Origin: Thiotrichaceae bacterium | Lineage (GTDB): Bacteria; Pseudomonadota; Gammaproteobacteria; Thiotrichales; Thiotrichaceae | Assembly (NCBI GenBank): GCA_015486375.1 | Contig: WFRR01000099.1 | Span: forward strand, 1 to 56,559 | DNA: 56,559 bases | Reading direction: 5' to 3' | In this document: piece after piece, positions 1 to 56,559 of the stretch | Numbering within the stretch: the stretch's first letter is position 1 | Layout of the letters: every line of letters starts with the position of its first letter | The notes under the pieces: model-generated | The model's database searches: none | What the model saw: the letters and a program-made list of their open reading frames with translations, nothing else | What the model was told of the DNA's origin: nothing | Program-made: the position numbers and the translations under genes

Positions 1-2
1 CA

Positions 3-476
3 CTATTAACTGCTAACGAAGATAATAAAAAAGAAGTAAAACCCAATTTAGATGGAATAGAATTACCCAACAATTATAAAGACTGGGGTGTTATATCCGC
101 TTCCCATAGAACTGATAACAAAAGCATGAGAATCATTATTGGCAATAATGTTGCAATAAAAGCGGCTAGATCCAATGAAACAAACCCATGGCCTGATGGC
201 ACAATATTAGGCAAACTCGTTTGGAAAGAAAAATCTGAAGAAAATTGGCCTACTGCCATAGCTCCCAATGCTGATGATTTTATTCATGCTGAATTTATGT
301 TTAAAGATACAAAAAAGTTTAAAGATAATGGAACAAACTGGGGCTGGGCACGCTGGCTGGGACAAGAACAAAAGCCATATGGTGATGATAAAGACTTAAA
401 TCAGTCTTGTATTGCTTGTCACACTCCCGTAAAAGGAAGAGACTGGGTCTTTACTACACCCATTAAATTACCTTAG
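3..476 (+). CDS. cytochrome P460 family protein, 5'-truncated
   Basis: This reading frame is open from the first bases of the window to a TAG at 474-476, so only the C-terminal part (about 157 residues) is present and the true start lies upstream. It ends with a CIACH c-type haem motif followed by a GRDWVF segment. Upstream are the YKDW and GTILGK-type motifs typical of the cytochrome P460 domain. Family members are periplasmic c-type haem proteins with a lysine-haem crosslink. Some oxidise hydroxylamine or bind NO, and others have unknown substrates. The signal peptide would be in the missing part. The function beyond haem binding is inferred from the family only. Confidence 0.82.
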   Translation, partial: LLTANEDNKKEVKPNLDGIELPNNYKDWGVISASHRTDNKSMRIIIGNNVAIKAARSNETNPWPDGTILGKLVWKEKSEENWPTAIAPNADDFIHAEFMFKDTKKFKDNGTNWGWARWLGQEQKPYGDDKDLNQSCIACHTPVKGRDWVFTTPIKLP

Positions 477-502
477 TTTTATACTTGCTCGAGAAAGTGT
501 AT

Positions 503-675
503 TTAAAACACTTTCTCTAAATTTTTAACTTGGGCATTGACTTTGACTTTTCCACGTAAGCTAAAACGGTTGAGGCGTTTGTGAATAGTAATATTGCCAA
601 ACACGGGTTCAACGACCCACATTCGATGGCTATAGATGCACTGCTCTGCATCGGTATCAATGCGTTTTTTATCTA
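503..675 (-). pseudogene. IS1182-like transposase, C-terminal remnant
   Basis: The minus-strand translation contains RMWVVEPVFGNI, LNRFSLRG and KVNAQ, the conserved end of IS1182-type DDE transposases (the VEPVFG glutamate is the last catalytic residue). Only about 55 recognisable residues remain, and no catalytic aspartates lie upstream. After VNAQ the text runs directly into VKNLEKVF. The family normally has a few extra residues there (WQLYC-like) before a V-H-N-L segment, so a small internal deletion is likely. The fragment abuts the 3' end of the methyltransferase gene. It is a dead insertion-sequence tail. Confidence 0.72.
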
Positions 676-1295
676 AAAATAACCCTTTGATATAAAGTAT
701 AAATATACGGCTTTTCATCACCTTGAGGATTAATGTAAACATGCTCAAAATGGGAAATTAGTTTAAATGTTTCTCCTAATTTTTTTGATAATTCTTCTTC
801 ACCATATTGATGTATAGGTAAACCCGCACATTTTGTCACCCCTTTTTTTGAAAATTCAGCGAAAATCACGTAACCATTGGGAGCTAAATATTTTTTTAAA
901 TTTTCAAAGTATCCTTTAATATTTTCCTCCTCTGTTAAAAAATGTAAAACGGCTCTATCTAACCAAATATCAATGGGTGCTATTTTTTTATAAAAAGGTT
1001 GAGATATATCTTGGCAAAGCCAATCTATTTTTTCTTCAGAAGTACCTAACCTCGCCTTTACTTTATTAATTGCCTCTAGACTTATATCATTAACAATTAA
1101 TGGTATTTTTTTAGAGTGTAAAATATTAATTAAAGAAGAAGTCCCCGCCCCTGATATAAATATTGTGGATTTTTCCCACTTCTCAATTTTACCTAACAAA
1201 GTCAATGTTTCTGTTAGATCTTTTTCATACCAACCAAGCGATGAATCTTCAGAGTTTGAAAATATTGAATCCCAATGCTTATTTTTTGTTTTCAT
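669..1295 (-). CDS. class I SAM-dependent methyltransferase
   Basis: A 208-residue protein with a Rossmann-type methyltransferase fold. The SAM-binding loop is ISGAGTSSL near residues 47-55, an acidic strand end follows in VNDISLEA, and DIWLDRAVLHFL matches the motif of a conserved gammaproteobacterial methyltransferase family. The C-terminal CAGLPIHQYG also fits that family. The substrate is unknown. The gene overlaps the end of the upstream tlpA-like gene by 17 nt, so the two are probably cotranslated. Its stop codon lies at the edge of the transposase remnant, yet the length looks normal, so the insertion seems not to have truncated it. Assignment to methyltransferases is firm, the role open. 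Confidence 0.78.
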   Translation of the reverse strand: MKTKNKHWDSIFSNSEDSSLGWYEKDLTETLTLLGKIEKWEKSTIFISGAGTSSLINILHSKKIPLIVNDISLEAINKVKARLGTSEEKIDWLCQDISQPFYKKIAPIDIWLDRAVLHFLTEEENIKGYFENLKKYLAPNGYVIFAEFSKKGVTKCAGLPIHQYGEEELSKKLGETFKLISHFEHVYINPQGDEKPYIYTLYQRVIFR

Positions 1296-1851
1296 CTTTA
1301 TTTAGCCCATTTAAATGACTAACTCTTTTTAAAATATCAGGATGATCAAACTCACGTCCACCTATTGCTTTATAAACAATCTTTCCCTTAGGGTTAACAA
1401 TATAGGTCGTTGGCAAACCAATGACTTTCCATTGCTCCATTGCAAGAGAATCTTTATCAAATAGGATAGGAAACGTAGGGGAAGGCTCAATGGAATTGAT
1501 AAATGAAAATACCGTTTCAATATCTTCCCCAATATTTACCGCTAAAACAACCACATTGTTATCTTTTGTTTCTAGGTGTAATTTTTCTAATGATGTCATT
1601 TCTCGACGACAAGGTGGACACCATGTTGCCCAAAAATTAATAACAATGGTTTTACCTTTCAGTGATTTAATATCGATTAGCTCCTCATCCATATTTTCCA
1701 ATCTTAAGGAGGCTGCGACTATTGGAGGGGCTATTGTGGTAAGGCTGTGTGTGAGAGGCGGTTGATCTGACGCTTCGACATGAAACGTAAATATTGCGAA
1801 TAATAGTACAATACTACCAAGGTATAACTTAATCTGTTGCTTGTTTAGCAC
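1279..1851 (-). CDS. TlpA/ResA-like periplasmic thioredoxin
   Basis: A 190-residue protein with an N-terminal hydrophobic signal or anchor (about residues 8-27) and a thioredoxin fold of the TlpA/AhpC-TSA type. The redox site is WATWCPPCRRE around residues 73-83, and the cis-proline segment is GLPTTYIV. Such proteins reduce periplasmic disulfides, often for cytochrome c maturation or metal-centre assembly. The start is GTG at 1849-1851 with a strong AGGAGG ribosome site 6 nt upstream. The gene overlaps both neighbours, 23 nt with the upstream secreted protein gene and 17 nt with the methyltransferase, which implies one transcript. The client protein is unknown. Confidence 0.85.
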   Translation of the reverse strand: MLNKQQIKLYLGSIVLLFAIFTFHVEASDQPPLTHSLTTIAPPIVAASLRLENMDEELIDIKSLKGKTIVINFWATWCPPCRREMTSLEKLHLETKDNNVVVLAVNIGEDIETVFSFINSIEPSPTFPILFDKDSLAMEQWKVIGLPTTYIVNPKGKIVYKAIGGREFDHPDILKRVSHLNGLNKDENKK

Positions 1852-2398
1852 AACGAACCTCCTTTAATTTTAGCTCATAAGGATTGCCCTTAATATCCCA
1901 GTCAATGGTTATATCAAATGTCGTTCCGATTGGCGTATTAATCGATAGCATTCCTTGATTCCAATCCCCGTTAGGATCATATTCTTGTTCTTCAGGAAGT
2001 TGAGAAAGACGAAAAGCAATTAAAGCGGGAGGTGAAACTTTTTTCTTTTTAAACAGGTTTAACCATTCAGAATTCTCTTGAATATTTTGTTCCTTGTCTT
2101 TATTTTTCACTGTCCAATTCTTACGAAGAAAATGAATTCGTCCTGATGCTTTATCATTACGCAAAACGGCTGTGTAAACACACGTTTCTGCATAGGATTT
2201 TATTTGATCTTTTGTAAAACCTCGACCAATATAAAAAGCCTTAACTTGATCAGGATATAACTGTTTTAGTGAAAAAGTGACACCCTTTTCAGTTTTTTCC
2301 CAGATTGTAGGATCAGTGCTACTTTTCTTTTCCTCCGCAATACAGGGTGTCAATAGTAGAGTGAAAATAATTAATGTTAATAATTTGATTTGATTCAT
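1829..2398 (-). CDS. secreted protein of unknown function
   Basis: I do not recognise this 189-residue protein. It begins with a clear signal peptide (MNQIKLLTLIIFTLLLTPCIA), probably cleaved before EEKK. The mature part has two widely spaced cysteines, one in ETCVYT and one in VRCAKQ near the C-terminus, suggesting a disulfide. That fits the overlapping downstream TlpA-like thioredoxin gene. The rest is polar with a YIGRGF segment and a β-rich C-terminal half. It is the first gene of the overlapping three-gene group. It may be a substrate or partner of the thioredoxin, which is inference from context. Confidence 0.6.
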   Translation of the reverse strand: MNQIKLLTLIIFTLLLTPCIAEEKKSSTDPTIWEKTEKGVTFSLKQLYPDQVKAFYIGRGFTKDQIKSYAETCVYTAVLRNDKASGRIHFLRKNWTVKNKDKEQNIQENSEWLNLFKKKKVSPPALIAFRLSQLPEEQEYDPNGDWNQGMLSINTPIGTTFDITIDWDIKGNPYELKLKEVRCAKQATD

Positions 2399-2486
2399 AT
2401 CCTTGATTATTTCATAAAAATGGCTAGACGCTGAATTTTATAGATGGCAATCATATTTTCATGTGACTTTGCGGGAGGTACTTGAG

Positions 2487-2606
2487 TCTTCTGCCATCAC
2501 TTGGGTTTCCCAAAAACCCAATCCATGTCACTCACTGCCGTTGTTAGCCCTGACTTGGGGCATCTTCTGCCATCAGTCAGGGAGCTTAATGCCCCAAGTG
2601 ATGGCA
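2487..2606. repeat. nested inverted repeats upstream of a broken rep-like gene
   Basis: This 120-bp stretch holds several nested repeats. An outer 14-bp inverted pair (TGCCATCACTTGGG at 2492-2505 and its complement at 2593-2606) encloses two 10- and 8-bp pairs: 2554-2563 with 2589-2598, and 2548-2555 with 2575-2582. A small hairpin sits at 2501-2521. A 13-bp direct repeat (TCTTCTGCCATCA) occurs at 2487-2499 and 2563-2575. The block ends 25 bp before the rep-like pseudogene. An origin or regulatory site of a decayed replicon is the simplest reading, but this is inferred. Confidence 0.6.
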
Positions 2607-2631
2607 CACAGTAACAATAAAGGATTGATTT

Positions 2632-3260
2632 ATGTCTGCGACATCATACGCACCTGCTTGTCCGTCTGCAAAAAATGCAGCGACAATCCCGCTTGCCTTG
2701 GGTATCAAACTCGGCTTTATCAAAGATAATCGCTTCCTCTTCGACCACGAACACTCCAAAATTATCTACGATCGCTGTTTAGATCATATTTCTACCTGTC
2801 AACTATCTGCACGCTGTTTACGTGTTCTCAATACTATTTTGCGTCAAATCGTCGGTTTCGGCAAACTTGAAGATAATGCCACCACGACCCGTTTAGAACA
2901 ACTCACTAAAATTCGCCACGATCATATCGGCAATGCACTGCATTATTTATCTAAACGTAATATTATTAAATGGCGTAAAGGCGGTAAATATAACAATTAT
3001 TTATCGCTTAATTACGATTTCGCCTCATGGGGTGAACGTAACCCTGATAAACAAAATCCCAATACTCTGAACAAGCCATAACAGCGTTAAAACAACAATC
3101 TGAAAAAATACAATTAGAAAACAGCCGTTTACATGAAAAACAGATTGAAGCACAGTTTCAAAATTAAGCGCCTAGTGCAGTTAGTGAACATTATTTATTG
3201 AACAATACAGACACTACTCAAGATTTTGAGACAATGGATTATCCTTCAAAAAGTGAATAA
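2632..3260 (+). pseudogene. replication-protein-like gene (phage Rep O type), frameshifted
   Basis: The first 149 codons run to a stop at 3079-3081. They contain a winged-helix-like region (LRVLNTILRQIVGFGK, then LTKIRHDHIGNALHYL and RNIIKWRKGG) resembling the N-terminal DNA-binding part of phage/plasmid replication proteins of the RepO type. Near 3068 the frame changes. Reading on in the +2 frame gives a plausible continuation with a coiled-coil stretch (EQAITALKQQSEKIQLENSR) up to TAA at 3165-3167. Beyond that stop another 30 codons stay open to 3258-3260. A single-base loss plus a nonsense change would explain this, although the stop at 3165 could be the natural end. A 20-codon ORF follows at 3272-3334, of doubtful significance. 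Confidence 0.55.
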
Positions 3261-3368
3261 GGCATTTATCCATGATTGAAGAACCTCCAAAAGTCAAAAA
3301 ATGCTCATCTTTTATTGAAGGATTCGCGCGATAAAAAAATGGATAAAACACATTATTAAGTACATTGA

Positions 3369-5198
3369 TTACCAGCCCAGTTTTTCAGCCAAGCCACTTT
3401 GTCGTTTGATGGTTTTATTACAGGCTTGTATAAAACTATGCTCATCACCTGCGAGCATTAACTGCTGTTTTGCACGGGTGACCCCTGTATAAATAAGCTC
3501 TTTACTCAAGACTCGATGGTTTTCCAAGGGTAAAATTAATAATAAATTCTTAAATTCAGATCCCTGACTTTTATGAATCGTCAGTGCAAAAGCGGTTTCA
3601 TGTTCAGGTAGTTGTCGAATCGGTAATTTTCGTAGTGTGCCTGTTAAACTTGGAAAATAAGCATAAAGACGCTGTGATTCTGGTTCTTTCCAGACTAAAC
3701 CAATATCACCATTAAATAAATCCAATTCATAATCATTGCGAGTAATCATAATTGGTTTACCCTGAAATTCATCATAAGACTGAATTAATCCGCGTTGATA
3801 TAACAATTGAATCATTTGTTGATTAATATTCTCAACTCCAAATTCTCCAGCGCGTAATGCGGTTAAAATACGAAATTGTTCAAATACTGGTAGTGCATCC
3901 TCTACCTTAGCGCAGTTTAGGTAGTGACTGTACTGTTCAACCGCCCAATCTAAACTATCAAGGTGTAATGTTTCATTTTGATGATTTAACCAACGCACAT
4001 CACGGTATTGATCACTTTGAAAAACTTGTTGAAAGGCGGCTTTTCCTTGTTTTAAATTAATCATTTTCGCAGCTTGACCAATGCCACTTTGATCATCAAA
4101 ACGATAGCTTTTACGCAATAAAGCAATACCCGATGCGACCTTAGGCAATGCAATCGGGCTAATGGGAATCACGCCTGTTTCAACAATCCCTATCTGTTGT
4201 AATTGATCAATAAAATCAGCTTGATAATAATGCGCTTTCTGCTGTCCTGTTATATCACTCAATACACTCCCTGCTTCCACCGAAGCCAATTGGTCTTTAT
4301 CACCCAATAAAATAATACGAGCATGGCTTGGAATGGCTTCTAATAATCGACTCATTAACGGTAAATCAACCATAGAGGCTTCATCAATAATTAATACATC
4401 CAGTGGACGCTGGTGATGACGGTGATAACGAAACCCTTGTGGTGAATAACCCAATAGACGGTGAATTGTTTTTGCCGATTCTGGAATCAGCGTTTTCTCA
4501 GCTGCATTTAATTGATAAAGCTTTGACTCTTGTTTTCCAATCCGAATTGACTCTGCTAAACGCGCAGCCGCCTTACCCGTAGGGGCAACCATTTCTATTT
4601 TTATCGCTGCATCTTGGGCAAGTAATAAACTTAAAATACGAATAACCGTCGAAGTCTTGCCTGTTCCCGGTCCACCTGAAATCACCACAAAATGATTTAA
4701 TAATGCAGTCACTGCGGCAACGGCTTGCCAATCAATTTCTGAAAAGTGTTTTGATGTTTGACTCGGAAATAAACGCTGTAAACCCTGTTTCAATACCGTG
4801 ATATTGAGTGCTGTATTGGCTATCAATAAACGTTGCTGAATGGTATGGGCAAGCTGTGTTTCAAATTGCCAGTACTTGCCTAAATAAAGACGCTGCTTTT
4901 CAATAATTAAAGGGGCAGGAAATTGATTAGAAACCCAAGGATGCTGTTTTAGTGCATCCAGCCATTCTGTAAAAACAGGCGTTTGAATACCTGTAAAATC
5001 TTCACTTGTAAATAATAAACGAGCTGAATAATTCTGTAAATCAATACAAACATGCCCCTGCTGATGTTGCCAACTCACTAATGCGGCTGCCAGCGTAACA
5101 GCATCATTACTGTGTTTTTTATTAATATAACGCGCAAAGTGATAGGCAATCGGGGATAAAAACCCGTTTTGCATTAATTTTTTTAGACGAGGTAACAT
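3369..5198 (-). CDS. recD: exodeoxyribonuclease V alpha subunit RecD
   Basis: A 609-residue RecD, the 5'-3' helicase motor of RecBCD, which processes double-strand breaks and degrades linear foreign DNA. Visible are the Walker A GGPGTGKTST, the DEAS Walker B (VLIIDEASMVD), the LLGDKDQLASVEAG motif III, and a C-terminal ALTIHKSQGSEF with YTGVTRAKQQL. Length matches the family. It is the last gene of a nadE-tmcA-recD run, 66 bp after tmcA, and not beside recB or recC, which must lie elsewhere. Start is ATG at 5198. Confidence 0.96.
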   Translation of the reverse strand: MLPRLKKLMQNGFLSPIAYHFARYINKKHSNDAVTLAAALVSWQHQQGHVCIDLQNYSARLLFTSEDFTGIQTPVFTEWLDALKQHPWVSNQFPAPLIIEKQRLYLGKYWQFETQLAHTIQQRLLIANTALNITVLKQGLQRLFPSQTSKHFSEIDWQAVAAVTALLNHFVVISGGPGTGKTSTVIRILSLLLAQDAAIKIEMVAPTGKAAARLAESIRIGKQESKLYQLNAAEKTLIPESAKTIHRLLGYSPQGFRYHRHHQRPLDVLIIDEASMVDLPLMSRLLEAIPSHARIILLGDKDQLASVEAGSVLSDITGQQKAHYYQADFIDQLQQIGIVETGVIPISPIALPKVASGIALLRKSYRFDDQSGIGQAAKMINLKQGKAAFQQVFQSDQYRDVRWLNHQNETLHLDSLDWAVEQYSHYLNCAKVEDALPVFEQFRILTALRAGEFGVENINQQMIQLLYQRGLIQSYDEFQGKPIMITRNDYELDLFNGDIGLVWKEPESQRLYAYFPSLTGTLRKLPIRQLPEHETAFALTIHKSQGSEFKNLLLILPLENHRVLSKELIYTGVTRAKQQLMLAGDEHSFIQACNKTIKRQSGLAEKLGW

Positions 5199-5264
5199 AG
5201 ATATTGATCACACTGATTTTATTTGAATTTTAGGTTTTATAAATGACTTTTTCATTTCCTAAGC

Positions 5265-7472
5265 TCATTTATAGTTTGGCTGCTCTTGCATCAATTGTTT
5301 AACACTCTGTTTTAGTGCCTGTATCGCGGATTTTTTACCTGAAAATTGATACTGTTTTACAATCTGTGTCCACGCTTGTTTTTGTAAAATTTTAGCAATT
5401 AATAAATTTTGTTGTTCAACCGCTAAACTTGAAAATTCAGCTAGATTGATACTTTGAATCAACCATTCCCACAGACTGGCAATACAGCTTTCATACTCAC
5501 GATAGGTATTGATAAAGGCATCCAACTCTTGCCATTGCCATGTTTCTAAATAAATTGTTTCAGCATAGGTTTCATCAGATGCTTGAATTGTACTAATATT
5601 ACCTTGCAATAAAGGCACAATAATATGGGGTTCAAGCTGTGAAAGCGGTTCTGAGAGTAGATGTGGCAAAGTGATTTGAAACTGTTGTTGTGCGGATTGT
5701 AATAAACGCTCGCCCTCTTTAGATAAAGCCAATAGTGCCATTAGTGAATGTGTACCACTGCTCGCATCTCGACGTAAACCTAAGCGTACCGTAGTAAAGC
5801 CTTGTTTTTGCCAAAATTGAATCATATTTGCACTGGCTGCAAAACTCACACTGAGATAGTCTCGTTGATTCGCATTTTGAGATAGTGTATCGACAGGATG
5901 TTGCTGGGTTTTTTGAATAAATTGAATTAAGCGGGTTGCTAAACCTTCGCGTTGATATTCACTGTGGACGGCAATACGAATAATACGTTCTGAATGTAAA
6001 TGAAGAGCGTCTTTTAGTCCCGCATGAAAAGCAAGCGACTGGGGAATTAAATGTCCTTTTAATCGGCGTTGACCTGCATAAACTTGTTCAGCAAGCGTGT
6101 TATCAAAACCACCCTCATAGGCGGTGAGTGCAGTCGCAATCACCCTTTGCTGATATTCAATCACAAAAATAGACACATTGGGATGATCCAGCAAATAATA
6201 TAAATCAGCAGGTTTAGTTTGATAATGTGCGCTGACTAATAACCCAAAAATCTGTTGTAACTTGCCTTCATGGTAAACAAGACTATCTTGCTGAATTTGT
6301 CGTATGCTTAGATTTTCTATCTCTAAATCGGTTTCAAGTAAAATAGTAGGTATTGGGACTTGTTGTACATTCAGCAATAAAAGCTGATAAACAAATTTTT
6401 CGAGTAAATCGCCTTGTTTCCAACGAATAGGGGTATCTAAATGAATTGCATTCCATTCTGGGGTGTGTTGGTCTAATACTTTTTGAAAGCGAATTTCAAA
6501 GCCGCGTCCTGTGCCTTCATAACCATGTAATGTCGTCGAGAACACGATGCGGCTATAGTGCAATAGCAGTTGTATTAATAAAGGACTCGGAATCGCGGCG
6601 GCTTCATCAATCAATAATAACGCTAATTCAGGCTTTTTTTTCAATAGTTCATCAGGGGCAATAAATTTTAGCTGTTTTATATTTTCGGCATGTTTGAATA
6701 CACTATCGACCGCGCTTCGATTCGGAGCAGTAATATAAATAACTGCATTATTAGCTAATAATTTATTGGCAACTAATCGCTTAACCGTCATCCCTAATGC
6801 GGCTGATTTGCCTCTTCCTCGATCAGCACTAATTACTAATGGGCGACGACGATGCCCTTTAAGTACTTTGGTAATGGCGGTAACAGTTTTTTCTTGATCA
6901 TTCGTATGTCGATAAATAGGTTTTGTTACTGTTCCAAGTAGAGAAGTATTCGCGAGATATTGATTAATCGAAATCTTAGGAGGAGGTTTGTATTGATTCA
7001 AGAGTTGAATCGAAGGAGTGTTTTGGATGAGTCTTAAGAGTCGTTGTGAGGAAGGTTTAGCCGTTTCTAAATTAGATAGACTACGAGCAGAGAGTAATAA
7101 AATTAAGACTCCGCTTGAACATAATGTCCCTGCGACTGCACCAAAAGCATCAGGATAAAAATCATCAATGGCATCGTAGATAATAAATTTAAATTCGCGT
7201 CCTAATACGGCTTGTACTTTTTGATGACTTAAATAGCTAATCGCTAAGTCTTGAGGATATTTATGCGCTGTAGATGATACCCAACAATAAGGAATTTGCT
7301 GTTCTTGATCCACATATTGTTCAAACCGTGCTTGTGGATAATCTTTGAGGGGCTGGGTTAATTGGGTTTTATTAATATAATCTTCACATAAGGATTGCAG
7401 CCAAGCGATTAACCATTGTTCTGTTTTATCTCTATCTTCACTATAAACTAGGTAGCTTTGTCGTGTTTGCAT
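5265..7472 (-). CDS. tmcA: tRNA(Met) cytidine acetyltransferase TmcA
   Basis: A 735-residue TmcA, which forms N4-acetylcytidine at the wobble base of elongator tRNA-Met using acetyl-CoA and ATP. The N-terminal domain is followed by an RNA-helicase-like module with a P-loop variant SADRGRGKSAALG and a DEAA box (LLIDEAAAIP). A GNAT acetyltransferase domain follows (RIAVHSEYQREGLATRL), then a C-terminal tail. Its ATG overlaps the last base of the nadE stop codon (TAATG), indicating translational coupling. recD follows on the same strand. All family domains are present. Confidence 0.95.
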   Translation of the reverse strand: MQTRQSYLVYSEDRDKTEQWLIAWLQSLCEDYINKTQLTQPLKDYPQARFEQYVDQEQQIPYCWVSSTAHKYPQDLAISYLSHQKVQAVLGREFKFIIYDAIDDFYPDAFGAVAGTLCSSGVLILLLSARSLSNLETAKPSSQRLLRLIQNTPSIQLLNQYKPPPKISINQYLANTSLLGTVTKPIYRHTNDQEKTVTAITKVLKGHRRRPLVISADRGRGKSAALGMTVKRLVANKLLANNAVIYITAPNRSAVDSVFKHAENIKQLKFIAPDELLKKKPELALLLIDEAAAIPSPLLIQLLLHYSRIVFSTTLHGYEGTGRGFEIRFQKVLDQHTPEWNAIHLDTPIRWKQGDLLEKFVYQLLLLNVQQVPIPTILLETDLEIENLSIRQIQQDSLVYHEGKLQQIFGLLVSAHYQTKPADLYYLLDHPNVSIFVIEYQQRVIATALTAYEGGFDNTLAEQVYAGQRRLKGHLIPQSLAFHAGLKDALHLHSERIIRIAVHSEYQREGLATRLIQFIQKTQQHPVDTLSQNANQRDYLSVSFAASANMIQFWQKQGFTTVRLGLRRDASSGTHSLMALLALSKEGERLLQSAQQQFQITLPHLLSEPLSQLEPHIIVPLLQGNISTIQASDETYAETIYLETWQWQELDAFINTYREYESCIASLWEWLIQSINLAEFSSLAVEQQNLLIAKILQKQAWTQIVKQYQFSGKKSAIQALKQSVKQLMQEQPNYK

Positions 7473-9181
7473 TACAGATGCTTACGATAAGCAGAAGTAA
7501 TTGGATAACGACGATCTTTGCCAAAGGCACGTTGACTGATTCTTGCACCGGGTGCGGATTGATGACGTTTATGTTCATTTAATAAAACCATTTGTGTCAC
7601 GCGTTTCACCGTTTCTCGTTGATGCCCTACGGCAACAATATCCTCAATTGACTGAAATTGTTCAATAAAGCGTTGTAAAATATCGTCTAAAATACCATAC
7701 GGAGGTAAAGAATCTGCATCTTTTTGGTCAGGTGCAAGCTCAGCAGAAGGTTCTCGTTCAATCACCCGAAGAGGAATAACCTCTTTACCTAAACTATTAC
7801 GATAACGCGATAAGGAATAAACCCGCATTTTAAACACATCTTTTAAGGGTGCAAAGCCCCCTGCCATATCACCATATAAAGTCGCATAACCCACCGACAT
7901 TTCACTTTTATTCCCTGTTGCTAATAACATTTTTCCGAGCTTATTAGAAATCGCCATGAGCAGTACACCCCGACTCCGGGCTTGAATATTTTCTTCGGTT
8001 GTATCTGTTTGTAAGCCTGCAAAATCCTCAGATAACGCATCCATAAAGGTCTTAAATATCGGCTCAATTGAAATCTCTCGATAATTAACCCCCATTGTTT
8101 CTGCTTGCTGTTGAGCATCATAAACACTTATTTCGGCGGTATAACGAAATGGCATCATAACCGCTTCAACATTTTCAGCTCCTAGTGCATCGACCGCAAT
8201 CGCCAGTGTTAATGCGGAATCAATCCCTCCTGATAAGCCTAATAACGCACCTGAAAAACCATTTTTATGTACATAATCCCGTAAGGCGAGGACAAGGGCT
8301 TGATAGATAATTGCATCTTCAGCGTATTCATCATCGTCAGTAAAGTAATTTCTAGCTTGTAATAACTGTTTAGAATGATCTTGCTTAACTTTCTCTGTAA
8401 TGATATTGGCTGATATTGGCTGAGGCGGTAATGTTAGCTTGGCAGAGTAGATACCTGCCTCGAAGCGAGGCGCATATAATATACATTGACCTGCTTGATC
8501 ATAAATTAGTGACTCACCATCAAAGATTAGCTCATCTTGCCCCCCAACTAAATTGCTATAGATAATCGGACACGAAAATTGTTGGCTATACTGTTCTAGC
8601 AGTTGTTGACGCTGCTGTGATTTATATAAATGAAAAGGAGAGGCATTAATGACACAGAGTAGTTCTGCTCCAGCTTGAATGGTCGCTGTAACAGTGTCTT
8701 TATACCAAATATCCTCACAGACCAATAAGCCACATTTTACCCCTGCAATTTCAATAACACAGCTTTCTGATCCTGCTTGAAAATAGCGTTTTTCATCAAA
8801 GACACGATAATTAGGTAATTGTTGTTTATTGTATTCAGCAATGACTTTGCCATCTGCAAGGACAACCGCTTGATTGTATAGACCACTATTCTTTTGTGTT
8901 GCTGTGCCTAAAATAACGGTAATACCCCGCGCAGATTGGGCAATTTCTTGCAATTTATCCGCTATTTGTTCTAAAAAATGGGGACGTAATAATAAATCTT
9001 CAGGTGGATAACCACTAATAACCAATTCAGGAAAAACCAGTACATCCGCCTTGTATTGATCACGGGCAACTTGGATCGAATCAATGATTTGCTTAGTATT
9101 TGCGGATAAATCGCCCACACACACATTAATTTGTGCAATCGATATATTTAAGCTAGGGGGTGTTACGGCAGCATCACTCAT
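7472..9181 (-). CDS. nadE: glutamine-dependent NAD+ synthetase
   Basis: A 569-residue two-domain NAD synthetase that amidates nicotinic acid adenine dinucleotide using ammonia released from glutamine. The N-terminal nitrilase-like glutaminase domain (about 1-260) shows the catalytic triad environment: Glu in FPELVISGYP, Lys in EYNKQQLPNY and Cys in LLVCEDIW. The C-terminal synthetase domain has the PP-loop SGGIDSALT and the GNKSE and MAGGFAPLKDV signatures. The start is ATG at 9181. It heads an overlapping pair with tmcA. The region upstream (9182-9312) shows no gene. Confidence 0.96.
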   Translation of the reverse strand: MSDAAVTPPSLNISIAQINVCVGDLSANTKQIIDSIQVARDQYKADVLVFPELVISGYPPEDLLLRPHFLEQIADKLQEIAQSARGITVILGTATQKNSGLYNQAVVLADGKVIAEYNKQQLPNYRVFDEKRYFQAGSESCVIEIAGVKCGLLVCEDIWYKDTVTATIQAGAELLCVINASPFHLYKSQQRQQLLEQYSQQFSCPIIYSNLVGGQDELIFDGESLIYDQAGQCILYAPRFEAGIYSAKLTLPPQPISANIITEKVKQDHSKQLLQARNYFTDDDEYAEDAIIYQALVLALRDYVHKNGFSGALLGLSGGIDSALTLAIAVDALGAENVEAVMMPFRYTAEISVYDAQQQAETMGVNYREISIEPIFKTFMDALSEDFAGLQTDTTEENIQARSRGVLLMAISNKLGKMLLATGNKSEMSVGYATLYGDMAGGFAPLKDVFKMRVYSLSRYRNSLGKEVIPLRVIEREPSAELAPDQKDADSLPPYGILDDILQRFIEQFQSIEDIVAVGHQRETVKRVTQMVLLNEHKRHQSAPGARISQRAFGKDRRYPITSAYRKHL

Positions 9182-9312
9182 CTAAACAATCATCATCTTG
9201 AAAATGTAGAGGCTTATTTTAGCGGATATTAAAAGTATTGCAAAAACCCTACCTTATAAATATCCACAATTTTTTAGTTTGAATAAAAACTTTAGACGTT
9301 ACCGTCTAGCAT

Positions 9313-9993
9313 CTATTTTTTATTAAACTGTTGTAATAACCATATTCTGATGTCTGTAATTTCTTTTGTACAAACAGAATGTTGCATATCATAAGCGAAT
9401 GATTGTAGAGAAAAACCTTTTTTCTCCAGTTGATGAACATAATGCTGAGCAGCTTCAAAGGGCAATATAGGGTCTTGGCGACCATGAGCGGAAAAGACAG
9501 CTAAGCCTTTTTGTGCTGTTTTCATTTCAATCAGTGATTCATCTAGAAAGGGTAGATAGGTTGAAAGTAGCATCACCCCTGCTAAGCGTTTTGAAAATTG
9601 TAAAGCTGTGTGCCAAGCAATCACCCCACCTTGAGAAAATCCTACTAATAAAATATTCTGAGGCGCAATACCCGCTTGAATTTCAGCATCAATAAACATT
9701 TGAATATCTGCAACCGATGCTAAAATATCCGCCTTTGTTGCCGATCTTTCCAAATCCATTGAATGCATATCATACCAAGCACGCATTTCCATACCATTGT
9801 TAATCGTGATGGGTCGGACAGGAGCATGGGGGAAGATAAAGCGTATGCCGAGAGTATCAGGCAGTTGTAATTCAGAAACTAATGGTACAAAATCATATCC
9901 ATCTGCACCTAAGCCATGTAGCCAAATAACACTGTGAGTGATGTTTTTATTGGTTTCTAGAATTTCAGCATCTAGTTTTTTGTGGTTGGGCAT
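9313..9993 (-). CDS. α/β-hydrolase, carboxylesterase (phospholipase/carboxylesterase family)
   Basis: A 226-residue cytosolic serine hydrolase of the carboxylesterase/acyl-protein-thioesterase family. The nucleophile elbow is GFSQGG. The N-terminal VIWLHGLGADGYDF forms the oxyanion loop, followed by FPHAPVRPITIN. The catalytic Asp is in HGRQDPILPF and the His in MQHSVC. Length is typical. Family members hydrolyse short-chain esters or thioesters, and the physiological substrate is unknown here. It stands alone on the minus strand between nadE and the small cysteine-rich gene. Confidence 0.9.
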   Translation of the reverse strand: MPNHKKLDAEILETNKNITHSVIWLHGLGADGYDFVPLVSELQLPDTLGIRFIFPHAPVRPITINNGMEMRAWYDMHSMDLERSATKADILASVADIQMFIDAEIQAGIAPQNILLVGFSQGGVIAWHTALQFSKRLAGVMLLSTYLPFLDESLIEMKTAQKGLAVFSAHGRQDPILPFEAAQHYVHQLEKKGFSLQSFAYDMQHSVCTKEITDIRIWLLQQFNKK

Positions 9994-10078
9994 TTTTTAC
10001 CTTCAAACAAGCAATTATAGTCTTTATGTTTTATTAACCTCTACAGAGATTCTCTATAATAACTTATTTAACCCTTAA

Positions 10079-10291
10079 CTAATCGCGTCCACAACAAGCT
10101 GATCCAATCAGTTGAGCATTAGGGCAGGGTGTATCAGCATAGCTGCAAAATACACAACACTCACCCTCTTTTGCTTTAATTTGTACTCTACATTCAGGGC
10201 AACGGTAAAAAGTCTGAACTAGGTTTTCTAGCATCGTTTCTTGATAACAAAAACCACATTCTGGACAGCATAAATTGGATTCTAATAACAT
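10079..10291 (-). CDS. GDCCVxC-type small cysteine-rich protein
   Basis: A 70-residue protein with twelve cysteines. Two CPEC pairs (CCPECGFC and YRCPECRVQ) form a likely zinc-ribbon-like fold. The GECCVFCSYADTPCP segment matches the short family named for its GDCCVxC motif, in which some members are selenoproteins. In this copy all the positions are ordinary cysteines, with Glu replacing Asp in the motif. Family function is unknown, and metal or thiol chemistry is likely from composition. It lies just downstream of rnfG with a 40-bp gap, so it could be cotranscribed with the Rnf genes. Confidence 0.7.
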   Translation of the reverse strand: MLLESNLCCPECGFCYQETMLENLVQTFYRCPECRVQIKAKEGECCVFCSYADTPCPNAQLIGSACCGRD

Positions 10292-10331
10292 TCTTCTAAA
10301 CTCTGATTGCCTATAGTTTTTAATCGTTTAT

Positions 10332-11000
10332 TTAGTGATTATTTACATCAACCACTTGTTTATATTTATCTATAAATAATTCATCAAAATGCTGTTGTGA
10401 CCATTGCAAAACTTGTCTAACCGTTTTTACGATTGCACGGGGTGTAATCGTTGCCCCTGTAAACTGATCAAACTCACCTTGATCTTTTTTAACTGCCCAG
10501 CCATCTAGGGTCGGATTGAATAAGGATTTTTGATTAAAACCTAGAATCCAGTCATTTTTAGTAAGATCAATTTTATCTCCAAGCCCAGGCGTTTCTCGAT
10601 GACTAACAACCCGTACGGCCTCAATACTTTGATCTTTATTAACAGCAATGAGCAATTTGATTGCGCCATTGTAGCCTTGTTGAGTGGTGATCATAAAAAT
10701 AGCAGCAACGGGTTTAGCCGCTGATGTGGCAAGATACACAATGACAGGGGGATAATCTTTAAATGCTTGCTGAGGCAATTGTATAACCGTTTGGTCCAAT
10801 ACATTGTCATAACGACCCACTGGCAAAACTTCTGATAATTGCTTCATTAACGCTTGGCGTTGATTGTTTTTAATACGTTGTTCGGTTTGTGCATAAATAA
10901 TGGATAAGAGCAAAACACCTGCCAAAGCAAAAATAGCTAAGAGTACGGTTGATTTTCCGATATTAAATACGTTTTTGCTGAATAACTTTTTATTGATCAT
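10332..11000 (-). CDS. rnfG: Rnf (Rsx) electron transport complex subunit G
   Basis: A 222-residue membrane-anchored flavoprotein subunit of the Rnf/Rsx NADH:ferredoxin oxidoreductase. An N-terminal transmembrane helix (about residues 17-37) precedes a periplasmic FMN-binding domain. The covalent FMN attachment motif is seen as FTGATITPRAIV near residues 180-191, with its Thr as the predicted phosphoester site. SHRETPGLGDKI is also a family signature. The gene is 12 bp from rnfD in a minus-strand run rnfC-rnfD-rnfG. No rnfE follows. Confidence 0.94.
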   Translation of the reverse strand: MINKKLFSKNVFNIGKSTVLLAIFALAGVLLLSIIYAQTEQRIKNNQRQALMKQLSEVLPVGRYDNVLDQTVIQLPQQAFKDYPPVIVYLATSAAKPVAAIFMITTQQGYNGAIKLLIAVNKDQSIEAVRVVSHRETPGLGDKIDLTKNDWILGFNQKSLFNPTLDGWAVKKDQGEFDQFTGATITPRAIVKTVRQVLQWSQQHFDELFIDKYKQVVDVNNH

Positions 11001-11012
11001 ATCTCTATTATC

Positions 11013-12038
11013 CTATTCACCGAAAATTTTCGTTTTTGTATAGTAATCAATGAGCGGTACACCCATATTCATAATAATCACTGCAAATGCCATGCCATCA
11101 GGATAGCCTCCCCAAACACGAATGATATAAACCAGAAAGGCAATGCCTGCGGCATAAATCAATTTTCCATGAGGGGTTGTGCTAGATGAAATCGGATCGG
11201 TCGCAATAAAGAATGCTCCGAGCATCGTTGCTCCACTGAATAAGTGGAATAGAGGGGGAGAATATTGATTAGCATCGATTAACCAAAATCCTGTAGAAAT
11301 AACAGCCAAACCCAGTAACAATGCCATAGGAATATGCCATGTAATGACTTTTTTATAAATGAGCCAGAGACCACCGAATAAATACATAAGACTAATCCAT
11401 TCCCATGCTTTACCTGCGAATAGACCAAATTGAGTCCCTGTTGCCATCGTGTCATTAACACTAATATCACGGATTAAATTGGTTTTAACATGATCCAAAG
11501 GAGTTGCCATTGTCATACCATCCCAGACTGTATTGGAATAGCTCAACACGCGTTGTAACGTATCACCAAAATTCATTAATGCACTGCTTGCATCTTGAGG
11601 CGATAACCAACGGGTCATTTCAACAGGAAAAGAGATTAGTACCACAGCATAGCCAATCATGGCGGGGTTAAAAGGGTTATAACCCAAACCACCATATAAC
11701 TGTTTCGCAATCACAATGGCAAAAAATACTGCAATGAATAACAACCACCAAGGCGAAGCAGTCGGCATGGCTAAAGCCAGTAAAAGTCCCGTAACCGCTG
11801 CACTATAATCTGATAAAAAAGCCCGAATAGGACGATGACGCAGTTTTAACGTAATTGCTTCTGACAATAAGGCAAAACTGACCGCCAAAACAATATTGGT
11901 AATAATGCCCCAGCCAAAGAAGTAAAAGAGGGCAGCAACGGCAGGGATTAAGGCATAGATAACCTGCCGCATCATACTGGCAACCGCTTGATTATCAATA
12001 TGAGATTGTGTCTGGGTCGTAACGGTTTTAAATTCCAT
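11013..12038 (-). CDS. rnfD: Rnf (Rsx) electron transport complex subunit D
   Basis: A 341-residue multi-pass inner-membrane subunit with about eight to ten hydrophobic helices. The flavin-binding motif is MTMATPLDHVK near residues 175-185, in which a Thr carries FMN through a phosphoester bond in characterised homologues. The conserved GGLGYNPFNPAM and FFIATDPISSSTTPHGK motifs are present, and length is normal. It is 5 bp from rnfC and 12 bp from rnfG, clearly one operon. It takes part in electron transfer across the membrane coupled to ion movement. Confidence 0.95.
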   Translation of the reverse strand: MEFKTVTTQTQSHIDNQAVASMMRQVIYALIPAVAALFYFFGWGIITNIVLAVSFALLSEAITLKLRHRPIRAFLSDYSAAVTGLLLALAMPTASPWWLLFIAVFFAIVIAKQLYGGLGYNPFNPAMIGYAVVLISFPVEMTRWLSPQDASSALMNFGDTLQRVLSYSNTVWDGMTMATPLDHVKTNLIRDISVNDTMATGTQFGLFAGKAWEWISLMYLFGGLWLIYKKVITWHIPMALLLGLAVISTGFWLIDANQYSPPLFHLFSGATMLGAFFIATDPISSSTTPHGKLIYAAGIAFLVYIIRVWGGYPDGMAFAVIIMNMGVPLIDYYTKTKIFGE

Positions 12039-12043
12039 AAGAC

Positions 12044-13657
12044 TTATTTTTGTTCTGTTGAGTTTTGATCAGTTGATTGTTTAGCTTTTGCCAATGCTGC
12101 TTTTTTAGCTTTTGCGCGTGCCATTGCCGCTAAAATAGCTGCCTTTTTATCGCCATTATTAGACATCTTTTGCTGTACTTTACGCTTATGTGCAGCACGC
12201 ATCGCAGCGCGTTCTTCTTTTTCACGTTGCTGACGGAATTCACGAAATTCAAACCGTTGTCGGGCTAATTCAGCATTATCTTTTAGCGTTTTTTGTTCAC
12301 GAATCTGTGCTTTAGCATGACGATAATATTGCACCAATGGAATTCGACTTGGACACACATAGCTGCAACAGCCACATTCTATACAATTAAATAAGTGATG
12401 TTGCTCTGCGCGGGAGTGATTTTCAGAACGGGTATACCAATATAATTGTTGCGGCAGCAAATCGACAGGGCAAGCTTCTGCACATTTCCCACAACGAATA
12501 CAAGGCATGGCTAAATCATCAGAATAGGCAAGCTGATCTTCTGAACTTACTAGAATACAATTGGTGGCCTTAACGACAGGAACTTGATCAGATTTCAATT
12601 GAAATCCCATCATTGGGCCTCCCATCAATAAGCGTTGGGCAAATTTTCTATACCCCCCTGCGGCTGCAATCAAATGACTAAATGGCGTACCAATCAAAGC
12701 GTAAAAATTTTGTGGTTTAACCACACCATTGCCTGTCACGGTAACATTGCGCGCAATTAATGGACGACCCTTAACAACAGCATGATAAATACTGTGTACC
12801 GTCGCAATATTTTGTACCAAAATTCCTTGATCCACTGCATAGTGATTTGGGGCTATTTTGATGCCTGTTAGTATTCTAATTAATTGTTTTTCATCACCGC
12901 TGGGATAAATGGTAGGAATCACCGTAATTTCAATACGGGTTTTAACTTCCTCACTAATCACTGGATTTGATGCATGATTACCAGTATGGGCTAAAGCTTT
13001 TTGTAAGGCTAAAATTGCTTCAGGTTTATTACCTTCAATACCAATAATACAACGCTGTGCCTGTAAAACTTGCTGTAATAAAGCAACGCCTGCAATCACC
13101 TCATCAGCATATTCACGCAGTAACATATCATCACTGGTGATATAAGGCTCACACTCTGCTGCATTAATAATAAAGTGCTTAAGCCCCGTTTTAACCACCG
13201 CAGCTAATTTAAGTTTACTCGGAAATGCAGCACCACCTAAACCCACAATCCCCGCTTCAGCTACCCGTTTTAATAAAGCTGTAATATCGAGTTGGTTTAA
13301 ATCAGTATAAGGGGAGTATAAATCTTGAGTCCATTCATCCTTGCCATCAACCGCTAAAATAATACAAAGACTTTCTAAACCTGAAGGATGTGCTACTGCA
13401 CGGGTTTCGATTGCAGTAATAGTGCCTGATGTAGGCGCATGTAAGGCACTCATCTCACAAGAAATGAGCAATTGACCTTTATAAACATAGTCACCCACCT
13501 GAGCTAGATAGTCAAAATCGCTCACCTCTACCGAAGTTTGTCGAATAGGAATGACTAATTGTTCAGGTAGGGCTGGCGTTTTAACTGCTCTTTGAGTAGA
13601 CATCTGCTTATGAAATTCAGGATGAACACCGCCTTTTATGGAATATAATTTAGACAT
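12044..13657 (-). CDS. rnfC: Rnf (Rsx) electron transport complex subunit C
   Basis: The peripheral Rnf subunit that binds NADH/FMN and 4Fe-4S clusters. From the chosen ATG at 13657 it has 537 residues. A longer reading from TTG at 13714 is open but lacks a ribosome site, and family proteins begin near SKLYSIKGGVHP. Visible are the GLGGAAFPSKLK Rossmann motif and two ferredoxin motifs (CIRCGKCAEACP and CIECGCCSYVCP). A long Lys/Ala/Arg-rich tail follows (about the last 90 residues), as in gammaproteobacterial RnfC. It heads rnfC-rnfD-rnfG. Upstream lies only the tRNA remnant of the integrated element, and rnfA and rnfB are absent from this locus. Confidence 0.93.
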   Translation of the reverse strand: MSKLYSIKGGVHPEFHKQMSTQRAVKTPALPEQLVIPIRQTSVEVSDFDYLAQVGDYVYKGQLLISCEMSALHAPTSGTITAIETRAVAHPSGLESLCIILAVDGKDEWTQDLYSPYTDLNQLDITALLKRVAEAGIVGLGGAAFPSKLKLAAVVKTGLKHFIINAAECEPYITSDDMLLREYADEVIAGVALLQQVLQAQRCIIGIEGNKPEAILALQKALAHTGNHASNPVISEEVKTRIEITVIPTIYPSGDEKQLIRILTGIKIAPNHYAVDQGILVQNIATVHSIYHAVVKGRPLIARNVTVTGNGVVKPQNFYALIGTPFSHLIAAAGGYRKFAQRLLMGGPMMGFQLKSDQVPVVKATNCILVSSEDQLAYSDDLAMPCIRCGKCAEACPVDLLPQQLYWYTRSENHSRAEQHHLFNCIECGCCSYVCPSRIPLVQYYRHAKAQIREQKTLKDNAELARQRFEFREFRQQREKEERAAMRAAHKRKVQQKMSNNGDKKAAILAAMARAKAKKAALAKAKQSTDQNSTEQK

Positions 13658-13755
13658 AGTAAGCTTTTTCACTTTGAGTCTGGGTAGTATGTTAATTTCT
13701 GCTACTTGAGTCAATCTATACTATTTTTTCTAGAAAATAGGTAATTCCAGAAACA

Positions 13756-13783
13756 CGAAACCCGCATTACAGCGGGCTTTGCG
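13756..13783 (-). terminator. original tRNA terminator, now separated from its gene
   Basis: A GC-rich hairpin (CCCGC at 13761-13765 with GCGGG at 13772-13776 around a 6-nt loop) is followed on the minus strand by GTTTCGTGTTTC. It lies just beyond the 3' tRNA fragment at 13815-13870. It looks like the intrinsic terminator that served the tRNA before integration displaced it. Confidence 0.5.
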
Positions 13784-13784
13784 T

Positions 13785-13808
13785 CCGTTAATGGTTTCAA
13801 ATTAACGG
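13785..13808. repeat. 8-bp inverted repeat beside the displaced tRNA fragment
   Basis: CCGTTAAT at 13785-13792 and its exact complement at 13801-13808 enclose an 8-nt loop. There is no T-tract, so it may be part of the old tRNA 3' processing or termination region rather than a terminator itself. Confidence 0.4.
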
Positions 13809-13814
13809 GTTTGA

Positions 13815-13870
13815 ATATGGTGGGTCTGGAGGGACTTGAACCCACGACCAATCGATTATGAGTCGATTGC
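13815..13870 (-). repeat. attachment site copy (left), displaced 3' tRNA fragment
   Basis: These 56 bp match 22954-23009 with one difference (T at 13825, C at 22964). They carry the 3' part of the tRNA from the anticodon stem to CCA, but no 5' part follows, so this copy is not a functional gene. The differing base gives A69, which would not pair with C4 of the intact tRNA. This is the chromosomal 3' end pushed away by integration. Confidence 0.85.
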
Positions 13871-14002
13871 GTTTGGTCTTTCTTGGACAAGTATGGATAA
13901 ACAATTACTGTCTAAATGGTTGATTTTTAAATACCTTATTTAAATTAAGGTAAATAGTTTGTCCAACGGAATCCATTGTGTTCTACTCAAAACCACGATA
14001 TT

Positions 14003-14028
14003 AAGTGACTACGAGGGTGACTGTAAAA
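14003..14028 (+). other. candidate integrase arm-type site (left)
   Basis: A 26-bp sequence containing two GTGACT units 12 bp apart (14005 and 14017) recurs with two mismatches at 22869-22894. It lies 133 bp inside the left attachment repeat and upstream of the integrase gene. Paired short direct repeats near both ends are typical of arm sites bound by the N-terminal domain of tyrosine integrases. Assignment is by position and pattern only. Confidence 0.5.
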
Positions 14029-14067
14029 CATTATAATTTGATGTTTAATAATCACTTAGGGTCGATC

Positions 14068-15372
14068 ATGTTTACCATTCACTATCTAAATTCACTTAAA
14101 CCCAAACAGTCTCCTTACCGACAATATGAGAAAGCTTCACGGGTAGGTTTTGGCATACAAGTCTCAGCAAAAGGGGCAAAAACCTTTTTCTATGCTTATA
14201 AAATCAACGGAAAACAACGTTTCATTAAGTTGGGCATATTTGTAGATAAAAGCAATAACAGCATAGGAGGAGTCACCTTAAAAGAAGCGGGTTTACTGTG
14301 GCAAAAATGGCATAAGGTTAGAAATGCGGGTTATGATCCACAAATTATCCACAAGAATGAAATAAGCGCAGCAGAAAAAGCCTATCATCAAGCAGAAGAA
14401 CGAAAAAAAAGACAACAACAGCAAGGCAGTTACCAACAACTCTTAAATGTTTATATTGATTGGCTCAAGCAAAATAAGAAAAGATCTGCAGAAAATGTTC
14501 AGCAAGTCATCAATGCCAATGCTTATAAAGTGATTCATCCTTCTACCAAAGCTAAAGAAGTGAGTACTCGTGATTTAAATGCGACGCTTGCTCTTATGGA
14601 ACAACGCGGTGCAAATATTCTCGCTAATCGACTGCGTTCTTATCTACTCACCGCGTTTACAAAAGGTATGGCATTTGACTTAGGACGCAGCCAAAATAAA
14701 AGCACCCTGCAATTTGGACTCAAACACAATCCCGTGAGAGATGTACCAAAATCCGAGGTTAAAGAAAGAGTCGGTGAACGTTTTTTATCTGAACAGGAAA
14801 TCCATACGCTTTGGTATGGACTAGCGCAAACCCGCATGAGCCCACAAATTATCTGTTTATTAAAACTATTGTTGGTTACAGGACAAAGGGTAGAAGAAGT
14901 CCTTTACCTCAATATCAATGCGATTGATTGGAATACCCAACTATGGGAGTTGGCACACACAAAGTCCAAAAGACCGCATGTTGTTCCATTGCCTACAATT
15001 GCCATCCATCTAATTAATGAACTGCAAGCAGATAAAGACGGTTTTCTATTTATCTCTGCAAAAACAGGCAAGTTCATTCGAGCAGATAGTATTCCTCAAG
15101 CGTGTCAACGCTACTGTACACAAACAGGTTTTAAAAAATTTACCCCACGCAGCTTACGCAGAACATGGAAAACCCTAGTGGGTAAAGCAGGTGTGAGTAA
15201 ATTTGATCGGGATCGTTACCAAAATCATGTCATAAACGATGTCAGTGGTAGACACTATGATCGCTATGATTATCTTGCAGAAAAAAGACAAGTCGCCCAA
15301 GTTTGGAATCAGTATCTGGGCAATATTATATCGAAGAAAAATAAAATACTTGCACCGAATATAGAAAATTAA
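14068..15372 (+). CDS. tyrosine recombinase/integrase of the element
   Basis: From ATG at 14068 this is a 434-residue phage/island-type integrase. An N-terminal DUF4102-like arm-binding region (GIQVSAKGAKTFFYAYKING) is followed by a core-binding domain and a C-terminal catalytic domain. Catalytic residues seen are Arg in VTGQRVEEVL, Lys in HTKSKRPHVV and Arg in SLRRTWKT (the usual His before LRR is Ser here). A C-terminal His/Tyr region reads NHVINDVSGRHYDRYDY. The frame is open from GTG at 14005, but that GTG lies in the 26-bp end repeat, and TAGGG at 14057-14061 fits ATG 14068. It should catalyse integration and excision at the tRNA. Confidence 0.9.
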   Translation: MFTIHYLNSLKPKQSPYRQYEKASRVGFGIQVSAKGAKTFFYAYKINGKQRFIKLGIFVDKSNNSIGGVTLKEAGLLWQKWHKVRNAGYDPQIIHKNEISAAEKAYHQAEERKKRQQQQGSYQQLLNVYIDWLKQNKKRSAENVQQVINANAYKVIHPSTKAKEVSTRDLNATLALMEQRGANILANRLRSYLLTAFTKGMAFDLGRSQNKSTLQFGLKHNPVRDVPKSEVKERVGERFLSEQEIHTLWYGLAQTRMSPQIICLLKLLLVTGQRVEEVLYLNINAIDWNTQLWELAHTKSKRPHVVPLPTIAIHLINELQADKDGFLFISAKTGKFIRADSIPQACQRYCTQTGFKKFTPRSLRRTWKTLVGKAGVSKFDRDRYQNHVINDVSGRHYDRYDYLAEKRQVAQVWNQYLGNIISKKNKILAPNIEN

Positions 15373-15423
15373 GGCTAATCAGGTATTATTGTATTTACAA
15401 AGTCAATACATAGAGTTATAAAT

Positions 15424-15720
15424 ATGGAAATTGAATATACCCATAACAGCATTTGTTTTATCTGGAATGAAGATAAGGCCGAGAAAAATAGGGTCAAACA
15501 TCATGGTATTAGCTTTGAACAAGCGGCTGATGTCTTTTTTGATCCTTTTCTTAAGATAATGGATGCCAGCAGAAATAATGAAATACGGGATGCTGTTATT
15601 GGCATGGATACTCACTGGAAAATTTTGTATGTTGTCCATATCCAAATCGAAGAGGATGAAATTCGTATTATTTCAGCCCGTAAAGCCACTAAAAAAGAGC
15701 AAGATAATTATGAAAATTGA
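15424..15720 (+). CDS. brnT: BrnT-family ribonuclease toxin
   Basis: A 98-residue BrnT-type toxin. The family pattern of FIWNEDKAEKN, then VKHHGISFEQAADVF and a C-terminal RIISARKATKKE is all present. In characterised systems BrnT is a RelE-fold ribonuclease that arrests growth and is neutralised by BrnA, and the complex represses its own promoter. The toxin gene comes first and overlaps the next ORF by 11 nt, the usual brnTA order. It lies right after the integrase gene and may stabilise the element. Confidence 0.88.
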   Translation: MEIEYTHNSICFIWNEDKAEKNRVKHHGISFEQAADVFFDPFLKIMDASRNNEIRDAVIGMDTHWKILYVVHIQIEEDEIRIISARKATKKEQDNYEN

Positions 15721-15994
15721 ACAACTAAAAAAACGATTAGATAAAAATAGACCCATGACCAGTATTACGCTAAGAATGCCTATTGATGTAGTTGAGGATC
15801 TAAAACGCATTGCACCCATATTAGGGTTTTCAGGTTATCAAACACTCCTTAAAGCCTATGTAGGACAAGGATTGCGTAAAGACCTTGAAAAATTAGATAA
15901 CAATAATATTACAGTTTTAATTGCTAGTTTAAAGAAACAAGGTGTTAATGACGATATTATTAATGAAGCATTAGCAGTAGTAACACACACATAA
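15710..15994 (+). CDS. brnA: BrnA-like antitoxin (ribbon-helix-helix)
   Basis: Reading from ATG 15710 gives 94 residues. The segment RPMTSITLRMPIDVVEDLKRIA is a ribbon-helix-helix DNA-binding motif (β-strand then helix), followed by GFSGYQTLLKAYVGQGLRKD. It overlaps brnT by 11 nt. A longer frame from 15563 is open but would run inside brnT, so it is rejected. It should bind BrnT and repress the operon. Sequence similarity to classical BrnA is only general, but position and fold support it. Confidence 0.78.
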   Translation: MKIEQLKKRLDKNRPMTSITLRMPIDVVEDLKRIAPILGFSGYQTLLKAYVGQGLRKDLEKLDNNNITVLIASLKKQGVNDDIINEALAVVTHT

Positions 15995-16019
15995 ATTATA
16001 CGAATACAGCATATACAAC

Positions 16020-17363
16020 ATGAAAATAAATAAAATAGAAATAGAGAACTTCAAACTCTTCAAGGATGCTACATTCAATTTTAATTCAGAATTTAATTTA
16101 TTAGTGGGTATTAATGGTAGTGGTAAAACCTCTTTATTACGGGCAGTTTCAGTAGCGTTAGGGGGGTGGGCAAATGCATATATAAAAAGCCAAGAAAATT
16201 TAAGACCTATTTTAGATGAAGAAATACGAGAAATTCAAATTGATAATCGATTTGATAAAAGTAAAAAAACCTCAATAAAAGCATATGGTAATGAGGTTGT
16301 TATTAATAGGTATAATAATACAGTTAACTCCACTGCAATATGGAGACGTTTTAGAGAAGAAGGAAATGCTGAAACTTTGCAAGATGGTGATATTAAGTAT
16401 GGCAGTTCTAGCTTTTATAATTTAGATACGTTAGGAAATGATATACTTACCTTTGTTGAAAATGGAAATAAGTTTAATTTACCTATTATTGCTATATATG
16501 AATGTGATCGCTTATGGATTCCAAAGAAAAAACCGAATATTACATCAGCTGCAAAAACTCAATATTCACGTTTTGACCCTTATGTCGATTGCTTTCATAC
16601 TGCTTCAGATCATCAAGCAATAGCTGAATGGTTATTAAAACATGAATTAATATCTTTACAGAAAGGAAAAGAAACTGCGGTATTGAAAGTGATTAAAAAA
16701 GCAGCGACGATTGCCTTAGAAAACTGTATAGATATTAAATTCGATATAGGTGAAGGTCGAGTTATCGTTAAATTTGAGAATGATATAAAAATTCCATTTG
16801 AACATTTAAGTGATGGGCAAAGAACGATTCTAGGATTGTTTTGTGATATTGCAAGGCGTACTGCAATATTAAACCCCCATTTATCAGGTGATGCAATTAG
16901 TGTAACTAAAGGTATTGTATTAATAGATGAACTTGATTTACATCTACATCCAAAATGGCAGCGTCGGATTATAGAAGATTTACGTAATGTTTTTCCTAAT
17001 ATTCAATTTATATGTACAACACATTCCCCCTTCTTAATTCAATCCTTAAGAAGTTCTGATGAATTAATTATGCTCGATGGAGAGCCTTTATCAGATTATG
17101 GACATATAGGAATAGAAGAAATTGTTAAAAATATGGGTGTTCAATCTCCAGAAGTCAGTATTCGTTATGAGGATATGAAAGATGCCGCTAAAAGTTTCTT
17201 AGAGTTACTTGATGAATCTAAACTATCACCTCAAGACAAGCAGAAAGAATATAAAAAACAGCTATCTATGTTAATTGCACCTTTTGCAAATAATCCCGCT
17301 TATCAAGCATTTTTAGAAATGAAGTATGTTGCAGAAATGGGAGAAGAACTTGAGACCCATTAG
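16020..17363 (+). CDS. ptuA: Septu defence ATPase PtuA (AAA/SMC-like)
   Basis: A 447-residue ATPase of the ABC/SMC type. Walker A is GINGSGKT at residues 30-37, the signature is LSDGQRTILGLF near residue 263, Walker B is GIVLIDELDLHLHP near 298-311, and the switch His is in CTTHSPFL. The coiled-coil insert is short, as in PtuA of Septu, not the long arm of Rad50. The next gene encodes an HNH nuclease in overlapping frame, the defining Septu pair. In known systems PtuA binds ATP and restrains the nuclease until phage infection lowers the ATP level. No reverse transcriptase is nearby, which argues against a retron. Confidence 0.85.
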   Translation: MKINKIEIENFKLFKDATFNFNSEFNLLVGINGSGKTSLLRAVSVALGGWANAYIKSQENLRPILDEEIREIQIDNRFDKSKKTSIKAYGNEVVINRYNNTVNSTAIWRRFREEGNAETLQDGDIKYGSSSFYNLDTLGNDILTFVENGNKFNLPIIAIYECDRLWIPKKKPNITSAAKTQYSRFDPYVDCFHTASDHQAIAEWLLKHELISLQKGKETAVLKVIKKAATIALENCIDIKFDIGEGRVIVKFENDIKIPFEHLSDGQRTILGLFCDIARRTAILNPHLSGDAISVTKGIVLIDELDLHLHPKWQRRIIEDLRNVFPNIQFICTTHSPFLIQSLRSSDELIMLDGEPLSDYGHIGIEEIVKNMGVQSPEVSIRYEDMKDAAKSFLELLDESKLSPQDKQKEYKKQLSMLIAPFANNPAYQAFLEMKYVAEMGEELETH

Positions 17364-18120
17364 CCGAGGAAACTCTCCTATAGGTGAAGAGGATTATAAA
17401 AATTATCAAGATGCTAAAACAGATTTAATTGATCGAATATCTTCTGGGTGTAGTGAAGAACGACATATTGCATCTTATTGTAGTTATTGTGAACGTAAAA
17501 TTGAGACTAATTTAGCTGTGGAACATATTCAGCCTAAAAAAGGTAAATATGGAAAACCTGAATTAGAAGGTAATTGGCATAATTTTTTACTAGCCTGTGT
17601 TAATTGCAATTCAACAAAAGGGCATAAAGAAGTACGGTTCAATAACTTGTTCTTACCTGATAGAGATAATACTTTTTATGCATTTACTTATACAGCTGAT
17701 GGCAATATTGAACCTTTAAACACGCTATCTGAAAATAATAAATTTAGAGCTAATAATACGCTATCTTTAGTTGGACTCAATAAATGTGTTAGCGAAATGC
17801 ATTCCAAAAGTGGGAAATCAATTGCACAAGATAGAATGACACAACGAATTGAAATTTGGGGCATTGCTGAGACTAGCTTAGATGACTATATTAATAATTT
17901 AGAGAATAAAGTAATAAAAAAATATATCGTTAAACTCATGTTAACTAGCGGTTTTTTCAGTATTTGGATGACTATTTTTAAGGATTATTCAGATATGAAA
18001 ACCTTATTTATTAATGCGATTAGTGGCACTAAAGAGAGTGGATGCTTTGATGAAAGTACAGGGGAAGTCGTATCACCACACCCTAATGATGATGCTTTAG
18101 AGAGTGGTGGTAAAATCTAA
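17350..18120 (+). CDS. ptuB: Septu defence HNH nuclease PtuB
   Basis: A 256-residue HNH endonuclease from TTG 17350, or 264 residues from ATG 17326. I prefer TTG because GGGAG at 17339-17343 sits 6 nt before it and the protein then starts LRPISRGNSP, like family members. Zinc and nuclease residues (numbered from 17326) are C52 and C55 in YCSYCERK, H67 in AVEHIQPKK, N86 in the NFLLAC segment, and C91 and C94 in CVNCNSTKGHK. LPDRDNTFYAFTY is also typical. It overlaps ptuA by 14 nt (38 nt with the ATG). It likely cleaves DNA on activation. Confidence 0.84.
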   Translation: MRPISRGNSPIGEEDYKNYQDAKTDLIDRISSGCSEERHIASYCSYCERKIETNLAVEHIQPKKGKYGKPELEGNWHNFLLACVNCNSTKGHKEVRFNNLFLPDRDNTFYAFTYTADGNIEPLNTLSENNKFRANNTLSLVGLNKCVSEMHSKSGKSIAQDRMTQRIEIWGIAETSLDDYINNLENKVIKKYIVKLMLTSGFFSIWMTIFKDYSDMKTLFINAISGTKESGCFDESTGEVVSPHPNDDALESGGKI

Positions 18121-18139
18121 ATTTACCTTAAGTCTATTA

Positions 18140-18985
18140 TCAGCATATATTGTATGCTTTTAAGTCGATCATTTCTTTATCTCGATCTAAATATTTTTTA
18201 GATGGCAAATGTTTCAATAGAGAATATTTTTCAATTAATGGCTTGAATTTTAAATTTGAAAAGTATATGCAATTATAAAAAATAATTATTAATTCCTGAC
18301 CCGATAGTTGAGCACGAACTATATTAGTATAATGTTTTTTATTTTCAATCTTGGAATTATCAATAAACTTGACTATATGATACAACGACCTAAAGTAATG
18401 ACCAATTTCATTCTCATACTCAGTCCAAAGGTTTTTAAATTTACCATTAATATACATCTTCCTTTCATAATTTTCATCCTGAATATTTTTTTGAAATAAA
18501 GATTCATACTTTGCCCATATAATAGAGAAACAATCTCTTCCAGAGTGTACTTTTAACGCACTCCCACTTCCGCCATGCCTAGTCTGACCTCCAGTCATTA
18601 TGTCAATAGAATTTAAAAGATCATTATGTAATCGTAGCATTTGAAAAAATGTACCTTCAAAATTTTGCAATGCTATTTGTTTATTATGGGCTTGCATTGT
18701 TTCTTTTTGCCCTTGTAGTTCACCTCTAGTCAGCTTTAACTCTTCTCTTTGCAAAGACAGTTCTTCCTTTTGAAGTAATATTGTATAAATTAACCCTGCA
18801 AAAGCTAAACCTGTAAAAAGAGAATTAACTGCCCCAAACATATCACCAAATGTTCCACGATCTCCAAGATTTCCAAGTAAATTAGTAACCTTATTAGCAT
18901 CACCTAAGTCATATAATAAATATCCAGATGTAACCCATACTACAATTACACCTATCACCAAAAATATTAAAAACAAAATGCTCAT
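18140..18985 (-). CDS. putative phage abortive infection protein (PutAbiC type)
   Basis: A 281-residue membrane protein. Two N-terminal transmembrane segments (about residues 2-25 and 49-68) are followed by a coiled coil (LQKEELSLQREELKLTRGEL). The cytosolic domain carries GRDCFSIIWAKYE, the FRSLYHIVKFIDNS motif and IVRAQLSGQELIIIFYNC, the hallmarks of the PutAbiC family. It lies convergent to ptuB, 20 bp away. The AbiC group is associated with abortive infection, and the mechanism is not established. Length is somewhat variable in the family. This looks complete. Confidence 0.8.
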   Translation of the reverse strand: MSILFLIFLVIGVIVVWVTSGYLLYDLGDANKVTNLLGNLGDRGTFGDMFGAVNSLFTGLAFAGLIYTILLQKEELSLQREELKLTRGELQGQKETMQAHNKQIALQNFEGTFFQMLRLHNDLLNSIDIMTGGQTRHGGSGSALKVHSGRDCFSIIWAKYESLFQKNIQDENYERKMYINGKFKNLWTEYENEIGHYFRSLYHIVKFIDNSKIENKKHYTNIVRAQLSGQELIIIFYNCIYFSNLKFKPLIEKYSLLKHLPSKKYLDRDKEMIDLKAYNIC

Positions 18986-19154
18986 ATAATATATTACAAC
19001 CTAATTTAAATTCGAAAAGCACAAAAGATTAGCACAAATATACGATATGAGACATTTTCTTCATAAGGTCTTATTTGATTATAACTCAAGTATTCCTATC
19101 CTCCTTATTGAGCAATTATTCACGAATAACTTGACGAATACTTTCCAGTAAAAT

Positions 19155-19295
19155 CTATTCATTATCAATGATTAAGCTCTTTTTAAGGCGGTTAATTATT
19201 TCAGCATTCATAGATTTATTTTTCTCAGATGAAAGATCGAGAAGAGTTTTATGCAAGGTTTGAGGGATTCTTAGTGTGATACGTTTATATTCCAA
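19155..19295 (-). CDS. Arc-like ribbon-helix-helix protein (small)
   Basis: A 46-residue ORF from TTG at 19293-19295 to TAG at 19155-19157. RITLRIPQTLHKTLLDLS and SMNAEIINRLKKSL match Arc-type repressors (β-strand, two helices). The start is uncertain, and the ORF ends 12 nt after the stop of the remnant upstream, so translation may be coupled. It is one of a run of Arc-like genes. Confidence 0.55.
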   Translation of the reverse strand: MEYKRITLRIPQTLHKTLLDLSSEKNKSMNAEIINRLKKSLIIDNE

Positions 19296-19306
19296 GATTT
19301 TTCTAA

Positions 19307-19462
19307 TTACCTCTGTTGTATATTGAGTTTATGTAGTTCTTGATTCACAATATTTTGTGCAATTCCTTTCATTTCACTCTTTGTAAGCACTTGATTGTTA
19401 TCAGATAATAAACTTTTTTCTAACCTTGATAAAACCTCTTCATGTAAAAGGCGGTTATTTTT
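19307..19462 (-). pseudogene. degenerate Arc-like gene
   Basis: The minus frame ending in TAA at 19307-19309 reads NNRLLHEEVLSRLEKSL, then a linker ending in NQELHKLNIQQR. This is the second half of an Arc-like fold plus the tail found in the neighbouring Arc-like proteins. The N-terminal β-strand is missing, and an in-frame TAA at 19463-19465 cuts it off. No start codon with a ribosome site is seen. It is a remnant. Confidence 0.5.
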
Positions 19463-19479
19463 TTAGCAAAACCCTTCAA

Positions 19480-19728
19480 CTAATTGCAAATTTTTTCAGG
19501 CAAATTGATTGAATATGTATGTTTCGATGCGATAAAACCTTCACTCAGCACTTGGCGTAATTTGGACTCGGTAATCGGAACTTCCTTTTCTCCCAATCCA
19601 ATTAGAAATAGTTCTATTATTTCTGCATTAATGCTTCTTCCACTATCGATTGCAGAGTCTTTAATCTCTCCATAAATATCAGAAGGAATACGTATTTGTG
19701 TTCTAAAAAATTTATCTTGTTTTTTCAT
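19480..19728 (-). CDS. Arc-like ribbon-helix-helix DNA-binding protein
   Basis: From ATG 19728 this is an 82-residue Arc-family protein. FRTQIRIPSDIYGEIKDSA and SINAEIIELFLIGL form the ribbon-helix-helix core, followed by a linker and a 25-residue tail. The longer reading from TTG 19758 lies within the upstream gene and lacks support. It overlaps the end of the upstream Arc-like gene by 17 nt, consistent with coupled translation. A role as transcription regulator of the element is likely, targets unknown. Confidence 0.72.
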   Translation of the reverse strand: MKKQDKFFRTQIRIPSDIYGEIKDSAIDSGRSINAEIIELFLIGLGEKEVPITESKLRQVLSEGFIASKHTYSINLPEKICN

Positions 19729-19918
19729 TAAAAATTCTATTTGCCTCTTCTCGTGCAATTTGTCTAATGTCTTTTTCAGTTAGAACAGGTCGTTCAAAAC
19801 TATTTTTTAGACGAGTAACTATTTCTGCATTCATGCTTATTCCTGCGTGGCTAGAAGCATTTAAGATAAGTTGATGTAAATCTTTGGGGAGTCGTAGAGC
19901 TGTTTTATGGATAGTCAT
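19712..19918 (-). CDS. Arc-like ribbon-helix-helix DNA-binding protein
   Basis: A 68-residue Arc-family protein with KTALRLPKDLHQLILNAS as strand and first helix and GISMNAEIVTRLKNSF as second helix. The tail includes EKDIRQIAREEANRIF, similar in nature to those of its neighbours. It is the first of the minus-strand run and faces a plus-strand Arc-like gene at 20040 across a 121-bp AT-rich intergenic region. It probably represses one or both divergent promoters there. Confidence 0.75.
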   Translation of the reverse strand: MTIHKTALRLPKDLHQLILNASSHAGISMNAEIVTRLKNSFERPVLTEKDIRQIAREEANRIFNEKTR

Positions 19919-20039
19919 ACTTAAATGATAACAGAATGACGTTATTATAAACTATAAACTTTATTTTAATGCTGTATTGACTTTACTGATTAGAAAAAGT
20001 AGTATGAAGTTGTTATGAATTCAGAAAAGTGGTTTTAAT

Positions 20040-20192
20040 ATGAAAGCTATAACTTTTAGAGTCCCAGAAGTATTACGAAACTGGCTCGAAAATCGAGCTA
20101 AAGACAATCATCGTTCTATGAATGGTGAAATGCTGGAATTAATGCAGAGAGCGAAGGAGAGACAAGAAAGAAAACAGATCAATACACAGTAA
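20040..20192 (+). CDS. small Arc-like ribbon-helix-helix protein
   Basis: A 50-residue ORF from ATG 20040 to TAA 20192. AITFRVPEVLRNWLENRAKDN and SMNGEMLELMQRA fit the Arc fold. It is divergent from the minus-strand Arc-like run and precedes the alpA-like and replication genes. It resembles phage-type Arc repressors that set expression of replication and excision genes. The C-terminus is Lys/Arg/Gln-rich and short. Confidence 0.65.
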   Translation: MKAITFRVPEVLRNWLENRAKDNHRSMNGEMLELMQRAKERQERKQINTQ

Positions 20193-20196
20193 AAAA

Positions 20197-20254
20197 CCTC
20201 TAAGAAAATACTTTCCTAGAGGCTGATTAGAAAACAAAGGCAGCAACCTTTGTT
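20197..20254. promoter_or_regulatory. tandem hairpins between Arc-like and alpA-like genes
   Basis: Two hairpins lie in the 109-bp gap. CCTCTA at 20197-20202 pairs with TAGAGG at 20217-20222. AACAAAGG at 20233-20240 pairs with its exact complement at 20247-20254 around a 6-nt loop. They could attenuate read-through from the Arc-like gene into alpA-rep. No long T-tract follows, so termination is uncertain. Confidence 0.4.
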
Positions 20255-20301
20255 CTCTGATTACTAAACAACCACCAACATTAATTAAAGGACATTCAGT
20301 A

Positions 20302-20604
20302 ATGAGTAAGTCTACAATATCGGCTGCACATTCGCAGCCTATTCAGTCAAATATTCGCTATATTTCCACCCCTAATGCAAAAAATATTGTCCATTCTCAG
20401 GATAATCCCCCGCCACAGCATGATCGTTTCTTAAAAATCGCAGTGGTGTTAGATCGGGTCGGCATTGCGAAAAGCACCTTATATCTCTATATCAGTCAAG
20501 GACGTTTTCCCGCTCCAATTAAAATAGGTCGTTCCAGTTATTGGTCTGAAATTACTATTAATGCATGGATGGAAGCCCAAAAAGCAGGCGGTATCCAAGC
20601 ATGA
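20302..20604 (+). CDS. AlpA-family regulator or excisionase
   Basis: A 100-residue protein with an AlpA-type winged-helix core in its second half: LKIAVVLDRVGIAKSTLYLYI, then GRFPAPIKIGRSSYW and NAWMEAQK. The N-terminal 40 residues are low-complexity and poorly conserved. AlpA-like proteins activate integrase genes or act as excisionases in P4-like and satellite elements. Its TGA overlaps the ATG of the replication gene (ATGA at 20601), so both are translated together. It likely controls excision or replication of the element. Confidence 0.82.
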   Translation: MSKSTISAAHSQPIQSNIRYISTPNAKNIVHSQDNPPPQHDRFLKIAVVLDRVGIAKSTLYLYISQGRFPAPIKIGRSSYWSEITINAWMEAQKAGGIQA

Positions 20605-22337
20605 GCCAAGAGTTATATGACTTTAAAAATATCAGCGATGTGCCTGCTAAATCCTTTGTCAATATTCAGGATTATGCCCATATTACAGAAACCTTAAGTG
20701 CTGTTCCGCACACGTTTCATCGTCCCTTATTGGATGAATATCATCACCATTATTCGACCACATCCCGTTATTGTGCCAACCAGTTTTTTCTGTATATTCA
20801 AACCTATGTTAAAGATAAAACTTTTTTAGACCAAAGTAATACAAATTTAAAAAGTAAAGCGAGACGTTATGTCCGTGAGAGTGCTAGAACGCTAAAACAA
20901 GGTGGCATTGCAGCAGGCTTACACTATTTAAATCTAAAAGACATCTCACCGCCCAATGCCACTAATGATCATAGTCTGGCAGCACGTTTAAAGGATGAGC
21001 AATGGTGGATGCCGCAATTAATTAAAAAATATGACCGCCAATATGAACAAACTGCCATTCAACTCGCTTTGGTAAGAACATATAAACAGGTTTATGTCAG
21101 CACCACGACCTTAAATAAAGTGTTAGCCCGTCAAAAACGTTCTCTTGAAATAATGGGGAATATGTTGGCAGTATCCGATACAGGTGAGGAAGTGGAAATG
21201 TTGGATATTCTCAAAGGATCACCTGCCAATCCTGCGGTACGTCGGGCGGAATTAATGAATCGTTTACATGGTTTTGAACAATATGCGGATGCACACCAGC
21301 ATTGTGCTGAATTTTATACCCTCACTGCTCCGTCTAAATATCACGCCAATTCCTCCAAAAGCAATCACTGCACCCCGCGCCAAGTGCAGCAAAATTATTT
21401 TTCGCCTTTATGGGCAAAGATTCGGGCTAAATTAAAATACCAACAGTTGAATATTTACGGCTTTCGTATTACTGAACCGCACGGTGATGCTTGTCCCCAT
21501 TGGCATATCTTATTATTTATGCCTACGGCGCAAGTAGCAAAAGTGCGTGCCATTCTCAAAGATTATGCCTTGCGCGAATCGGGGGATGAAAAAGGCGCGG
21601 CTAACAATCGTTTTGACTTTGAAAGCATTGATAAAAACAAAGGTTCAGCCATTGGCTATATCGCCAAATACATTAGTAAAAATGTCGATGGTTTTGGGAT
21701 GGAATTAGCGTGTGAAGATGAAACAGGTTTAGCCATCAGTGAATCCGCGCAACGGGTCAGAGCATGGGCTTCGGTGTGGGGTATTCGTCAATTTCAACAA
21801 ATTGGCGGCAGTTCCATTACGGTATGGCGGGAATTACGCCGTTTAGAAGGAGAACATGCTGATCCTACCATTGAAGCGGCACGACAAGCCGCTGATAAAG
21901 GCGATTGGAAAGCCTATCTTGAAACGCAGGGTGGAACAGATACCTTACGCAAAGATCAGCTTATCAGCCCCTATCGTTGTTATCGTTATAATCCTGCAAC
22001 AGGCGAAATAGAAACCAATCAATACGGTGAATGGGTGGATCATATTAAAGGTATTATGACCACAGGCATCGTGGTTGAAACCCGTCTAAAACAGTGGGTA
22101 ATTCAGCGCAAACCAGAAGATGCAACAACAGAAAATAGCCCACTCGATAATACGGATTCTGATAAAGCGACGGCTTTGGCTTTTGCTCTTCCTTGGAGTT
22201 CTGTAAATAACTGTAGAAATCCTCAATCTCAGCCGATCCAAAAAAGCAATTTTTTAGCTAAAAAACCTGAAATTGAGGATAAAAAACTCTTCCAAACAGG
22301 TGAAAAATTCGTAAAAAACACTCCTAAAAAAGTTTAA
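20601..22337 (+). CDS. rolling-circle replication endonuclease (phage GpA-like)
   Basis: From ATG 20601 the protein has 578 residues. The frame is open from 20565, but the ATGA overlap with the alpA-like gene supports 20601. The HUH motif is in CPHWHILLF near residue 300. The paired catalytic tyrosine region GYIAKYISKNVDG lies near residues 352-364, as in P2 gene A-type replication proteins. The C-terminal 100 residues are variable and Lys/Asn-rich. It should nick the element origin and start rolling-circle replication. It has no capsid genes beside it, so the element may depend on another phage or replicate only on excision. Confidence 0.83.
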   Translation: MSQELYDFKNISDVPAKSFVNIQDYAHITETLSAVPHTFHRPLLDEYHHHYSTTSRYCANQFFLYIQTYVKDKTFLDQSNTNLKSKARRYVRESARTLKQGGIAAGLHYLNLKDISPPNATNDHSLAARLKDEQWWMPQLIKKYDRQYEQTAIQLALVRTYKQVYVSTTTLNKVLARQKRSLEIMGNMLAVSDTGEEVEMLDILKGSPANPAVRRAELMNRLHGFEQYADAHQHCAEFYTLTAPSKYHANSSKSNHCTPRQVQQNYFSPLWAKIRAKLKYQQLNIYGFRITEPHGDACPHWHILLFMPTAQVAKVRAILKDYALRESGDEKGAANNRFDFESIDKNKGSAIGYIAKYISKNVDGFGMELACEDETGLAISESAQRVRAWASVWGIRQFQQIGGSSITVWRELRRLEGEHADPTIEAARQAADKGDWKAYLETQGGTDTLRKDQLISPYRCYRYNPATGEIETNQYGEWVDHIKGIMTTGIVVETRLKQWVIQRKPEDATTENSPLDNTDSDKATALAFALPWSSVNNCRNPQSQPIQKSNFLAKKPEIEDKKLFQTGEKFVKNTPKKV

Positions 22338-22912
22338 AATGCCTTTAGATGGATCAATCTGTCCAAAATTCACCAAAAACCCCTTAATTGATTATTTATT
22401 GTTCATATTTTGATATTTTGGGGATTTAAATCTAGGAAATAACGACTACGCAAAATCCCATCGCTTCAACCCCTTTAAACACAGCTTCTAAAGTCATCTA
22501 AAAAAATCCAAAATTTAAGCGCGGTTTAGCTAAATACATCCGGTCATAATGGATGTATTCCGTCAATGCTGGCTAGTTTGTACTCATACAGGCAACTTAA
22601 CTCATGCAACGATTAGATACTGAATAATGATTTCTATACAAGCTCAAGCAAACTAGACACCGTAGGGAAGCATTGTGACCCCCATCTAAGCTAAGTGACC
22701 AACGGGAACGCCTTCGTTGTATTAATTACGGGGCAATTTTCTTTTAACGCTAGTCATGGGGATGAAGAAGAGAGCGAATGCGAAAGCCTGAATCCCCTGC
22801 CCTTTGGCGAAAAATCCTGCTGATAAGCATCTGCGAAGCATAACACTGCATATTGAAGCGTTAAAATGAAGTGACTACAAGGGTGACTATAAAAAAGGGA
22901 AAACCTAAAAAG
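22338..22912. other. non-coding right end of the element with hairpins
   Basis: No convincing ORF is seen in these 575 bp. They hold a 9-bp perfect hairpin (22533-22541 with 22551-22559), an 8-bp inverted pair 68 bp apart (CTAGTTTG at 22573-22580 and CAAACTAG at 22649-22656), and a GGGGAT...ATCCCC stem around 22757-22797 enclosing a purine-rich GCGAATGCGAAAGC loop. The right 26-bp arm-like repeat is also here. It may contain the replication origin or a structured RNA. I do not recognise the latter. Confidence 0.5.
22869..22894 (+). other. candidate integrase arm-type site (right)
   Basis: This 26-bp sequence matches 14003-14028 with two mismatches and has the same two GTGACT units 12 bp apart. 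It lies 60 bp inside the right attachment repeat, in the same orientation as the left copy. Position and repeat structure suggest an integrase or excisionase binding site. Confidence 0.5.
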
Positions 22913-22915
22913 AAA

Positions 22916-22948
22916 AAAGGCTTAGCATGAAAAACACGCTAAGCCTTT
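22916..22948. terminator. bidirectional intrinsic terminator supplied by the element
   Basis: An 11-bp perfect stem (AAAGGCTTAGC at 22916-22926, complement at 22938-22948) with an 11-nt loop. On the minus strand it is followed by a T-tract, so it should terminate the tRNA transcript. On the plus strand TTTATTTTA follows. It replaces the displaced chromosomal terminator near 13760. Confidence 0.75.
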
Positions 22949-22953
22949 ATTTT

Positions 22954-23009
22954 ATATGGTGGGCCTGGAGGGACTTGAACCCACGACCAATCGATTATGA
23001 GTCGATTGC
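22954..23009 (-). repeat. attachment site copy (right), inside the intact tRNA
   Basis: This 56-bp block matches 13815-13870 with one difference. It covers the tRNA 3' half from the anticodon stem through CCA. It pairs fully with the 5' acceptor strand, so the element restores a complete tRNA gene on integration. Confidence 0.85.
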
Positions 23010-23033
23010 TCTAACCAGCTGAGCTACAGGCCC
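22957..23033 (-). tRNA. tRNA with CAT anticodon, tRNA-Ile2 (lysidine) type
   Basis: A complete 77-nt cloverleaf on the minus strand. The 7-bp acceptor stem is GGGCCTG/CAGGCCC, then come a TAGCTCAGCTGGTTAGAG D-arm, an anticodon loop CTCATAA, and a T-arm with GGTTCAAGTCC and an encoded CCA end. The anticodon CAT could mean Met or the lysidine-modified Ile2. The ACTCATAATCG and TTGGTCG segments match Ile2 genes such as E. coli ileX better than elongator Met. It is the integration target of the element. Confidence 0.9.
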
Positions 23034-23036
23034 TTA

Positions 23037-23063
23037 TTTTGAGAGTAATAATAGCTCTCAAAA
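23037..23063 (-). terminator. hairpin between rpoD and the tRNA gene
   Basis: A 9-bp perfect inverted repeat (TTTTGAGAG at 23037-23045 and complement at 23055-23063) with a 9-nt loop, 28 bp after the rpoD stop codon. It has A/T-rich flanks but no real T-tract, so it is a possible weak rpoD terminator. A minus-strand TATAAT just upstream could serve the tRNA. Confidence 0.4.
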
Positions 23064-23091
23064 TTATAGTACATTTAGCTCATTAAACAAA

Positions 23092-24987
23092 TTAAGAGCT
23101 TGTACTTTTACCTACAGGTTCATCAGATACCAATAGGAAGCTGCGAAGCATATCTGAACGCGTCGGATGGCGCAACTTTCTTAAAGCTTTTGCTTCAATT
23201 TGACGAATTCTTTCCCGAGTTACATCAAATTGTTTGCCTACTTCTTCTAAAGTGTGATCAGTATTCATATCAATACCGAAACGCATACGCAATACTTTAG
23301 ATTCTCGTGAAGTTAAACTGCCGAGTACATCACGGGTTGTTTCAGATAAACCTGATGAAGTGGCAGAGTCAATCGGCGAAAGTGCATTGGCATCCTCAAT
23401 AAAATCACCTAAGCTCGAATCCGCATCATCACCGATAGGGGTTTCCATTGAAATCGGTTCTTTAGCAATCTTAAGCACCTTACGAACCTTCTCTTCAGGC
23501 ATCTCCATTGCTTCTGCTAATTCTTCAGGTGTTCCTTCTCTTCCTTTTTCTTGTAATAGACGACGAGAAATACGATTGAGTTTATTAATTGTCTCAATCA
23601 TATGCACAGGAATACGAATTGTACGGGCTTGATCGGCAATAGAGCGCGTAATGGCTTGACGAATCCACCATGTTGCATAAGTTGAAAACTTATAACCCCG
23701 ACGGTATTCAAATTTATCAACGGCCTTCATTAAACCAATATTGCCTTCCTGAATTAAGTCGAGGAATTGTAAGCCACGGTTGGTATATTTTTTAGCAATG
23801 GAAATAACCAAACGCAGGTTAGCTTCAATCATTTCCTTTTTAGCACGGCGAGCTTTCGCTTCACCTACAGACATCTTACGGTTAATTTCTTTGATTTCAT
23901 CCATACTTAAACGGGTATCTTCCGTAAAGCGTTTTAATTGGATTTGTAAGCCTTTAATATCATTAATGTAGACTAGTAATCTAGAAGCCAGTTTAGGGTG
24001 ATCTTCACAGTAGTTAGTGAGCCAATCAAGGTTAGTGGCATTCTGAGGAAAGCTTTGAATAAAGTCTTTACGTGGCATTCTTCCGCGACGAATACACATT
24101 TTCATAATGGTACGTTCAATGGTACGAATACGATCGACCGTATCATTCAACTGTTTGGTCAAGATAAAGACCATATTGATGGGATAGCGTAATTCCATAA
24201 AGGCATCCGCAACCTGCGAACGATACAACTTATACGCATTAACATGACCTTGGGTATAAGCCTCTTTACCCATCGAATGTAAGTCGTTTAGTTTTTGGAA
24301 AGCTTGTCGCGCTCGTTCAGGATCTGGACCTAAATCGACAACTTCTTCTTCCTCATCATCATCCGTGTCATCCGCTTTGGCATCATTATCCTTAGCCTTT
24401 TTAGTAGTACTACTACCCTCAGTACTTCTACCGCCTGCATCAGCAGGAGTCTCCATATGGAGATCAATTGTAAAGCCTGTAATGAGATCGGTCAGCTTCA
24501 TGCGCTCTTCTTCAACGCGCTCAAACTTTTCTAAAGCTGCTGCAATTGTAGACGGAAATTGTGCCAAGGAATGTAAGGCTTCATTTAAACCTTCTTCAAT
24601 CCGAATCGCGATTTCAATTTCACCCTCACGCGTTAAAAGTTCAACTGTACCCATTTCACGCATATACATACGCACAGGATCTGTTGTACGTCCAAATTCA
24701 TTCTCAACACTTGCTAGGGCAGCCGCCGCTTCTTCCGCTGCTGTCTCGTCTTCTGCTTTGACCTCATCATCATTCATGGTCAATTGATCAGCATCTTCAG
24801 GTGGACTTTCGAAAACCTTGATGCCCATATCATTAATCATGCTAATAATATCTTCAATTTGCTCTGGATTAACTACCGTATCAGGTAGATGGTCATTAAC
24901 CTCTGCATAGGTTAAATAGCCCTTTTCTTTACCCGTTGCAATCAACTCTTTAAGACTTGATCGTTGTTGTTTTACTTTTTCACTCAT
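23092..24987 (-). CDS. rpoD: primary sigma factor RpoD (σ70)
   Basis: A 631-residue housekeeping σ70. Region 1.1 occupies about residues 1-80, followed by region 1.2 ([20 protein letters not shown]) and an acidic non-conserved region near residues 185-215. Regions 2.1-2.4 include [20 protein letters not shown] and [17 protein letters not shown], region 3 follows, and region 4 has the helix-turn-helix [20 protein letters not shown]. The C-terminus is SDMLRSFLL. It lies downstream of dnaG on the same strand with a 152-bp gap, as in the classic macromolecular synthesis operon. rpsU is not adjacent. Confidence 0.98.
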
Positions 24988-25139
24988 GCCCGATATTCTC
25001 GCAAAAATGGAATTGTTTTAGTACATCATAAAATAGTAATATTCAATGATAATGATATTGAAAAATGCCTTAAACGTGGAGTGTGCAGATACACGGGTGA
25101 AAACTAAACGGCATGCATACCTAAAATAGGCGCATAACT

Positions 25140-26894
25140 TTAGTGCATTTCACTTAATAATATTTTTAGGTCATTTTTTTCTTGTGGAGATAAACCTTGT
25201 ACTCGTTCTTTGTGCAACAAAGATTCGAGTTGGTTTTCGTGAGCCATTTTGCGGATATGCCGCAGACAGTCCTGAAATTCTTGCCGAAGTATCTGTATAT
25301 CAGAATGTCTCGGATGCCACTTTGTCAGGATAATAAGGAGGGCTTCATATTTACTACCACGAAATCTTTCAATAAGACTTGCTGCCGTAAGATTAGGACT
25401 ATCTTCAAAAATTTCAAGTAGTTTCACAAGGAAATTTATACCTTTGATCGGATATAGTACCATTTTCTCTGGATTTTCAACTTCTTCTGCTAAATTAGGT
25501 TCGTTTAATAACAGTGCAACAGCATAACGTACAGGCGTTAATCTCACTTCTCCCTCACTTAGAGAGCGAGTTGCATGGGTTGGTTCTATCCGTCTATCAG
25601 TATATGTACGGTGTTTCTCAATAATATCCGCAGAAACATTGGTTAATTTTTCCAGTGTATTTAGTAACTGTACTTTCAATAAACCCGTTGGCAACTTAGC
25701 TAATAATTGTGCTGACTCATTAAGCAAATGGGCTTTACCTTCTCGGGTACTGATATTGTATTTTTTTTGTAAAATATCCAGCATATAGTCTGTTAAAGTC
25801 ACCGCTGAATCAATCAGTTGCTCAAAACCCTCTTTTTTAATTTTTCTAATTTGTGTATCAGGATCTTCGCCTGTTGGTAAAAATAAAAATCGAATTTCTT
25901 TATCATCACTCAATAAAGCTAGCGCATTTTCCATTGCTCGCCACGCAGCTTCTCGACCCGCACGATCGCCATCAAAACAAAAAATAATTTCAGAAACTGT
26001 ACGAAACATTTGCTGAATATGTGTACTGGTGGTTGCTGTGCCTAAAGTTGCGACGGCATAGCTAATTTTATATTGTGCCAGTGCAATGACATCCATATAG
26101 CCTTCAACTACTAATAAACGCTGTAATTTTCGGGTACTTTTACGAGCTTCATATAAACCATATAATTCAGCCCCTTTGTTAAATAAAGAGGTTTCAGGTG
26201 AATTTAAATATTTAGGCTGTCCATTGCCCATAATTCGCCCACCAAAACCAATTACTCTCCCACGCTTATCACGAATAGGAAAAGTAATCCGCTCACGAAA
26301 TCGGTCGTAACAATTGTTTGTGTCTTCTTTTTGAATTAATAGCCCTGTTTCTAGTAATTGTGCTTGACTGTAGGCGGTGCTAAATTGTGCTTCTAAACGA
26401 TTCCACTGTTCAGGTGCATAACCGAGCTGAAACTGTTCAATAACACTGGAATCCAGATTACGTTGCTGTAGATATTCCATCGCTTGGGGCTGAGATTTCA
26501 ATTGCAACTGATAAAATTCAGTCACCTCTTCCATCAATGTATATAAATCACGATGTGGTTTTTTTTGTGCGGATTTATTGAGGTGATTCTGTGATTCTCG
26601 GGGGACTTCTAAACCTAAATCACTCGCAAATGACTCCACGACTTCAACAAAATCTAGGTTCTCATACTCCATTAAAAAAGAGAGTACCGAACCATTTTCA
26701 CCACAGCCAAAACAATAATAAAATTGCTTACTACGACTGACCGTAAAAGACGGTGTTTTTTCAGTATGGAAAGGACAACATGCTTTATATTCACGTCCTG
26801 CCTTTTTAAGCGGCACACGAGCATGAATAACCTCGACAATATCAAGACGGGTTAATAGTTCATCAATAAATGCACGGGGAATATGTCCAGCCAT
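25140..26894 (-). CDS. dnaG: DNA primase DnaG
   Basis: A 584-residue primase making RNA primers for replication. The N-terminal CHC2 zinc finger is seen as CCPFHTEKTPSF then FYYCFGCGENG near residues 39-67. The core has the Toprim motifs VVEGYMDVIALAQ and DGDRAGREAA, and a C-terminal DnaB-interaction region follows. Length is typical of gammaproteobacteria. It follows slyD by 30 bp and precedes rpoD on the same strand. Confidence 0.97.
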   Translation of the reverse strand: MAGHIPRAFIDELLTRLDIVEVIHARVPLKKAGREYKACCPFHTEKTPSFTVSRSKQFYYCFGCGENGSVLSFLMEYENLDFVEVVESFASDLGLEVPRESQNHLNKSAQKKPHRDLYTLMEEVTEFYQLQLKSQPQAMEYLQQRNLDSSVIEQFQLGYAPEQWNRLEAQFSTAYSQAQLLETGLLIQKEDTNNCYDRFRERITFPIRDKRGRVIGFGGRIMGNGQPKYLNSPETSLFNKGAELYGLYEARKSTRKLQRLLVVEGYMDVIALAQYKISYAVATLGTATTSTHIQQMFRTVSEIIFCFDGDRAGREAAWRAMENALALLSDDKEIRFLFLPTGEDPDTQIRKIKKEGFEQLIDSAVTLTDYMLDILQKKYNISTREGKAHLLNESAQLLAKLPTGLLKVQLLNTLEKLTNVSADIIEKHRTYTDRRIEPTHATRSLSEGEVRLTPVRYAVALLLNEPNLAEEVENPEKMVLYPIKGINFLVKLLEIFEDSPNLTAASLIERFRGSKYEALLIILTKWHPRHSDIQILRQEFQDCLRHIRKMAHENQLESLLHKERVQGLSPQEKNDLKILLSEMH

Positions 26895-26924
26895 ATAGAT
26901 TCAACTCATCCATTATTTAAATTA

Positions 26925-27476
26925 TTAATGTCCACAACACCCGCCTTCATCACGGTTATGTTCATGCTGACTAGACTCTTTTGTATCTGAACTACAACTC
27001 GACCCTGCACTATGAACATGTCCATGCGCAATTTCTTCAGCACTTGCTTCACGGACGGAGAGAACTTCAATATCAAAATGTAAACTTTCCCCTGCGAGTG
27101 GGTGGTTAGCATCAATACTGACAGTCTCTTCCGTCAATGCAACAATAGTAATTACCTCAATACCTGCATTGGTTTGTGCTTCAAATTGCGCTCCGACCAC
27201 TAACATAGTTGGATCCATACTTTTAAACATCTTACGAGGAATTTCTTGGGTTAGCGTATCATTACGCACACCATAACCTTCTTCTGGTGAAACAATCACT
27301 TGCAAGGTATCTTTGGCCATTTTACCCGCTAATTTTTTCTCTAAACCCACCACAATATTATTGGCTCCGTGTAAATAGATAAACGGGTGTGCGGTATCGG
27401 CTTGATCTAAAAGATCTCCTTTACTATTTTTTAGGGTGTAACGTAAACTCGCAACAGTATTGGCTTTAATATGCAT
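26925..27476 (-). CDS. slyD: SlyD-like FKBP-type peptidyl-prolyl isomerase
   Basis: From ATG 27476 the protein has 183 residues. An ATG at 27488 is in frame, but GGGA just upstream of 27476 favours the inner start. The FKBP core with IF (insert-in-flap) domain is seen in YLHGANNIVVGLEKKLAG, VSPEEGYGVR and ANHPLAGESLHFDIEVL. The last 35 residues are His/Cys-rich (CSSDTKESSQHEHNRDE, then GCCGH), like the metal-binding tail of E. coli SlyD. Roles are protein folding and nickel delivery. It lies between murI and dnaG. Confidence 0.92.
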   Translation of the reverse strand: MHIKANTVASLRYTLKNSKGDLLDQADTAHPFIYLHGANNIVVGLEKKLAGKMAKDTLQVIVSPEEGYGVRNDTLTQEIPRKMFKSMDPTMLVVGAQFEAQTNAGIEVITIVALTEETVSIDANHPLAGESLHFDIEVLSVREASAEEIAHGHVHSAGSSCSSDTKESSQHEHNRDEGGCCGH

Positions 27477-27555
27477 GAAAAATCCCATAAGACAGGTTAA
27501 ATAGCTGAGCTATCATAGTTAAAATATTCTGCACTGCAAGTCAGAGTGAATACAC

Positions 27556-28359
27556 TTAAGAAAATAATGCGGGTAATTCTTGAACTTTAATATTTTGATG
27601 GCATAACAATTTAATACTTTCTCGGTGTTTTTTACTTTCACCTTGGCTACTAAAAAATTGAATCTGCCCTTTAGTCTGTTGACACAGCAAGGTATTTCTA
27701 GATAACACCCGTTGTAATTGCTGAGTGACAGGAATACTAGTCTCAAGAATGGTGACTGAACCTTGTGTTAAACGGCTAATCGGTTCTAATAAAAAAGGAT
27801 AGTGAGTACAGCCGAGTACAAGCGTATCAATTCCTTTGGCTAACATGGGTTGTAAATAACGCTTGAGTAATTTTTGGGTCTGTTTAGATTCAAATAAACC
27901 CGCTTCTACTTGTTCGACTAAACCAGGACAAGCTTGCTTTTCAACTTGAATATCCATTGCATAAGCATGAATAAGTCCTGCCAAACGAGCACTTTTAATC
28001 GTTTGATCCGTGGCTAAAATACCAATTACACCCGTTTTAGTCTGTTCAACTGCAGGCTTAACCGCAGGTTCTAAACCAATAATTTCAATCTGTTGAAATT
28101 CAGCCCGTAAACTTTCCGCCGCGACGGCCGTGGCAGTATTACAAGCAATCACTAAAGCTTTAATATTCTTTTGCAGTAAAAACTGCGTGATACGTCGACA
28201 ACGCGCTCGAATCATTTTCGCACCTTTATTACCATAAGGAGCATGAGCAGAGTCTGCAATATAAATAAGATGTTCATTCGGTAACTGCTTATGAATCTCT
28301 TTTAAGACCGAAACACCCCCGACCCCTGAATCAAAAACACCAATTGGACGATTAGGCAT
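27556..28359 (-). CDS. murI: glutamate racemase
   Basis: A 267-residue racemase giving D-glutamate for peptidoglycan. Visible are FDSGVGGVSVL with the catalytic-site Asp/Ser loop, IACNTATAVA with the first catalytic Cys, and LGCTHYPFLL with the second. Length is typical. It starts 22 bp after the msrB stop on the same strand. Confidence 0.95.
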   Translation of the reverse strand: MPNRPIGVFDSGVGGVSVLKEIHKQLPNEHLIYIADSAHAPYGNKGAKMIRARCRRITQFLLQKNIKALVIACNTATAVAAESLRAEFQQIEIIGLEPAVKPAVEQTKTGVIGILATDQTIKSARLAGLIHAYAMDIQVEKQACPGLVEQVEAGLFESKQTQKLLKRYLQPMLAKGIDTLVLGCTHYPFLLEPISRLTQGSVTILETSIPVTQQLQRVLSRNTLLCQQTKGQIQFFSSQGESKKHRESIKLLCHQNIKVQELPALFS

Positions 28360-28381
28360 AAGCGATAAAGCACTCCTTGCT

Positions 28382-28765
28382 TTAGGATTTGGATGAAAAA
28401 TCTAGGCAGACCGAGTTAATGCAATAGCGTAAACCCGAGGGTTGTGGACCATCATTAAACACATGCCCTAAATGCGCATCACATTGCTGACAACGTATTT
28501 CTGTTCTTAGCATTCCATGACGACTATCTGAGATTTCTTTAATTGCTGCATTATCAGCAATTTGCCAATAACTCGGCCAACCACTGCCTGAATCATATTT
28601 GTGTTCAGAACTAAATAATACTGCATTACAACCAATACAATGGTAGTCACCTTTTTCATCGTGCTGATAATATTTTCCGCTAAAAGGGCGTTCTGTGCCA
28701 TCTTGGCGGCTAACTTGATACGCTTCTTTAGAAAGTTGCTGTTGCCATTCTTTATCCGTTTTCAT
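28382..28765 (-). CDS. msrB: peptide-methionine (R)-S-oxide reductase
   Basis: A 127-residue MsrB that reduces methionine-R-sulfoxide in proteins. Zinc ligands are in CIGCNAVLF and [10 protein letters not shown]. The substrate-binding [10 protein letters not shown] is present, and the catalytic Cys is in LRYCINSVC. It overlaps the upstream phosphatase-family gene by 14 nt. The gene order phosphatase-msrB-murI suggests one transcript. Confidence 0.95.
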
Positions 28766-29552
28766 TTAAAAATTTTCTCCACGCTTCAAAGAGTTGTTTA
28801 TCAGGTGAAATTACCACTGAACGGGGCTGCATTTTCGCCCTAAAAATCGTTTCACCTTCTAAAGTTGAGGCATAACCGCCTGCTTCAGATAAGAGTAATG
28901 TACCCACCGCTAAGTCCCAGAGTTTCATACCACCGTGTAGGTAAACATGCCCCCGATTGGCTGCCATCCATGCCCATTCCAGTACACAACTGCCTAAATT
29001 ACGTTGTGAACTAAAGGGGGCATGGTTCAATAAAGCATACTGTAAACGGGAACTTAAACGTTTAAAATCAACAATCGCCACCGCTGTTTGTAGCTTAAAT
29101 CCTGAACTAATACATTTTAAAGTTTCACCGTTCAACCATGCACCTTGTCCACGGACTGCGGTAAACATTTCATCTCGAATGGGATCATAAGTAAAACCCA
29201 TCACTACTTCACCTTGTTCAAATAAGGCTAAAGAACACGCAAAAATGGGAATACCTGCGGCAAAATTACTTGTACCATCTAAAGGATCAAGACACCAGAG
29301 TCGATCAGAATTTTGTAATAATTCATCCTGTTGTTGACGCGACATTTCTTCACTTAAAAAAGCAATGTCAGGATAGCGTTCAGCCAAACTGGTTTGTAGA
29401 CGTTGGTCAGTGGCTAAATCAGCTTCGGTTAAAAGACTGCCATCCCCTTTGATGGAATACGAAATTTTATTAAAACGAGGCAGAATTTCTTCTTGAGCCA
29501 CTTGACGGATAAGGTTTTCTAATACAATTCGATTTGGGAGCATAGCGGTCAT
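28752..29552 (-). CDS. inositol monophosphatase family protein
   Basis: A 266-residue metal-dependent phosphatase from ATG 29552. The frame is open two codons further to a TTG. Metal-binding motifs are [20 protein letters not shown] and [15 protein letters not shown]. It resembles the SuhB/HisN/CysQ superfamily. The substrate could be histidinol-phosphate, inositol phosphate or a nucleotide, and sequence alone does not decide. It heads the phosphatase-msrB-murI group. Confidence 0.88.
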
Positions 29553-29627
29553 AGTCAATTAATTAAGGATTGATACAATCAACAGAGTAAGAAAATTGAG
29601 TGTACCAATCTTAGAAGTGAATCCAAG

Positions 29628-29939
29628 TTATTTAGTCTTTTGAAAACGTTCTACAGCTTGGTTAATATTTTGTTCCAATGTTTTTAATTTTTTCAGCGTT
29701 TCACGATCTTCGCTAGCATTTGCATTCAACATTTCATGAGCAATATTTAATGCTGCCATCACGGCTATACGATCCGTTCCCATCACTTTTCCCGAGCTGC
29801 GGATCAGTTGCATTTTGTTATCAACATAATGAGCTGAACGGATCAGTTCCTTTTCTTCACCTTCTGGACAGGCAATAACATAGTCTTTGCCCAAGATACG
29901 AACACTTAAGGCATGAAGTGCTTTTTGCTTCTTATTCAT
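29628..29939 (-). CDS. zapA: cell division protein ZapA
   Basis: A 103-residue ZapA, a small FtsZ-bundling protein that stabilises the Z-ring. The N-terminal VRILGKDYVIACPEGEEKEL domain is followed by RIAVMAALNIAHEML and a C-terminal coiled coil (LKTLEQNINQAVERF). It is 19 bp after the small coiled-coil gene, as in many gammaproteobacteria. A 6S RNA gene, often found after zapA, is not in the short gap that follows. Confidence 0.93.
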   Translation of the reverse strand: MNKKQKALHALSVRILGKDYVIACPEGEEKELIRSAHYVDNKMQLIRSSGKVMGTDRIAVMAALNIAHEMLNANASEDRETLKKLKTLEQNINQAVERFQKTK

Positions 29940-29958
29940 TGCATGTTCTTCCTAAACC

Positions 29959-30192
29959 TCATACATCCATTTTACGCAAACGTTCCAGCATAGTTTCGAT
30001 TTGAAGCCTAACTTTTGTATTCTTTTCCAACATATAGCTGCGTTCTTCAATCAATTGCTGTTCGCGTTTAAGTAGAATAGCATTCTCTTCAGATAAGGAC
30101 TCAAGCAATTCTAAAAGTGTTGTCACTTGTATTTCCAGTCGATGAATATGCTCATCGACGGTTAATTGGATATCACTAAATTCCTTGCTCAT
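29959..30192 (-). CDS. ZapB-like small coiled-coil protein (TIGR02449 type)
   Basis: A 77-residue, almost wholly coiled-coil protein (heptads through LEIQVTTLLELLESLSEENA and onward). It matches the small protein conserved directly upstream of zapA in gammaproteobacteria (TIGR02449 type). A role in division beside ZapA is inferred from position. Confidence 0.82.
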   Translation of the reverse strand: MSKEFSDIQLTVDEHIHRLEIQVTTLLELLESLSEENAILLKREQQLIEERSYMLEKNTKVRLQIETMLERLRKMDV

Positions 30193-30496
30193 AATTTAAA
30201 TTATTGTTGAGAGACCTTGGGATTAATTTAAAAACTCCTTTGGTAAAGGAAGAAAGATCAGCAAATGGTTATACTAAACTATCTGTCTTTATAGACCAAA
30301 TTTGAGTCATTGCTACATTATTGGATCTTATAATTAACGCAAATTTTTGCACACAATTTATACTGATCAGAAAACAACATATAAATATGATTTAAATCAA
30401 TAAGCTAATCCATTCATCAGTGAGTGTGAATGCGATAGAGTATAAACCAAATTTCAGTGTTTATTCATTGATTTAGTCACTTAATTGAGTAAAAGT
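30193..30496. promoter_or_regulatory. divergent intergenic region, zapA operon / ygfB
   Basis: This AT-rich 304-bp gap separates the minus-strand zapA pair from the plus-strand ygfB gene, so it must hold both promoters. A TATAAT occurs near 30330 and a GAGTATAAA near 30439. No structured RNA or ORF was recognised. Confidence 0.35.
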
Positions 30497-31042
30497 ATGA
30501 ACAAATTAATAACATATAAGCCTGTTCAAACAGCATTAAACCGTCTTGATTGCAATGTTTCACCCGCTGAAGTGCATGGTGTCATGTGTGGAATGTTAGC
30601 CGTTGATATTGCTGTTAATCAGCAACACTGCTTTAAAGAATTATGGGATGAACAGAGCATTGATCCTGAAGCATTACAGCATTTACAACAGCTATTTGAA
30701 CAATCACGGCAACAATTTAACGATAGTAATTTACACTTTGATTGCTTGCTTCCAAGTGATGATACTGACCTAGCTAAACGCTTATTTGCAATCCAAGAAT
30801 GGGGACAAGGGCTTTTATACGGTGCTGCACTGGCAGGGCTGAAACAATCTTATGCTTTGCCTGAAGACAGTCGTGAATTTATTGCCGATGTGACTCAGAT
30901 TTCAAGTGCAGGCGATCTCGACTTAGAAAACGACGAAGCTGCAGAATGTGCCTATAGTGATATTGTTGAATATATGCGGATTGGCACACTCTTGCTTTGT
31001 GAAGAATTGCAACCCTCTAAACTCGATACCGCTGTCCACTAG
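30497..31042 (+). CDS. YgfB/UPF0149 family protein
   Basis: From ATG 30497 this is a 181-residue UPF0149 (YgfB) protein. A TTG at 30485 extends it by four codons and is less likely. The family signature is SPAEVHGVMCGMLA near the N-terminus, with AIQEWGQGLLYGAALAG in the middle. YgfB-type proteins are all-α and often encoded before pepP, as here (39-bp gap). The Pseudomonas YgfB has been linked to regulation of ampDh3 and β-lactam resistance. Its role here is unknown. Confidence 0.9.
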   Translation: MNKLITYKPVQTALNRLDCNVSPAEVHGVMCGMLAVDIAVNQQHCFKELWDEQSIDPEALQHLQQLFEQSRQQFNDSNLHFDCLLPSDDTDLAKRLFAIQEWGQGLLYGAALAGLKQSYALPEDSREFIADVTQISSAGDLDLENDEAAECAYSDIVEYMRIGTLLLCEELQPSKLDTAVH

Positions 31043-31081
31043 ATTATCCATTCATTACATCATTGCAATAAAAATAAATTT

Positions 31082-32425
31082 ATGAATAAACCTCAAATAA
31101 GTGCAGACGAATTTGCACAACGACGCAAGACTTTAATGCAACAGATTGGCAATCAAGCCATTGCCATTGTCTCTGCTGCTGGCCTAAAAGTGCGTAATCG
31201 TGATGCTGAATATAGCTTTAGACAAGACAGTGATTTCTTATATTTAAGTCACTTTAATGAACCTGATGCGATATTGGTATTAGTACCTGAACGAGCTGAA
31301 GGTGAATTTATACTTTTCTGTGAAGAAAAAAATCCAAAAATCGAACAATGGACAGGTGTACGCGCAGGTTTAGAAGGGGCTAAAAGCCTTTACGCAGCAG
31401 ACGAAAGTTTTAGTATTAAGCAAATTGATCAGATTTTACCGAGTTTAATGGAAGGTAAACAGTCAATTTATTACAGCATGGCCAGTGATTTTGACTTTGA
31501 TCAACGGGTAATGCAATGGTTAGCGAGTGTTAAAAAGAAAATTAGACAAGGTATTACCGCACCGCATCAACTGATTAATTTAGATCAAGTCTTACATGAA
31601 ATGCGCTTGATTAAATCGACTGCTGAAATTGCAATGATGCAGTATGCCGCAAATATCTCCATTGCTGTACACCGTATTGCAATGCGACAATGCTCGGTAG
31701 GTCAATATGAATATGAAATAGAAGCCTATTTTAAATATGCGTTTACCTCATACGGTATGAGTGAAGCTTATACTTCTATTGTGGGTGGTGGAAAAAATGC
31801 CTGTATCTTACATTATATTAATAATGATCAAACTCTTAATGATAAGGAATTACTCCTAATTGATGCAGGGGCAGAATATCAAGCTTATGCCAGTGATATT
31901 ACGCGGACATTCCCCATTAATGGTCGTTTCACTGCTGCACAAAAACAACTGTATCAAATTGTACTGGATGCTCAACGTGCTGCAATTGCAGTGGCAACGC
32001 CTAATCATCATTGGGATGAACCCCATCAAGCAGCGGTTGCCGTGATTACAAAAGGTTTACTGAAACTCGGTATTTTAAAAGCAGATAAGCGTCGATCCCA
32101 GCAAAAAAATATACAGCAATTAATCAAAGATGAAGCCTATACACCTTACTATATGCATAAAACAGGGCATTGGTTAGGTTTAGATGTTCATGATGTGGGC
32201 GATTATCGAGTTGATGGACAATGGCGAACCTTACAAGCAGGTATGGTGATTACGGTTGAACCAGGTTTATATATTTCACCGTCTAAAGATATTGATAAAA
32301 AATGGTGGAATATTGGCATTCGTATTGAAGATGATGTCTTAATAACTGATAAGGGTAATCGGGTATTAACACAGGATCTCATTAAAGAAATTGATGATAT
32401 TGAAGCACTAATGTCACCTAGTTAA
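31082..32425 (+). CDS. pepP: Xaa-Pro aminopeptidase PepP
   Basis: A 447-residue metallopeptidase that removes N-terminal residues before proline. The N-terminal domain contains FRQDSDFLYLSHF. The C-terminal pita-bread fold has the metal ligands in LLIDAGAEYQAYASDITRTF, the His in MHKTGHWLGLDVHDVG, the Glu in VEPGLYI and the Glu in RIEDDVLI. Length and motifs are complete. It is probably cotranscribed with ygfB. Confidence 0.96.
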   Translation: MNKPQISADEFAQRRKTLMQQIGNQAIAIVSAAGLKVRNRDAEYSFRQDSDFLYLSHFNEPDAILVLVPERAEGEFILFCEEKNPKIEQWTGVRAGLEGAKSLYAADESFSIKQIDQILPSLMEGKQSIYYSMASDFDFDQRVMQWLASVKKKIRQGITAPHQLINLDQVLHEMRLIKSTAEIAMMQYAANISIAVHRIAMRQCSVGQYEYEIEAYFKYAFTSYGMSEAYTSIVGGGKNACILHYINNDQTLNDKELLLIDAGAEYQAYASDITRTFPINGRFTAAQKQLYQIVLDAQRAAIAVATPNHHWDEPHQAAVAVITKGLLKLGILKADKRRSQQKNIQQLIKDEAYTPYYMHKTGHWLGLDVHDVGDYRVDGQWRTLQAGMVITVEPGLYISPSKDIDKKWWNIGIRIEDDVLITDKGNRVLTQDLIKEIDDIEALMSPS

Positions 32426-32464
32426 CCCTTTATCGTTATTCTTCGCACCTTTATCAAATTAACT

Positions 32465-32508
32465 TATAATGTTCATTAAATAAGTTAATATTACTGCCTA
32501 TAATGTTC
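32465..32508 (+). promoter_or_regulatory. two tandem TATAAT-type -10 boxes upstream of the fibre locus
   Basis: TATAATGTTC occurs twice, at 32465-32474 and 32499-32508, 34 bp apart. Each includes a perfect -10 consensus. The second lies 46 bp before the start codon at 32550. No strong -35 box was found, so an activator may be needed. The call is by pattern only. Confidence 0.4.
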
Positions 32509-32549
32509 GAAATAATAAAAAATATAATTCTTATAGGGAAATAAAACGC

Positions 32550-33329
32550 ATGAAAAATTTTCATAAAATTGTTGCAACGACACTCTCAACTCTTTGTTTA
32601 TCCAGTGCTGCTTTTGCAGATAGCTGGCAAATCATACAAGGTGTTGATGTCTCTAATGTAGGTGGCGATACAACGTTACGTCAAACCAATTCAACTGATA
32701 ATAATTCGGTGCAAAGTCTCAATACCATTAATCTTGATCAAACGGATGGCACAATTAATACAGGTTCGAATCAAACTGCTAAAACAGGTTCAAATACATT
32801 AAGTTTGGTACAAGATAATGGTACATCGCAATCCAAGCAATCTGTGAATACCGCAACCGCTAAAACTATTAATGATTTAACCCAAGTCCTTGAAGGTTCT
32901 GGGGGAGCGATTCAACTTAACCAAAGCAATACAGGTTCTGCCAATACACAAGCTATTAATGCGGTAAAGGCAGATAAAATCATACGACTAAAACAAAAAA
33001 TTGTGGCACCTAATACAGAACTAAAAAGTAATCAGGATAATGTAGAAAAAAGCATTCAAGCGGGTAATTTAATTACCATTGGTAGTTCTTTATCAACATC
33101 TGGCGTTGAGCAAAATATTGCTGTTAAAAGTGCGGGATTCACACAAAACTCAAGCAGTCAGACCTTACAAGCAGGTAATGCTTTATTAATGGGTAATGGC
33201 AGTATGGCAACAGGGGGCGGTATTACTCAAAAATTCAGCACCAATGGTGGTGAATTAAACCTAATTCAAAATCAAGCCGCAGGTTCACATCAGTCTGCAA
33301 ATTATACAGGTATTAGTACAAGCAACTAA
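32550..33329 (+). CDS. curlin-like repeat secreted protein (first paralogue)
   Basis: A 259-residue protein with a signal peptide ending AFA before DSWQIIQGV. The mature part consists of about six imperfect 38-residue repeats. The core pattern is L-x-Q, seven or eight residues, Q-A/S-x-N, then a hydrophobic residue and L-x-Q. Examples are LRQTNSTDNNSVQSLN, LNQSNTGSANTQAINAV, TQNSSSQTLQAGNALLMG and LIQNQAAGSHQSANY. It is rich in Gln, Asn, Ser, Thr and Gly and has no Cys in the mature part. This looks like a β-solenoid or amyloid subunit like CsgA/CsgB or Caulobacter HfaD. The AHFA-type gene context and CsgG-like partner support secretion. Family homology is inferred. Confidence 0.6.
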   Translation: MKNFHKIVATTLSTLCLSSAAFADSWQIIQGVDVSNVGGDTTLRQTNSTDNNSVQSLNTINLDQTDGTINTGSNQTAKTGSNTLSLVQDNGTSQSKQSVNTATAKTINDLTQVLEGSGGAIQLNQSNTGSANTQAINAVKADKIIRLKQKIVAPNTELKSNQDNVEKSIQAGNLITIGSSLSTSGVEQNIAVKSAGFTQNSSSQTLQAGNALLMGNGSMATGGGITQKFSTNGGELNLIQNQAAGSHQSANYTGISTSN

Positions 33330-33376
33330 TTCATAAGCGATAAAGCCTTACTTCAATACACTATAGAGAATACGTT

Positions 33377-33745
33377 ATGCCACTTTTATTTCGCTTGATG
33401 TCGGTATTAGTCATGAGTTTACCTTTGCAAGCTATTGCAAATGATCAACAACTTTATCCTACTTTTCCCAGCTTCCCTACAAGTTATGCACAACTGGATG
33501 CAGGGACGTTAATCAGTGAGGCAAGAGTGGATTTTTCGGCAGTGCCAAAGATCGAAAAAACGGATGGATTTCAAGTCATTTCACCTGATGGTGATGTGTT
33601 CTATGTTGATAATATTGATCAACCTAAATGTGCATTTTATGCCAGTTATGTTGCCAATGATGATGGAGATATAAGCGGTGCAGGTAGCTTGGAGGTCTTC
33701 AGTAATGTTTATATTGAGGAAGTTAACTTTGAGAATTGCCAGTAA
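33377..33745 (+). CDS. small secreted protein of the fibre locus
   Basis: A 122-residue protein with a signal peptide (about residues 1-21, cut near AIAND). The mature part has a Pro-rich beginning (LYPTFPSFPTSY) and two Cys (PKCAFYASY and NFENCQ at the C-terminus) that could form a disulfide. I see no clear domain. It overlaps the CsgG-like gene by 41 nt. In layout it occupies the place of HfaA in holdfast-anchor loci, but no sequence similarity is obvious. It may be an accessory or nucleator subunit. Confidence 0.6.
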   Translation: MPLLFRLMSVLVMSLPLQAIANDQQLYPTFPSFPTSYAQLDAGTLISEARVDFSAVPKIEKTDGFQVISPDGDVFYVDNIDQPKCAFYASYVANDDGDISGAGSLEVFSNVYIEEVNFENCQ

Positions 33746-34673
33746 TACCCAAACGATAAGCCTTTGCTTAGTCATATTTTTATCATTGCTAAGTTTATCG
33801 GCCTGTACTTCATCCACCTCATCAGTTGAGCCCATGCTGGCTGCGACCCCCGTATCCAGTCGTAGCAATATTAGTTCTGCTGTTGAGTGTATGGGACAGC
33901 GTTTAGCCGATTCTGATGCTTCCCGTGCCTATGTCTTTTTAGTACGGGACTTACCTGATGGCACAATTAAAACAGGCCCGTATCAAAATGGCCCGATGTC
34001 AGATGCAGGACGCACACAGTTTATTAATACACTGAGTGAAAACATCCATCCTCATCTTGGCGTTGTCACGGATAAATATCCTTCTATTTTTCAACCTTTG
34101 TCCAAAGAGGATGTGGGTCTAAATCGTTTTGGCTTACCGTCTTCTCGCAATGTTAAATCATTTATATCCATCTTTAGAGGCATTATTGATACTTCCCGAC
34201 AATATAAAAAAATGCCGCCCGCTCGTAGCATTATTCCTTTAGTGGTTGATGGCTCATTCACGCGTATGGATGGCGATAATTTTGATCAAGCAGGCAATGC
34301 TCATAACACAGGTAATCGAGGCAACAATAATCAATATGGAATTACAGGACAGATTGATTTCGGCAAAACCGTTTCAAGTCGCGCCATTACCTTAGCGATT
34401 AATTTGATTGATCCTCGTACGAATCTAGTTGTGGGCGCACGTTCTTTTGATTTGCAGTTTAGTCGGAGTAATGACAAAAAACGCTTTCGGATTGCACTCG
34501 GTGATGGTTTTTACGGTTTCTCTCGCAATGAAGTCACGGTTGAAGGACTGCACACCGCACAGCAAACTTTATTAGATGCCGCTGTTATGTGGGTCTTAGA
34601 TAAAGCTTATGGTCGTAGTATCGACTTCTCTACCTGCCTTTCACCTCAACAACTTGATATTGTAGGTAAATAA
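33705..34673 (+). CDS. CsgG-like outer-membrane secretion lipoprotein
   Basis: From ATG 33705 it has 322 residues. GGAGG at 33691-33695 supports this start over ATG 33678. A hydrophobic leader ends in the lipobox LSAC. The second half follows the layout of CsgG: a VDGSFTRMDGDNFDQAG segment and ITLAINLIDPRTNLVVGARS, with the strand-turn-strand YGFSRNEVTVEGLH, then a C-terminal helix (LLDAAVMWVLDKAYG). CsgG forms a nonameric channel that exports curli subunits. The gene lies between a small secreted gene and a repeat protein gene, as hfaB does in hfaA-hfaB-hfaD. Its N-terminal half is divergent. Confidence 0.66.
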   Translation: MFILRKLTLRIASNTQTISLCLVIFLSLLSLSACTSSTSSVEPMLAATPVSSRSNISSAVECMGQRLADSDASRAYVFLVRDLPDGTIKTGPYQNGPMSDAGRTQFINTLSENIHPHLGVVTDKYPSIFQPLSKEDVGLNRFGLPSSRNVKSFISIFRGIIDTSRQYKKMPPARSIIPLVVDGSFTRMDGDNFDQAGNAHNTGNRGNNNQYGITGQIDFGKTVSSRAITLAINLIDPRTNLVVGARSFDLQFSRSNDKKRFRIALGDGFYGFSRNEVTVEGLHTAQQTLLDAAVMWVLDKAYGRSIDFSTCLSPQQLDIVGK

Positions 34674-34676
34674 AGT

Positions 34677-35318
34677 ATGACATCTTCTCAAAATCAAATG
34701 ACCATGCTGATTGCCATACTGACAATTAGTTTCTTACTTAACTCTGTTTTAAGCCCCTCTATCACCTATGCTGATAGCTGGGATATTACCCAAATCGTTA
34801 ATATTGACGATACAATGCGCTTAGAACAATCGAATAGTAATGACAGTACACAAGCGATTAATCATATTAATAACAATGATATTGCCAGCACACGCCAAAG
34901 GGTCGATTTAAATAATAGCTCCGTCACACTCAAGCAAATTGATAGTGATCAAAGTCAGCAAGCTTTAAATCTACTCAGTAGTAAACAGGTTCAAGACGCA
35001 ATACAATCCAGTACGGGCATCCGCGAATTGGATTTACACCAAAATGGTGGCAATGCTAATATGCAAGCGGTCAATATTTTAGAGAGTCAAGGTACTTCAG
35101 GTTCACAACAACTCTCTGCCGATGTGATTAATTTTAGTCAGATATCAGGCAAAGATAATATTCAAGCAGGCAATATTGCTATAGGTACACAAGGGGATTT
35201 AACACAGAACTTTACGGCTAAACAAGTCAATATTCGGATTGATAATGCCGATGGAAATACTCCTGTACAAGCGGCTAACTATATCAATCGTTCCCCTTTA
35301 AATACACTTAGCTTTTAA
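34677..35318 (+). CDS. curlin-like repeat secreted protein (second paralogue)
   Basis: A 213-residue protein with a signal peptide, then DSWDITQIVNIDDTMRLEQ. It has about five imperfect 35-residue repeats of the same type as the first paralogue: LEQSNSNDSTQAINHI, LKQIDSDQSQQALNLL, LHQNGGNANMQAVNI, FSQISGKDNIQAGNIA and the end VQAANYIN. The shared ADSW start and repeat pattern indicate a gene duplication. It begins 3 bp after the CsgG-like stop, so it is surely cotranscribed. It is Gln/Asn/Ser-rich and likely forms a β-helix or fibre. Confidence 0.62.
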   Translation: MTSSQNQMTMLIAILTISFLLNSVLSPSITYADSWDITQIVNIDDTMRLEQSNSNDSTQAINHINNNDIASTRQRVDLNNSSVTLKQIDSDQSQQALNLLSSKQVQDAIQSSTGIRELDLHQNGGNANMQAVNILESQGTSGSQQLSADVINFSQISGKDNIQAGNIAIGTQGDLTQNFTAKQVNIRIDNADGNTPVQAANYINRSPLNTLSF

Positions 35319-35343
35319 TACAGCAAACTCTAATATTACAAAC

Positions 35344-36153
35344 TTAAAAGTTAGCTAGAAAAGGTAGTTTTTGTAAATTACCCTTTTCGTCAATAGGAAT
35401 ATAAGCATCAACTTTCGGTTTTCCTAATGAAGTAATTCCCATTTTTAAAAGCGCATTAGCCTGTTTATTGGCTTTAATTTTTCCTTTTACTTGATAATCA
35501 TATTTTTGGTCTAACTGTAGTTTTGTATCCAGTGTAATAGGTGCATTCGGAGCGTCCAGACTATTAAGCTGACCAAGCTGAGTTTGATCACGGGTTTTAA
35601 GTACTAGACGGTATGCACCCAAAGGTATATCGACTGGACTCAGCACTTGTGCGTTATGCCATTCAATTTTGCCTTGAATCAGCGGTAATGGAGGTCGATT
35701 ATTTACCTGTTTTCTGGGTATTTTTACAACAACTGAATCTAAATTAAGATTAAATGTTCCTGCTAACTTAGCGGGTATTTTTTTAAAGTTTTGTAAAAAA
35801 CTTGCCTCAATTTCTGCTTGGGTTTGACTTAGGTGTAAGGTCTTATCCCAATGAATAGCAATGTCACTATCCAATTTAATTTGCTCACCTTTAAGATTAA
35901 TATGACTGCTCAATTGACCTAAAAATAAACTTAGCGGTTGTATATCCCAATTTAGCTGACCGAATTCAATATTTTGATAACGTACTGATGCCGCTTTTCC
36001 TTGCCAAATCGTGCCTGATACTTGGCTCAGTTGAATCGGAATATTTTTCGGTAAGTAAGATAAAACAAAACTAATAGGTAAAGTTGCTAATAAAGCCAGC
36101 ATAAAACTGATTATGCCAACCCATAGCAGTTTAGAGGTCAAAAATTTAATCAT
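35344..36153 (-). CDS. gspN: type II secretion system protein N (GspN)
   Basis: A 269-residue GspN-like protein. One N-terminal transmembrane helix (about residues 9-30) precedes a periplasmic domain with GTIWQGKAASVRYQ and LSLFLGQL, typical of the T2SSN family. It is alone, with no other type II genes adjacent, and convergent to the fibre locus 25 bp away. Whether it assists a type II system encoded elsewhere cannot be judged here. Confidence 0.78.
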   Translation of the reverse strand: MIKFLTSKLLWVGIISFMLALLATLPISFVLSYLPKNIPIQLSQVSGTIWQGKAASVRYQNIEFGQLNWDIQPLSLFLGQLSSHINLKGEQIKLDSDIAIHWDKTLHLSQTQAEIEASFLQNFKKIPAKLAGTFNLNLDSVVVKIPRKQVNNRPPLPLIQGKIEWHNAQVLSPVDIPLGAYRLVLKTRDQTQLGQLNSLDAPNAPITLDTKLQLDQKYDYQVKGKIKANKQANALLKMGITSLGKPKVDAYIPIDEKGNLQKLPFLANF

Positions 36154-36270
36154 AATATTTGAATCTTTTCATTATAGAAGGTTATAAGGCTATAGTTTTT
36201 TCTAAAAGTGCATTTCTTTTTGCCATAATAGGATCGCTATTAATTTCAAGGATTCACCCATTTAATTCCG

Positions 36271-36294
36271 TGTCAGTGCTAATTAGCACTGACA
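36271..36294. other. 24-bp perfect palindrome
   Basis: A gapless, fully self-complementary 24-bp sequence (core AGTGCTAATTAGCACT) lies 15 bp downstream of the oxidoreductase stop and upstream of gspN. It could be an operator for gspN or an RNA hairpin that protects or ends the upstream transcript. No T-tract follows. It is not the CIRCE element, whose half-sites are in the opposite order. Confidence 0.6.
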
Positions 36295-36308
36295 TCGACA
36301 TAACTTAC

Positions 36309-39300
36309 TTATAACAAAACTTTTTCAATGCCACCTTGAATCGCGTTCTGAATAAAGGTCTTTTGCCAATGCTTACCAAGTAAATTATTAGCAATTTCAA
36401 CCACGATATAATCGGTATCCAGCCCCGTTGAACCTTGATAACGAGATAAACCTTGTTGACAGGCAGGGCAAGACGTTAACATTTTAACCTTGCCATTTTT
36501 CACTGTATCTTGACCTGTTAATGCCTTGATACCTTGCTTTAACTCATCTTCTTTTCTAAAGCGTAATTGGCTAGCAATATCAGGACGGCTAACCGCAAAT
36601 GTGCCTGCTTCACCACAGCAACGATCCGATAATTGAACAGAATTACCCACTAAGCTTTCGGCGACTTTAAGGGAGTTGTATTGCTTCATGGGTGTATGAC
36701 AAGGCTCATGGTATAAGTATTGTTGTCCTTCAATACCTTGCATTTTTACCCCTTTTTCCATGAGGTATTCATGAATATCCAATAGACGACAATCAGGGAA
36801 AATACGCGAAAACTCATATTTCAATAATTGATCCATACACGTTCCACAAGAAACTAAGACCGTTTTAATATTCAGATAACTCAAGGCTTTAGCAACCCGA
36901 TGAAACAGAACTCGATTTTCTGTGGATATTTTTGACGCTTGCTGAGTATCTCCACTGGCGTTTTGTGGATAACCACAACAGAGATAGCCCGGAGGTAATA
37001 CCGTTGTTGTACCAACATCATAAAGCATAGCTAAAGTGGCTAAACCGACTTGACTAAATAAACGCTCAGAACCACAGCCGGGAAAATAAAACACGGCATC
37101 ACTGTCTTGAGTTACCTTTTGGCTATCTCGCAAAATCGGAATAATTTTACTGTCTTCTAAACCTAATAAAGCGCGGGTGGTACGACTCGGAATATCAACA
37201 GGCAGGGGTTTTTTAACAAACTCAATGACTTGTTCTGTGATTTTAGCTTTACCGACCGTACTATGTGGAGGCTGCTTTCGTTTAAGCAAACCAATACTTT
37301 TAAACGCTTTATGAGCAAAATGTTGTGCGCGAAAACCCACATCAATCATACCTTTTCGGGCAATATTAATCGTAGTTGGATCTTTAGCATTCAAAAACAT
37401 CATCGACGCTTTAGTAATCAGATTGGTTTTTTTATAGCCTCGGTCTTTCAATAATTTACGCATTCGCACACTAACATCACCAAAATCGATATTAACGGGG
37501 CAGGGAGCTAAACACTTGTGGCAAACGGTGCAATGATCTGCGACATCATTCATTTCATCAAAATGATGTAAAGAAATACCACGATGGGTTTGTTCCTCAT
37601 ATAAAAAAGCTTCAATACTTAAACCCGTTGCCAGAATTTTATTTCGAGGCGAATACAATAAATTTGCTCGTGGAATATGGGTGGTGCAAACAGGTTTACA
37701 TTTACCACAACGTAAACAATCCTTAATATCATCATTCAAATAACCCAGCTCATCATTCTCTAATAATAAAGCTTCTTCTTCCACCAAGCGTAGAGAAGGG
37801 GTATAAGCATTTTTCAAGCCCGAATCTGGCATTAATTTGCCGCGATTAAAGTGTCCTTTTGGATCAATTTCGGTTTTATACTTAGCAAAGGATTCACTAA
37901 TACTACTATCGAGGTATTGCATTTTGGTTAAACCAATCCCGTGTTCACCCGAAATAACCCCCTCTAATTTTTGAGCTAATGTCATGACTTCATCCACGAT
38001 ATTTTCAGCTTCGTGCATCATTTCATAATCATTAGAATTAACAGGAATATTCGTGTGTACATTGCCATCACCTGCGTGCATATGTAAGGCAATAAACAAA
38101 CGACTGGAACGCTGTTTTTGATGAATTTTGAGTATATTGTTGCGTAAAGGTTTGAGATTATCACCCACAAAAATTTGGTAAAGTGGTTTTTTGACTTTGT
38201 CACGATAAGAAATAATCACATCACGACGCAATAATAAATGGATCAATTGATCTTCAGGACGAATACAACTTTGTTCTTCAGTCGTTAATAAGGACTGACA
38301 TTCTGTTGCTGGGGTATCAAATTGTTGCATAATATTCTGCCAGTGCTGCTGACAGTCGTATAAGTGCTGAATGGCTGTTTTAATTTTAGCACTTAAAATA
38401 TCGTCATTTTCTTGACTACCTTCATAATTAGCAATTTGGCGTAATTCAGGCTGATCACCTTGCAAACAGTTAATAATCGTTTGAATCGTACTAAGCTTAT
38501 TCAGCATCGATTGGCGAATATTAATCTTTTCAATACCTTCACTATAAGCGGCTAAATTATGCAGTGGAATAACCACATCTTCATTGATTTTAAAGGCATT
38601 GGTATGAGCAGCAATTGCCGCAGTACGGGCGCGATCAACCCAGAATAAGCGTCGGGCTTCAGGACTAATTGCAATAAAGCCCTCCGCATTACGTTGATTA
38701 GCAAGTTTAATCACTTCAGATGCAGCAGCAGCGACAGCTTCATCTTGATCCGCAACAATATCGGCAATTAATACCATTTTAGGCAATATGCCTCGTGCGC
38801 CTTTGGGGGTATATTTAACCGCTTTGACATAACGTTCATCCAGATGCTCTAAACCTGAAAGTAAAACATTAGGGTTATTATCCAGTGCATCCTTAATTTC
38901 TACAATTGCAGGCACGGCTTCATGTAAATCGGTACCATAAAATTCTAAACATACCGTGCGGACTTTTTCAGGCATTTTATGCAGAATAAATTCAGCTGAG
39001 GTAATTAAGCCATCACAACCTTCTTTTTGAATGCCTGGTAAGCCACCTAAAAACTTATTGGTAACATCTTTACCTAGTCCTTTTTTACGGAAATATTGAC
39101 CCTCGAAACTTAAAATTTCAACTTCACCATAAGGCGTTTTTCCATCAGCTTCATAATGACTTACTTGAAATTCGACTTTATCCTGCTCATGAATTTTGCC
39201 TAAATTGTGATTGAGACGTATCACCTCCAACCATTTAGCTTTAGGCGTTACCATTTTCCAAGAAACTAAATTATCCAGCGTCGTTCCCCATAACACCGCC

Positions 39301-40166
39301 TTTTTACCGCCCGCATTCATGGAAACATTGCCACCAATAGTCGAAGCATCTTGTGAAGTTGGATCGACCGCAAAAACTAACTGATGTTTCTCAGCCAATT
39401 CAGAAATACGCTTGGTAACAACTCCTGCACTTGCACGTACTACTGATACTAAGGTTTTTTGAGCATCAATATCATTACGGACTTGAATCGAACCAATCGA
39501 TTCTAATTTTTCCGTATTAATCACTGCACTGTATTCATCCAGAGGAATCGCCCCGCCTGTATAGCCCGTTCCACCACCGCGTGGAATAACGGTTAAACCT
39601 AATTGAATACAACATTCAACTAATTGAGCAATTTCGACTTCGGTATCTGGGGTTAAAACGACAAAAGGCAGTTCAACCCGCCAGTCCGTTGCATCGGTAA
39701 CATGCGATACACGGGCTAAACCATCGAAACAAATATTATCTTTACGGGTGATTTTTTGTAATTTAGACAAAGCCTCACGACGTAAATTTTGCTGTTGAGG
39801 AAACCATGCTGAAAAATCTTCTACCGCCTGACTGGTAAGATTAATTAACTCTAAGGTGAGTTGATTACCTGAAGCCCGTGCTTTGATACGCTCAATTCGT
39901 GCTAACAATGAGTCGATCAGGGTATTTTGACGTTTTTGATTACCTAATAGATCATCTTGAATATAGGGGTTACGTGAAACAATCCACATATCACCTAACA
40001 TTTCTAACAACATGTGTGCTGAAACCCCCGTATTGCGGGTGGTTCGCAGAGCTTCTAGCAGATCCCATGCACGCCCACCTAAGAGACGGTGTACAATTTC
40101 TCGATCCGAGAATGAAGTATAGTTATAAGGAATTTCGCGGATAGGTTTGACGTTTGCCATAGTCAT
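36309..40166 (-). CDS. large FAD-linked oxidoreductase with 4Fe-4S and CCG domains
   Basis: A 1285-residue fusion. The N-terminal region (DREIVHRLLGGRAWDLL) matches DUF3683. Then comes a VAO-type FAD-binding domain (TVIPRGGGTGYTGGAIPL) with its C-terminal oxidase part, including HAGDGNVHTNIPV and SGEHGIGLTKMQYL as in D-lactate/glycolate dehydrogenases. Two ferredoxin motifs follow (CLRCGKCKPVCTTHIP and CTVCHKCLAPCPVNI). Two CCG domains lie at the end (CCGYPQNASG and CCGEAGTFAV), as in GlpC or LldE. It probably oxidises a 2-hydroxyacid and passes electrons to quinone, substrate unknown. It is divergent from queA. Confidence 0.9.
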   Translation of the reverse strand: MTMANVKPIREIPYNYTSFSDREIVHRLLGGRAWDLLEALRTTRNTGVSAHMLLEMLGDMWIVSRNPYIQDDLLGNQKRQNTLIDSLLARIERIKARASGNQLTLELINLTSQAVEDFSAWFPQQQNLRREALSKLQKITRKDNICFDGLARVSHVTDATDWRVELPFVVLTPDTEVEIAQLVECCIQLGLTVIPRGGGTGYTGGAIPLDEYSAVINTEKLESIGSIQVRNDIDAQKTLVSVVRASAGVVTKRISELAEKHQLVFAVDPTSQDASTIGGNVSMNAGGKKAVLWGTTLDNLVSWKMVTPKAKWLEVIRLNHNLGKIHEQDKVEFQVSHYEADGKTPYGEVEILSFEGQYFRKKGLGKDVTNKFLGGLPGIQKEGCDGLITSAEFILHKMPEKVRTVCLEFYGTDLHEAVPAIVEIKDALDNNPNVLLSGLEHLDERYVKAVKYTPKGARGILPKMVLIADIVADQDEAVAAAASEVIKLANQRNAEGFIAISPEARRLFWVDRARTAAIAAHTNAFKINEDVVIPLHNLAAYSEGIEKINIRQSMLNKLSTIQTIINCLQGDQPELRQIANYEGSQENDDILSAKIKTAIQHLYDCQQHWQNIMQQFDTPATECQSLLTTEEQSCIRPEDQLIHLLLRRDVIISYRDKVKKPLYQIFVGDNLKPLRNNILKIHQKQRSSRLFIALHMHAGDGNVHTNIPVNSNDYEMMHEAENIVDEVMTLAQKLEGVISGEHGIGLTKMQYLDSSISESFAKYKTEIDPKGHFNRGKLMPDSGLKNAYTPSLRLVEEEALLLENDELGYLNDDIKDCLRCGKCKPVCTTHIPRANLLYSPRNKILATGLSIEAFLYEEQTHRGISLHHFDEMNDVADHCTVCHKCLAPCPVNIDFGDVSVRMRKLLKDRGYKKTNLITKASMMFLNAKDPTTINIARKGMIDVGFRAQHFAHKAFKSIGLLKRKQPPHSTVGKAKITEQVIEFVKKPLPVDIPSRTTRALLGLEDSKIIPILRDSQKVTQDSDAVFYFPGCGSERLFSQVGLATLAMLYDVGTTTVLPPGYLCCGYPQNASGDTQQASKISTENRVLFHRVAKALSYLNIKTVLVSCGTCMDQLLKYEFSRIFPDCRLLDIHEYLMEKGVKMQGIEGQQYLYHEPCHTPMKQYNSLKVAESLVGNSVQLSDRCCGEAGTFAVSRPDIASQLRFRKEDELKQGIKALTGQDTVKNGKVKMLTSCPACQQGLSRYQGSTGLDTDYIVVEIANNLLGKHWQKTFIQNAIQGGIEKVLL

Positions 40167-40343
40167 TTATGAATTCGAGCAAAACGATATTCTACATTCA
40201 TTCACTCTATTAAAAAAATCAAATGAACAAAAACATAAAAAAACTTTGCCAAGTTTTTTTTACACTGCTTGAGTGAATATTACACTGTTAAGCGAATGGT
40301 CATGATACTATTCCTTTCTTTTTTTAAGAAATAACTCAGCCAT

Positions 40344-41360
40344 ATGAAGCTTAGTGATTTTGATTATGATCTACCTCAGAAGTTAATTGCACAAGCACCC
40401 TTAGAGGAAAGAACCGCTAGTCGGCTTTTAGTGATGGATCGTCATAATGGTGACATCCATGATCAGCATTTTTCAGATATTCTAGGTCTAATCAAGCCCG
40501 AAGATTTACTCGTTTTTAATAATACTAAAGTTATTCCTGCCCGTTTATATGGAAGAAAACAAACAGGGGGCAAGGTTGAGCTATTATTAGAGCGCTTAAT
40601 CACTGAAAATCAAGCACTTGCTCATATTAAAGCCAACAAAGCCCCTAAAATCGGCAGCATGTTAATTTTAGACGGTGATGTACAAGTTGAGGTAATTGAA
40701 AAAAATGCAGGCTTATATACGATTAAATTTAATTGTAATATGCTCTTAGATTATCTTGATCAATATGGACATATTCCTTTACCCCCTTATATTAATCGTG
40801 AGGATAAAGCTGAGGATAAAGCGCGTTATCAAACTGTATTTGCAAAACATCCCGGTGCTGTTGCAGCTCCTACCGCAGGCTTGCATTTTGATACGAATTT
40901 ATTAAATCGTATCACCGACAAAGGGGTAAAAACGGCTTATGTCACCTTACATGTCGGTGCTGGAACATTTCAGCCTGTACGTAACAATGATTTATCAAAA
41001 CATATTATGCACGCAGAGTATGTTGATGTTCCTCAAACTGTCGTCGATGCAGTGACAGATTGCCGCAAGCGAGGCGGAAAGGTATTTGCTGTGGGAACAA
41101 CCTCGGTGAGAAGTCTAGAAGCGGCTTCTCAGACAGGTAATTTATGCAGATTTTCAGGGGATACCCGTTTATTTATTACCCCTGGATATGCGTTCAAAAG
41201 TGTCGATGCAATAGTGACAAACTTTCATTTGCCCTTATCAACACTCTTAATGCTTGTTTCTGCTTTTTCTAGCCAAAAAGACATATTGGCTGCCTATAAT
41301 CATGCAGTTAATAACGAATATCGTTTTTTTAGTTATGGTGATGCCATGTTGCTGATATAA
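40344..41360 (+). CDS. queA: SAM:tRNA ribosyltransferase-isomerase QueA
   Basis: A 338-residue QueA, which transfers the ribosyl moiety of SAM to preQ1 at the wobble position to form epoxyqueuosine in tRNA. Visible are FDYDLPQKLIAQAP, FNNTKVIPARL, HPGAVAAPTAGLHF, LHVGAGTFQPV and NFHLPLSTLLMLVSAF, all family signatures. Length is normal. It stands alone, with no tgt following. Confidence 0.96.
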   Translation: MKLSDFDYDLPQKLIAQAPLEERTASRLLVMDRHNGDIHDQHFSDILGLIKPEDLLVFNNTKVIPARLYGRKQTGGKVELLLERLITENQALAHIKANKAPKIGSMLILDGDVQVEVIEKNAGLYTIKFNCNMLLDYLDQYGHIPLPPYINREDKAEDKARYQTVFAKHPGAVAAPTAGLHFDTNLLNRITDKGVKTAYVTLHVGAGTFQPVRNNDLSKHIMHAEYVDVPQTVVDAVTDCRKRGGKVFAVGTTSVRSLEAASQTGNLCRFSGDTRLFITPGYAFKSVDAIVTNFHLPLSTLLMLVSAFSSQKDILAAYNHAVNNEYRFFSYGDAMLLI

Positions 41361-41529
41361 ATTGCATTTATAGCAGTATTTTTTTACACAATTAAACATA
41401 TGACCGGTCTTAATTGTTCTACACTTAACTACGAGGGATGTATTTCAACATTTTGGAGGTTGTGTGTAGATTTTATTTGGGACTACATTAAAAAAAAGCA
41501 AAAAAGAGAATTAAAGGAGATAGTTTAAG

Positions 41530-42237
41530 ATGAAAAAATCCATTTTTTTGATACTAGTAGCCTCTATTTTTATTTCATTACCCATGAAATTATTGATGGC
41601 TGCAACAGGGGATGTATATCGTGTTACGGGCGTTGCACCAGGTGAAGGCTTGGTTATGTATCGTGAGGCAAACACTAAAAGTCCAACCGTGATTAAAATT
41701 CCTCATAATGCTAGTTGGGTGATTAAACGCCCTGAGTCTCGTCCAGGTTGGCAACGTATATCTTGGAATGATCAACATGGTTGGGTGGAAGCAGGAAAAT
41801 TATCATTTGACCGTGCAGCCACTCAAGTCGTTGCAGACAGAAATCAGTGCCTAAAAGATCCGACGGTAACCAATAAAATCTGTTGTGGTTTTCCACCTGG
41901 CGCTGAGTCAGAGATATTTAAAACAGTCAAAGTGCATTCTGTGACAGGTATTCGTAAAGGACAGTCACTAAAAATGTATTCTCAGCCCGCATTGGGAACA
42001 CGCGTAATCGTATCCATTCCTCACAATGGTACTTGGATTGTAAAGATTAATAAAACAGCTCATAAAGATGGCATCAATTGGGAAAAAATCTCATGGGGTG
42101 GTAATCGTGGTTGGGTCAATGCACTTAATTTACAATTCAATCCTGAGTTAACCACTGCTGGAGATTTAAAGCGTAAGCAATGCAGTACACCCGCAGGTTG
42201 CGCACCTGACTTCTCAGCACTTGAGAAGAAGAAATAA
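41530..42237 (+). CDS. secreted protein with two bacterial SH3 domains
   Basis: A 235-residue protein with a signal peptide (about residues 1-25) and two SH3b-like repeats at about residues 32-93 and 136-203. Each shows a VHSVTGI/YRVTGVAP start, a V/I-x-x-IPHN-x-W stretch and a final GW V-x-A-x-x-L. The linker has cysteines (NQCLKDPTVTNKICCG), with another pair near the C-terminus (KQCSTPAGCAPDF). SH3b domains in secreted proteins usually bind cell-wall peptides. The function here is unknown. The start follows AGGAGA at 10 nt, and a strong terminator lies 50 bp downstream. Confidence 0.78.
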   Translation: MKKSIFLILVASIFISLPMKLLMAATGDVYRVTGVAPGEGLVMYREANTKSPTVIKIPHNASWVIKRPESRPGWQRISWNDQHGWVEAGKLSFDRAATQVVADRNQCLKDPTVTNKICCGFPPGAESEIFKTVKVHSVTGIRKGQSLKMYSQPALGTRVIVSIPHNGTWIVKINKTAHKDGINWEKISWGGNRGWVNALNLQFNPELTTAGDLKRKQCSTPAGCAPDFSALEKKK

Positions 42238-42286
42238 ACTATTCAATCGTATTAACTCATCGAGTGAGTATTAATAAAATAGTGAC

Positions 42287-42328
42287 AAAAAAGAGGGATA
42301 GATATAAATTATCTATCCCTCTTTTTTT
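42287..42328. terminator. bidirectional intrinsic terminator
   Basis: A long perfect hairpin (AAAGAGGGATAGATA paired with its complement near 42310-42324, short loop), followed by a T-tract on the plus strand and preceded by an A-tract. It ends transcription of the SH3 gene and can serve the convergent pyrD on the minus strand. Confidence 0.85.
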
Positions 42329-42360
42329 GGCTTATAGCTTCATGAAAAGTGTTCGGTTGA

Positions 42361-43371
42361 TTACTTTTTTGCTTGCTGACACTGTTGAATTAAGTCTACA
42401 CCTTGATACACAAAGCCTGTATAAATCTGTAATAGGCTTGCGCCTGCATCTAGCTTATCTTGTGCATCTTGTGTCGATGAAATCCCGCCAACCCCAATAA
42501 TCGGGATCTGTCCTGCTAGGTGTTGGTGTAATTGTTGAATCACATAAGTCGATTGCTGTGTCACAGGACGACCACTTAAGCCTCCTTGTTCTTGAGCATA
42601 TTGTTGTCCTTGAACCGCTTCTCGGGATAACGTCGTATTAGTAGCAATCACACCATCAATTTTTTGATCAAGAAACACTTCCGACATGATTGCAATTTCA
42701 TCTGAGTCTAAATCAGGCGCAATTTTAATGGCAATTGGCACATAGTAATTAAAAAGATCCGCTAACTCTGCCTGTTTCGCTTTTAAAGCCGCCAATAATT
42801 TTTGTAATTCATCCCCATATTGCAAGGTGCGTAATCCTGGGGTATTCGGTGAAGATATATTAACGGTAATATAGTTGGTATACGCATAAGCCCGTTGTAT
42901 ACCAATCAAATAATCATCAATGGCATTCTCAACAGGAGTATCAAAATTCTTACCAATATTAATGCCTAAAATACCTTGATATTTCATCTGAGCCACTTGG
43001 TGAACCAGATAATCCACACCTTTACTATTAAACCCCATACGATTAATAATCGCTTCTGATTGCGGTAAACGGAATAAACGCGGCTGAGGATTACCCACTT
43101 GAGAACGAGGAGTGACTGTACCTATTTCAATACACCCAAAACCCAATGCGGCCAGTGCATCAATATATTCACCATCCTTATCTAAACCTGCAGCGAGTCC
43201 AACCCGATTAGGAAAATCAAGTCCCATCACAGTAACAGGTTGTGGTGTCGGAGCTTTTACTAGATGTTTGAGTAAACCGAGTCGATCAAGACTACGTAAG
43301 GATTTTAAAGAAAAATGATGGGCGGTTTCAGGAGAGAGACGGAATAAGGCAGAACGGAGCAGGGAGTACAT
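42361..43371 (-). CDS. pyrD: dihydroorotate dehydrogenase (quinone), class 2
   Basis: A 336-residue class 2 DHODH, the membrane-associated flavoprotein of pyrimidine synthesis. The N-terminal hydrophobic helices (LLRSALFRLSPETAHHFSL) mark class 2. FMN and substrate motifs are AAGLDKDGEYI, NRMGFNSKG, VNISSPNTPGLR with the catalytic Ser, and IPIIGVGGI. Length is typical. Confidence 0.97.
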   Translation of the reverse strand: MYSLLRSALFRLSPETAHHFSLKSLRSLDRLGLLKHLVKAPTPQPVTVMGLDFPNRVGLAAGLDKDGEYIDALAALGFGCIEIGTVTPRSQVGNPQPRLFRLPQSEAIINRMGFNSKGVDYLVHQVAQMKYQGILGINIGKNFDTPVENAIDDYLIGIQRAYAYTNYITVNISSPNTPGLRTLQYGDELQKLLAALKAKQAELADLFNYYVPIAIKIAPDLDSDEIAIMSEVFLDQKIDGVIATNTTLSREAVQGQQYAQEQGGLSGRPVTQQSTYVIQQLHQHLAGQIPIIGVGGISSTQDAQDKLDAGASLLQIYTGFVYQGVDLIQQCQQAKK

Positions 43372-43483
43372 AATAATTTTTTTATAAATAAACTAGGGTA
43401 CACAAGATTTTACAGTGATTATTCTTGTGTATCCATTCTACATACGGCTTTAGTATGCTATCCGTTTTGATTAGATTTTTTAC

Positions 43484-44371
43484 TTATAACTTTTCTAATG
43501 CGGCAATACGATCATCGAGTGAGGGATGTGTACTGGTTAAACTTGCCATACCACCACCAAACCCAAATGCAGCCATTTCTCCCGGTAAATCAGCAGGCTC
43601 TGTACGTTGTAAAGCTTGTAAAGCACTAATCATTTTATGTTTACCCGCTAACTTTGCTCCGCCTGCATCGGCGAAAAATTCACGTCGTCTGGAGTACCAC
43701 ATCACGACAAGGTTCGCCAACCAACCTAAAAGAATATCCATAATAAATGAGGTGATAAAATAGGCGATACCAAAACCACTGCTTTCTTCATCACCAGAAA
43801 TTGCTTTATCAACCATATAACCAATGACACGGGCAAAAAACATCACGAAGGTATTTAAAACACCTTGTAATAAAGCTTGAGTAATCATATCGCCATTCGC
43901 AATATGGCTCACTTCATGTGCTAATACCGCTTCCACTTGATCATGATTCATGTGTTGCAATAAACCTGTACTAACCGCAACTAAAGCATTATTTTTACTA
44001 GCCCCTGTTGCAAATGCATTCGGTTCAGGTGATTCAAAAATACCCACTTCAGGTAAACCAATACCAGCATCACGAGCTTGACGATGTACCGTATCGAGTA
44101 GCCATTGTTCATCTGAATCTTCAGCATGATCAATAACAAATACACCCATACTGCGTTTTGCTAACCATTTGGAAAGCAATAAACTTATAAATGAACCACC
44201 AAAGCCCAGTATTAGCGCAAAAAATGCCACAAAACCAAAACGCCCCGGTACGCCAAAGGTACTTTCTATCATTTGGCTAATGCCAAACGTCGCGTCTAGG
44301 ATGCTCCACACAATACCTAGCGCAATAATAATCGCAAGATTAGCGACTAACATTAATGCAATACGTTTCAT
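43484..44371 (-). CDS. htpX: membrane protease HtpX
   Basis: A 295-residue M48 zinc metalloprotease of the inner membrane, involved in quality control of membrane proteins. It has two N-terminal transmembrane helices (about residues 5-25 and 40-65), the HEVSH zinc motif (VLAHEVSHIANGDM) and a distal Glu (RRREFFADAGG). A third and fourth hydrophobic segment lies between. Length and motif order match HtpX. Confidence 0.96.
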   Translation of the reverse strand: MKRIALMLVANLAIIIALGIVWSILDATFGISQMIESTFGVPGRFGFVAFFALILGFGGSFISLLLSKWLAKRSMGVFVIDHAEDSDEQWLLDTVHRQARDAGIGLPEVGIFESPEPNAFATGASKNNALVAVSTGLLQHMNHDQVEAVLAHEVSHIANGDMITQALLQGVLNTFVMFFARVIGYMVDKAISGDEESSGFGIAYFITSFIMDILLGWLANLVVMWYSRRREFFADAGGAKLAGKHKMISALQALQRTEPADLPGEMAAFGFGGGMASLTSTHPSLDDRIAALEKL

Positions 44372-44481
44372 TTCGTCCTCAAAATATAATTAATCTGTAT
44401 ACCAATATGGTGTTTTATCCGCTTTTATTCAATACCTGAAATTACTAATAACAATATTTTATTGTTAATAAAATCAGAATA

Positions 44482-46713
44482 TTACTGTTTTACTTCTAAA
44501 AGCGTTACGTTTCGATAGCCCTGTGGTAGCAATTTACCTCGTTGTCCCCGTTTACCGCTAAAACTAAGCAATTCTTTGCCTTTTAGATTTTTGTAACGCT
44601 TGCCTGCATGAATAAGCAAGCTACTATTCTTGGGCATTAGTGCCATTGATACAATCTTTTCCTCAGAATTTTTCAGTCGTGCCACGGGAATATTCAGCAA
44701 TTTAACCCCTTTACCTCGCAAACGTAGCGGAATATCGTTCACCGCAATAATCCATAAATAACCTGCACTGGTCACCATCGCAAGTTTATCGTGATTAATA
44801 TTGGTAATCTGAATTGCATCACAAAATTTTGCGTCTTCACTTAAATTTAAGATCGACTTGCCCCCTTTTGCTTTAGCAATCAAGCTGGCATGTTTAACAA
44901 TAAAACCATATGCAAAGTCAGAGCTCAGCAGATAATGCGAGTCCTTTCCCATTAATACTTGACTAAAACGCGTCATACTCGGAGGAGAAAAACGTCCTGT
45001 AATCGGTTCACCTTGTCCCCGTGCAGAAGGTAAACCATGTGCCATCGTAGAATAACTGCGCCCATGATTATCAAGAAACACCACCATTTCATTGGAACGT
45101 CCCCGCGCCGAAGCTTGATAAGCATCCCCTTGTTTGTAATGTAAACCTTGCGGCTTAATTTCATGTCCTTTGGCAGAACGAATCCAACCCATTTTGGATA
45201 AAATAACCGTCATTGGCTCTGAAGGAACTAAAGCACTGGCATCAAAGAGTTGTGCCATGTCGCGTTCCCGTAAAGGTGAGCGACGCTTATCGGCATATTG
45301 TTTTGCATCCTGCTGTAATTCGGATTTAATCAATGCGGTTAATAAGTCTGAAGAATTTAAAATACTGTTTAAATGATCCTTTTCAGTACTTAACTTTTGC
45401 TGTTCGGTCAGTAGTTTTTGTTCTTCTAACTTGGCTAAAGTGCGTAATTTCAAATCTAGAACAGCTTTAACTTGTTGCTCTGAAAATGAAAATAATTCCA
45501 TTAAAGAGACTTTAGGCTCATCTTCATTGCGAATAAAATCAATGACATCATCAAGATGCTCAAACGCAAGTAATAAGCCCTCTAAAATATGTAAGCGTTG
45601 CGTCACCGTTTCTAGGCGTGACTCAAGACGATTTGTAACCACATCACGACGAAAACCTAACCACTCCGTTAAAATTTCTAATAAATTTTTAACTTTGGGC
45701 TGACCATTGCGACCAATCATATTTAAGTTAATGCGATAACTTTTCTCTAAATCAGTAGATGCAAACAAATGCGACATTAACTGCTCAGCATCAATGCGAT
45801 TAGAACGCGGGCTTATCACTAAGCGGGTCGGGTTCTCATGGTCGGATTCATCCCGTAAATCCTCGACCATCGGCAATTTTTTAGCTCGCATTTGTTGTGC
45901 GATTTGCTCTAATATTTTATTGCCTGAAACCTGATAGGGTAGATCTGTAATAACAATATTATTCGCTTCTTTTTTCCAAATTGCCCGTGCTTTGATAGAA
46001 CCAAGCCCTTTAGCATAAATAGAACGAATGGTTTGCAATGGGGTAATAATTTCAGCTTTAGTCGGATAATCAGGGGCTTTAACAAAACGACAAATTGTCG
46101 CTAAGTGAGCATTAGGATGATCCAAAAGGTGAAGACAGGCTTTAATTAATTCGCCCATATTATGGGGAGGAATATCGGTTGCCATTCCCACCGCAATCCC
46201 CATACCCCCATTAATTAATATATTAGGGACACGAGCAGGTAAGACGATAGGTTCTTGTAATGTGCCATCAAAATTATCTTGCCAAGCCACGACATCAGCA
46301 TCGAGTTCTTGCAGTAACAGCTTTGCGTATTGGGTTAAACGGGATTCGGTATAGCGCATGGCGGCAAAGGATTTAGGATCATCTTGTGACCCCCAATTGC
46401 CCTGACCATCGACTAAAGGGTAGCGATAAGAAAAGGGTTGCGCCATTAAGACCATCGCCTCATAACAAGCCGAGTCACCGTGTGGATGAAATTTACCTAA
46501 TACATCTCCCACTGTTCGCGCGGATTTTTTATGCTTGGATAGCGCAGATAAACCCAACTCTGACATCGCATAAATAATGCGGCGTTGTACAGGTTTAAGC
46601 CCATCACCAATATTGGGTAAAGCCCGATCCATAATGACATACATGGAATAATCTAAATAAGCTTTTTCAGTATAGTCTTCAAAACGTTGTGTTTCGATGC
46701 CATCGTAATTCAT
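44482..46713 (-). CDS. parC: DNA topoisomerase IV subunit A
   Basis: From ATG 46713 the protein has 743 residues. The frame is open 9 codons further, but ATG 46713 overlaps the parE stop (ATGA) with GGGAG 8 nt before it. The active-site Tyr is in [12 protein letters not shown]. The quinolone-determining residues are the wild-type Ser and Glu in [12 protein letters not shown], so no classic resistance change is seen. The C-terminal half shows degenerate GyrA-type β-pinwheel repeats. It acts with ParE to separate daughter chromosomes. Confidence 0.96.
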
Positions 46714-48605
46714 ATCCGATCTCCCTGTTGTTGTAACCACTGTTTTCTATCCGCTGAACGTTTCTTGGCTAATAACATATCCATTAAACGATCGGCTGGA
46801 TTTAAGGCTGGATTATCATCATCTAACGTTAAACGCACTAAACGACGGGTATCAGGTGACATAGTGGTTTCCCGTAACTGTAAAGGATTCATTTCCCCCA
46901 AACCCTTAAAACGGGTGACGGATATTTTGCCTTTCATATTTTGTTTTGCAGCTTGATCTAAAATAGTACTTTTCTCAGATTCATCCAGTGCATAAAAGGT
47001 TTTCTTGCCAATATCAACTCGAAATAGAGGCGGCATGGCAATATAAAGATTTCCTTGTTGTACCAGAGGGCGAAAATGTTTTAAAAATAAAGCACAAATC
47101 AAGGTTGCAATATGTGCGCCATCAGAATCCGCATCCGCCAGAATACAAATTTTTCCATAACGTAAATTATTAACCTTGTCACTATCGGGATCGATACCAA
47201 TCGCAACGGAAATATCATGAATTTCTTGTGAGGCTAAGACCTGATCAGAATCCACTTCCCATGTATTTAAAATCTTACCGCGTAACGGCATAATGGCTTG
47301 GAATTCACGATTGCGGGCTTGTTTAGCTGAGCCACCAGCAGAATCACCTTCAACTAAGAATAACTCTGTTTGTGTCACATCTTGAGAAGCACAATCGGCT
47401 AATTTTCCTGGTAAGGCAGGACCCGATGCAATGCGTTTACGTACGACTTTTTTATTAGCCCGTTGCCGCTTCTGAGCATTGCGAATTGCAAATTGCGCTA
47501 ATTGTTCACCCAGTTCAACTTGTTTATTTAAATGTAAACTAAAGGCATTCTTAATCGCAGAAGCAATAAATTTGGCCGCTTGACGTGATGAGAGTCGTTC
47601 CTTGGTTTGTCCTGCAAATTGCGGGTCTAACATTTTAAAGGAAAGTACAAAACTGATTTGATTCCAAACATCATCAGGAGAAAGTTTAATCCCTCGTGGC
47701 AATAGATGACGAAACTCACAGAATTCTCGTAGTGCATCCGTCAAGCCCGTGCGTAAGCCATTAACATGTGTTCCACCTTGCTGGGTTGGAATCAAATTAA
47801 CATAACTTTCCATAATACAATCGCCACCCTCGGGTAGCCATAATAACACCCATTCACAAGCTTCATTATCGGATTGAATCTTGCCCATAAACGGCTCAAC
47901 AGGTAAGGTTTCATAGCCATCAATGGCTTCCAGCAAATAATCTTTTAAACCTGCCTTATAGTGCCATTCTGTTTCAGTTTTATTAATCTCATCCGTGAAG
48001 GTAATCATTAAGCCTGAACACAAAACGGCTTTGGCGCGTAATACATGCTTCAAACGAGGAACTGAAAAATTGATGGAATCAAAATATTGAGCATCAGGCC
48101 AAAAACGCAGCCGTGTGCCTGTCGCCTTTTTAGCAACGGTGGCAGTCACTTTTAAATCACTGTCCTTATAGCCGTTTTTAAAGCGCATATGATGTTCTTT
48201 ACCATCCCGCTTGATATGAATATCAACACATTTTGATAAGGCATTAACGACTGAAATCCCAACGCCATGTAAGCCACCCGAGTATTGATAGCTTTTATTA
48301 GAAAACTTACCGCCTGCATGTAAAGTGCTAAGAATAACTTCCACACCGGGCAGTTTCTTTTCAGGGTGTAAATCAACAGGCATTCCCCGCCCGTTGTCGC
48401 TGACAGTCAATGAACCATCACGGTGTAAAATAACATCTATTTTATCCGCAAAGTTGGCCATCGCTTCATCAACACTATTATCAATGACTTCCTGTGCCAT
48501 ATGATTGGGGCGACTGGTATCGGTATACATACCAGGGCGTTTGCGTACAGGATCAAGGCCACTTAAAACCTCGATAGCATCTGCGTTATAAGAATTATTT
48601 GTCAT
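46710..48605 (-). CDS. parE: DNA topoisomerase IV subunit B
   Basis: From ATG 48605 it has 631 residues, the usual ParE length. The 12-codon longer reading from GTG 48641 lacks a ribosome site, and E. coli ParE begins at the same place ([13 protein letters not shown]). The GHKL ATPase motifs are [17 protein letters not shown] and [14 protein letters not shown]. The Toprim motifs are [13 protein letters not shown] and DADSDGAHI. The stop overlaps the parC start. Confidence 0.97.
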
Positions 48606-48778
48606 CGTGTCTATTGTCACCGTGTTTCTATCGATTGCCACAGGAACATAGCCTTTCTTTGCCCAATCGTAAAGTGATAAAGCCTGAATTTATTAAAACA
48701 ATCCTTCAGACACAATTATATACAGCTACTTTGACTTTAAATAAGGTGGTTATATAAAAGATCTGTTACCATTAAATA

Positions 48779-49090
48779 ATGAAAAATATTATTATCCATC
48801 TCCTCATTCTATTGGTGCTAGTGACACATAGCGCAATGGCTGTGGATGTATATATTTCTCATAATATTGATAATTCTATGAATTCTGTCATGGATACGAC
48901 AGCTATTGCTAAACAAGCTACGTGTGATGATCCAGACTGTCATTACTCTTGTTATCATGCACATTCTGTCAGCTTTATCTCTACCTATAATGTACCTGAG
49001 ATCATCACCCAATCTATCTTACTGTCCACATTAAAAACATCTATTTTTATTTACACTCAAGCACCACCACATCGACCTCCTAAAGCTTAA
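48779..49090 (+). CDS. small His/Cys-rich secreted protein, CzcI-like
   Basis: A 103-residue protein with a signal peptide (residues 1-21, cut after SAMA). It contains a dense metal-ligand patch CDDPDCHYSCYHAHS near residues 49-63. The C-terminus APPHRPPKA resembles the PPFRPP ends of CzcI-type proteins found first in czc operons. It lies 131 bp before the czcC-like gene and likely binds or senses the metal. Similarity is by pattern only. Confidence 0.6.
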   Translation: MKNIIIHLLILLVLVTHSAMAVDVYISHNIDNSMNSVMDTTAIAKQATCDDPDCHYSCYHAHSVSFISTYNVPEIITQSILLSTLKTSIFIYTQAPPHRPPKA

Positions 49091-49221
49091 AAACACAAAT
49101 TTTCCCGATTCTGGGTTTTTTTCTTAAAAAATACTGTTCGTGTTTATGAATAATTATTATTCATACAATAACGTCTGCTTATTATTGATTAATTTAAAAA
49201 TTTTTAGTTTTTAGGTACACT

Positions 49222-50505
49222 ATGCAAGCCTCTTTTTTAGTTCGCTGCCCAATTGTGACTAGCACATTGGCATTATCAGCACTACTCATAATGCCCGTTG
49301 TTTTTGTGACAACGGCGAATGCAAACACATTAACAACCCTTTCTACTTTCCTAAGCCAGTTGGAAAGTAAACACCCCCGTCTTAAAGCCAGTCAGGCAGA
49401 GATCGAGGCAACTCAAGCAAGAACACGCGCGGCTTCACGCCCTCTTTATAATCCTGAAATTGAGCTAGACGGCGAACGGGTTGGTTTTAAACAGAATAAT
49501 GTCAATACAATCACTATTGGTATCAATCAAACCATTGATTGGCATGATAAACGGGCTGCTCGAAAAAATATTGCCACTGTTGGACAACAACTAAGTCGTT
49601 ATGAACAAGCTGCTGTGCGCCAAGATGTGATTAGTCGTATTTTTTCAGCATTGGCAGATTATCAGATACAACGTGAAGTTATTCAGGCTTATAACAAACG
49701 CTTGTTACTTACCCAACAAGTGTTAGATCAAGCGACACAGCTCTATCAAGTAGGTGAAATTAGTAAACTGGATTTAGAGCAAGTTCGACTCAGTAAAGCC
49801 CAAGCGCAGTTGACCTTAAACCAAGCTAAAACAATATTAGCTACATACTCTCAAACATTATCAGCCACCGCAGCAGAAACAAGAGAAATCTGGCCTGCAC
49901 TGCCATATTCACCTCCCCGTTTAAGTACGAAGAAAATTAATTATGAACAAATTTTAACGAATTTACCCATGCTTAAAGCCCAAGTCACACAGGTTGCACA
50001 AGCGCGTAGCATTATGCGTTTGCGGGTTCGAGAACAAAAACCAGATCCAACCATCGGTGTTAGAGCAGGAGGAGAAAATGGGGATAACTCCGATAAAGTT
50101 ATTGGTTTTACCTTATCTATTCCACTCAATATTCGTAATAACTATCAGGCAGAAGTGGGTGAGGCTAGTGCAAATATCAGACGGGCTGACAGTATGCTGG
50201 AAAATACTAAACAGCAACTACGTAGCCAATTGCAATCCGCAGCACAGAGTTATCAATTGAGCTATTCAGGCTGGAAATCGTGGCAGAAAGTGGCAGGTAA
50301 TAGTTTAAAACAACAAAGCCAGCTACTGATGCGTCTGTGGAAAGCAGGTGAACTAAGCACCTCTGATTATCTACTGCAACTTAAGCAAATCAAAGCCGCC
50401 GAGCTTAATCATATTGAGTTAAAAGGCAATGTTTGGAAAGCATGGTTTAACTGGTTAGCAACAAGTAACCAATTCAAACAATGGCTCAATGGACAACTTA
50501 AATAG
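49222..50505 (+). CDS. czcC: CzcC-like outer-membrane efflux protein
   Basis: A 427-residue TolC/CzcC-type outer-membrane factor. After a signal peptide (cut near ANA), there are two duplicated helical-hairpin units: QAEIEATQARTRAASRPLYNPE near the start, and the second around AQVTQVAQARSIMRLR. GWKSWQKVAG and WKAWFNWL lie near the end. It forms the exit duct of the CBA efflux pump. It is followed 14 bp later by the adaptor gene. Confidence 0.88.
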   Translation: MQASFLVRCPIVTSTLALSALLIMPVVFVTTANANTLTTLSTFLSQLESKHPRLKASQAEIEATQARTRAASRPLYNPEIELDGERVGFKQNNVNTITIGINQTIDWHDKRAARKNIATVGQQLSRYEQAAVRQDVISRIFSALADYQIQREVIQAYNKRLLLTQQVLDQATQLYQVGEISKLDLEQVRLSKAQAQLTLNQAKTILATYSQTLSATAAETREIWPALPYSPPRLSTKKINYEQILTNLPMLKAQVTQVAQARSIMRLRVREQKPDPTIGVRAGGENGDNSDKVIGFTLSIPLNIRNNYQAEVGEASANIRRADSMLENTKQQLRSQLQSAAQSYQLSYSGWKSWQKVAGNSLKQQSQLLMRLWKAGELSTSDYLLQLKQIKAAELNHIELKGNVWKAWFNWLATSNQFKQWLNGQLK

Positions 50506-50519
50506 GGAGGGCAACTAAA

Positions 50520-51920
50520 ATGAATATTCTCAACACTATCTATAATACCAATAAAGCAAACAGCATAAGCCGTTACTTCTTAATCGCACTATTCACTTTT
50601 TCATCAGCTTCATTATTTGCTGAAAAACATGACCATGATGATGAGCATAATGAACATAAAGAAACGGCTAAGCACTCATCGTCAGAGCATAAAGAAAAGC
50701 ATAGTGATCACAAAGAACACGATGATGAAAAAAATGATGATCATGATGAAGAAAAACATAACGAAAAGGCAGAGGAGGATGCAGTTGAAAAAGACGATGA
50801 TGCTCATGGGCATAATGAGACTGCAACCGATGCCGAACTAAATAAAGAACAAAGACAACAAGCAGGTATTAAAACTATGCTGCTAAAAGAGCAATTAATT
50901 AACCATCAAATTGCAGCATTAGGTGAAGTAAAACTCAACCAATATCGAACCATTAATGTTTCTCCTTCTATTACTACACGGGTTGAAAAACGCCATGTTC
51001 ATCTTGGTGATCGGGTTAAAAAAGGCGCTTTATTAGCTACCTTGCATACCCTTTCAACCACAGATATATCGGCTAATGTATTAGCAACCGCTGATCTTGC
51101 TGCCAGTTCAGCAGATTTAGCAGCCAGTATTGCCGAGGCAAAAGGCGAACTGGCAGCCGCCAATGATACTTGGCAACGGATTCAGTCCTTAGGTCGAGAT
51201 GCTATATCAGGCAAACGTTATACCGCAGCCAAAATTGCTAAAGAACAGGCATACGCCAAGTTAAAGGCATACGGGAATAGTCAATCACAAGTTAACAAGC
51301 TGATTAAATCAGGTAGTAAATCCGTACAAAAGCATTTTGAATTACGGGCTGAACAAGCAGGAATGATCATTGAGGATAACTTTGTACTAGGGCAAATCGT
51401 CAATCCTGAAGATGTTTTATTCAAAATTAGTGATATGGATCATCCTTGGGTGGAAGCCATGATTAAACCTAAACAGGTCGGTAAAATTGCGGTTGGTTCA
51501 AAAGCAGATATTTTAACGGATAGCAAAACCTTACAAGGAAAAGTCATCTTTATTGGTCGTATATTGGATGAAAAAACTCGAACCTTACCTGTGCGTATTG
51601 AGGTTAATGCAGAGGGTAAATTGGCGACGGCATCTCTATATCCGGGGCTGTTTGTAAAAACACGCATTCAGAGTAAAAACTCACGTATGGCGATAAGCGT
51701 ACCCGCAGAAGCGGTATTAAAAAGTGCTGATGGTGACTGGGTGGTATTTGTTGAACAAGCTTCAGGTCGATTCACGCCTAAAGAAGTCGAAATTATTGAA
51801 AACTTAGGTGAAAAAGTCATTATAAAAGGTATTGATAGTGGTGTCACCATTGTTAGTAAAGGAGCTTTCTTTGTGCAATCAGAGCTTGCGAAAAGCGGCT
51901 TTGAAGTACATAACCACTAA
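50520..51920 (+). CDS. czcB: CzcB-like RND periplasmic adaptor with His/Asp/Glu-rich N-terminus
   Basis: A 466-residue membrane-fusion protein. A signal peptide (about residues 1-34) is followed by about 70 residues very rich in His, Asp, Glu and Lys, with runs such as HDHDDEHNEHKE. This is a metal-binding segment seen in CzcB-type adaptors. The lipoyl/barrel-sandwich part starts near RVEKRHVHLGDRVKKG and continues to LFKISDMDHPWVEAMI, then a β-barrel domain and the C-terminal end. AGGG upstream of ATG fits. It links the inner-membrane pump to the outer-membrane factor and may capture the metal. Confidence 0.9.
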   Translation: MNILNTIYNTNKANSISRYFLIALFTFSSASLFAEKHDHDDEHNEHKETAKHSSSEHKEKHSDHKEHDDEKNDDHDEEKHNEKAEEDAVEKDDDAHGHNETATDAELNKEQRQQAGIKTMLLKEQLINHQIAALGEVKLNQYRTINVSPSITTRVEKRHVHLGDRVKKGALLATLHTLSTTDISANVLATADLAASSADLAASIAEAKGELAAANDTWQRIQSLGRDAISGKRYTAAKIAKEQAYAKLKAYGNSQSQVNKLIKSGSKSVQKHFELRAEQAGMIIEDNFVLGQIVNPEDVLFKISDMDHPWVEAMIKPKQVGKIAVGSKADILTDSKTLQGKVIFIGRILDEKTRTLPVRIEVNAEGKLATASLYPGLFVKTRIQSKNSRMAISVPAEAVLKSADGDWVVFVEQASGRFTPKEVEIIENLGEKVIIKGIDSGVTIVSKGAFFVQSELAKSGFEVHNH

Positions 51921-51932
51921 GGGGAGACTGTC

Positions 51933-54900
51933 ATGCTTAATACAATCATCGATAGTAGTATAAAAAATCGCGTCTTAGTCGTTATTGCTCTATTAGCCAC
52001 ACTCGTGGGCGGTTACATGATATTGCCTAAACTTAATCTTGATGCCTTTCCTGATGTAACCAATATTCAGGTACAGATCAATACCGAAGCCCGTGGACTG
52101 GCGGCAAAAGAAGTCGAACAGCTTATTACTTTCCCTATTGAAGCGGTTATGTATGCACTGCCTGATGTTGAGGAAGTGCGCTCCATTTCTAAAACAGGCT
52201 TATCAGCTATCACCGTTGTTTTTAAAGAAGGGATGGATATTTACTTTGCCCGTCAGCTTGTCTTTGAGCGTCTACAAGCTGCCAAAGATGATATTCCCAG
52301 CGGTGTTGGCACACCCGAAATTGGTCCAAATACCTCAGGTCTTGGGCAAATTTTTCAGTATATGTTGCGCTCAGAAAACCCCCAATATAATGCAACGGAG
52401 TTACGCAGTTTAAATGACTGGGTGGTTAAACTATTGATTATGCCTGTCGATGGTGTAACAGATGTATTGTCCTTTGGTGGTGAAGTACGTCAATACCAAG
52501 TACAAGTTGACCCAGAACGTCTACTTGCTTACGCCATTAGTAGCAATGAAATTATTGAAAATATTGAAAATAATAATCGCAATGCAGGAGGCTGGTATTT
52601 AGACCGTTACGATGAACAACTGGTGATTCGGGGAGTCGGCTGGATTCGTAGTGGCGAGGATGGTCTGCGTGATATTCGCAATATTGCCCTAAAAACGATT
52701 GATGGCAAAGTAGTACGGATTGCTGATGTTGCAACGGTTGCTTTTGGTACAGAAATTCGTCAGGGTGCAGTGACAATGATCAGCCGTGATGCTAACGGCA
52801 AACCAGAGTCATTGGGTGAAGTAGTTATCGGGATTGTCCTAAAGCGCATGGGATCAAATACTAATACCACTATCCAAAGCATTAAAGATCGCTTACCTGC
52901 CATCCAAGGAGCATTACCTAAGGGCGTGACGATCGAACCTTTCTATGATCAGTCCGAACTCGTACAAAAAGCCGTTGATACGGTTAGCTCCGCACTGTTT
53001 CAAGCTTTTATCTTAATTATCATTATTTTAATGCTATTTTTGCTCAATATCCGCGCGACCTTGCTGGTTGCGATTTCTGTACCCATTTCTATTGGTTTAG
53101 CACTGATGCTCATGGTGTACTGGAATATTTCTGCCAATCTAATGTCACTCGGTGGTCTCACGATTGCGATTGGTATGATGGTCGATGGCTCTGTGGTCAT
53201 GATGGAACATATTTTTACCCGCTTAAATGCCTATAATAGCGAAGCTAAATTGAAGATTAGCTTATTGATCCAAGAAGCGGCTAAAGAAGTGGGCAAGCCC
53301 GTATTTTTCGCAGTCATGATTATTGTTATTGTTTTTTCACCCTTGTTTACTTTACAAGGTGTAGAAGGCAAGTTATTTCAACCGATGGCAATTTCCATTG
53401 TATTAGCCATGCTGGCTTCTTTGCTGGTGGCCTTAGTGGTTGTGCCTGCCCTCGCCAGTCTGTTCTTTCGTGGTCCGATTAAACAGAGGGAAAACCCGCT
53501 AATGCGCTTGCTAGAATTTATCTATCACCCCTTATTACGCATTGCTATCCATCTTCGTGCCTTGGTCTCTCTAATAGCACTGTTGTTATTTATTGCATCA
53601 CTTTGGTTAGCAACAACATTAGGGACGGAGTTTGTTCCCGAACTGGAAGAAGGCACGATTAATGTGCGGGTTACGCTCGCACCATCCTCCAGCCTCGACA
53701 CCTCGCTTAAGGTCGCACAAGCCTTAGAAAAACAAATTATGACTTTTCCAGAGGTACTTTATGCTTCCTCACGGATCGGTCGTTCTGAAATTGGGGGTGA
53801 TCCTGAACCTGTCTCTAATGTAGAAATTTTTATTGGTCTTAAGCCTGTTTCTGAATGGACAAGTGCTAGTAATCGTCAACAACTCCAAAAGCAAATGGAA
53901 GAAAAGATGTCGGTTTACCCCGGTCTATTATTTTCTTTCTCACAACCCATTGCTACACGGGTTGATGAATTACTTTCTGGTGTAAAAGCACAACTGGCAG
54001 TCAAATTATTTGGTGCTGATTTAGATGTACTGGCAAGCACAGGAAAGAAAATTGAGGCGATGATGCGTAAGGTGGAAGGAACGCGGGGTGTAGAAATGGA
54101 GCAAATCGCAGGCGAAGCCCAATTAGTTATTCGTCCCGATCGAGATGCCTTAGCCCGTTACGGTATTTCCGTTGGAAAAGTCATGTCCTTAGTCGCTGAT
54201 TCAATTGGTGGTGCAGAAGCAGGACAAGTCATTAGTGGCAATGAACGCTATAACATTTATGTCCGTTTAGCAGAAGCACATCGCAACAATGTCGCAACTA
54301 TTCGTAATCTCATCATTGCTTCACCCGAAGGGGCTTGGGTCAAACTCGGTGATATAGCGAGTGTCAAGATTGAGTCAGGCCCACCCCAAATTCGACGTGA
54401 TGATGTACAACGCCGCGTCGTCATTCAAACCAATGTTGATGGTAGAGATATGGGGGGGTTAGTGGCTGAATTACGTCAACGTATTGATACTGAAATCGAC
54501 TTACCCACGGGTTACAGCGTCGTCTTTGGTGGTCAATTTGAAAGCCAAGAACGGGCGCAAAAACGGCTCATGATTGTTGTGCCTGTCTCATTAGGACTGA
54601 TTTTTCTACTACTATATTTTGCCTTTAGCTCTGTCGCACAAGCCTTTTTAATTATGCTAAATGTGCCATTGGCATTGATTGGTGGCATTACTGCATTATC
54701 AATCACAGGGCAATATCTTTCTGTACCGGGTTCTATTGGTTTCATCGCCCTATTGGGGATTGCGGTACTTAATGGTGTCGTCATGGTTAATGCAATTAAC
54801 CAACAACGAGAAGAGGGCGTATCCGTTCAGGACGCGGTTCTCAATGGGGCATTATCACGCTTACGCCCTGTACTTATGACTGCACTCACCTCCGCACTAG

Positions 54901-55058
54901 GACTAATTCCGATGCTACTGGCAACGGGTATTGGTTCAGAAGTGCAAAAACCACTGGCGACCGTCGTGATCGGTGGGCTAGTTTCCTCAACCATACTGAC
55001 GCTTTTTGTATTACCTGCATTATATGAAGTGTTTTCAAAGCAAAAGTATGCCTCATAA
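51933..55058 (+). CDS. czcA: heavy-metal RND efflux pump, CzcA/CusA-like
   Basis: A 1041-residue inner-membrane pump of the HME-RND subfamily. It has an N-terminal helix (RVLVVIALLATLVGGYMIL), two large periplasmic loops and about twelve transmembrane helices. The TM4 motif is AIGMMVDGSVVMMEHIF, with A-I-G rather than D-F-G before the conserved Asp. This differs from classic zinc-cobalt CzcA, so specificity is open. GTEFVPELEEGTINVR and the second LALIGGITALSITG are also signatures. It should export a divalent or monovalent metal using the proton gradient, with czcB and czcC. Confidence 0.92.
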   Translation: MLNTIIDSSIKNRVLVVIALLATLVGGYMILPKLNLDAFPDVTNIQVQINTEARGLAAKEVEQLITFPIEAVMYALPDVEEVRSISKTGLSAITVVFKEGMDIYFARQLVFERLQAAKDDIPSGVGTPEIGPNTSGLGQIFQYMLRSENPQYNATELRSLNDWVVKLLIMPVDGVTDVLSFGGEVRQYQVQVDPERLLAYAISSNEIIENIENNNRNAGGWYLDRYDEQLVIRGVGWIRSGEDGLRDIRNIALKTIDGKVVRIADVATVAFGTEIRQGAVTMISRDANGKPESLGEVVIGIVLKRMGSNTNTTIQSIKDRLPAIQGALPKGVTIEPFYDQSELVQKAVDTVSSALFQAFILIIIILMLFLLNIRATLLVAISVPISIGLALMLMVYWNISANLMSLGGLTIAIGMMVDGSVVMMEHIFTRLNAYNSEAKLKISLLIQEAAKEVGKPVFFAVMIIVIVFSPLFTLQGVEGKLFQPMAISIVLAMLASLLVALVVVPALASLFFRGPIKQRENPLMRLLEFIYHPLLRIAIHLRALVSLIALLLFIASLWLATTLGTEFVPELEEGTINVRVTLAPSSSLDTSLKVAQALEKQIMTFPEVLYASSRIGRSEIGGDPEPVSNVEIFIGLKPVSEWTSASNRQQLQKQMEEKMSVYPGLLFSFSQPIATRVDELLSGVKAQLAVKLFGADLDVLASTGKKIEAMMRKVEGTRGVEMEQIAGEAQLVIRPDRDALARYGISVGKVMSLVADSIGGAEAGQVISGNERYNIYVRLAEAHRNNVATIRNLIIASPEGAWVKLGDIASVKIESGPPQIRRDDVQRRVVIQTNVDGRDMGGLVAELRQRIDTEIDLPTGYSVVFGGQFESQERAQKRLMIVVPVSLGLIFLLLYFAFSSVAQAFLIMLNVPLALIGGITALSITGQYLSVPGSIGFIALLGIAVLNGVVMVNAINQQREEGVSVQDAVLNGALSRLRPVLMTALTSALGLIPMLLATGIGSEVQKPLATVVIGGLVSSTILTLFVLPALYEVFSKQKYAS

Positions 55059-55110
55059 CAAAAAAACAAATCATTGTTTTTTCTGTTAATTTTTACCTAA
55101 AGTATTTATT

Positions 55111-55491
55111 ATGAAAAATAAAATTATAAAATCAACATTCCTTTCACTCTTATTATTATTGACTGCTTGTGCAACAACACAACGACCTATTCATACTCTT
55201 AATTCAACAGGGGTATTATTCAGCGATGTAATGTCAAATAAGACAGCTCAAGGAATCGTCATTAATGGCTATGTTCAAAAAAGTGCTTCATCAAGCAAAC
55301 AAATAAGAATTGCAGGTCATATTCACATTATCCTCAAAAGCAAAGAAAACAAGGTACTCGAAACAGTAAAGGCACGTACTCATCGTAAGTATGGTAATAG
55401 CAAACTTTGGCATTTTGATGGTATTTTGAAAACTTTACCCCCTGAAGGAAGTAAGATTACGGTGAAATACCATTTAGAAGATACTCAATAA
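55111..55491 (+). CDS. small lipoprotein downstream of the efflux operon
   Basis: A 126-residue protein with a lipobox LTAC at residues 17-20, so a lipoprotein signal is clear. The mature part is predicted β-rich (GIVINGYVQ, IRIAGHIHIILKS and ITVKYHLED), perhaps an immunoglobulin-like fold. I do not recognise the family. It follows czcA by 52 bp and may be cotranscribed with it. No metal-ligand cluster is seen. Confidence 0.6.
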   Translation: MKNKIIKSTFLSLLLLLTACATTQRPIHTLNSTGVLFSDVMSNKTAQGIVINGYVQKSASSSKQIRIAGHIHIILKSKENKVLETVKARTHRKYGNSKLWHFDGILKTLPPEGSKITVKYHLEDTQ

Positions 55492-55500
55492 AATAGGTAA

Positions 55501-55543
55501 ATGACTGTCTATCTATCTTCAAATATTGGAGATAGACAGTCAT
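55501..55543. terminator. hairpin after the lipoprotein gene
   Basis: A 14-bp perfect inverted repeat (ATGACTGTCTATCT at 55501-55514 and complement at 55530-55543) with a 15-nt loop. The T-tract is weak (ATTTATT). It probably terminates the efflux-lipoprotein transcript before rsmE. Confidence 0.6.
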
Positions 55544-55585
55544 ATTTATTGTTACTATGGTTTATAAAACAATCATACCCATCTT

Positions 55586-56311
55586 ATGAAAACTGCCCGC
55601 TTCTATATTGCTGAAAAACTAACACTTGAACAAGAATGTCCCTTACCCCCAACGCTACATCGTCATGCCATTAATGTTTTACGTCTCAAACAAGGCGATG
55701 AATTAATTTTATTTAATGGTAAAGGTGGGGAATACTTATGCCAATTAATCCAAGTCGAAAAACGCCGTTCCTCGGTATTGATTCAAGAATTCAATAATAT
55801 TGACCGAGAATCTTCTTTAAAAATCACCTTATGCCCCAGTTTAATTAAGCCTGATAAAATGGATTTTTGTCTTCAAAAAAGTGTGGAATTAGGGGTTAGC
55901 AGTATTCAACCCTTAATCACAGATCGAACCATTGTACGCATTCGGGCTGCACAATTAGCGAAAAAAATACAACGGTGGCAAAGCATTATTATTGCAGCTT
56001 GTGAACAATCAGGACGTACCGCCATTCCCAGAATTCACGCGCCACTATTATTAGATCAATATCTATCACAAGCGAACCAATCTAAATATTTAATGATGTT
56101 GCCCGAAGCCAACGCCAAATTATCCAACACTTTATTAACAGAAAATATTGCACTCTTAGTTGGACCTGAAGGAGGATTTACAGCGCGAGAAACACAGCTT
56201 TGTTTAGACGCTCACGTTGAAGCCATACAATTTGGTTCACGAATTTTAAGAGCAGAAACCGCAGCAATTGCAGGACTGTCATTATTACAAGCATTTTCAG
56301 GCAATTTGTAA
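55586..56311 (+). CDS. rsmE: 16S rRNA m3U1498 methyltransferase RsmE
   Basis: A 241-residue SPOUT-family methyltransferase that modifies U1498 of 16S rRNA. Visible are the N-terminal PUA-like part (HAINVLRLKQGDELILFNGKG), PSLIKPDKMDFCLQKSVELG, EQSGRTAIPRI, and the knotted SAM-binding end LLVGPEGGFTARE with GSRILRAETAAIAGL. Length is typical. Confidence 0.96.
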   Translation: MKTARFYIAEKLTLEQECPLPPTLHRHAINVLRLKQGDELILFNGKGGEYLCQLIQVEKRRSSVLIQEFNNIDRESSLKITLCPSLIKPDKMDFCLQKSVELGVSSIQPLITDRTIVRIRAAQLAKKIQRWQSIIIAACEQSGRTAIPRIHAPLLLDQYLSQANQSKYLMMLPEANAKLSNTLLTENIALLVGPEGGFTARETQLCLDAHVEAIQFGSRILRAETAAIAGLSLLQAFSGNL

Positions 56312-56341
56312 TTTTCGTGATATGTGCTTGATTCGTCAATA

Positions 56342-56559
56342 TCAAGTGGTAGATTTTAACTTTTCCTGTTCTGCCTCTAAGCGATCAGCTTCAGCTTTTA
56401 AAGCATTGAGCTTTTCAACCATCGGTGTGACTGTTGCAGACAGTTGTAGCTTATCAGCCGCGCCCCAGTAGTCTAAGCCCTGCTCCTTTTCTTCGTTCAC
56501 GATCTGCTCATGCAGGGGTTTATAGATTGCATATTCTGCTAAATAAGTCTGTGTAACAA
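56342..56559 (-). CDS. C-terminus of an unrecognised coiled-coil protein, cut by the window edge
   Basis: The minus frame is open from the right edge to a TGA at 56342-56344 and gives 71 residues, so the gene begins beyond the window. The end is a coiled coil (MVEKLNALKAEADRLEAEQE). Upstream residues include LAEYAIYKPLHEQI and EQGLDYWGAADKLQ. I do not recognise the family. Confidence 0.5.
   Translation of the reverse strand, partial: VTQTYLAEYAIYKPLHEQIVNEEKEQGLDYWGAADKLQLSATVTPMVEKLNALKAEADRLEAEQEKLKSTT

Follow-up and report, generated by a model that had tools for sequence, protein, structure and literature searches.

The window, the whole stretch of 56,559 nucleotides analysed here, carries at 13815-23009 an island with three probable anti-phage modules. 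It is very probably an intact integrative mobile element, which would excise, replicate by the rolling-circle mode and spread defence genes, probably as a phage satellite. A preceding interpretation of the letters alone (the sequence-only reading) had proposed a single mobile unit that carries defence genes and encodes a rolling-circle replicase of its own. This proposal is now well supported by 16 further loci, a P2-type replication origin, a circular sister element and an unoccupied site in a congener. The layout recurs in at least 16 other genomes, which suggests an overlooked family of small elements that carry defence genes and probably depend on phages. Published satellite models seek primases, capsid-remodelling or capsid genes and would miss islands with a P2-type HUH replication protein (Rep). 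If the family moves via helper phages, it would be a common vehicle by which CBASS, Lamassu, Septu and restriction systems pass from one proteobacterial lineage to another. Its 24-bp origin is a simple, searchable signature.

Boundaries, target tRNA and gene content

The island resides in a MAG of 2.67 Mb, and the closest relatives of this genome are Thiotrichaceae. Gene families were assigned with Pfam, PADLOC and PHROGs, and the domain scan covered the ten main ORFs of the island. Its features are as follows.

13815-13870, no strand: distal attachment repeat, a displaced copy of the tRNA-Ile2 3' part (55/56 identity to 22954-23009)
14007-14028, plus: 22-bp repeat, left copy, candidate integrase arm-type site (20/22 identity to 22873-22894)
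14071-15372, plus: tyrosine integrase, pointing inward (PF00589 6e-15; PHROG 1 1e-40)
15424-15720, plus: BrnT-type ribonuclease toxin (PF04365 9e-24)
15710-15994, plus: BrnA/CopG-like antitoxin, weak match (PF14384 E 0.016, under the Pfam cut-off)
16020-17363, plus: PtuA, Septu ATPase (PADLOC PDLC00278 2e-124, whole protein)
17326-18120, plus: PtuB, Septu HNH nuclease (PADLOC PDLC00315 4e-78; PF01844 2e-7)
18140-18985, minus: putAbiC/AbiP-like membrane protein, candidate abortive-infection gene (PF16872 9e-25; PADLOC AbiP 1e-16)
19155-19295, minus: short Arc-like ORF with TTG start (phmmer to Arc2 7e-7)
19480-19758, minus: Arc-like regulator (PF03869 7e-5)
19712-19918, minus: Arc-like regulator (PF03869 6e-6)
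20040-20192, plus: Arc-like regulator (homologues 5' of Rep in Thiotrichaceae L043, L046, L048 and L056)
20302-20604, plus: AlpA-like regulator/excisionase (PF05930 9e-8; PHROG 66 excisionase 1e-9)
20601-22337, plus: P2 gpA-type HUH replication protein (PF05840 1e-76; PHROG 91 3e-163)
22192-22215, plus: P2/186-type double-strand replication origin within rep (identical to the family motif, with 0 chance occurrences expected)
22647-22840, plus: conserved noncoding element at the att-proximal end (five copies in the genome)
22873-22894, plus: 22-bp repeat, right copy, candidate integrase arm-type site (20/22 identity to 14007-14028)
22954-23009, no strand: proximal attachment repeat, 3' part of the functional tRNA
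22957-23033, minus: tRNA-Ile2 (CAU), integration target (Rfam RF00005 and sequence reading)

Repeat comparison confirmed the 9.1-kb unit that the sequence-only reading had placed between two 56-bp repeats at tRNA-Ile2: the copies at 13815-13870 and 22954-23009 are identical at 55 of 56 positions, with a spacing of 9,139 bp, and the right copy is part of an intact tRNA. The anticodon arm of this tRNA, GACTCATAATC, reads as tRNA-Ile2, and 73 of its 77 positions are identical to the tRNA of a congener. As the tRNA lies on the minus strand, the Rep-side end of the element provides the functional 3' part and the copy on the rnfC side is the displaced one. The single mismatch of the distal repeat concerns an acceptor stem position, which would no longer matter in a displaced copy. 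The attachment site of phage 186 (L135, 20985-21030) comprises the same part of tRNA-Ile2, from the anticodon loop to the 3' end.

Concerning the unoccupied site, a CAU tRNA follows rpoD in those Thiotrichaceae genomes whose rpoD locus was retrieved, and the other retrieved loci have neither the window Rep nor the window integrase beyond rpoD-tRNA (up to about 1.4 kb downstream). In congener G001, tRNA-Ile2 directly after rpoD is unoccupied and an ordinary gene comes next. An empty site had been anticipated with rnfC directly beside the tRNA. The site itself is there; the rnfC neighbourhood is not, neither in the congener nor within about 1.4 kb downstream in the relatives. The rnfC of the congener is on a different contig from rpoD-tRNA, so synteny past the tRNA is not conserved.

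The domain assignments agree with the sequence-only reading as to the integrase, PtuA/PtuB, the PutAbiC-type protein, the Arc-like and AlpA-like regulators and the GpA-like HUH protein. From the suggested BrnT/BrnA pair, BrnT is clear. The BrnA-like ORF overlaps brnT by 11 nt and has the size and downstream position of BrnA, with a weak match below the cut-off. The integrase had been given a GTG start at 14005; ATG 14071 is the probable start instead. This integrase clusters with the integrases of the 16 other islands, and it shows no match to the phage 186 integrase. The PADLOC matches, PtuA ATPase followed by PtuB HNH nuclease, make this a type I Septu system. There are at least four Arc-like ORFs. 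Within the Arc cluster (19140-19460), a truncated Arc C-terminal half is found just upstream of the extra short ORF at 19155-19295; both are signs of tandem duplication and decay. The GC content of the cargo block 15424-18985 (31%) is below that of int (39%) and alpA-rep (41%), and this base composition suggests that the cargo was gained separately.

As the sequence-only reading had stated, no capsid or conjugation genes were found in the island. Among the ten main ORFs, Pfam revealed no domain of a capsid, portal, terminase, tail, primase, relaxase or coupling protein, and the structural proteins of phage 186 had no phmmer match within the element.

Replication origin and island-end sequences

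Rep matches PHROG 91, annotated as 'nicking at origin of replication', and its candidate catalytic tyrosines lie in GYIAKY. The longest rep ORF begins at 20565, but the start is probably ATG 20601, which gives a 4-nt overlap with the AlpA stop. The origin CTTGGAGTTCTGTAAATAACTGTA at 22192-22215 is unique within the window, and 100 shuffled sequences did not contain it. Phage 186 carries the same motif, CTCGGAGTTCTGTCAATAACTGTA, at 28572-28595, on its annotated rep_origin (28576). The motif is present in the window and in all 16 comparable islands. Across relatives it falls in three different reading frames and in some (L066, L106) it follows the rep stop codon; hence it is conserved as DNA and not as protein. 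Of the new findings, the motif speaks most strongly for rolling-circle replication of the island. In a tree of 89 Reps, a single fully supported clade unites those of P2 prophages, and the island Reps lie outside it. The window Rep groups with the Rep of the circular sister contig C136 and two Reps from one congener MAG (support 100).

Further sequences mark the island ends. One copy of the 22-bp repeat is found just inside either end, with 0 expected by chance. After circularisation they would lie on either side of the joined core, at distances of 60 and 137 bp, like integrase arm sites. The 194-bp noncoding element has four further copies in the same genome (contigs C136, C163, C109 and C87), 75-88% identical pairwise; a search of 62 further genomes from the family (E 1e-5) found none. 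For three copies, the nearby 3' end of a tRNA (Ile2, Thr or Ser) is 110-300 bp away. An element of Thiothrix eikelboomii has a weaker 66-bp match, about 250 bp from a tRNA-like repeat fragment. Position and conservation suggest that the 194-bp element may be a cis signal, either a packaging site or a second-strand start; it may also be a small RNA.

Searches for a known identity of the 194-bp element gave no Rfam match at gathering scores, and covariation was weak (2 of 38 pairs changed on both sides). As a cos site of a known phage it had no match in phages or IMG/VR at the sensitivity used. A solo copy (L041:1174-1367) lies directly 5' of a brnT-like gene with neither Rep nor tRNA nearby, perhaps a remnant island.

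Related islands in the same genome and in other bacteria

Contig C136 of the same MAG (L006, G000:C136) measures 9,327 bp and has exactly identical 151-bp ends within rep. Through this overlap it assembled as a closed 9,176-bp circle. It encodes Rep (60% identical to the window Rep over the best segment), AlpA, a Fis-like protein, an integrase and two membrane proteins, and carries a DUF4214/cadherin/Excalibur-domain protein in place of defence genes. The circular contig could also reflect an array of tandem copies, or a plasmid that was binned into the MAG; no convincing partner for a chromosomal attB was found in the MAG. Contigs C117 and C163, joined by a 50-bp overlap, represent a third element that ends at tRNA-Thr.

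An alignment of Rep was searched against 84,980 species genomes, and the best 80 loci were examined. Among these, at least 16 other islands in Proteobacteria have the same layout: a tRNA 3' end is duplicated exactly over 24-58 bp, an inward-pointing integrase follows 190-410 bp inside it, Rep is on the same strand, and beyond Rep comes the intact tRNA on the opposite strand. They span 6.5-11.7 kb, and their hosts include Nitrosomonas, Nitrosovibrio, Rheinheimera, Methylotenera and Zhongshania. P2-type structural genes had no match in the 16 islands. By all-against-all comparison the integrases form a single family over the 17 islands including the window, and so do the Reps. A small HTH_17 protein precedes Rep in 15 islands, and AlpA has the same position in the window. 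Targets of the 16 islands include tRNA-Thr, Asn, Lys, Arg, Ala and Leu, and two (L089, L106) use tRNA-Ile2. The position of the cargo differs, which counts against the favoured reading: in sister islands it mostly lies between Rep and tRNA, in the window between int and AlpA.

The genes past Rep vary between islands. PADLOC identified type II CBASS (L083), TRIP13-TIR CBASS (L068), Lamassu (L076), type IIG restriction-modification with PDC-S21 (L106), NsnA/PD-T4-2 (L066), a DNA methyltransferase (L088), TIR-TM (L093) and PD-Lambda-2 (L117), and had no match in the other islands tested. Recognisable defence cargo is present in at least half of the 16. The family consists of tRNA-integrated islands which share the integrase, an HTH/AlpA-type gene and the GPA Rep with its origin, and whose exchangeable cargo is often defence.

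Relatives with capsid genes exist in the same bacterial family. In Thiothrix lacustris (L061:1350-14749), tRNA-Leu-like repeats identical at 73 of 74 positions lie about 13.3 kb apart. This island encodes an integrase, P2-type scaffold/protease (PHROG 73), capsid (PHROG 70) and small terminase (PHROG 74), a HTH protein at the AlpA position, Rep and membrane proteins; compared with phage 186, it gave no match to portal, large terminase or tail. Islands of Thiothrix sp. UBA5583 and Thiofilum flexile resemble it. The capsid-bearing Thiothrix/Thiofilum islands, with boundaries established for L061, are possibly a new type of capsid-forming satellite.

Several observations accompany these comparisons. 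In four Thiothrix/Thiofilum loci (L059, L060, L051, L053) a GPA Rep has P2-type capsid, scaffold and small-terminase genes in its vicinity, with no portal, large terminase or tail match in the examined stretch. At L006:2007-3774, L040:544-2368, L046:4772-6626 and L061:11862-14071, the genes after Rep encode a pair of membrane proteins, one of about 110 aa and one of 490-620 aa; those scanned had no significant Pfam or PHROGs match. At L046:8203-11156 and L040:6293-7759 a related membrane-protein module stands beside a replication protein that by eye looks like phage O-type, which suggests swapping of replication genes. A scan of viral contigs for capsid-free integrated islands returned mainly P2 phages or fragments. 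Viral contigs L193, L221 and L232 have identical ends (61-127 bp), a GPA Rep and a P2-type origin, and neither a related integrase nor P2 structural genes.

Proposed life cycle and comparison with known systems

We propose that the integrase, probably with AlpA as excisionase, would recombine the tRNA-Ile2 repeats to a 9.1-kb circle. Judging from its family and the origin, Rep would nick at 22192-22215 and start rolling-circle replication with host enzymes. The Arc-like and AlpA proteins may hold the element silent until induction. Meanwhile Septu, BrnTA and the putAbiC protein, by analogy with their families, would guard host and element from phages. Concerning cell-to-cell spread, we lean slightly towards the view that Rep makes concatemers which an infecting phage packages into its particles, as happens with PICMI satellites. 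This route is favoured since PICMI with an equally small gene set use it (PMC10803314) and since relatives carry capsid and small-terminase genes. The term 'satellite-type' of the sequence-only reading, understood as helper-packaged, is plausible. No packaging genes or known phage cos/pac sites were found for the island, and searches of the MAG for a helper prophage found neither a P2 capsid nor a terminase; the sole weak terminase match is a RecD-like helicase. Tentatively, and with slightly less than even confidence, we suggest a distinct, widespread satellite class, defined by integrase, AlpA-type HTH protein and P2-type gpA Rep with its own origin, which would occupy many tRNA genes of beta- and gammaproteobacteria. 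It would comprise a capsid-free defence branch and a branch with P2-type capsid, scaffold and small terminase, with the 194-bp element as cis signal (packaging or second-strand start) in the present island.

An island that lacks packaging genes might instead be mobilised by conjugation like an IME, its HUH Rep doubling as relaxase for a conjugative element in the same cell. There are other families of rolling-circle Reps with a relationship to relaxases (MOBT, as cited by PMC11389934). We regard this as unlikely, because Rep sides with phage P2 gpA and bears the P2 phage origin, and because the ten scanned ORFs have no relaxase or coupling-protein domain. The P2-type gpA and origin, and the shared use of the tRNA-Ile2 gene with phage 186, would also fit decay of a P2-like prophage, with loss of the virion genes and acquisition of defence genes. 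The separate, fully supported clade of P2-type prophage Reps, the clustering of the integrase with those of the islands while the 186 integrase is unmatched, and above all the recurrence of the compact layout with intact genes in many genera largely refute this reading, which we consider very improbable.

That the island is an immobile defence island with mere remnants of mobility genes is likewise improbable. The mismatch in the distal repeat and the partly broken Arc cluster could be read in this way, but integrase, AlpA and Rep ORFs are full-length, the origin matches perfectly and both ends retain their copy of the 22-bp pair. Finally, the recurring family, window included, could consist of tailless (corticovirus-like) or filamentous prophages. 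The small gpA-type viral contigs mentioned above would be in line with this, as would the defence genes in small tailless Vibrio prophages (PMC11630473). However, families could be assigned to the main ORFs of the element, with no resemblance to capsid, packaging ATPase or Zot-type proteins; the chance of this explanation is minimal.

Among known systems, the PICMI satellites of Vibrionaceae are characterised by excision upon phage infection and by packaging into the phage's particles, and their concatemers are consistent with plasmid-like rolling-circle replication (PMC10803314). The present island is similarly small, has integrase and AlpA co-located and lacks capsid-remodelling genes (PMC10803314). 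In contrast, PICMI require a primase (DUF3987/DUF5906), for which the ten main ORFs gave no match and in place of which the island has the P2-type HUH Rep and origin; moreover, PICMI integrate downstream of host fis and not in tRNA-Ile2. P4-like satellites share integrase, AlpA, defence genes and the absence of tail genes (PMC8628076), whereas the island has no alpha primase/helicase, psu, delta or epsilon. P4-like elements are defined by alpha, psu, sid, delta and epsilon with at most two components missing; PF03288, PF07455, PF04606 and PF10554, a profile set without sid, had no match in the ten main ORFs. The island falls outside the published definitions of both PICMI and P4. With P2 and 186 it shares the Rep family, a near-identical origin and, for 186, the tRNA-Ile2 site, but it is devoid of virion, lysis and P2 regulatory genes, its integrase is another one and the island Reps lie outside the P2-phage clade.

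Like cfPICI (PMC11389934), the related Thiothrix/Thiofilum islands have capsid, scaffold and small terminase, but these relatives use P2-type gpN/gpO/gpM and a GPA Rep, and the window island itself is capsid-free. Islands transduced by jumbo phages resemble ours in that they have a tyrosine integrase and defence cargo, are bounded by direct repeats at an RNA gene and lack transfer genes, but they occupy tmRNA, and their abstract does not mention a P2-type Rep and origin (PMC12595487). Marine VEIMEs may overlap with gpA-Rep islands. Tested as a tRNA-gene integrative element, the island has tRNA 3' repeats at both ends, an internal integrase and an unoccupied site in a relative. Its Septu system is an ordinary type I member, with PtuA and PtuB intact and adjacent; the carrier alone is unusual. 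The open-access literature yielded PICMI, P4, cfPICI and jumbo-phage-borne islands, and no description of a family defined by a P2-type gpA Rep. New here are the origin match, the 16 islands of the same order, the circular sister, the unoccupied congener site, the 194-bp element and the capsid-bearing Thiothrix/Thiofilum relatives.

Follow-up and report, generated by a model that had tools for sequence, protein, structure and literature searches.

The stretch of DNA analysed here, 56,559 nucleotides from a Thiotrichaceae bacterium (the window), contains four adjoining genes that probably encode a compact system for export across the outer membrane, of the same type as curli and Hfa. It would work in their manner but, by the tests run, belongs to neither. 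Two repeat proteins, a small secreted protein and a lipoprotein with a predicted CsgG-like fold make up the locus, and what is new is that the channel, partner and subunit families are separate from the named ones.

Gene organization and expression

Four open reading frames were confirmed on the forward strand, with the repeat-protein genes flanking the genes for the small secreted protein and the lipoprotein (Table 1). The first two genes are separated by 47 bp, the second and third overlap, and the third and fourth are 3 bp apart, a spacing which suggests that the four genes form one transcript. The promoter-like site upstream of them is weak, because the region does not contain more of these sites than shuffled sequence does. 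Initially the lipoprotein had been read from an ATG at 33705; its start is more probably the TTG at 33729, which is preceded by GAGG at 33716-33719 within the end of the small gene, since most of the relatives compared have a recognisable purine-rich GAGG-like site, followed by a TTG that overlaps the small gene at its end. Translational coupling of the small gene and the lipoprotein gene is probable from this arrangement.

Table 1 Features of the locus, with positions in the window
Feature	Position	Strand	Description
Promoter-like site TTCGCA-17-TATAAT	32442..32470	+	10/12 matches; upstream of the first repeat gene
Repeat protein 1	32550..33329	+	259 aa; signal peptide; relatives only at loci of the same type
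Small secreted protein	33377..33745	+	122 aa; no named family
GAGG and TTG start of the lipoprotein	33716..33731	+	inside the end of the small gene
Lipoprotein	33729..34673	+	lipobox LSAC; Cys codon 33804-33806; proposed outer-membrane export channel
Repeat protein 2	34677..35318	+	213 aa; signal peptide; paralogue of repeat protein 1

The upstream flank encodes a YecA-like protein and an Xaa-Pro aminopeptidase, and the convergent gene downstream encodes a type II secretion N protein. The base composition is not foreign (39.2% versus 38.3%). A sister genome keeps zapA-yecA-pepP and has no such locus after pepP; it does not offer a clean empty site, because the gene that follows pepP there is not gspN.

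Repeat proteins

As the initial annotation had proposed, the two repeat proteins are paralogous (30% identity, E=3e-7 by BLASTP of the mature parts), whereas the Gln/Asn richness ascribed to them turned out to be only moderate, with a Q+N content of 21-23%. Repeat protein 1 contains six QAxN-type motifs and repeat protein 2 five, about 37 residues apart, against averages of 1.2 and 0.9 in residue shuffles (p = 0.001 and 0.0005); over 19 proteins, 128 such motifs were observed versus 19 expected. The units number six of ~37-42 residues in the first protein and five of ~35 in the second, following the outline L-x-L-x-Q ... Q-A-x-N ... Q, and the mature part of neither protein contains a cysteine. 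The composition and periodicity are consistent with a polymer or a beta-solenoid.

The mature N-terminus reads DSWxIxQ in repeat protein 1 and DSWDITQ in repeat protein 2. In most relatives, D[SG]W..TQ or a close variant follows the signal peptide in both paralogues, so that the conserved form can be written as D-S/G-W-x-I/V-T-Q; the position of this element recalls the N-terminal secretion signal of CsgA. In the strict sense, however, the term 'curlin-like' that was first applied to these proteins does not hold, since neither they nor the 11 members of their family compared matched the curlin repeat PF07012, and the counts of Q.G..N units in the two proteins were 0 and 0, versus 6 in the genuine curlin protein of the same genome. 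Q.G..N units do occur in the repeats of some relatives.

A lipoprotein with a predicted CsgG fold

At the sequence level, the lipoprotein matched 0 Pfam families at E<=1, CsgG (PF03783) being among those not matched, and PF03783 was matched by 0/8 members of its family. One relative, of a variant type with a C-terminal extension, matched PG_binding_1 in Pfam (E=0.005). The NCBIfam model of HfaB (NF037935) was matched at E<=1 neither by the lipoprotein nor by 11 members of its family, no other NCBIfam model gave them a meaningful match, and no solved structure matched the lipoprotein in sequence. 'CsgG-like', the name given to it from the DNA alone, is thus not returned by either the CsgG or the HfaB sequence model at E<=1.

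The name stands by the predicted structure, which is of moderate model confidence (mean pLDDT 65.6, pTM 0.62, core >90). CsgG was the best solved match in Foldseek (E 5.2e-6, probability 1.00), and in VIA the CsgG entries filled the first six rows (Z 9.7-10.9, with the next non-CsgG row at Z 8.7), led by 4uv3 with Z 10.9 over 203 residues; the alignments to CsgG have a high rmsd of 6.4-8.7 A. A match of the lipoprotein to a different family had been named at the outset as something that would refute the initial annotation, and the predicted fold gave no such refutation. Two long strand pairs are present in the model, and their tips are variable and poorly predicted; these two low-confidence tips occupy the positions of the CsgG membrane hairpins. 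The putative membrane hairpins have a pLDDT <50, and the first one is very polar.

Two extra cysteines lie ~28 residues past the lipid-bearing cysteine and past the last long helix. The pair is invariant in 11/11 lipoprotein relatives and occurs also in all six proteins of the HfaB set, in an HfaB relative from Thiotrichaceae and in two CsgG-like proteins of divergent sequence, while it is absent from 11/11 curli CsgG, which places the lipoprotein nearer to HfaB than to CsgG by a signature that was derived in this analysis and is not a published criterion. The HfaB reference proteins came from Alphaproteobacteria and were labelled by NCBIfam, whose model NF037935 matched bona fide HfaB at E=8e-110 and the Thiotrichaceae relative at E=3.5e-58.

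The lipoprotein profile is collinear with HfaB-type proteins over 220 columns, and column shuffles scored as high in 2/150 cases, versus 11/150 for CsgG. With signal peptides trimmed, the profile comparison with HfaB, taken by itself, yields a weak match (probability 5.8%), the values obtained before trimming having been inflated by the signal peptides. When the family was combined with the two divergent CsgG-like lipoproteins of loci L044 and L045, the probability to HfaB was 79-89%, partly because these two link the family to HfaB. There are also weak N-terminal matches of the lipoprotein to the proteins of L044-L046, which may reflect the signal peptide. Because the HfaB profile is weak after trimming, the placement of the lipoprotein rests on its fold, its cysteine signature and its linkage. 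We conclude that it has a predicted CsgG fold and an HfaB-like signature and is a member of neither named sequence family.

The unmatched CsgG and HfaB models, the low profile probability, the overall pLDDT, the poorly predicted hairpins and the high rmsd all count against reading the protein as an export channel, and so does the fact that domains of LptE, TolB, PelC and PqiC share the core arrangement, with Z near 7 in VIA. It could instead be a periplasmic or inner-leaflet accessory of the LptE/PelC/PqiC kind that forms no pore, in which case the repeat proteins would be periplasmic or exported otherwise; Z scores of 6.4-8.7 to many such domains and the nature of the putative hairpins, one of them very polar, would fit this. 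We regard such a role as improbable, given that the CsgG rows not only come first but also align over the longest spans, that the gene is strictly linked to those of Gln/Asn repeat proteins, that the cysteine signature is that of HfaB, itself of the CsgG family, and that the two long strand pairs end in variable tips.

The small secreted protein

The small protein has the conserved pattern TxGYxVxxPDGxxFxVDNxxxPxCAFY...SNVYIxEVNFxxCQ, in which the glycine, proline and cysteine positions are invariant in the protein and its relatives. It belongs to no family named in Pfam or NCBIfam, and its AlphaFold model is poor (pLDDT 48.5). By eye, the order of motifs is similar to that of CsgF (P-F-P, then LL-A); no homology to CsgF was detectable on the mature parts (hhalign probability 0.3, 38/200 shuffles as high), and an earlier apparent CsgF signal came from the signal peptides. 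The protein is not HfaA-like either (hhalign probability 0.1, NF037934 not matched). From its linkage and the probable coupled translation, we infer that the small protein may be a partner of the channel or a chaperone of the subunits.

Relationship to curli

With curli, the locus shares an outer-membrane lipoprotein of CsgG fold (here predicted), repeat subunits that are rich in Gln/Asn and conserved at the mature N-terminus, and a gene for a small secreted protein immediately before that of the channel, as csgF lies before csgG. It differs in that its repeats are ~37 residues long with QAxN, whereas those of curlin are ~22 with Q.G..N (X6QXGX2NX10), and in that its lipoprotein has the HfaB-type cysteine pair, which CsgG lacks. 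CsgF (PF10614) was found nowhere in the own genome, and CsgE and CsgD were not found among the locus proteins or the immediate neighbours scanned. The original remark that csgE, csgF and csgD are missing therefore extends to the whole genome for CsgF and can be widened to any other named curli gene within the locus, while for csgE and csgD it applies to the locus and its immediate neighbours. A short gene list is not in itself new, since curli systems without csgC, csgD and csgE, and sometimes without csgF, have been described (PMC3521004).

Such reduced csg systems, together with the CsgG-like fold of the lipoprotein and the Q.G..N units in the repeats of some relatives, are what an ordinary but very divergent curli locus could point to. 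That the locus is one is nevertheless highly improbable, as PF07012, PF03783 and PF10614 are all unmatched in it and the repeat length is wrong for curlin, and the same genome has genuine members of both families, a curlin-repeat protein and a CsgG, at other places; another genome (G046) holds CsgF and CsgG alongside this type of locus. In the own genome, the genuine Pfam CsgG (L001/L018) is located near an end of contig C141, beside protein-kinase-like genes, and the curlin-repeat protein (L047) is located separately on contig C172.

Distribution and linkage

A first scan of contigs with a single protein as query gave no match. Over 63 genomes of the order, the module was found at 10 loci in eight genomes, and the carriers include Thiothrix fructosivorans, Leucothrix pacifica, a Cocleimonas MAG and an uncultured Thiotrichaceae MAG. 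Identity to the lipoprotein is 68% for its counterpart in one Thiothrix genome and 46-51% for those in four other genomes of the same family, and two genomes of another gammaproteobacterial family have the identical gene order (L042, L043). None of the three protein families was found apart from the others within the 63 genomes: the small-protein matches adjoin a lipoprotein gene in 10/10 cases, every lipoprotein locus has a small gene beside it, and all repeat-protein matches fall within such loci. A lack of co-location in other genomes had been set beforehand as the second finding that would refute the initial annotation, and the genes proved to be strictly linked. The distribution is patchy, with several near-complete Thiothrix genomes lacking the locus, and the neighbouring genes vary between the loci inspected. 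Pfam CsgG was detected in none of the Thiothrix and Leucothrix genomes that carry the locus, so no other such channel was seen for these subunits.

Several loci depart from the arrangement in the window. A second, smaller copy of the module is present in the own genome (L016, contig C11, 3515-5220), encoding a 130-aa repeat protein that lacks the DSW start, a 98-aa small protein and a 297-aa lipoprotein (35% identical to that of the window). In two Thiothrix genomes, G015 and G095, a variant locus keeps the small protein and the lipoprotein beside a repeat protein of another type, as would suit a channel pair that is fixed and a cargo that can be exchanged. The variant loci L017 (4414-6426) and L040 (5382-7026), in two Thiothrix genomes, encode a lipoprotein with a C-terminal extension, and the repeat protein encoded convergently beside it has another motif (VVGxQV, NVNG). 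At L014 (2821-3540) and L041 (8169-8828) there is a fifth gene for a predicted lipoprotein, similar to the repeat proteins in its C-terminal part and a candidate for anchoring the polymer in the membrane. In the Thiothrix genome with L041 (5120-6591), the lipoprotein is broken into two frames beside a shortened small gene, so this copy may be damaged or misassembled.

Relationship to Hfa and the holdfast question

The likeness to Hfa of Caulobacterales comprises a repeat or curlin-like protein and a CsgG-superfamily lipoprotein in a single row of genes that continues with a further repeat protein, the position of a small secreted protein immediately before the channel, and the two extra cysteines of HfaB. 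On the other hand, the locus has one more repeat gene in front and a different repeat motif, and the protein at the position of hfaA belongs to a separate, unnamed family. None of the four window proteins matched the HfaA (NF037934), HfaB (NF037935) or HfaD (NF037936) models at E<=1, and the HfaA and HfaD models were likewise unmatched by 11 relatives of the repeat proteins. The gene order had initially been compared with hfaA-hfaB-hfaD; as membership of that locus, the comparison is not borne out by these curated NCBIfam models.

Caulobacter HfaB is a critical part of the HfaABD complex and is required for surface HfaA and HfaD (PMC6707917). Rosettes of gonidia and polar fimbriae have been described in Thiothrix, with no genes assigned to them in those papers (PMC3368414, PMC8570282); a link between them and this locus is speculation. 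Holdfast anchoring by the locus would be plausible. In its strict form, the exported repeat proteins would fasten an adhesive polysaccharide at the pole to the outer membrane, like Caulobacter HfaA and HfaD. The resemblance in gene order (repeat, small protein, channel, repeat), the HfaB-like cysteine signature, the rosettes of Thiothrix and the critical place of HfaB in Caulobacter would all suit this function, which is nevertheless unlikely. All three Hfa models are unmatched; the locus, present in 8/63 genomes and missing from several near-complete Thiothrix genomes, is patchy, which is odd for a genus-wide trait; its neighbours in the window include no polysaccharide genes, and its flanks vary between the loci inspected; and other Thiotrichaceae have a much closer HfaB relative (NF037935 E=3.5e-58, L046).

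This HfaB relative is encoded in several Cocleimonas-type genomes (L046, 223-2512; L105-L111), below the curated cut-off of the model, with a secreted protein of 129 aa on one side and a repeat protein of 285 aa on the other; these are possibly true hfa-like loci in Gammaproteobacteria. Very divergent CsgG-like lipoproteins of ~455 aa (PF03783 E=0.015 and 0.12) are found at L044 (3762-6450) and L045 (3834-6539), with small secreted and repeat-like proteins as neighbours, and apparently represent yet another version of such a locus. Both groups come from the same bacterial family as the window and share with its locus the cysteine pair and a CsgG-superfamily lipoprotein placed between a small secreted and a repeat protein, but their lipoproteins are distant and their repeat types and small proteins are other than those described here.

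Proposed mechanism

The analysis establishes the genes, their strict linkage, the repeats, the lipobox and the CsgG-like predicted fold. For a curli/Hfa-type export system, we infer pore formation, export, polymerisation and adhesion along the following lines. All four proteins would be exported by Sec. The lipoprotein would be lipidated, inserted and oligomerised in the outer membrane as a channel of the HfaB/CsgG superfamily, while the repeat proteins would stay unfolded in the periplasm, with the conserved mature N-terminus DSWxITQ as their recognition element; the repeat protein of the second locus in the same genome, which has no DSW motif, speaks against this part. After passing the channel, the repeat proteins may fold at the surface into a Gln/Asn-laddered beta-solenoid or an amyloid-like polymer, in which repeat protein 1 could be the main component and repeat protein 2 a minor or anchoring subunit. 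The small protein with its two cysteines, whose translation is probably coupled to that of the channel, would be the obligate partner of the latter, acting as gate, chaperone or nucleation site and thus as a functional stand-in for CsgE, CsgF or HfaA. The most likely role of the product would be cell-surface or cell-cell adhesion in attached, rosette-forming bacteria.

Implications

On balance, we lean towards viewing the locus as representing an unnamed lineage of fibre export by the CsgG superfamily, the third after curli and Hfa, in which the channel family, the obligate small partner and the repeat subunits are all its own, occurring in attached, rosette-forming sulfur bacteria and in at least one other gammaproteobacterial family, and with variant loci in which the repeat type is exchanged and the channel and partner are kept. 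Because current annotation models miss these genes, systems of this kind are probably more numerous than counted. If the proposal is true, fibre export through channels of the CsgG type can use widely differing subunits and needs no more than one small accessory protein, which would help to work out which parts of curli export are essential. The adhesion of Thiothrix and Leucothrix gonidia to each other and to surfaces is an old topic of microbiology that has seen little genetics, and the locus, being the only CsgG-superfamily locus detected in several of these genomes, provides a concrete and testable gene set for it.
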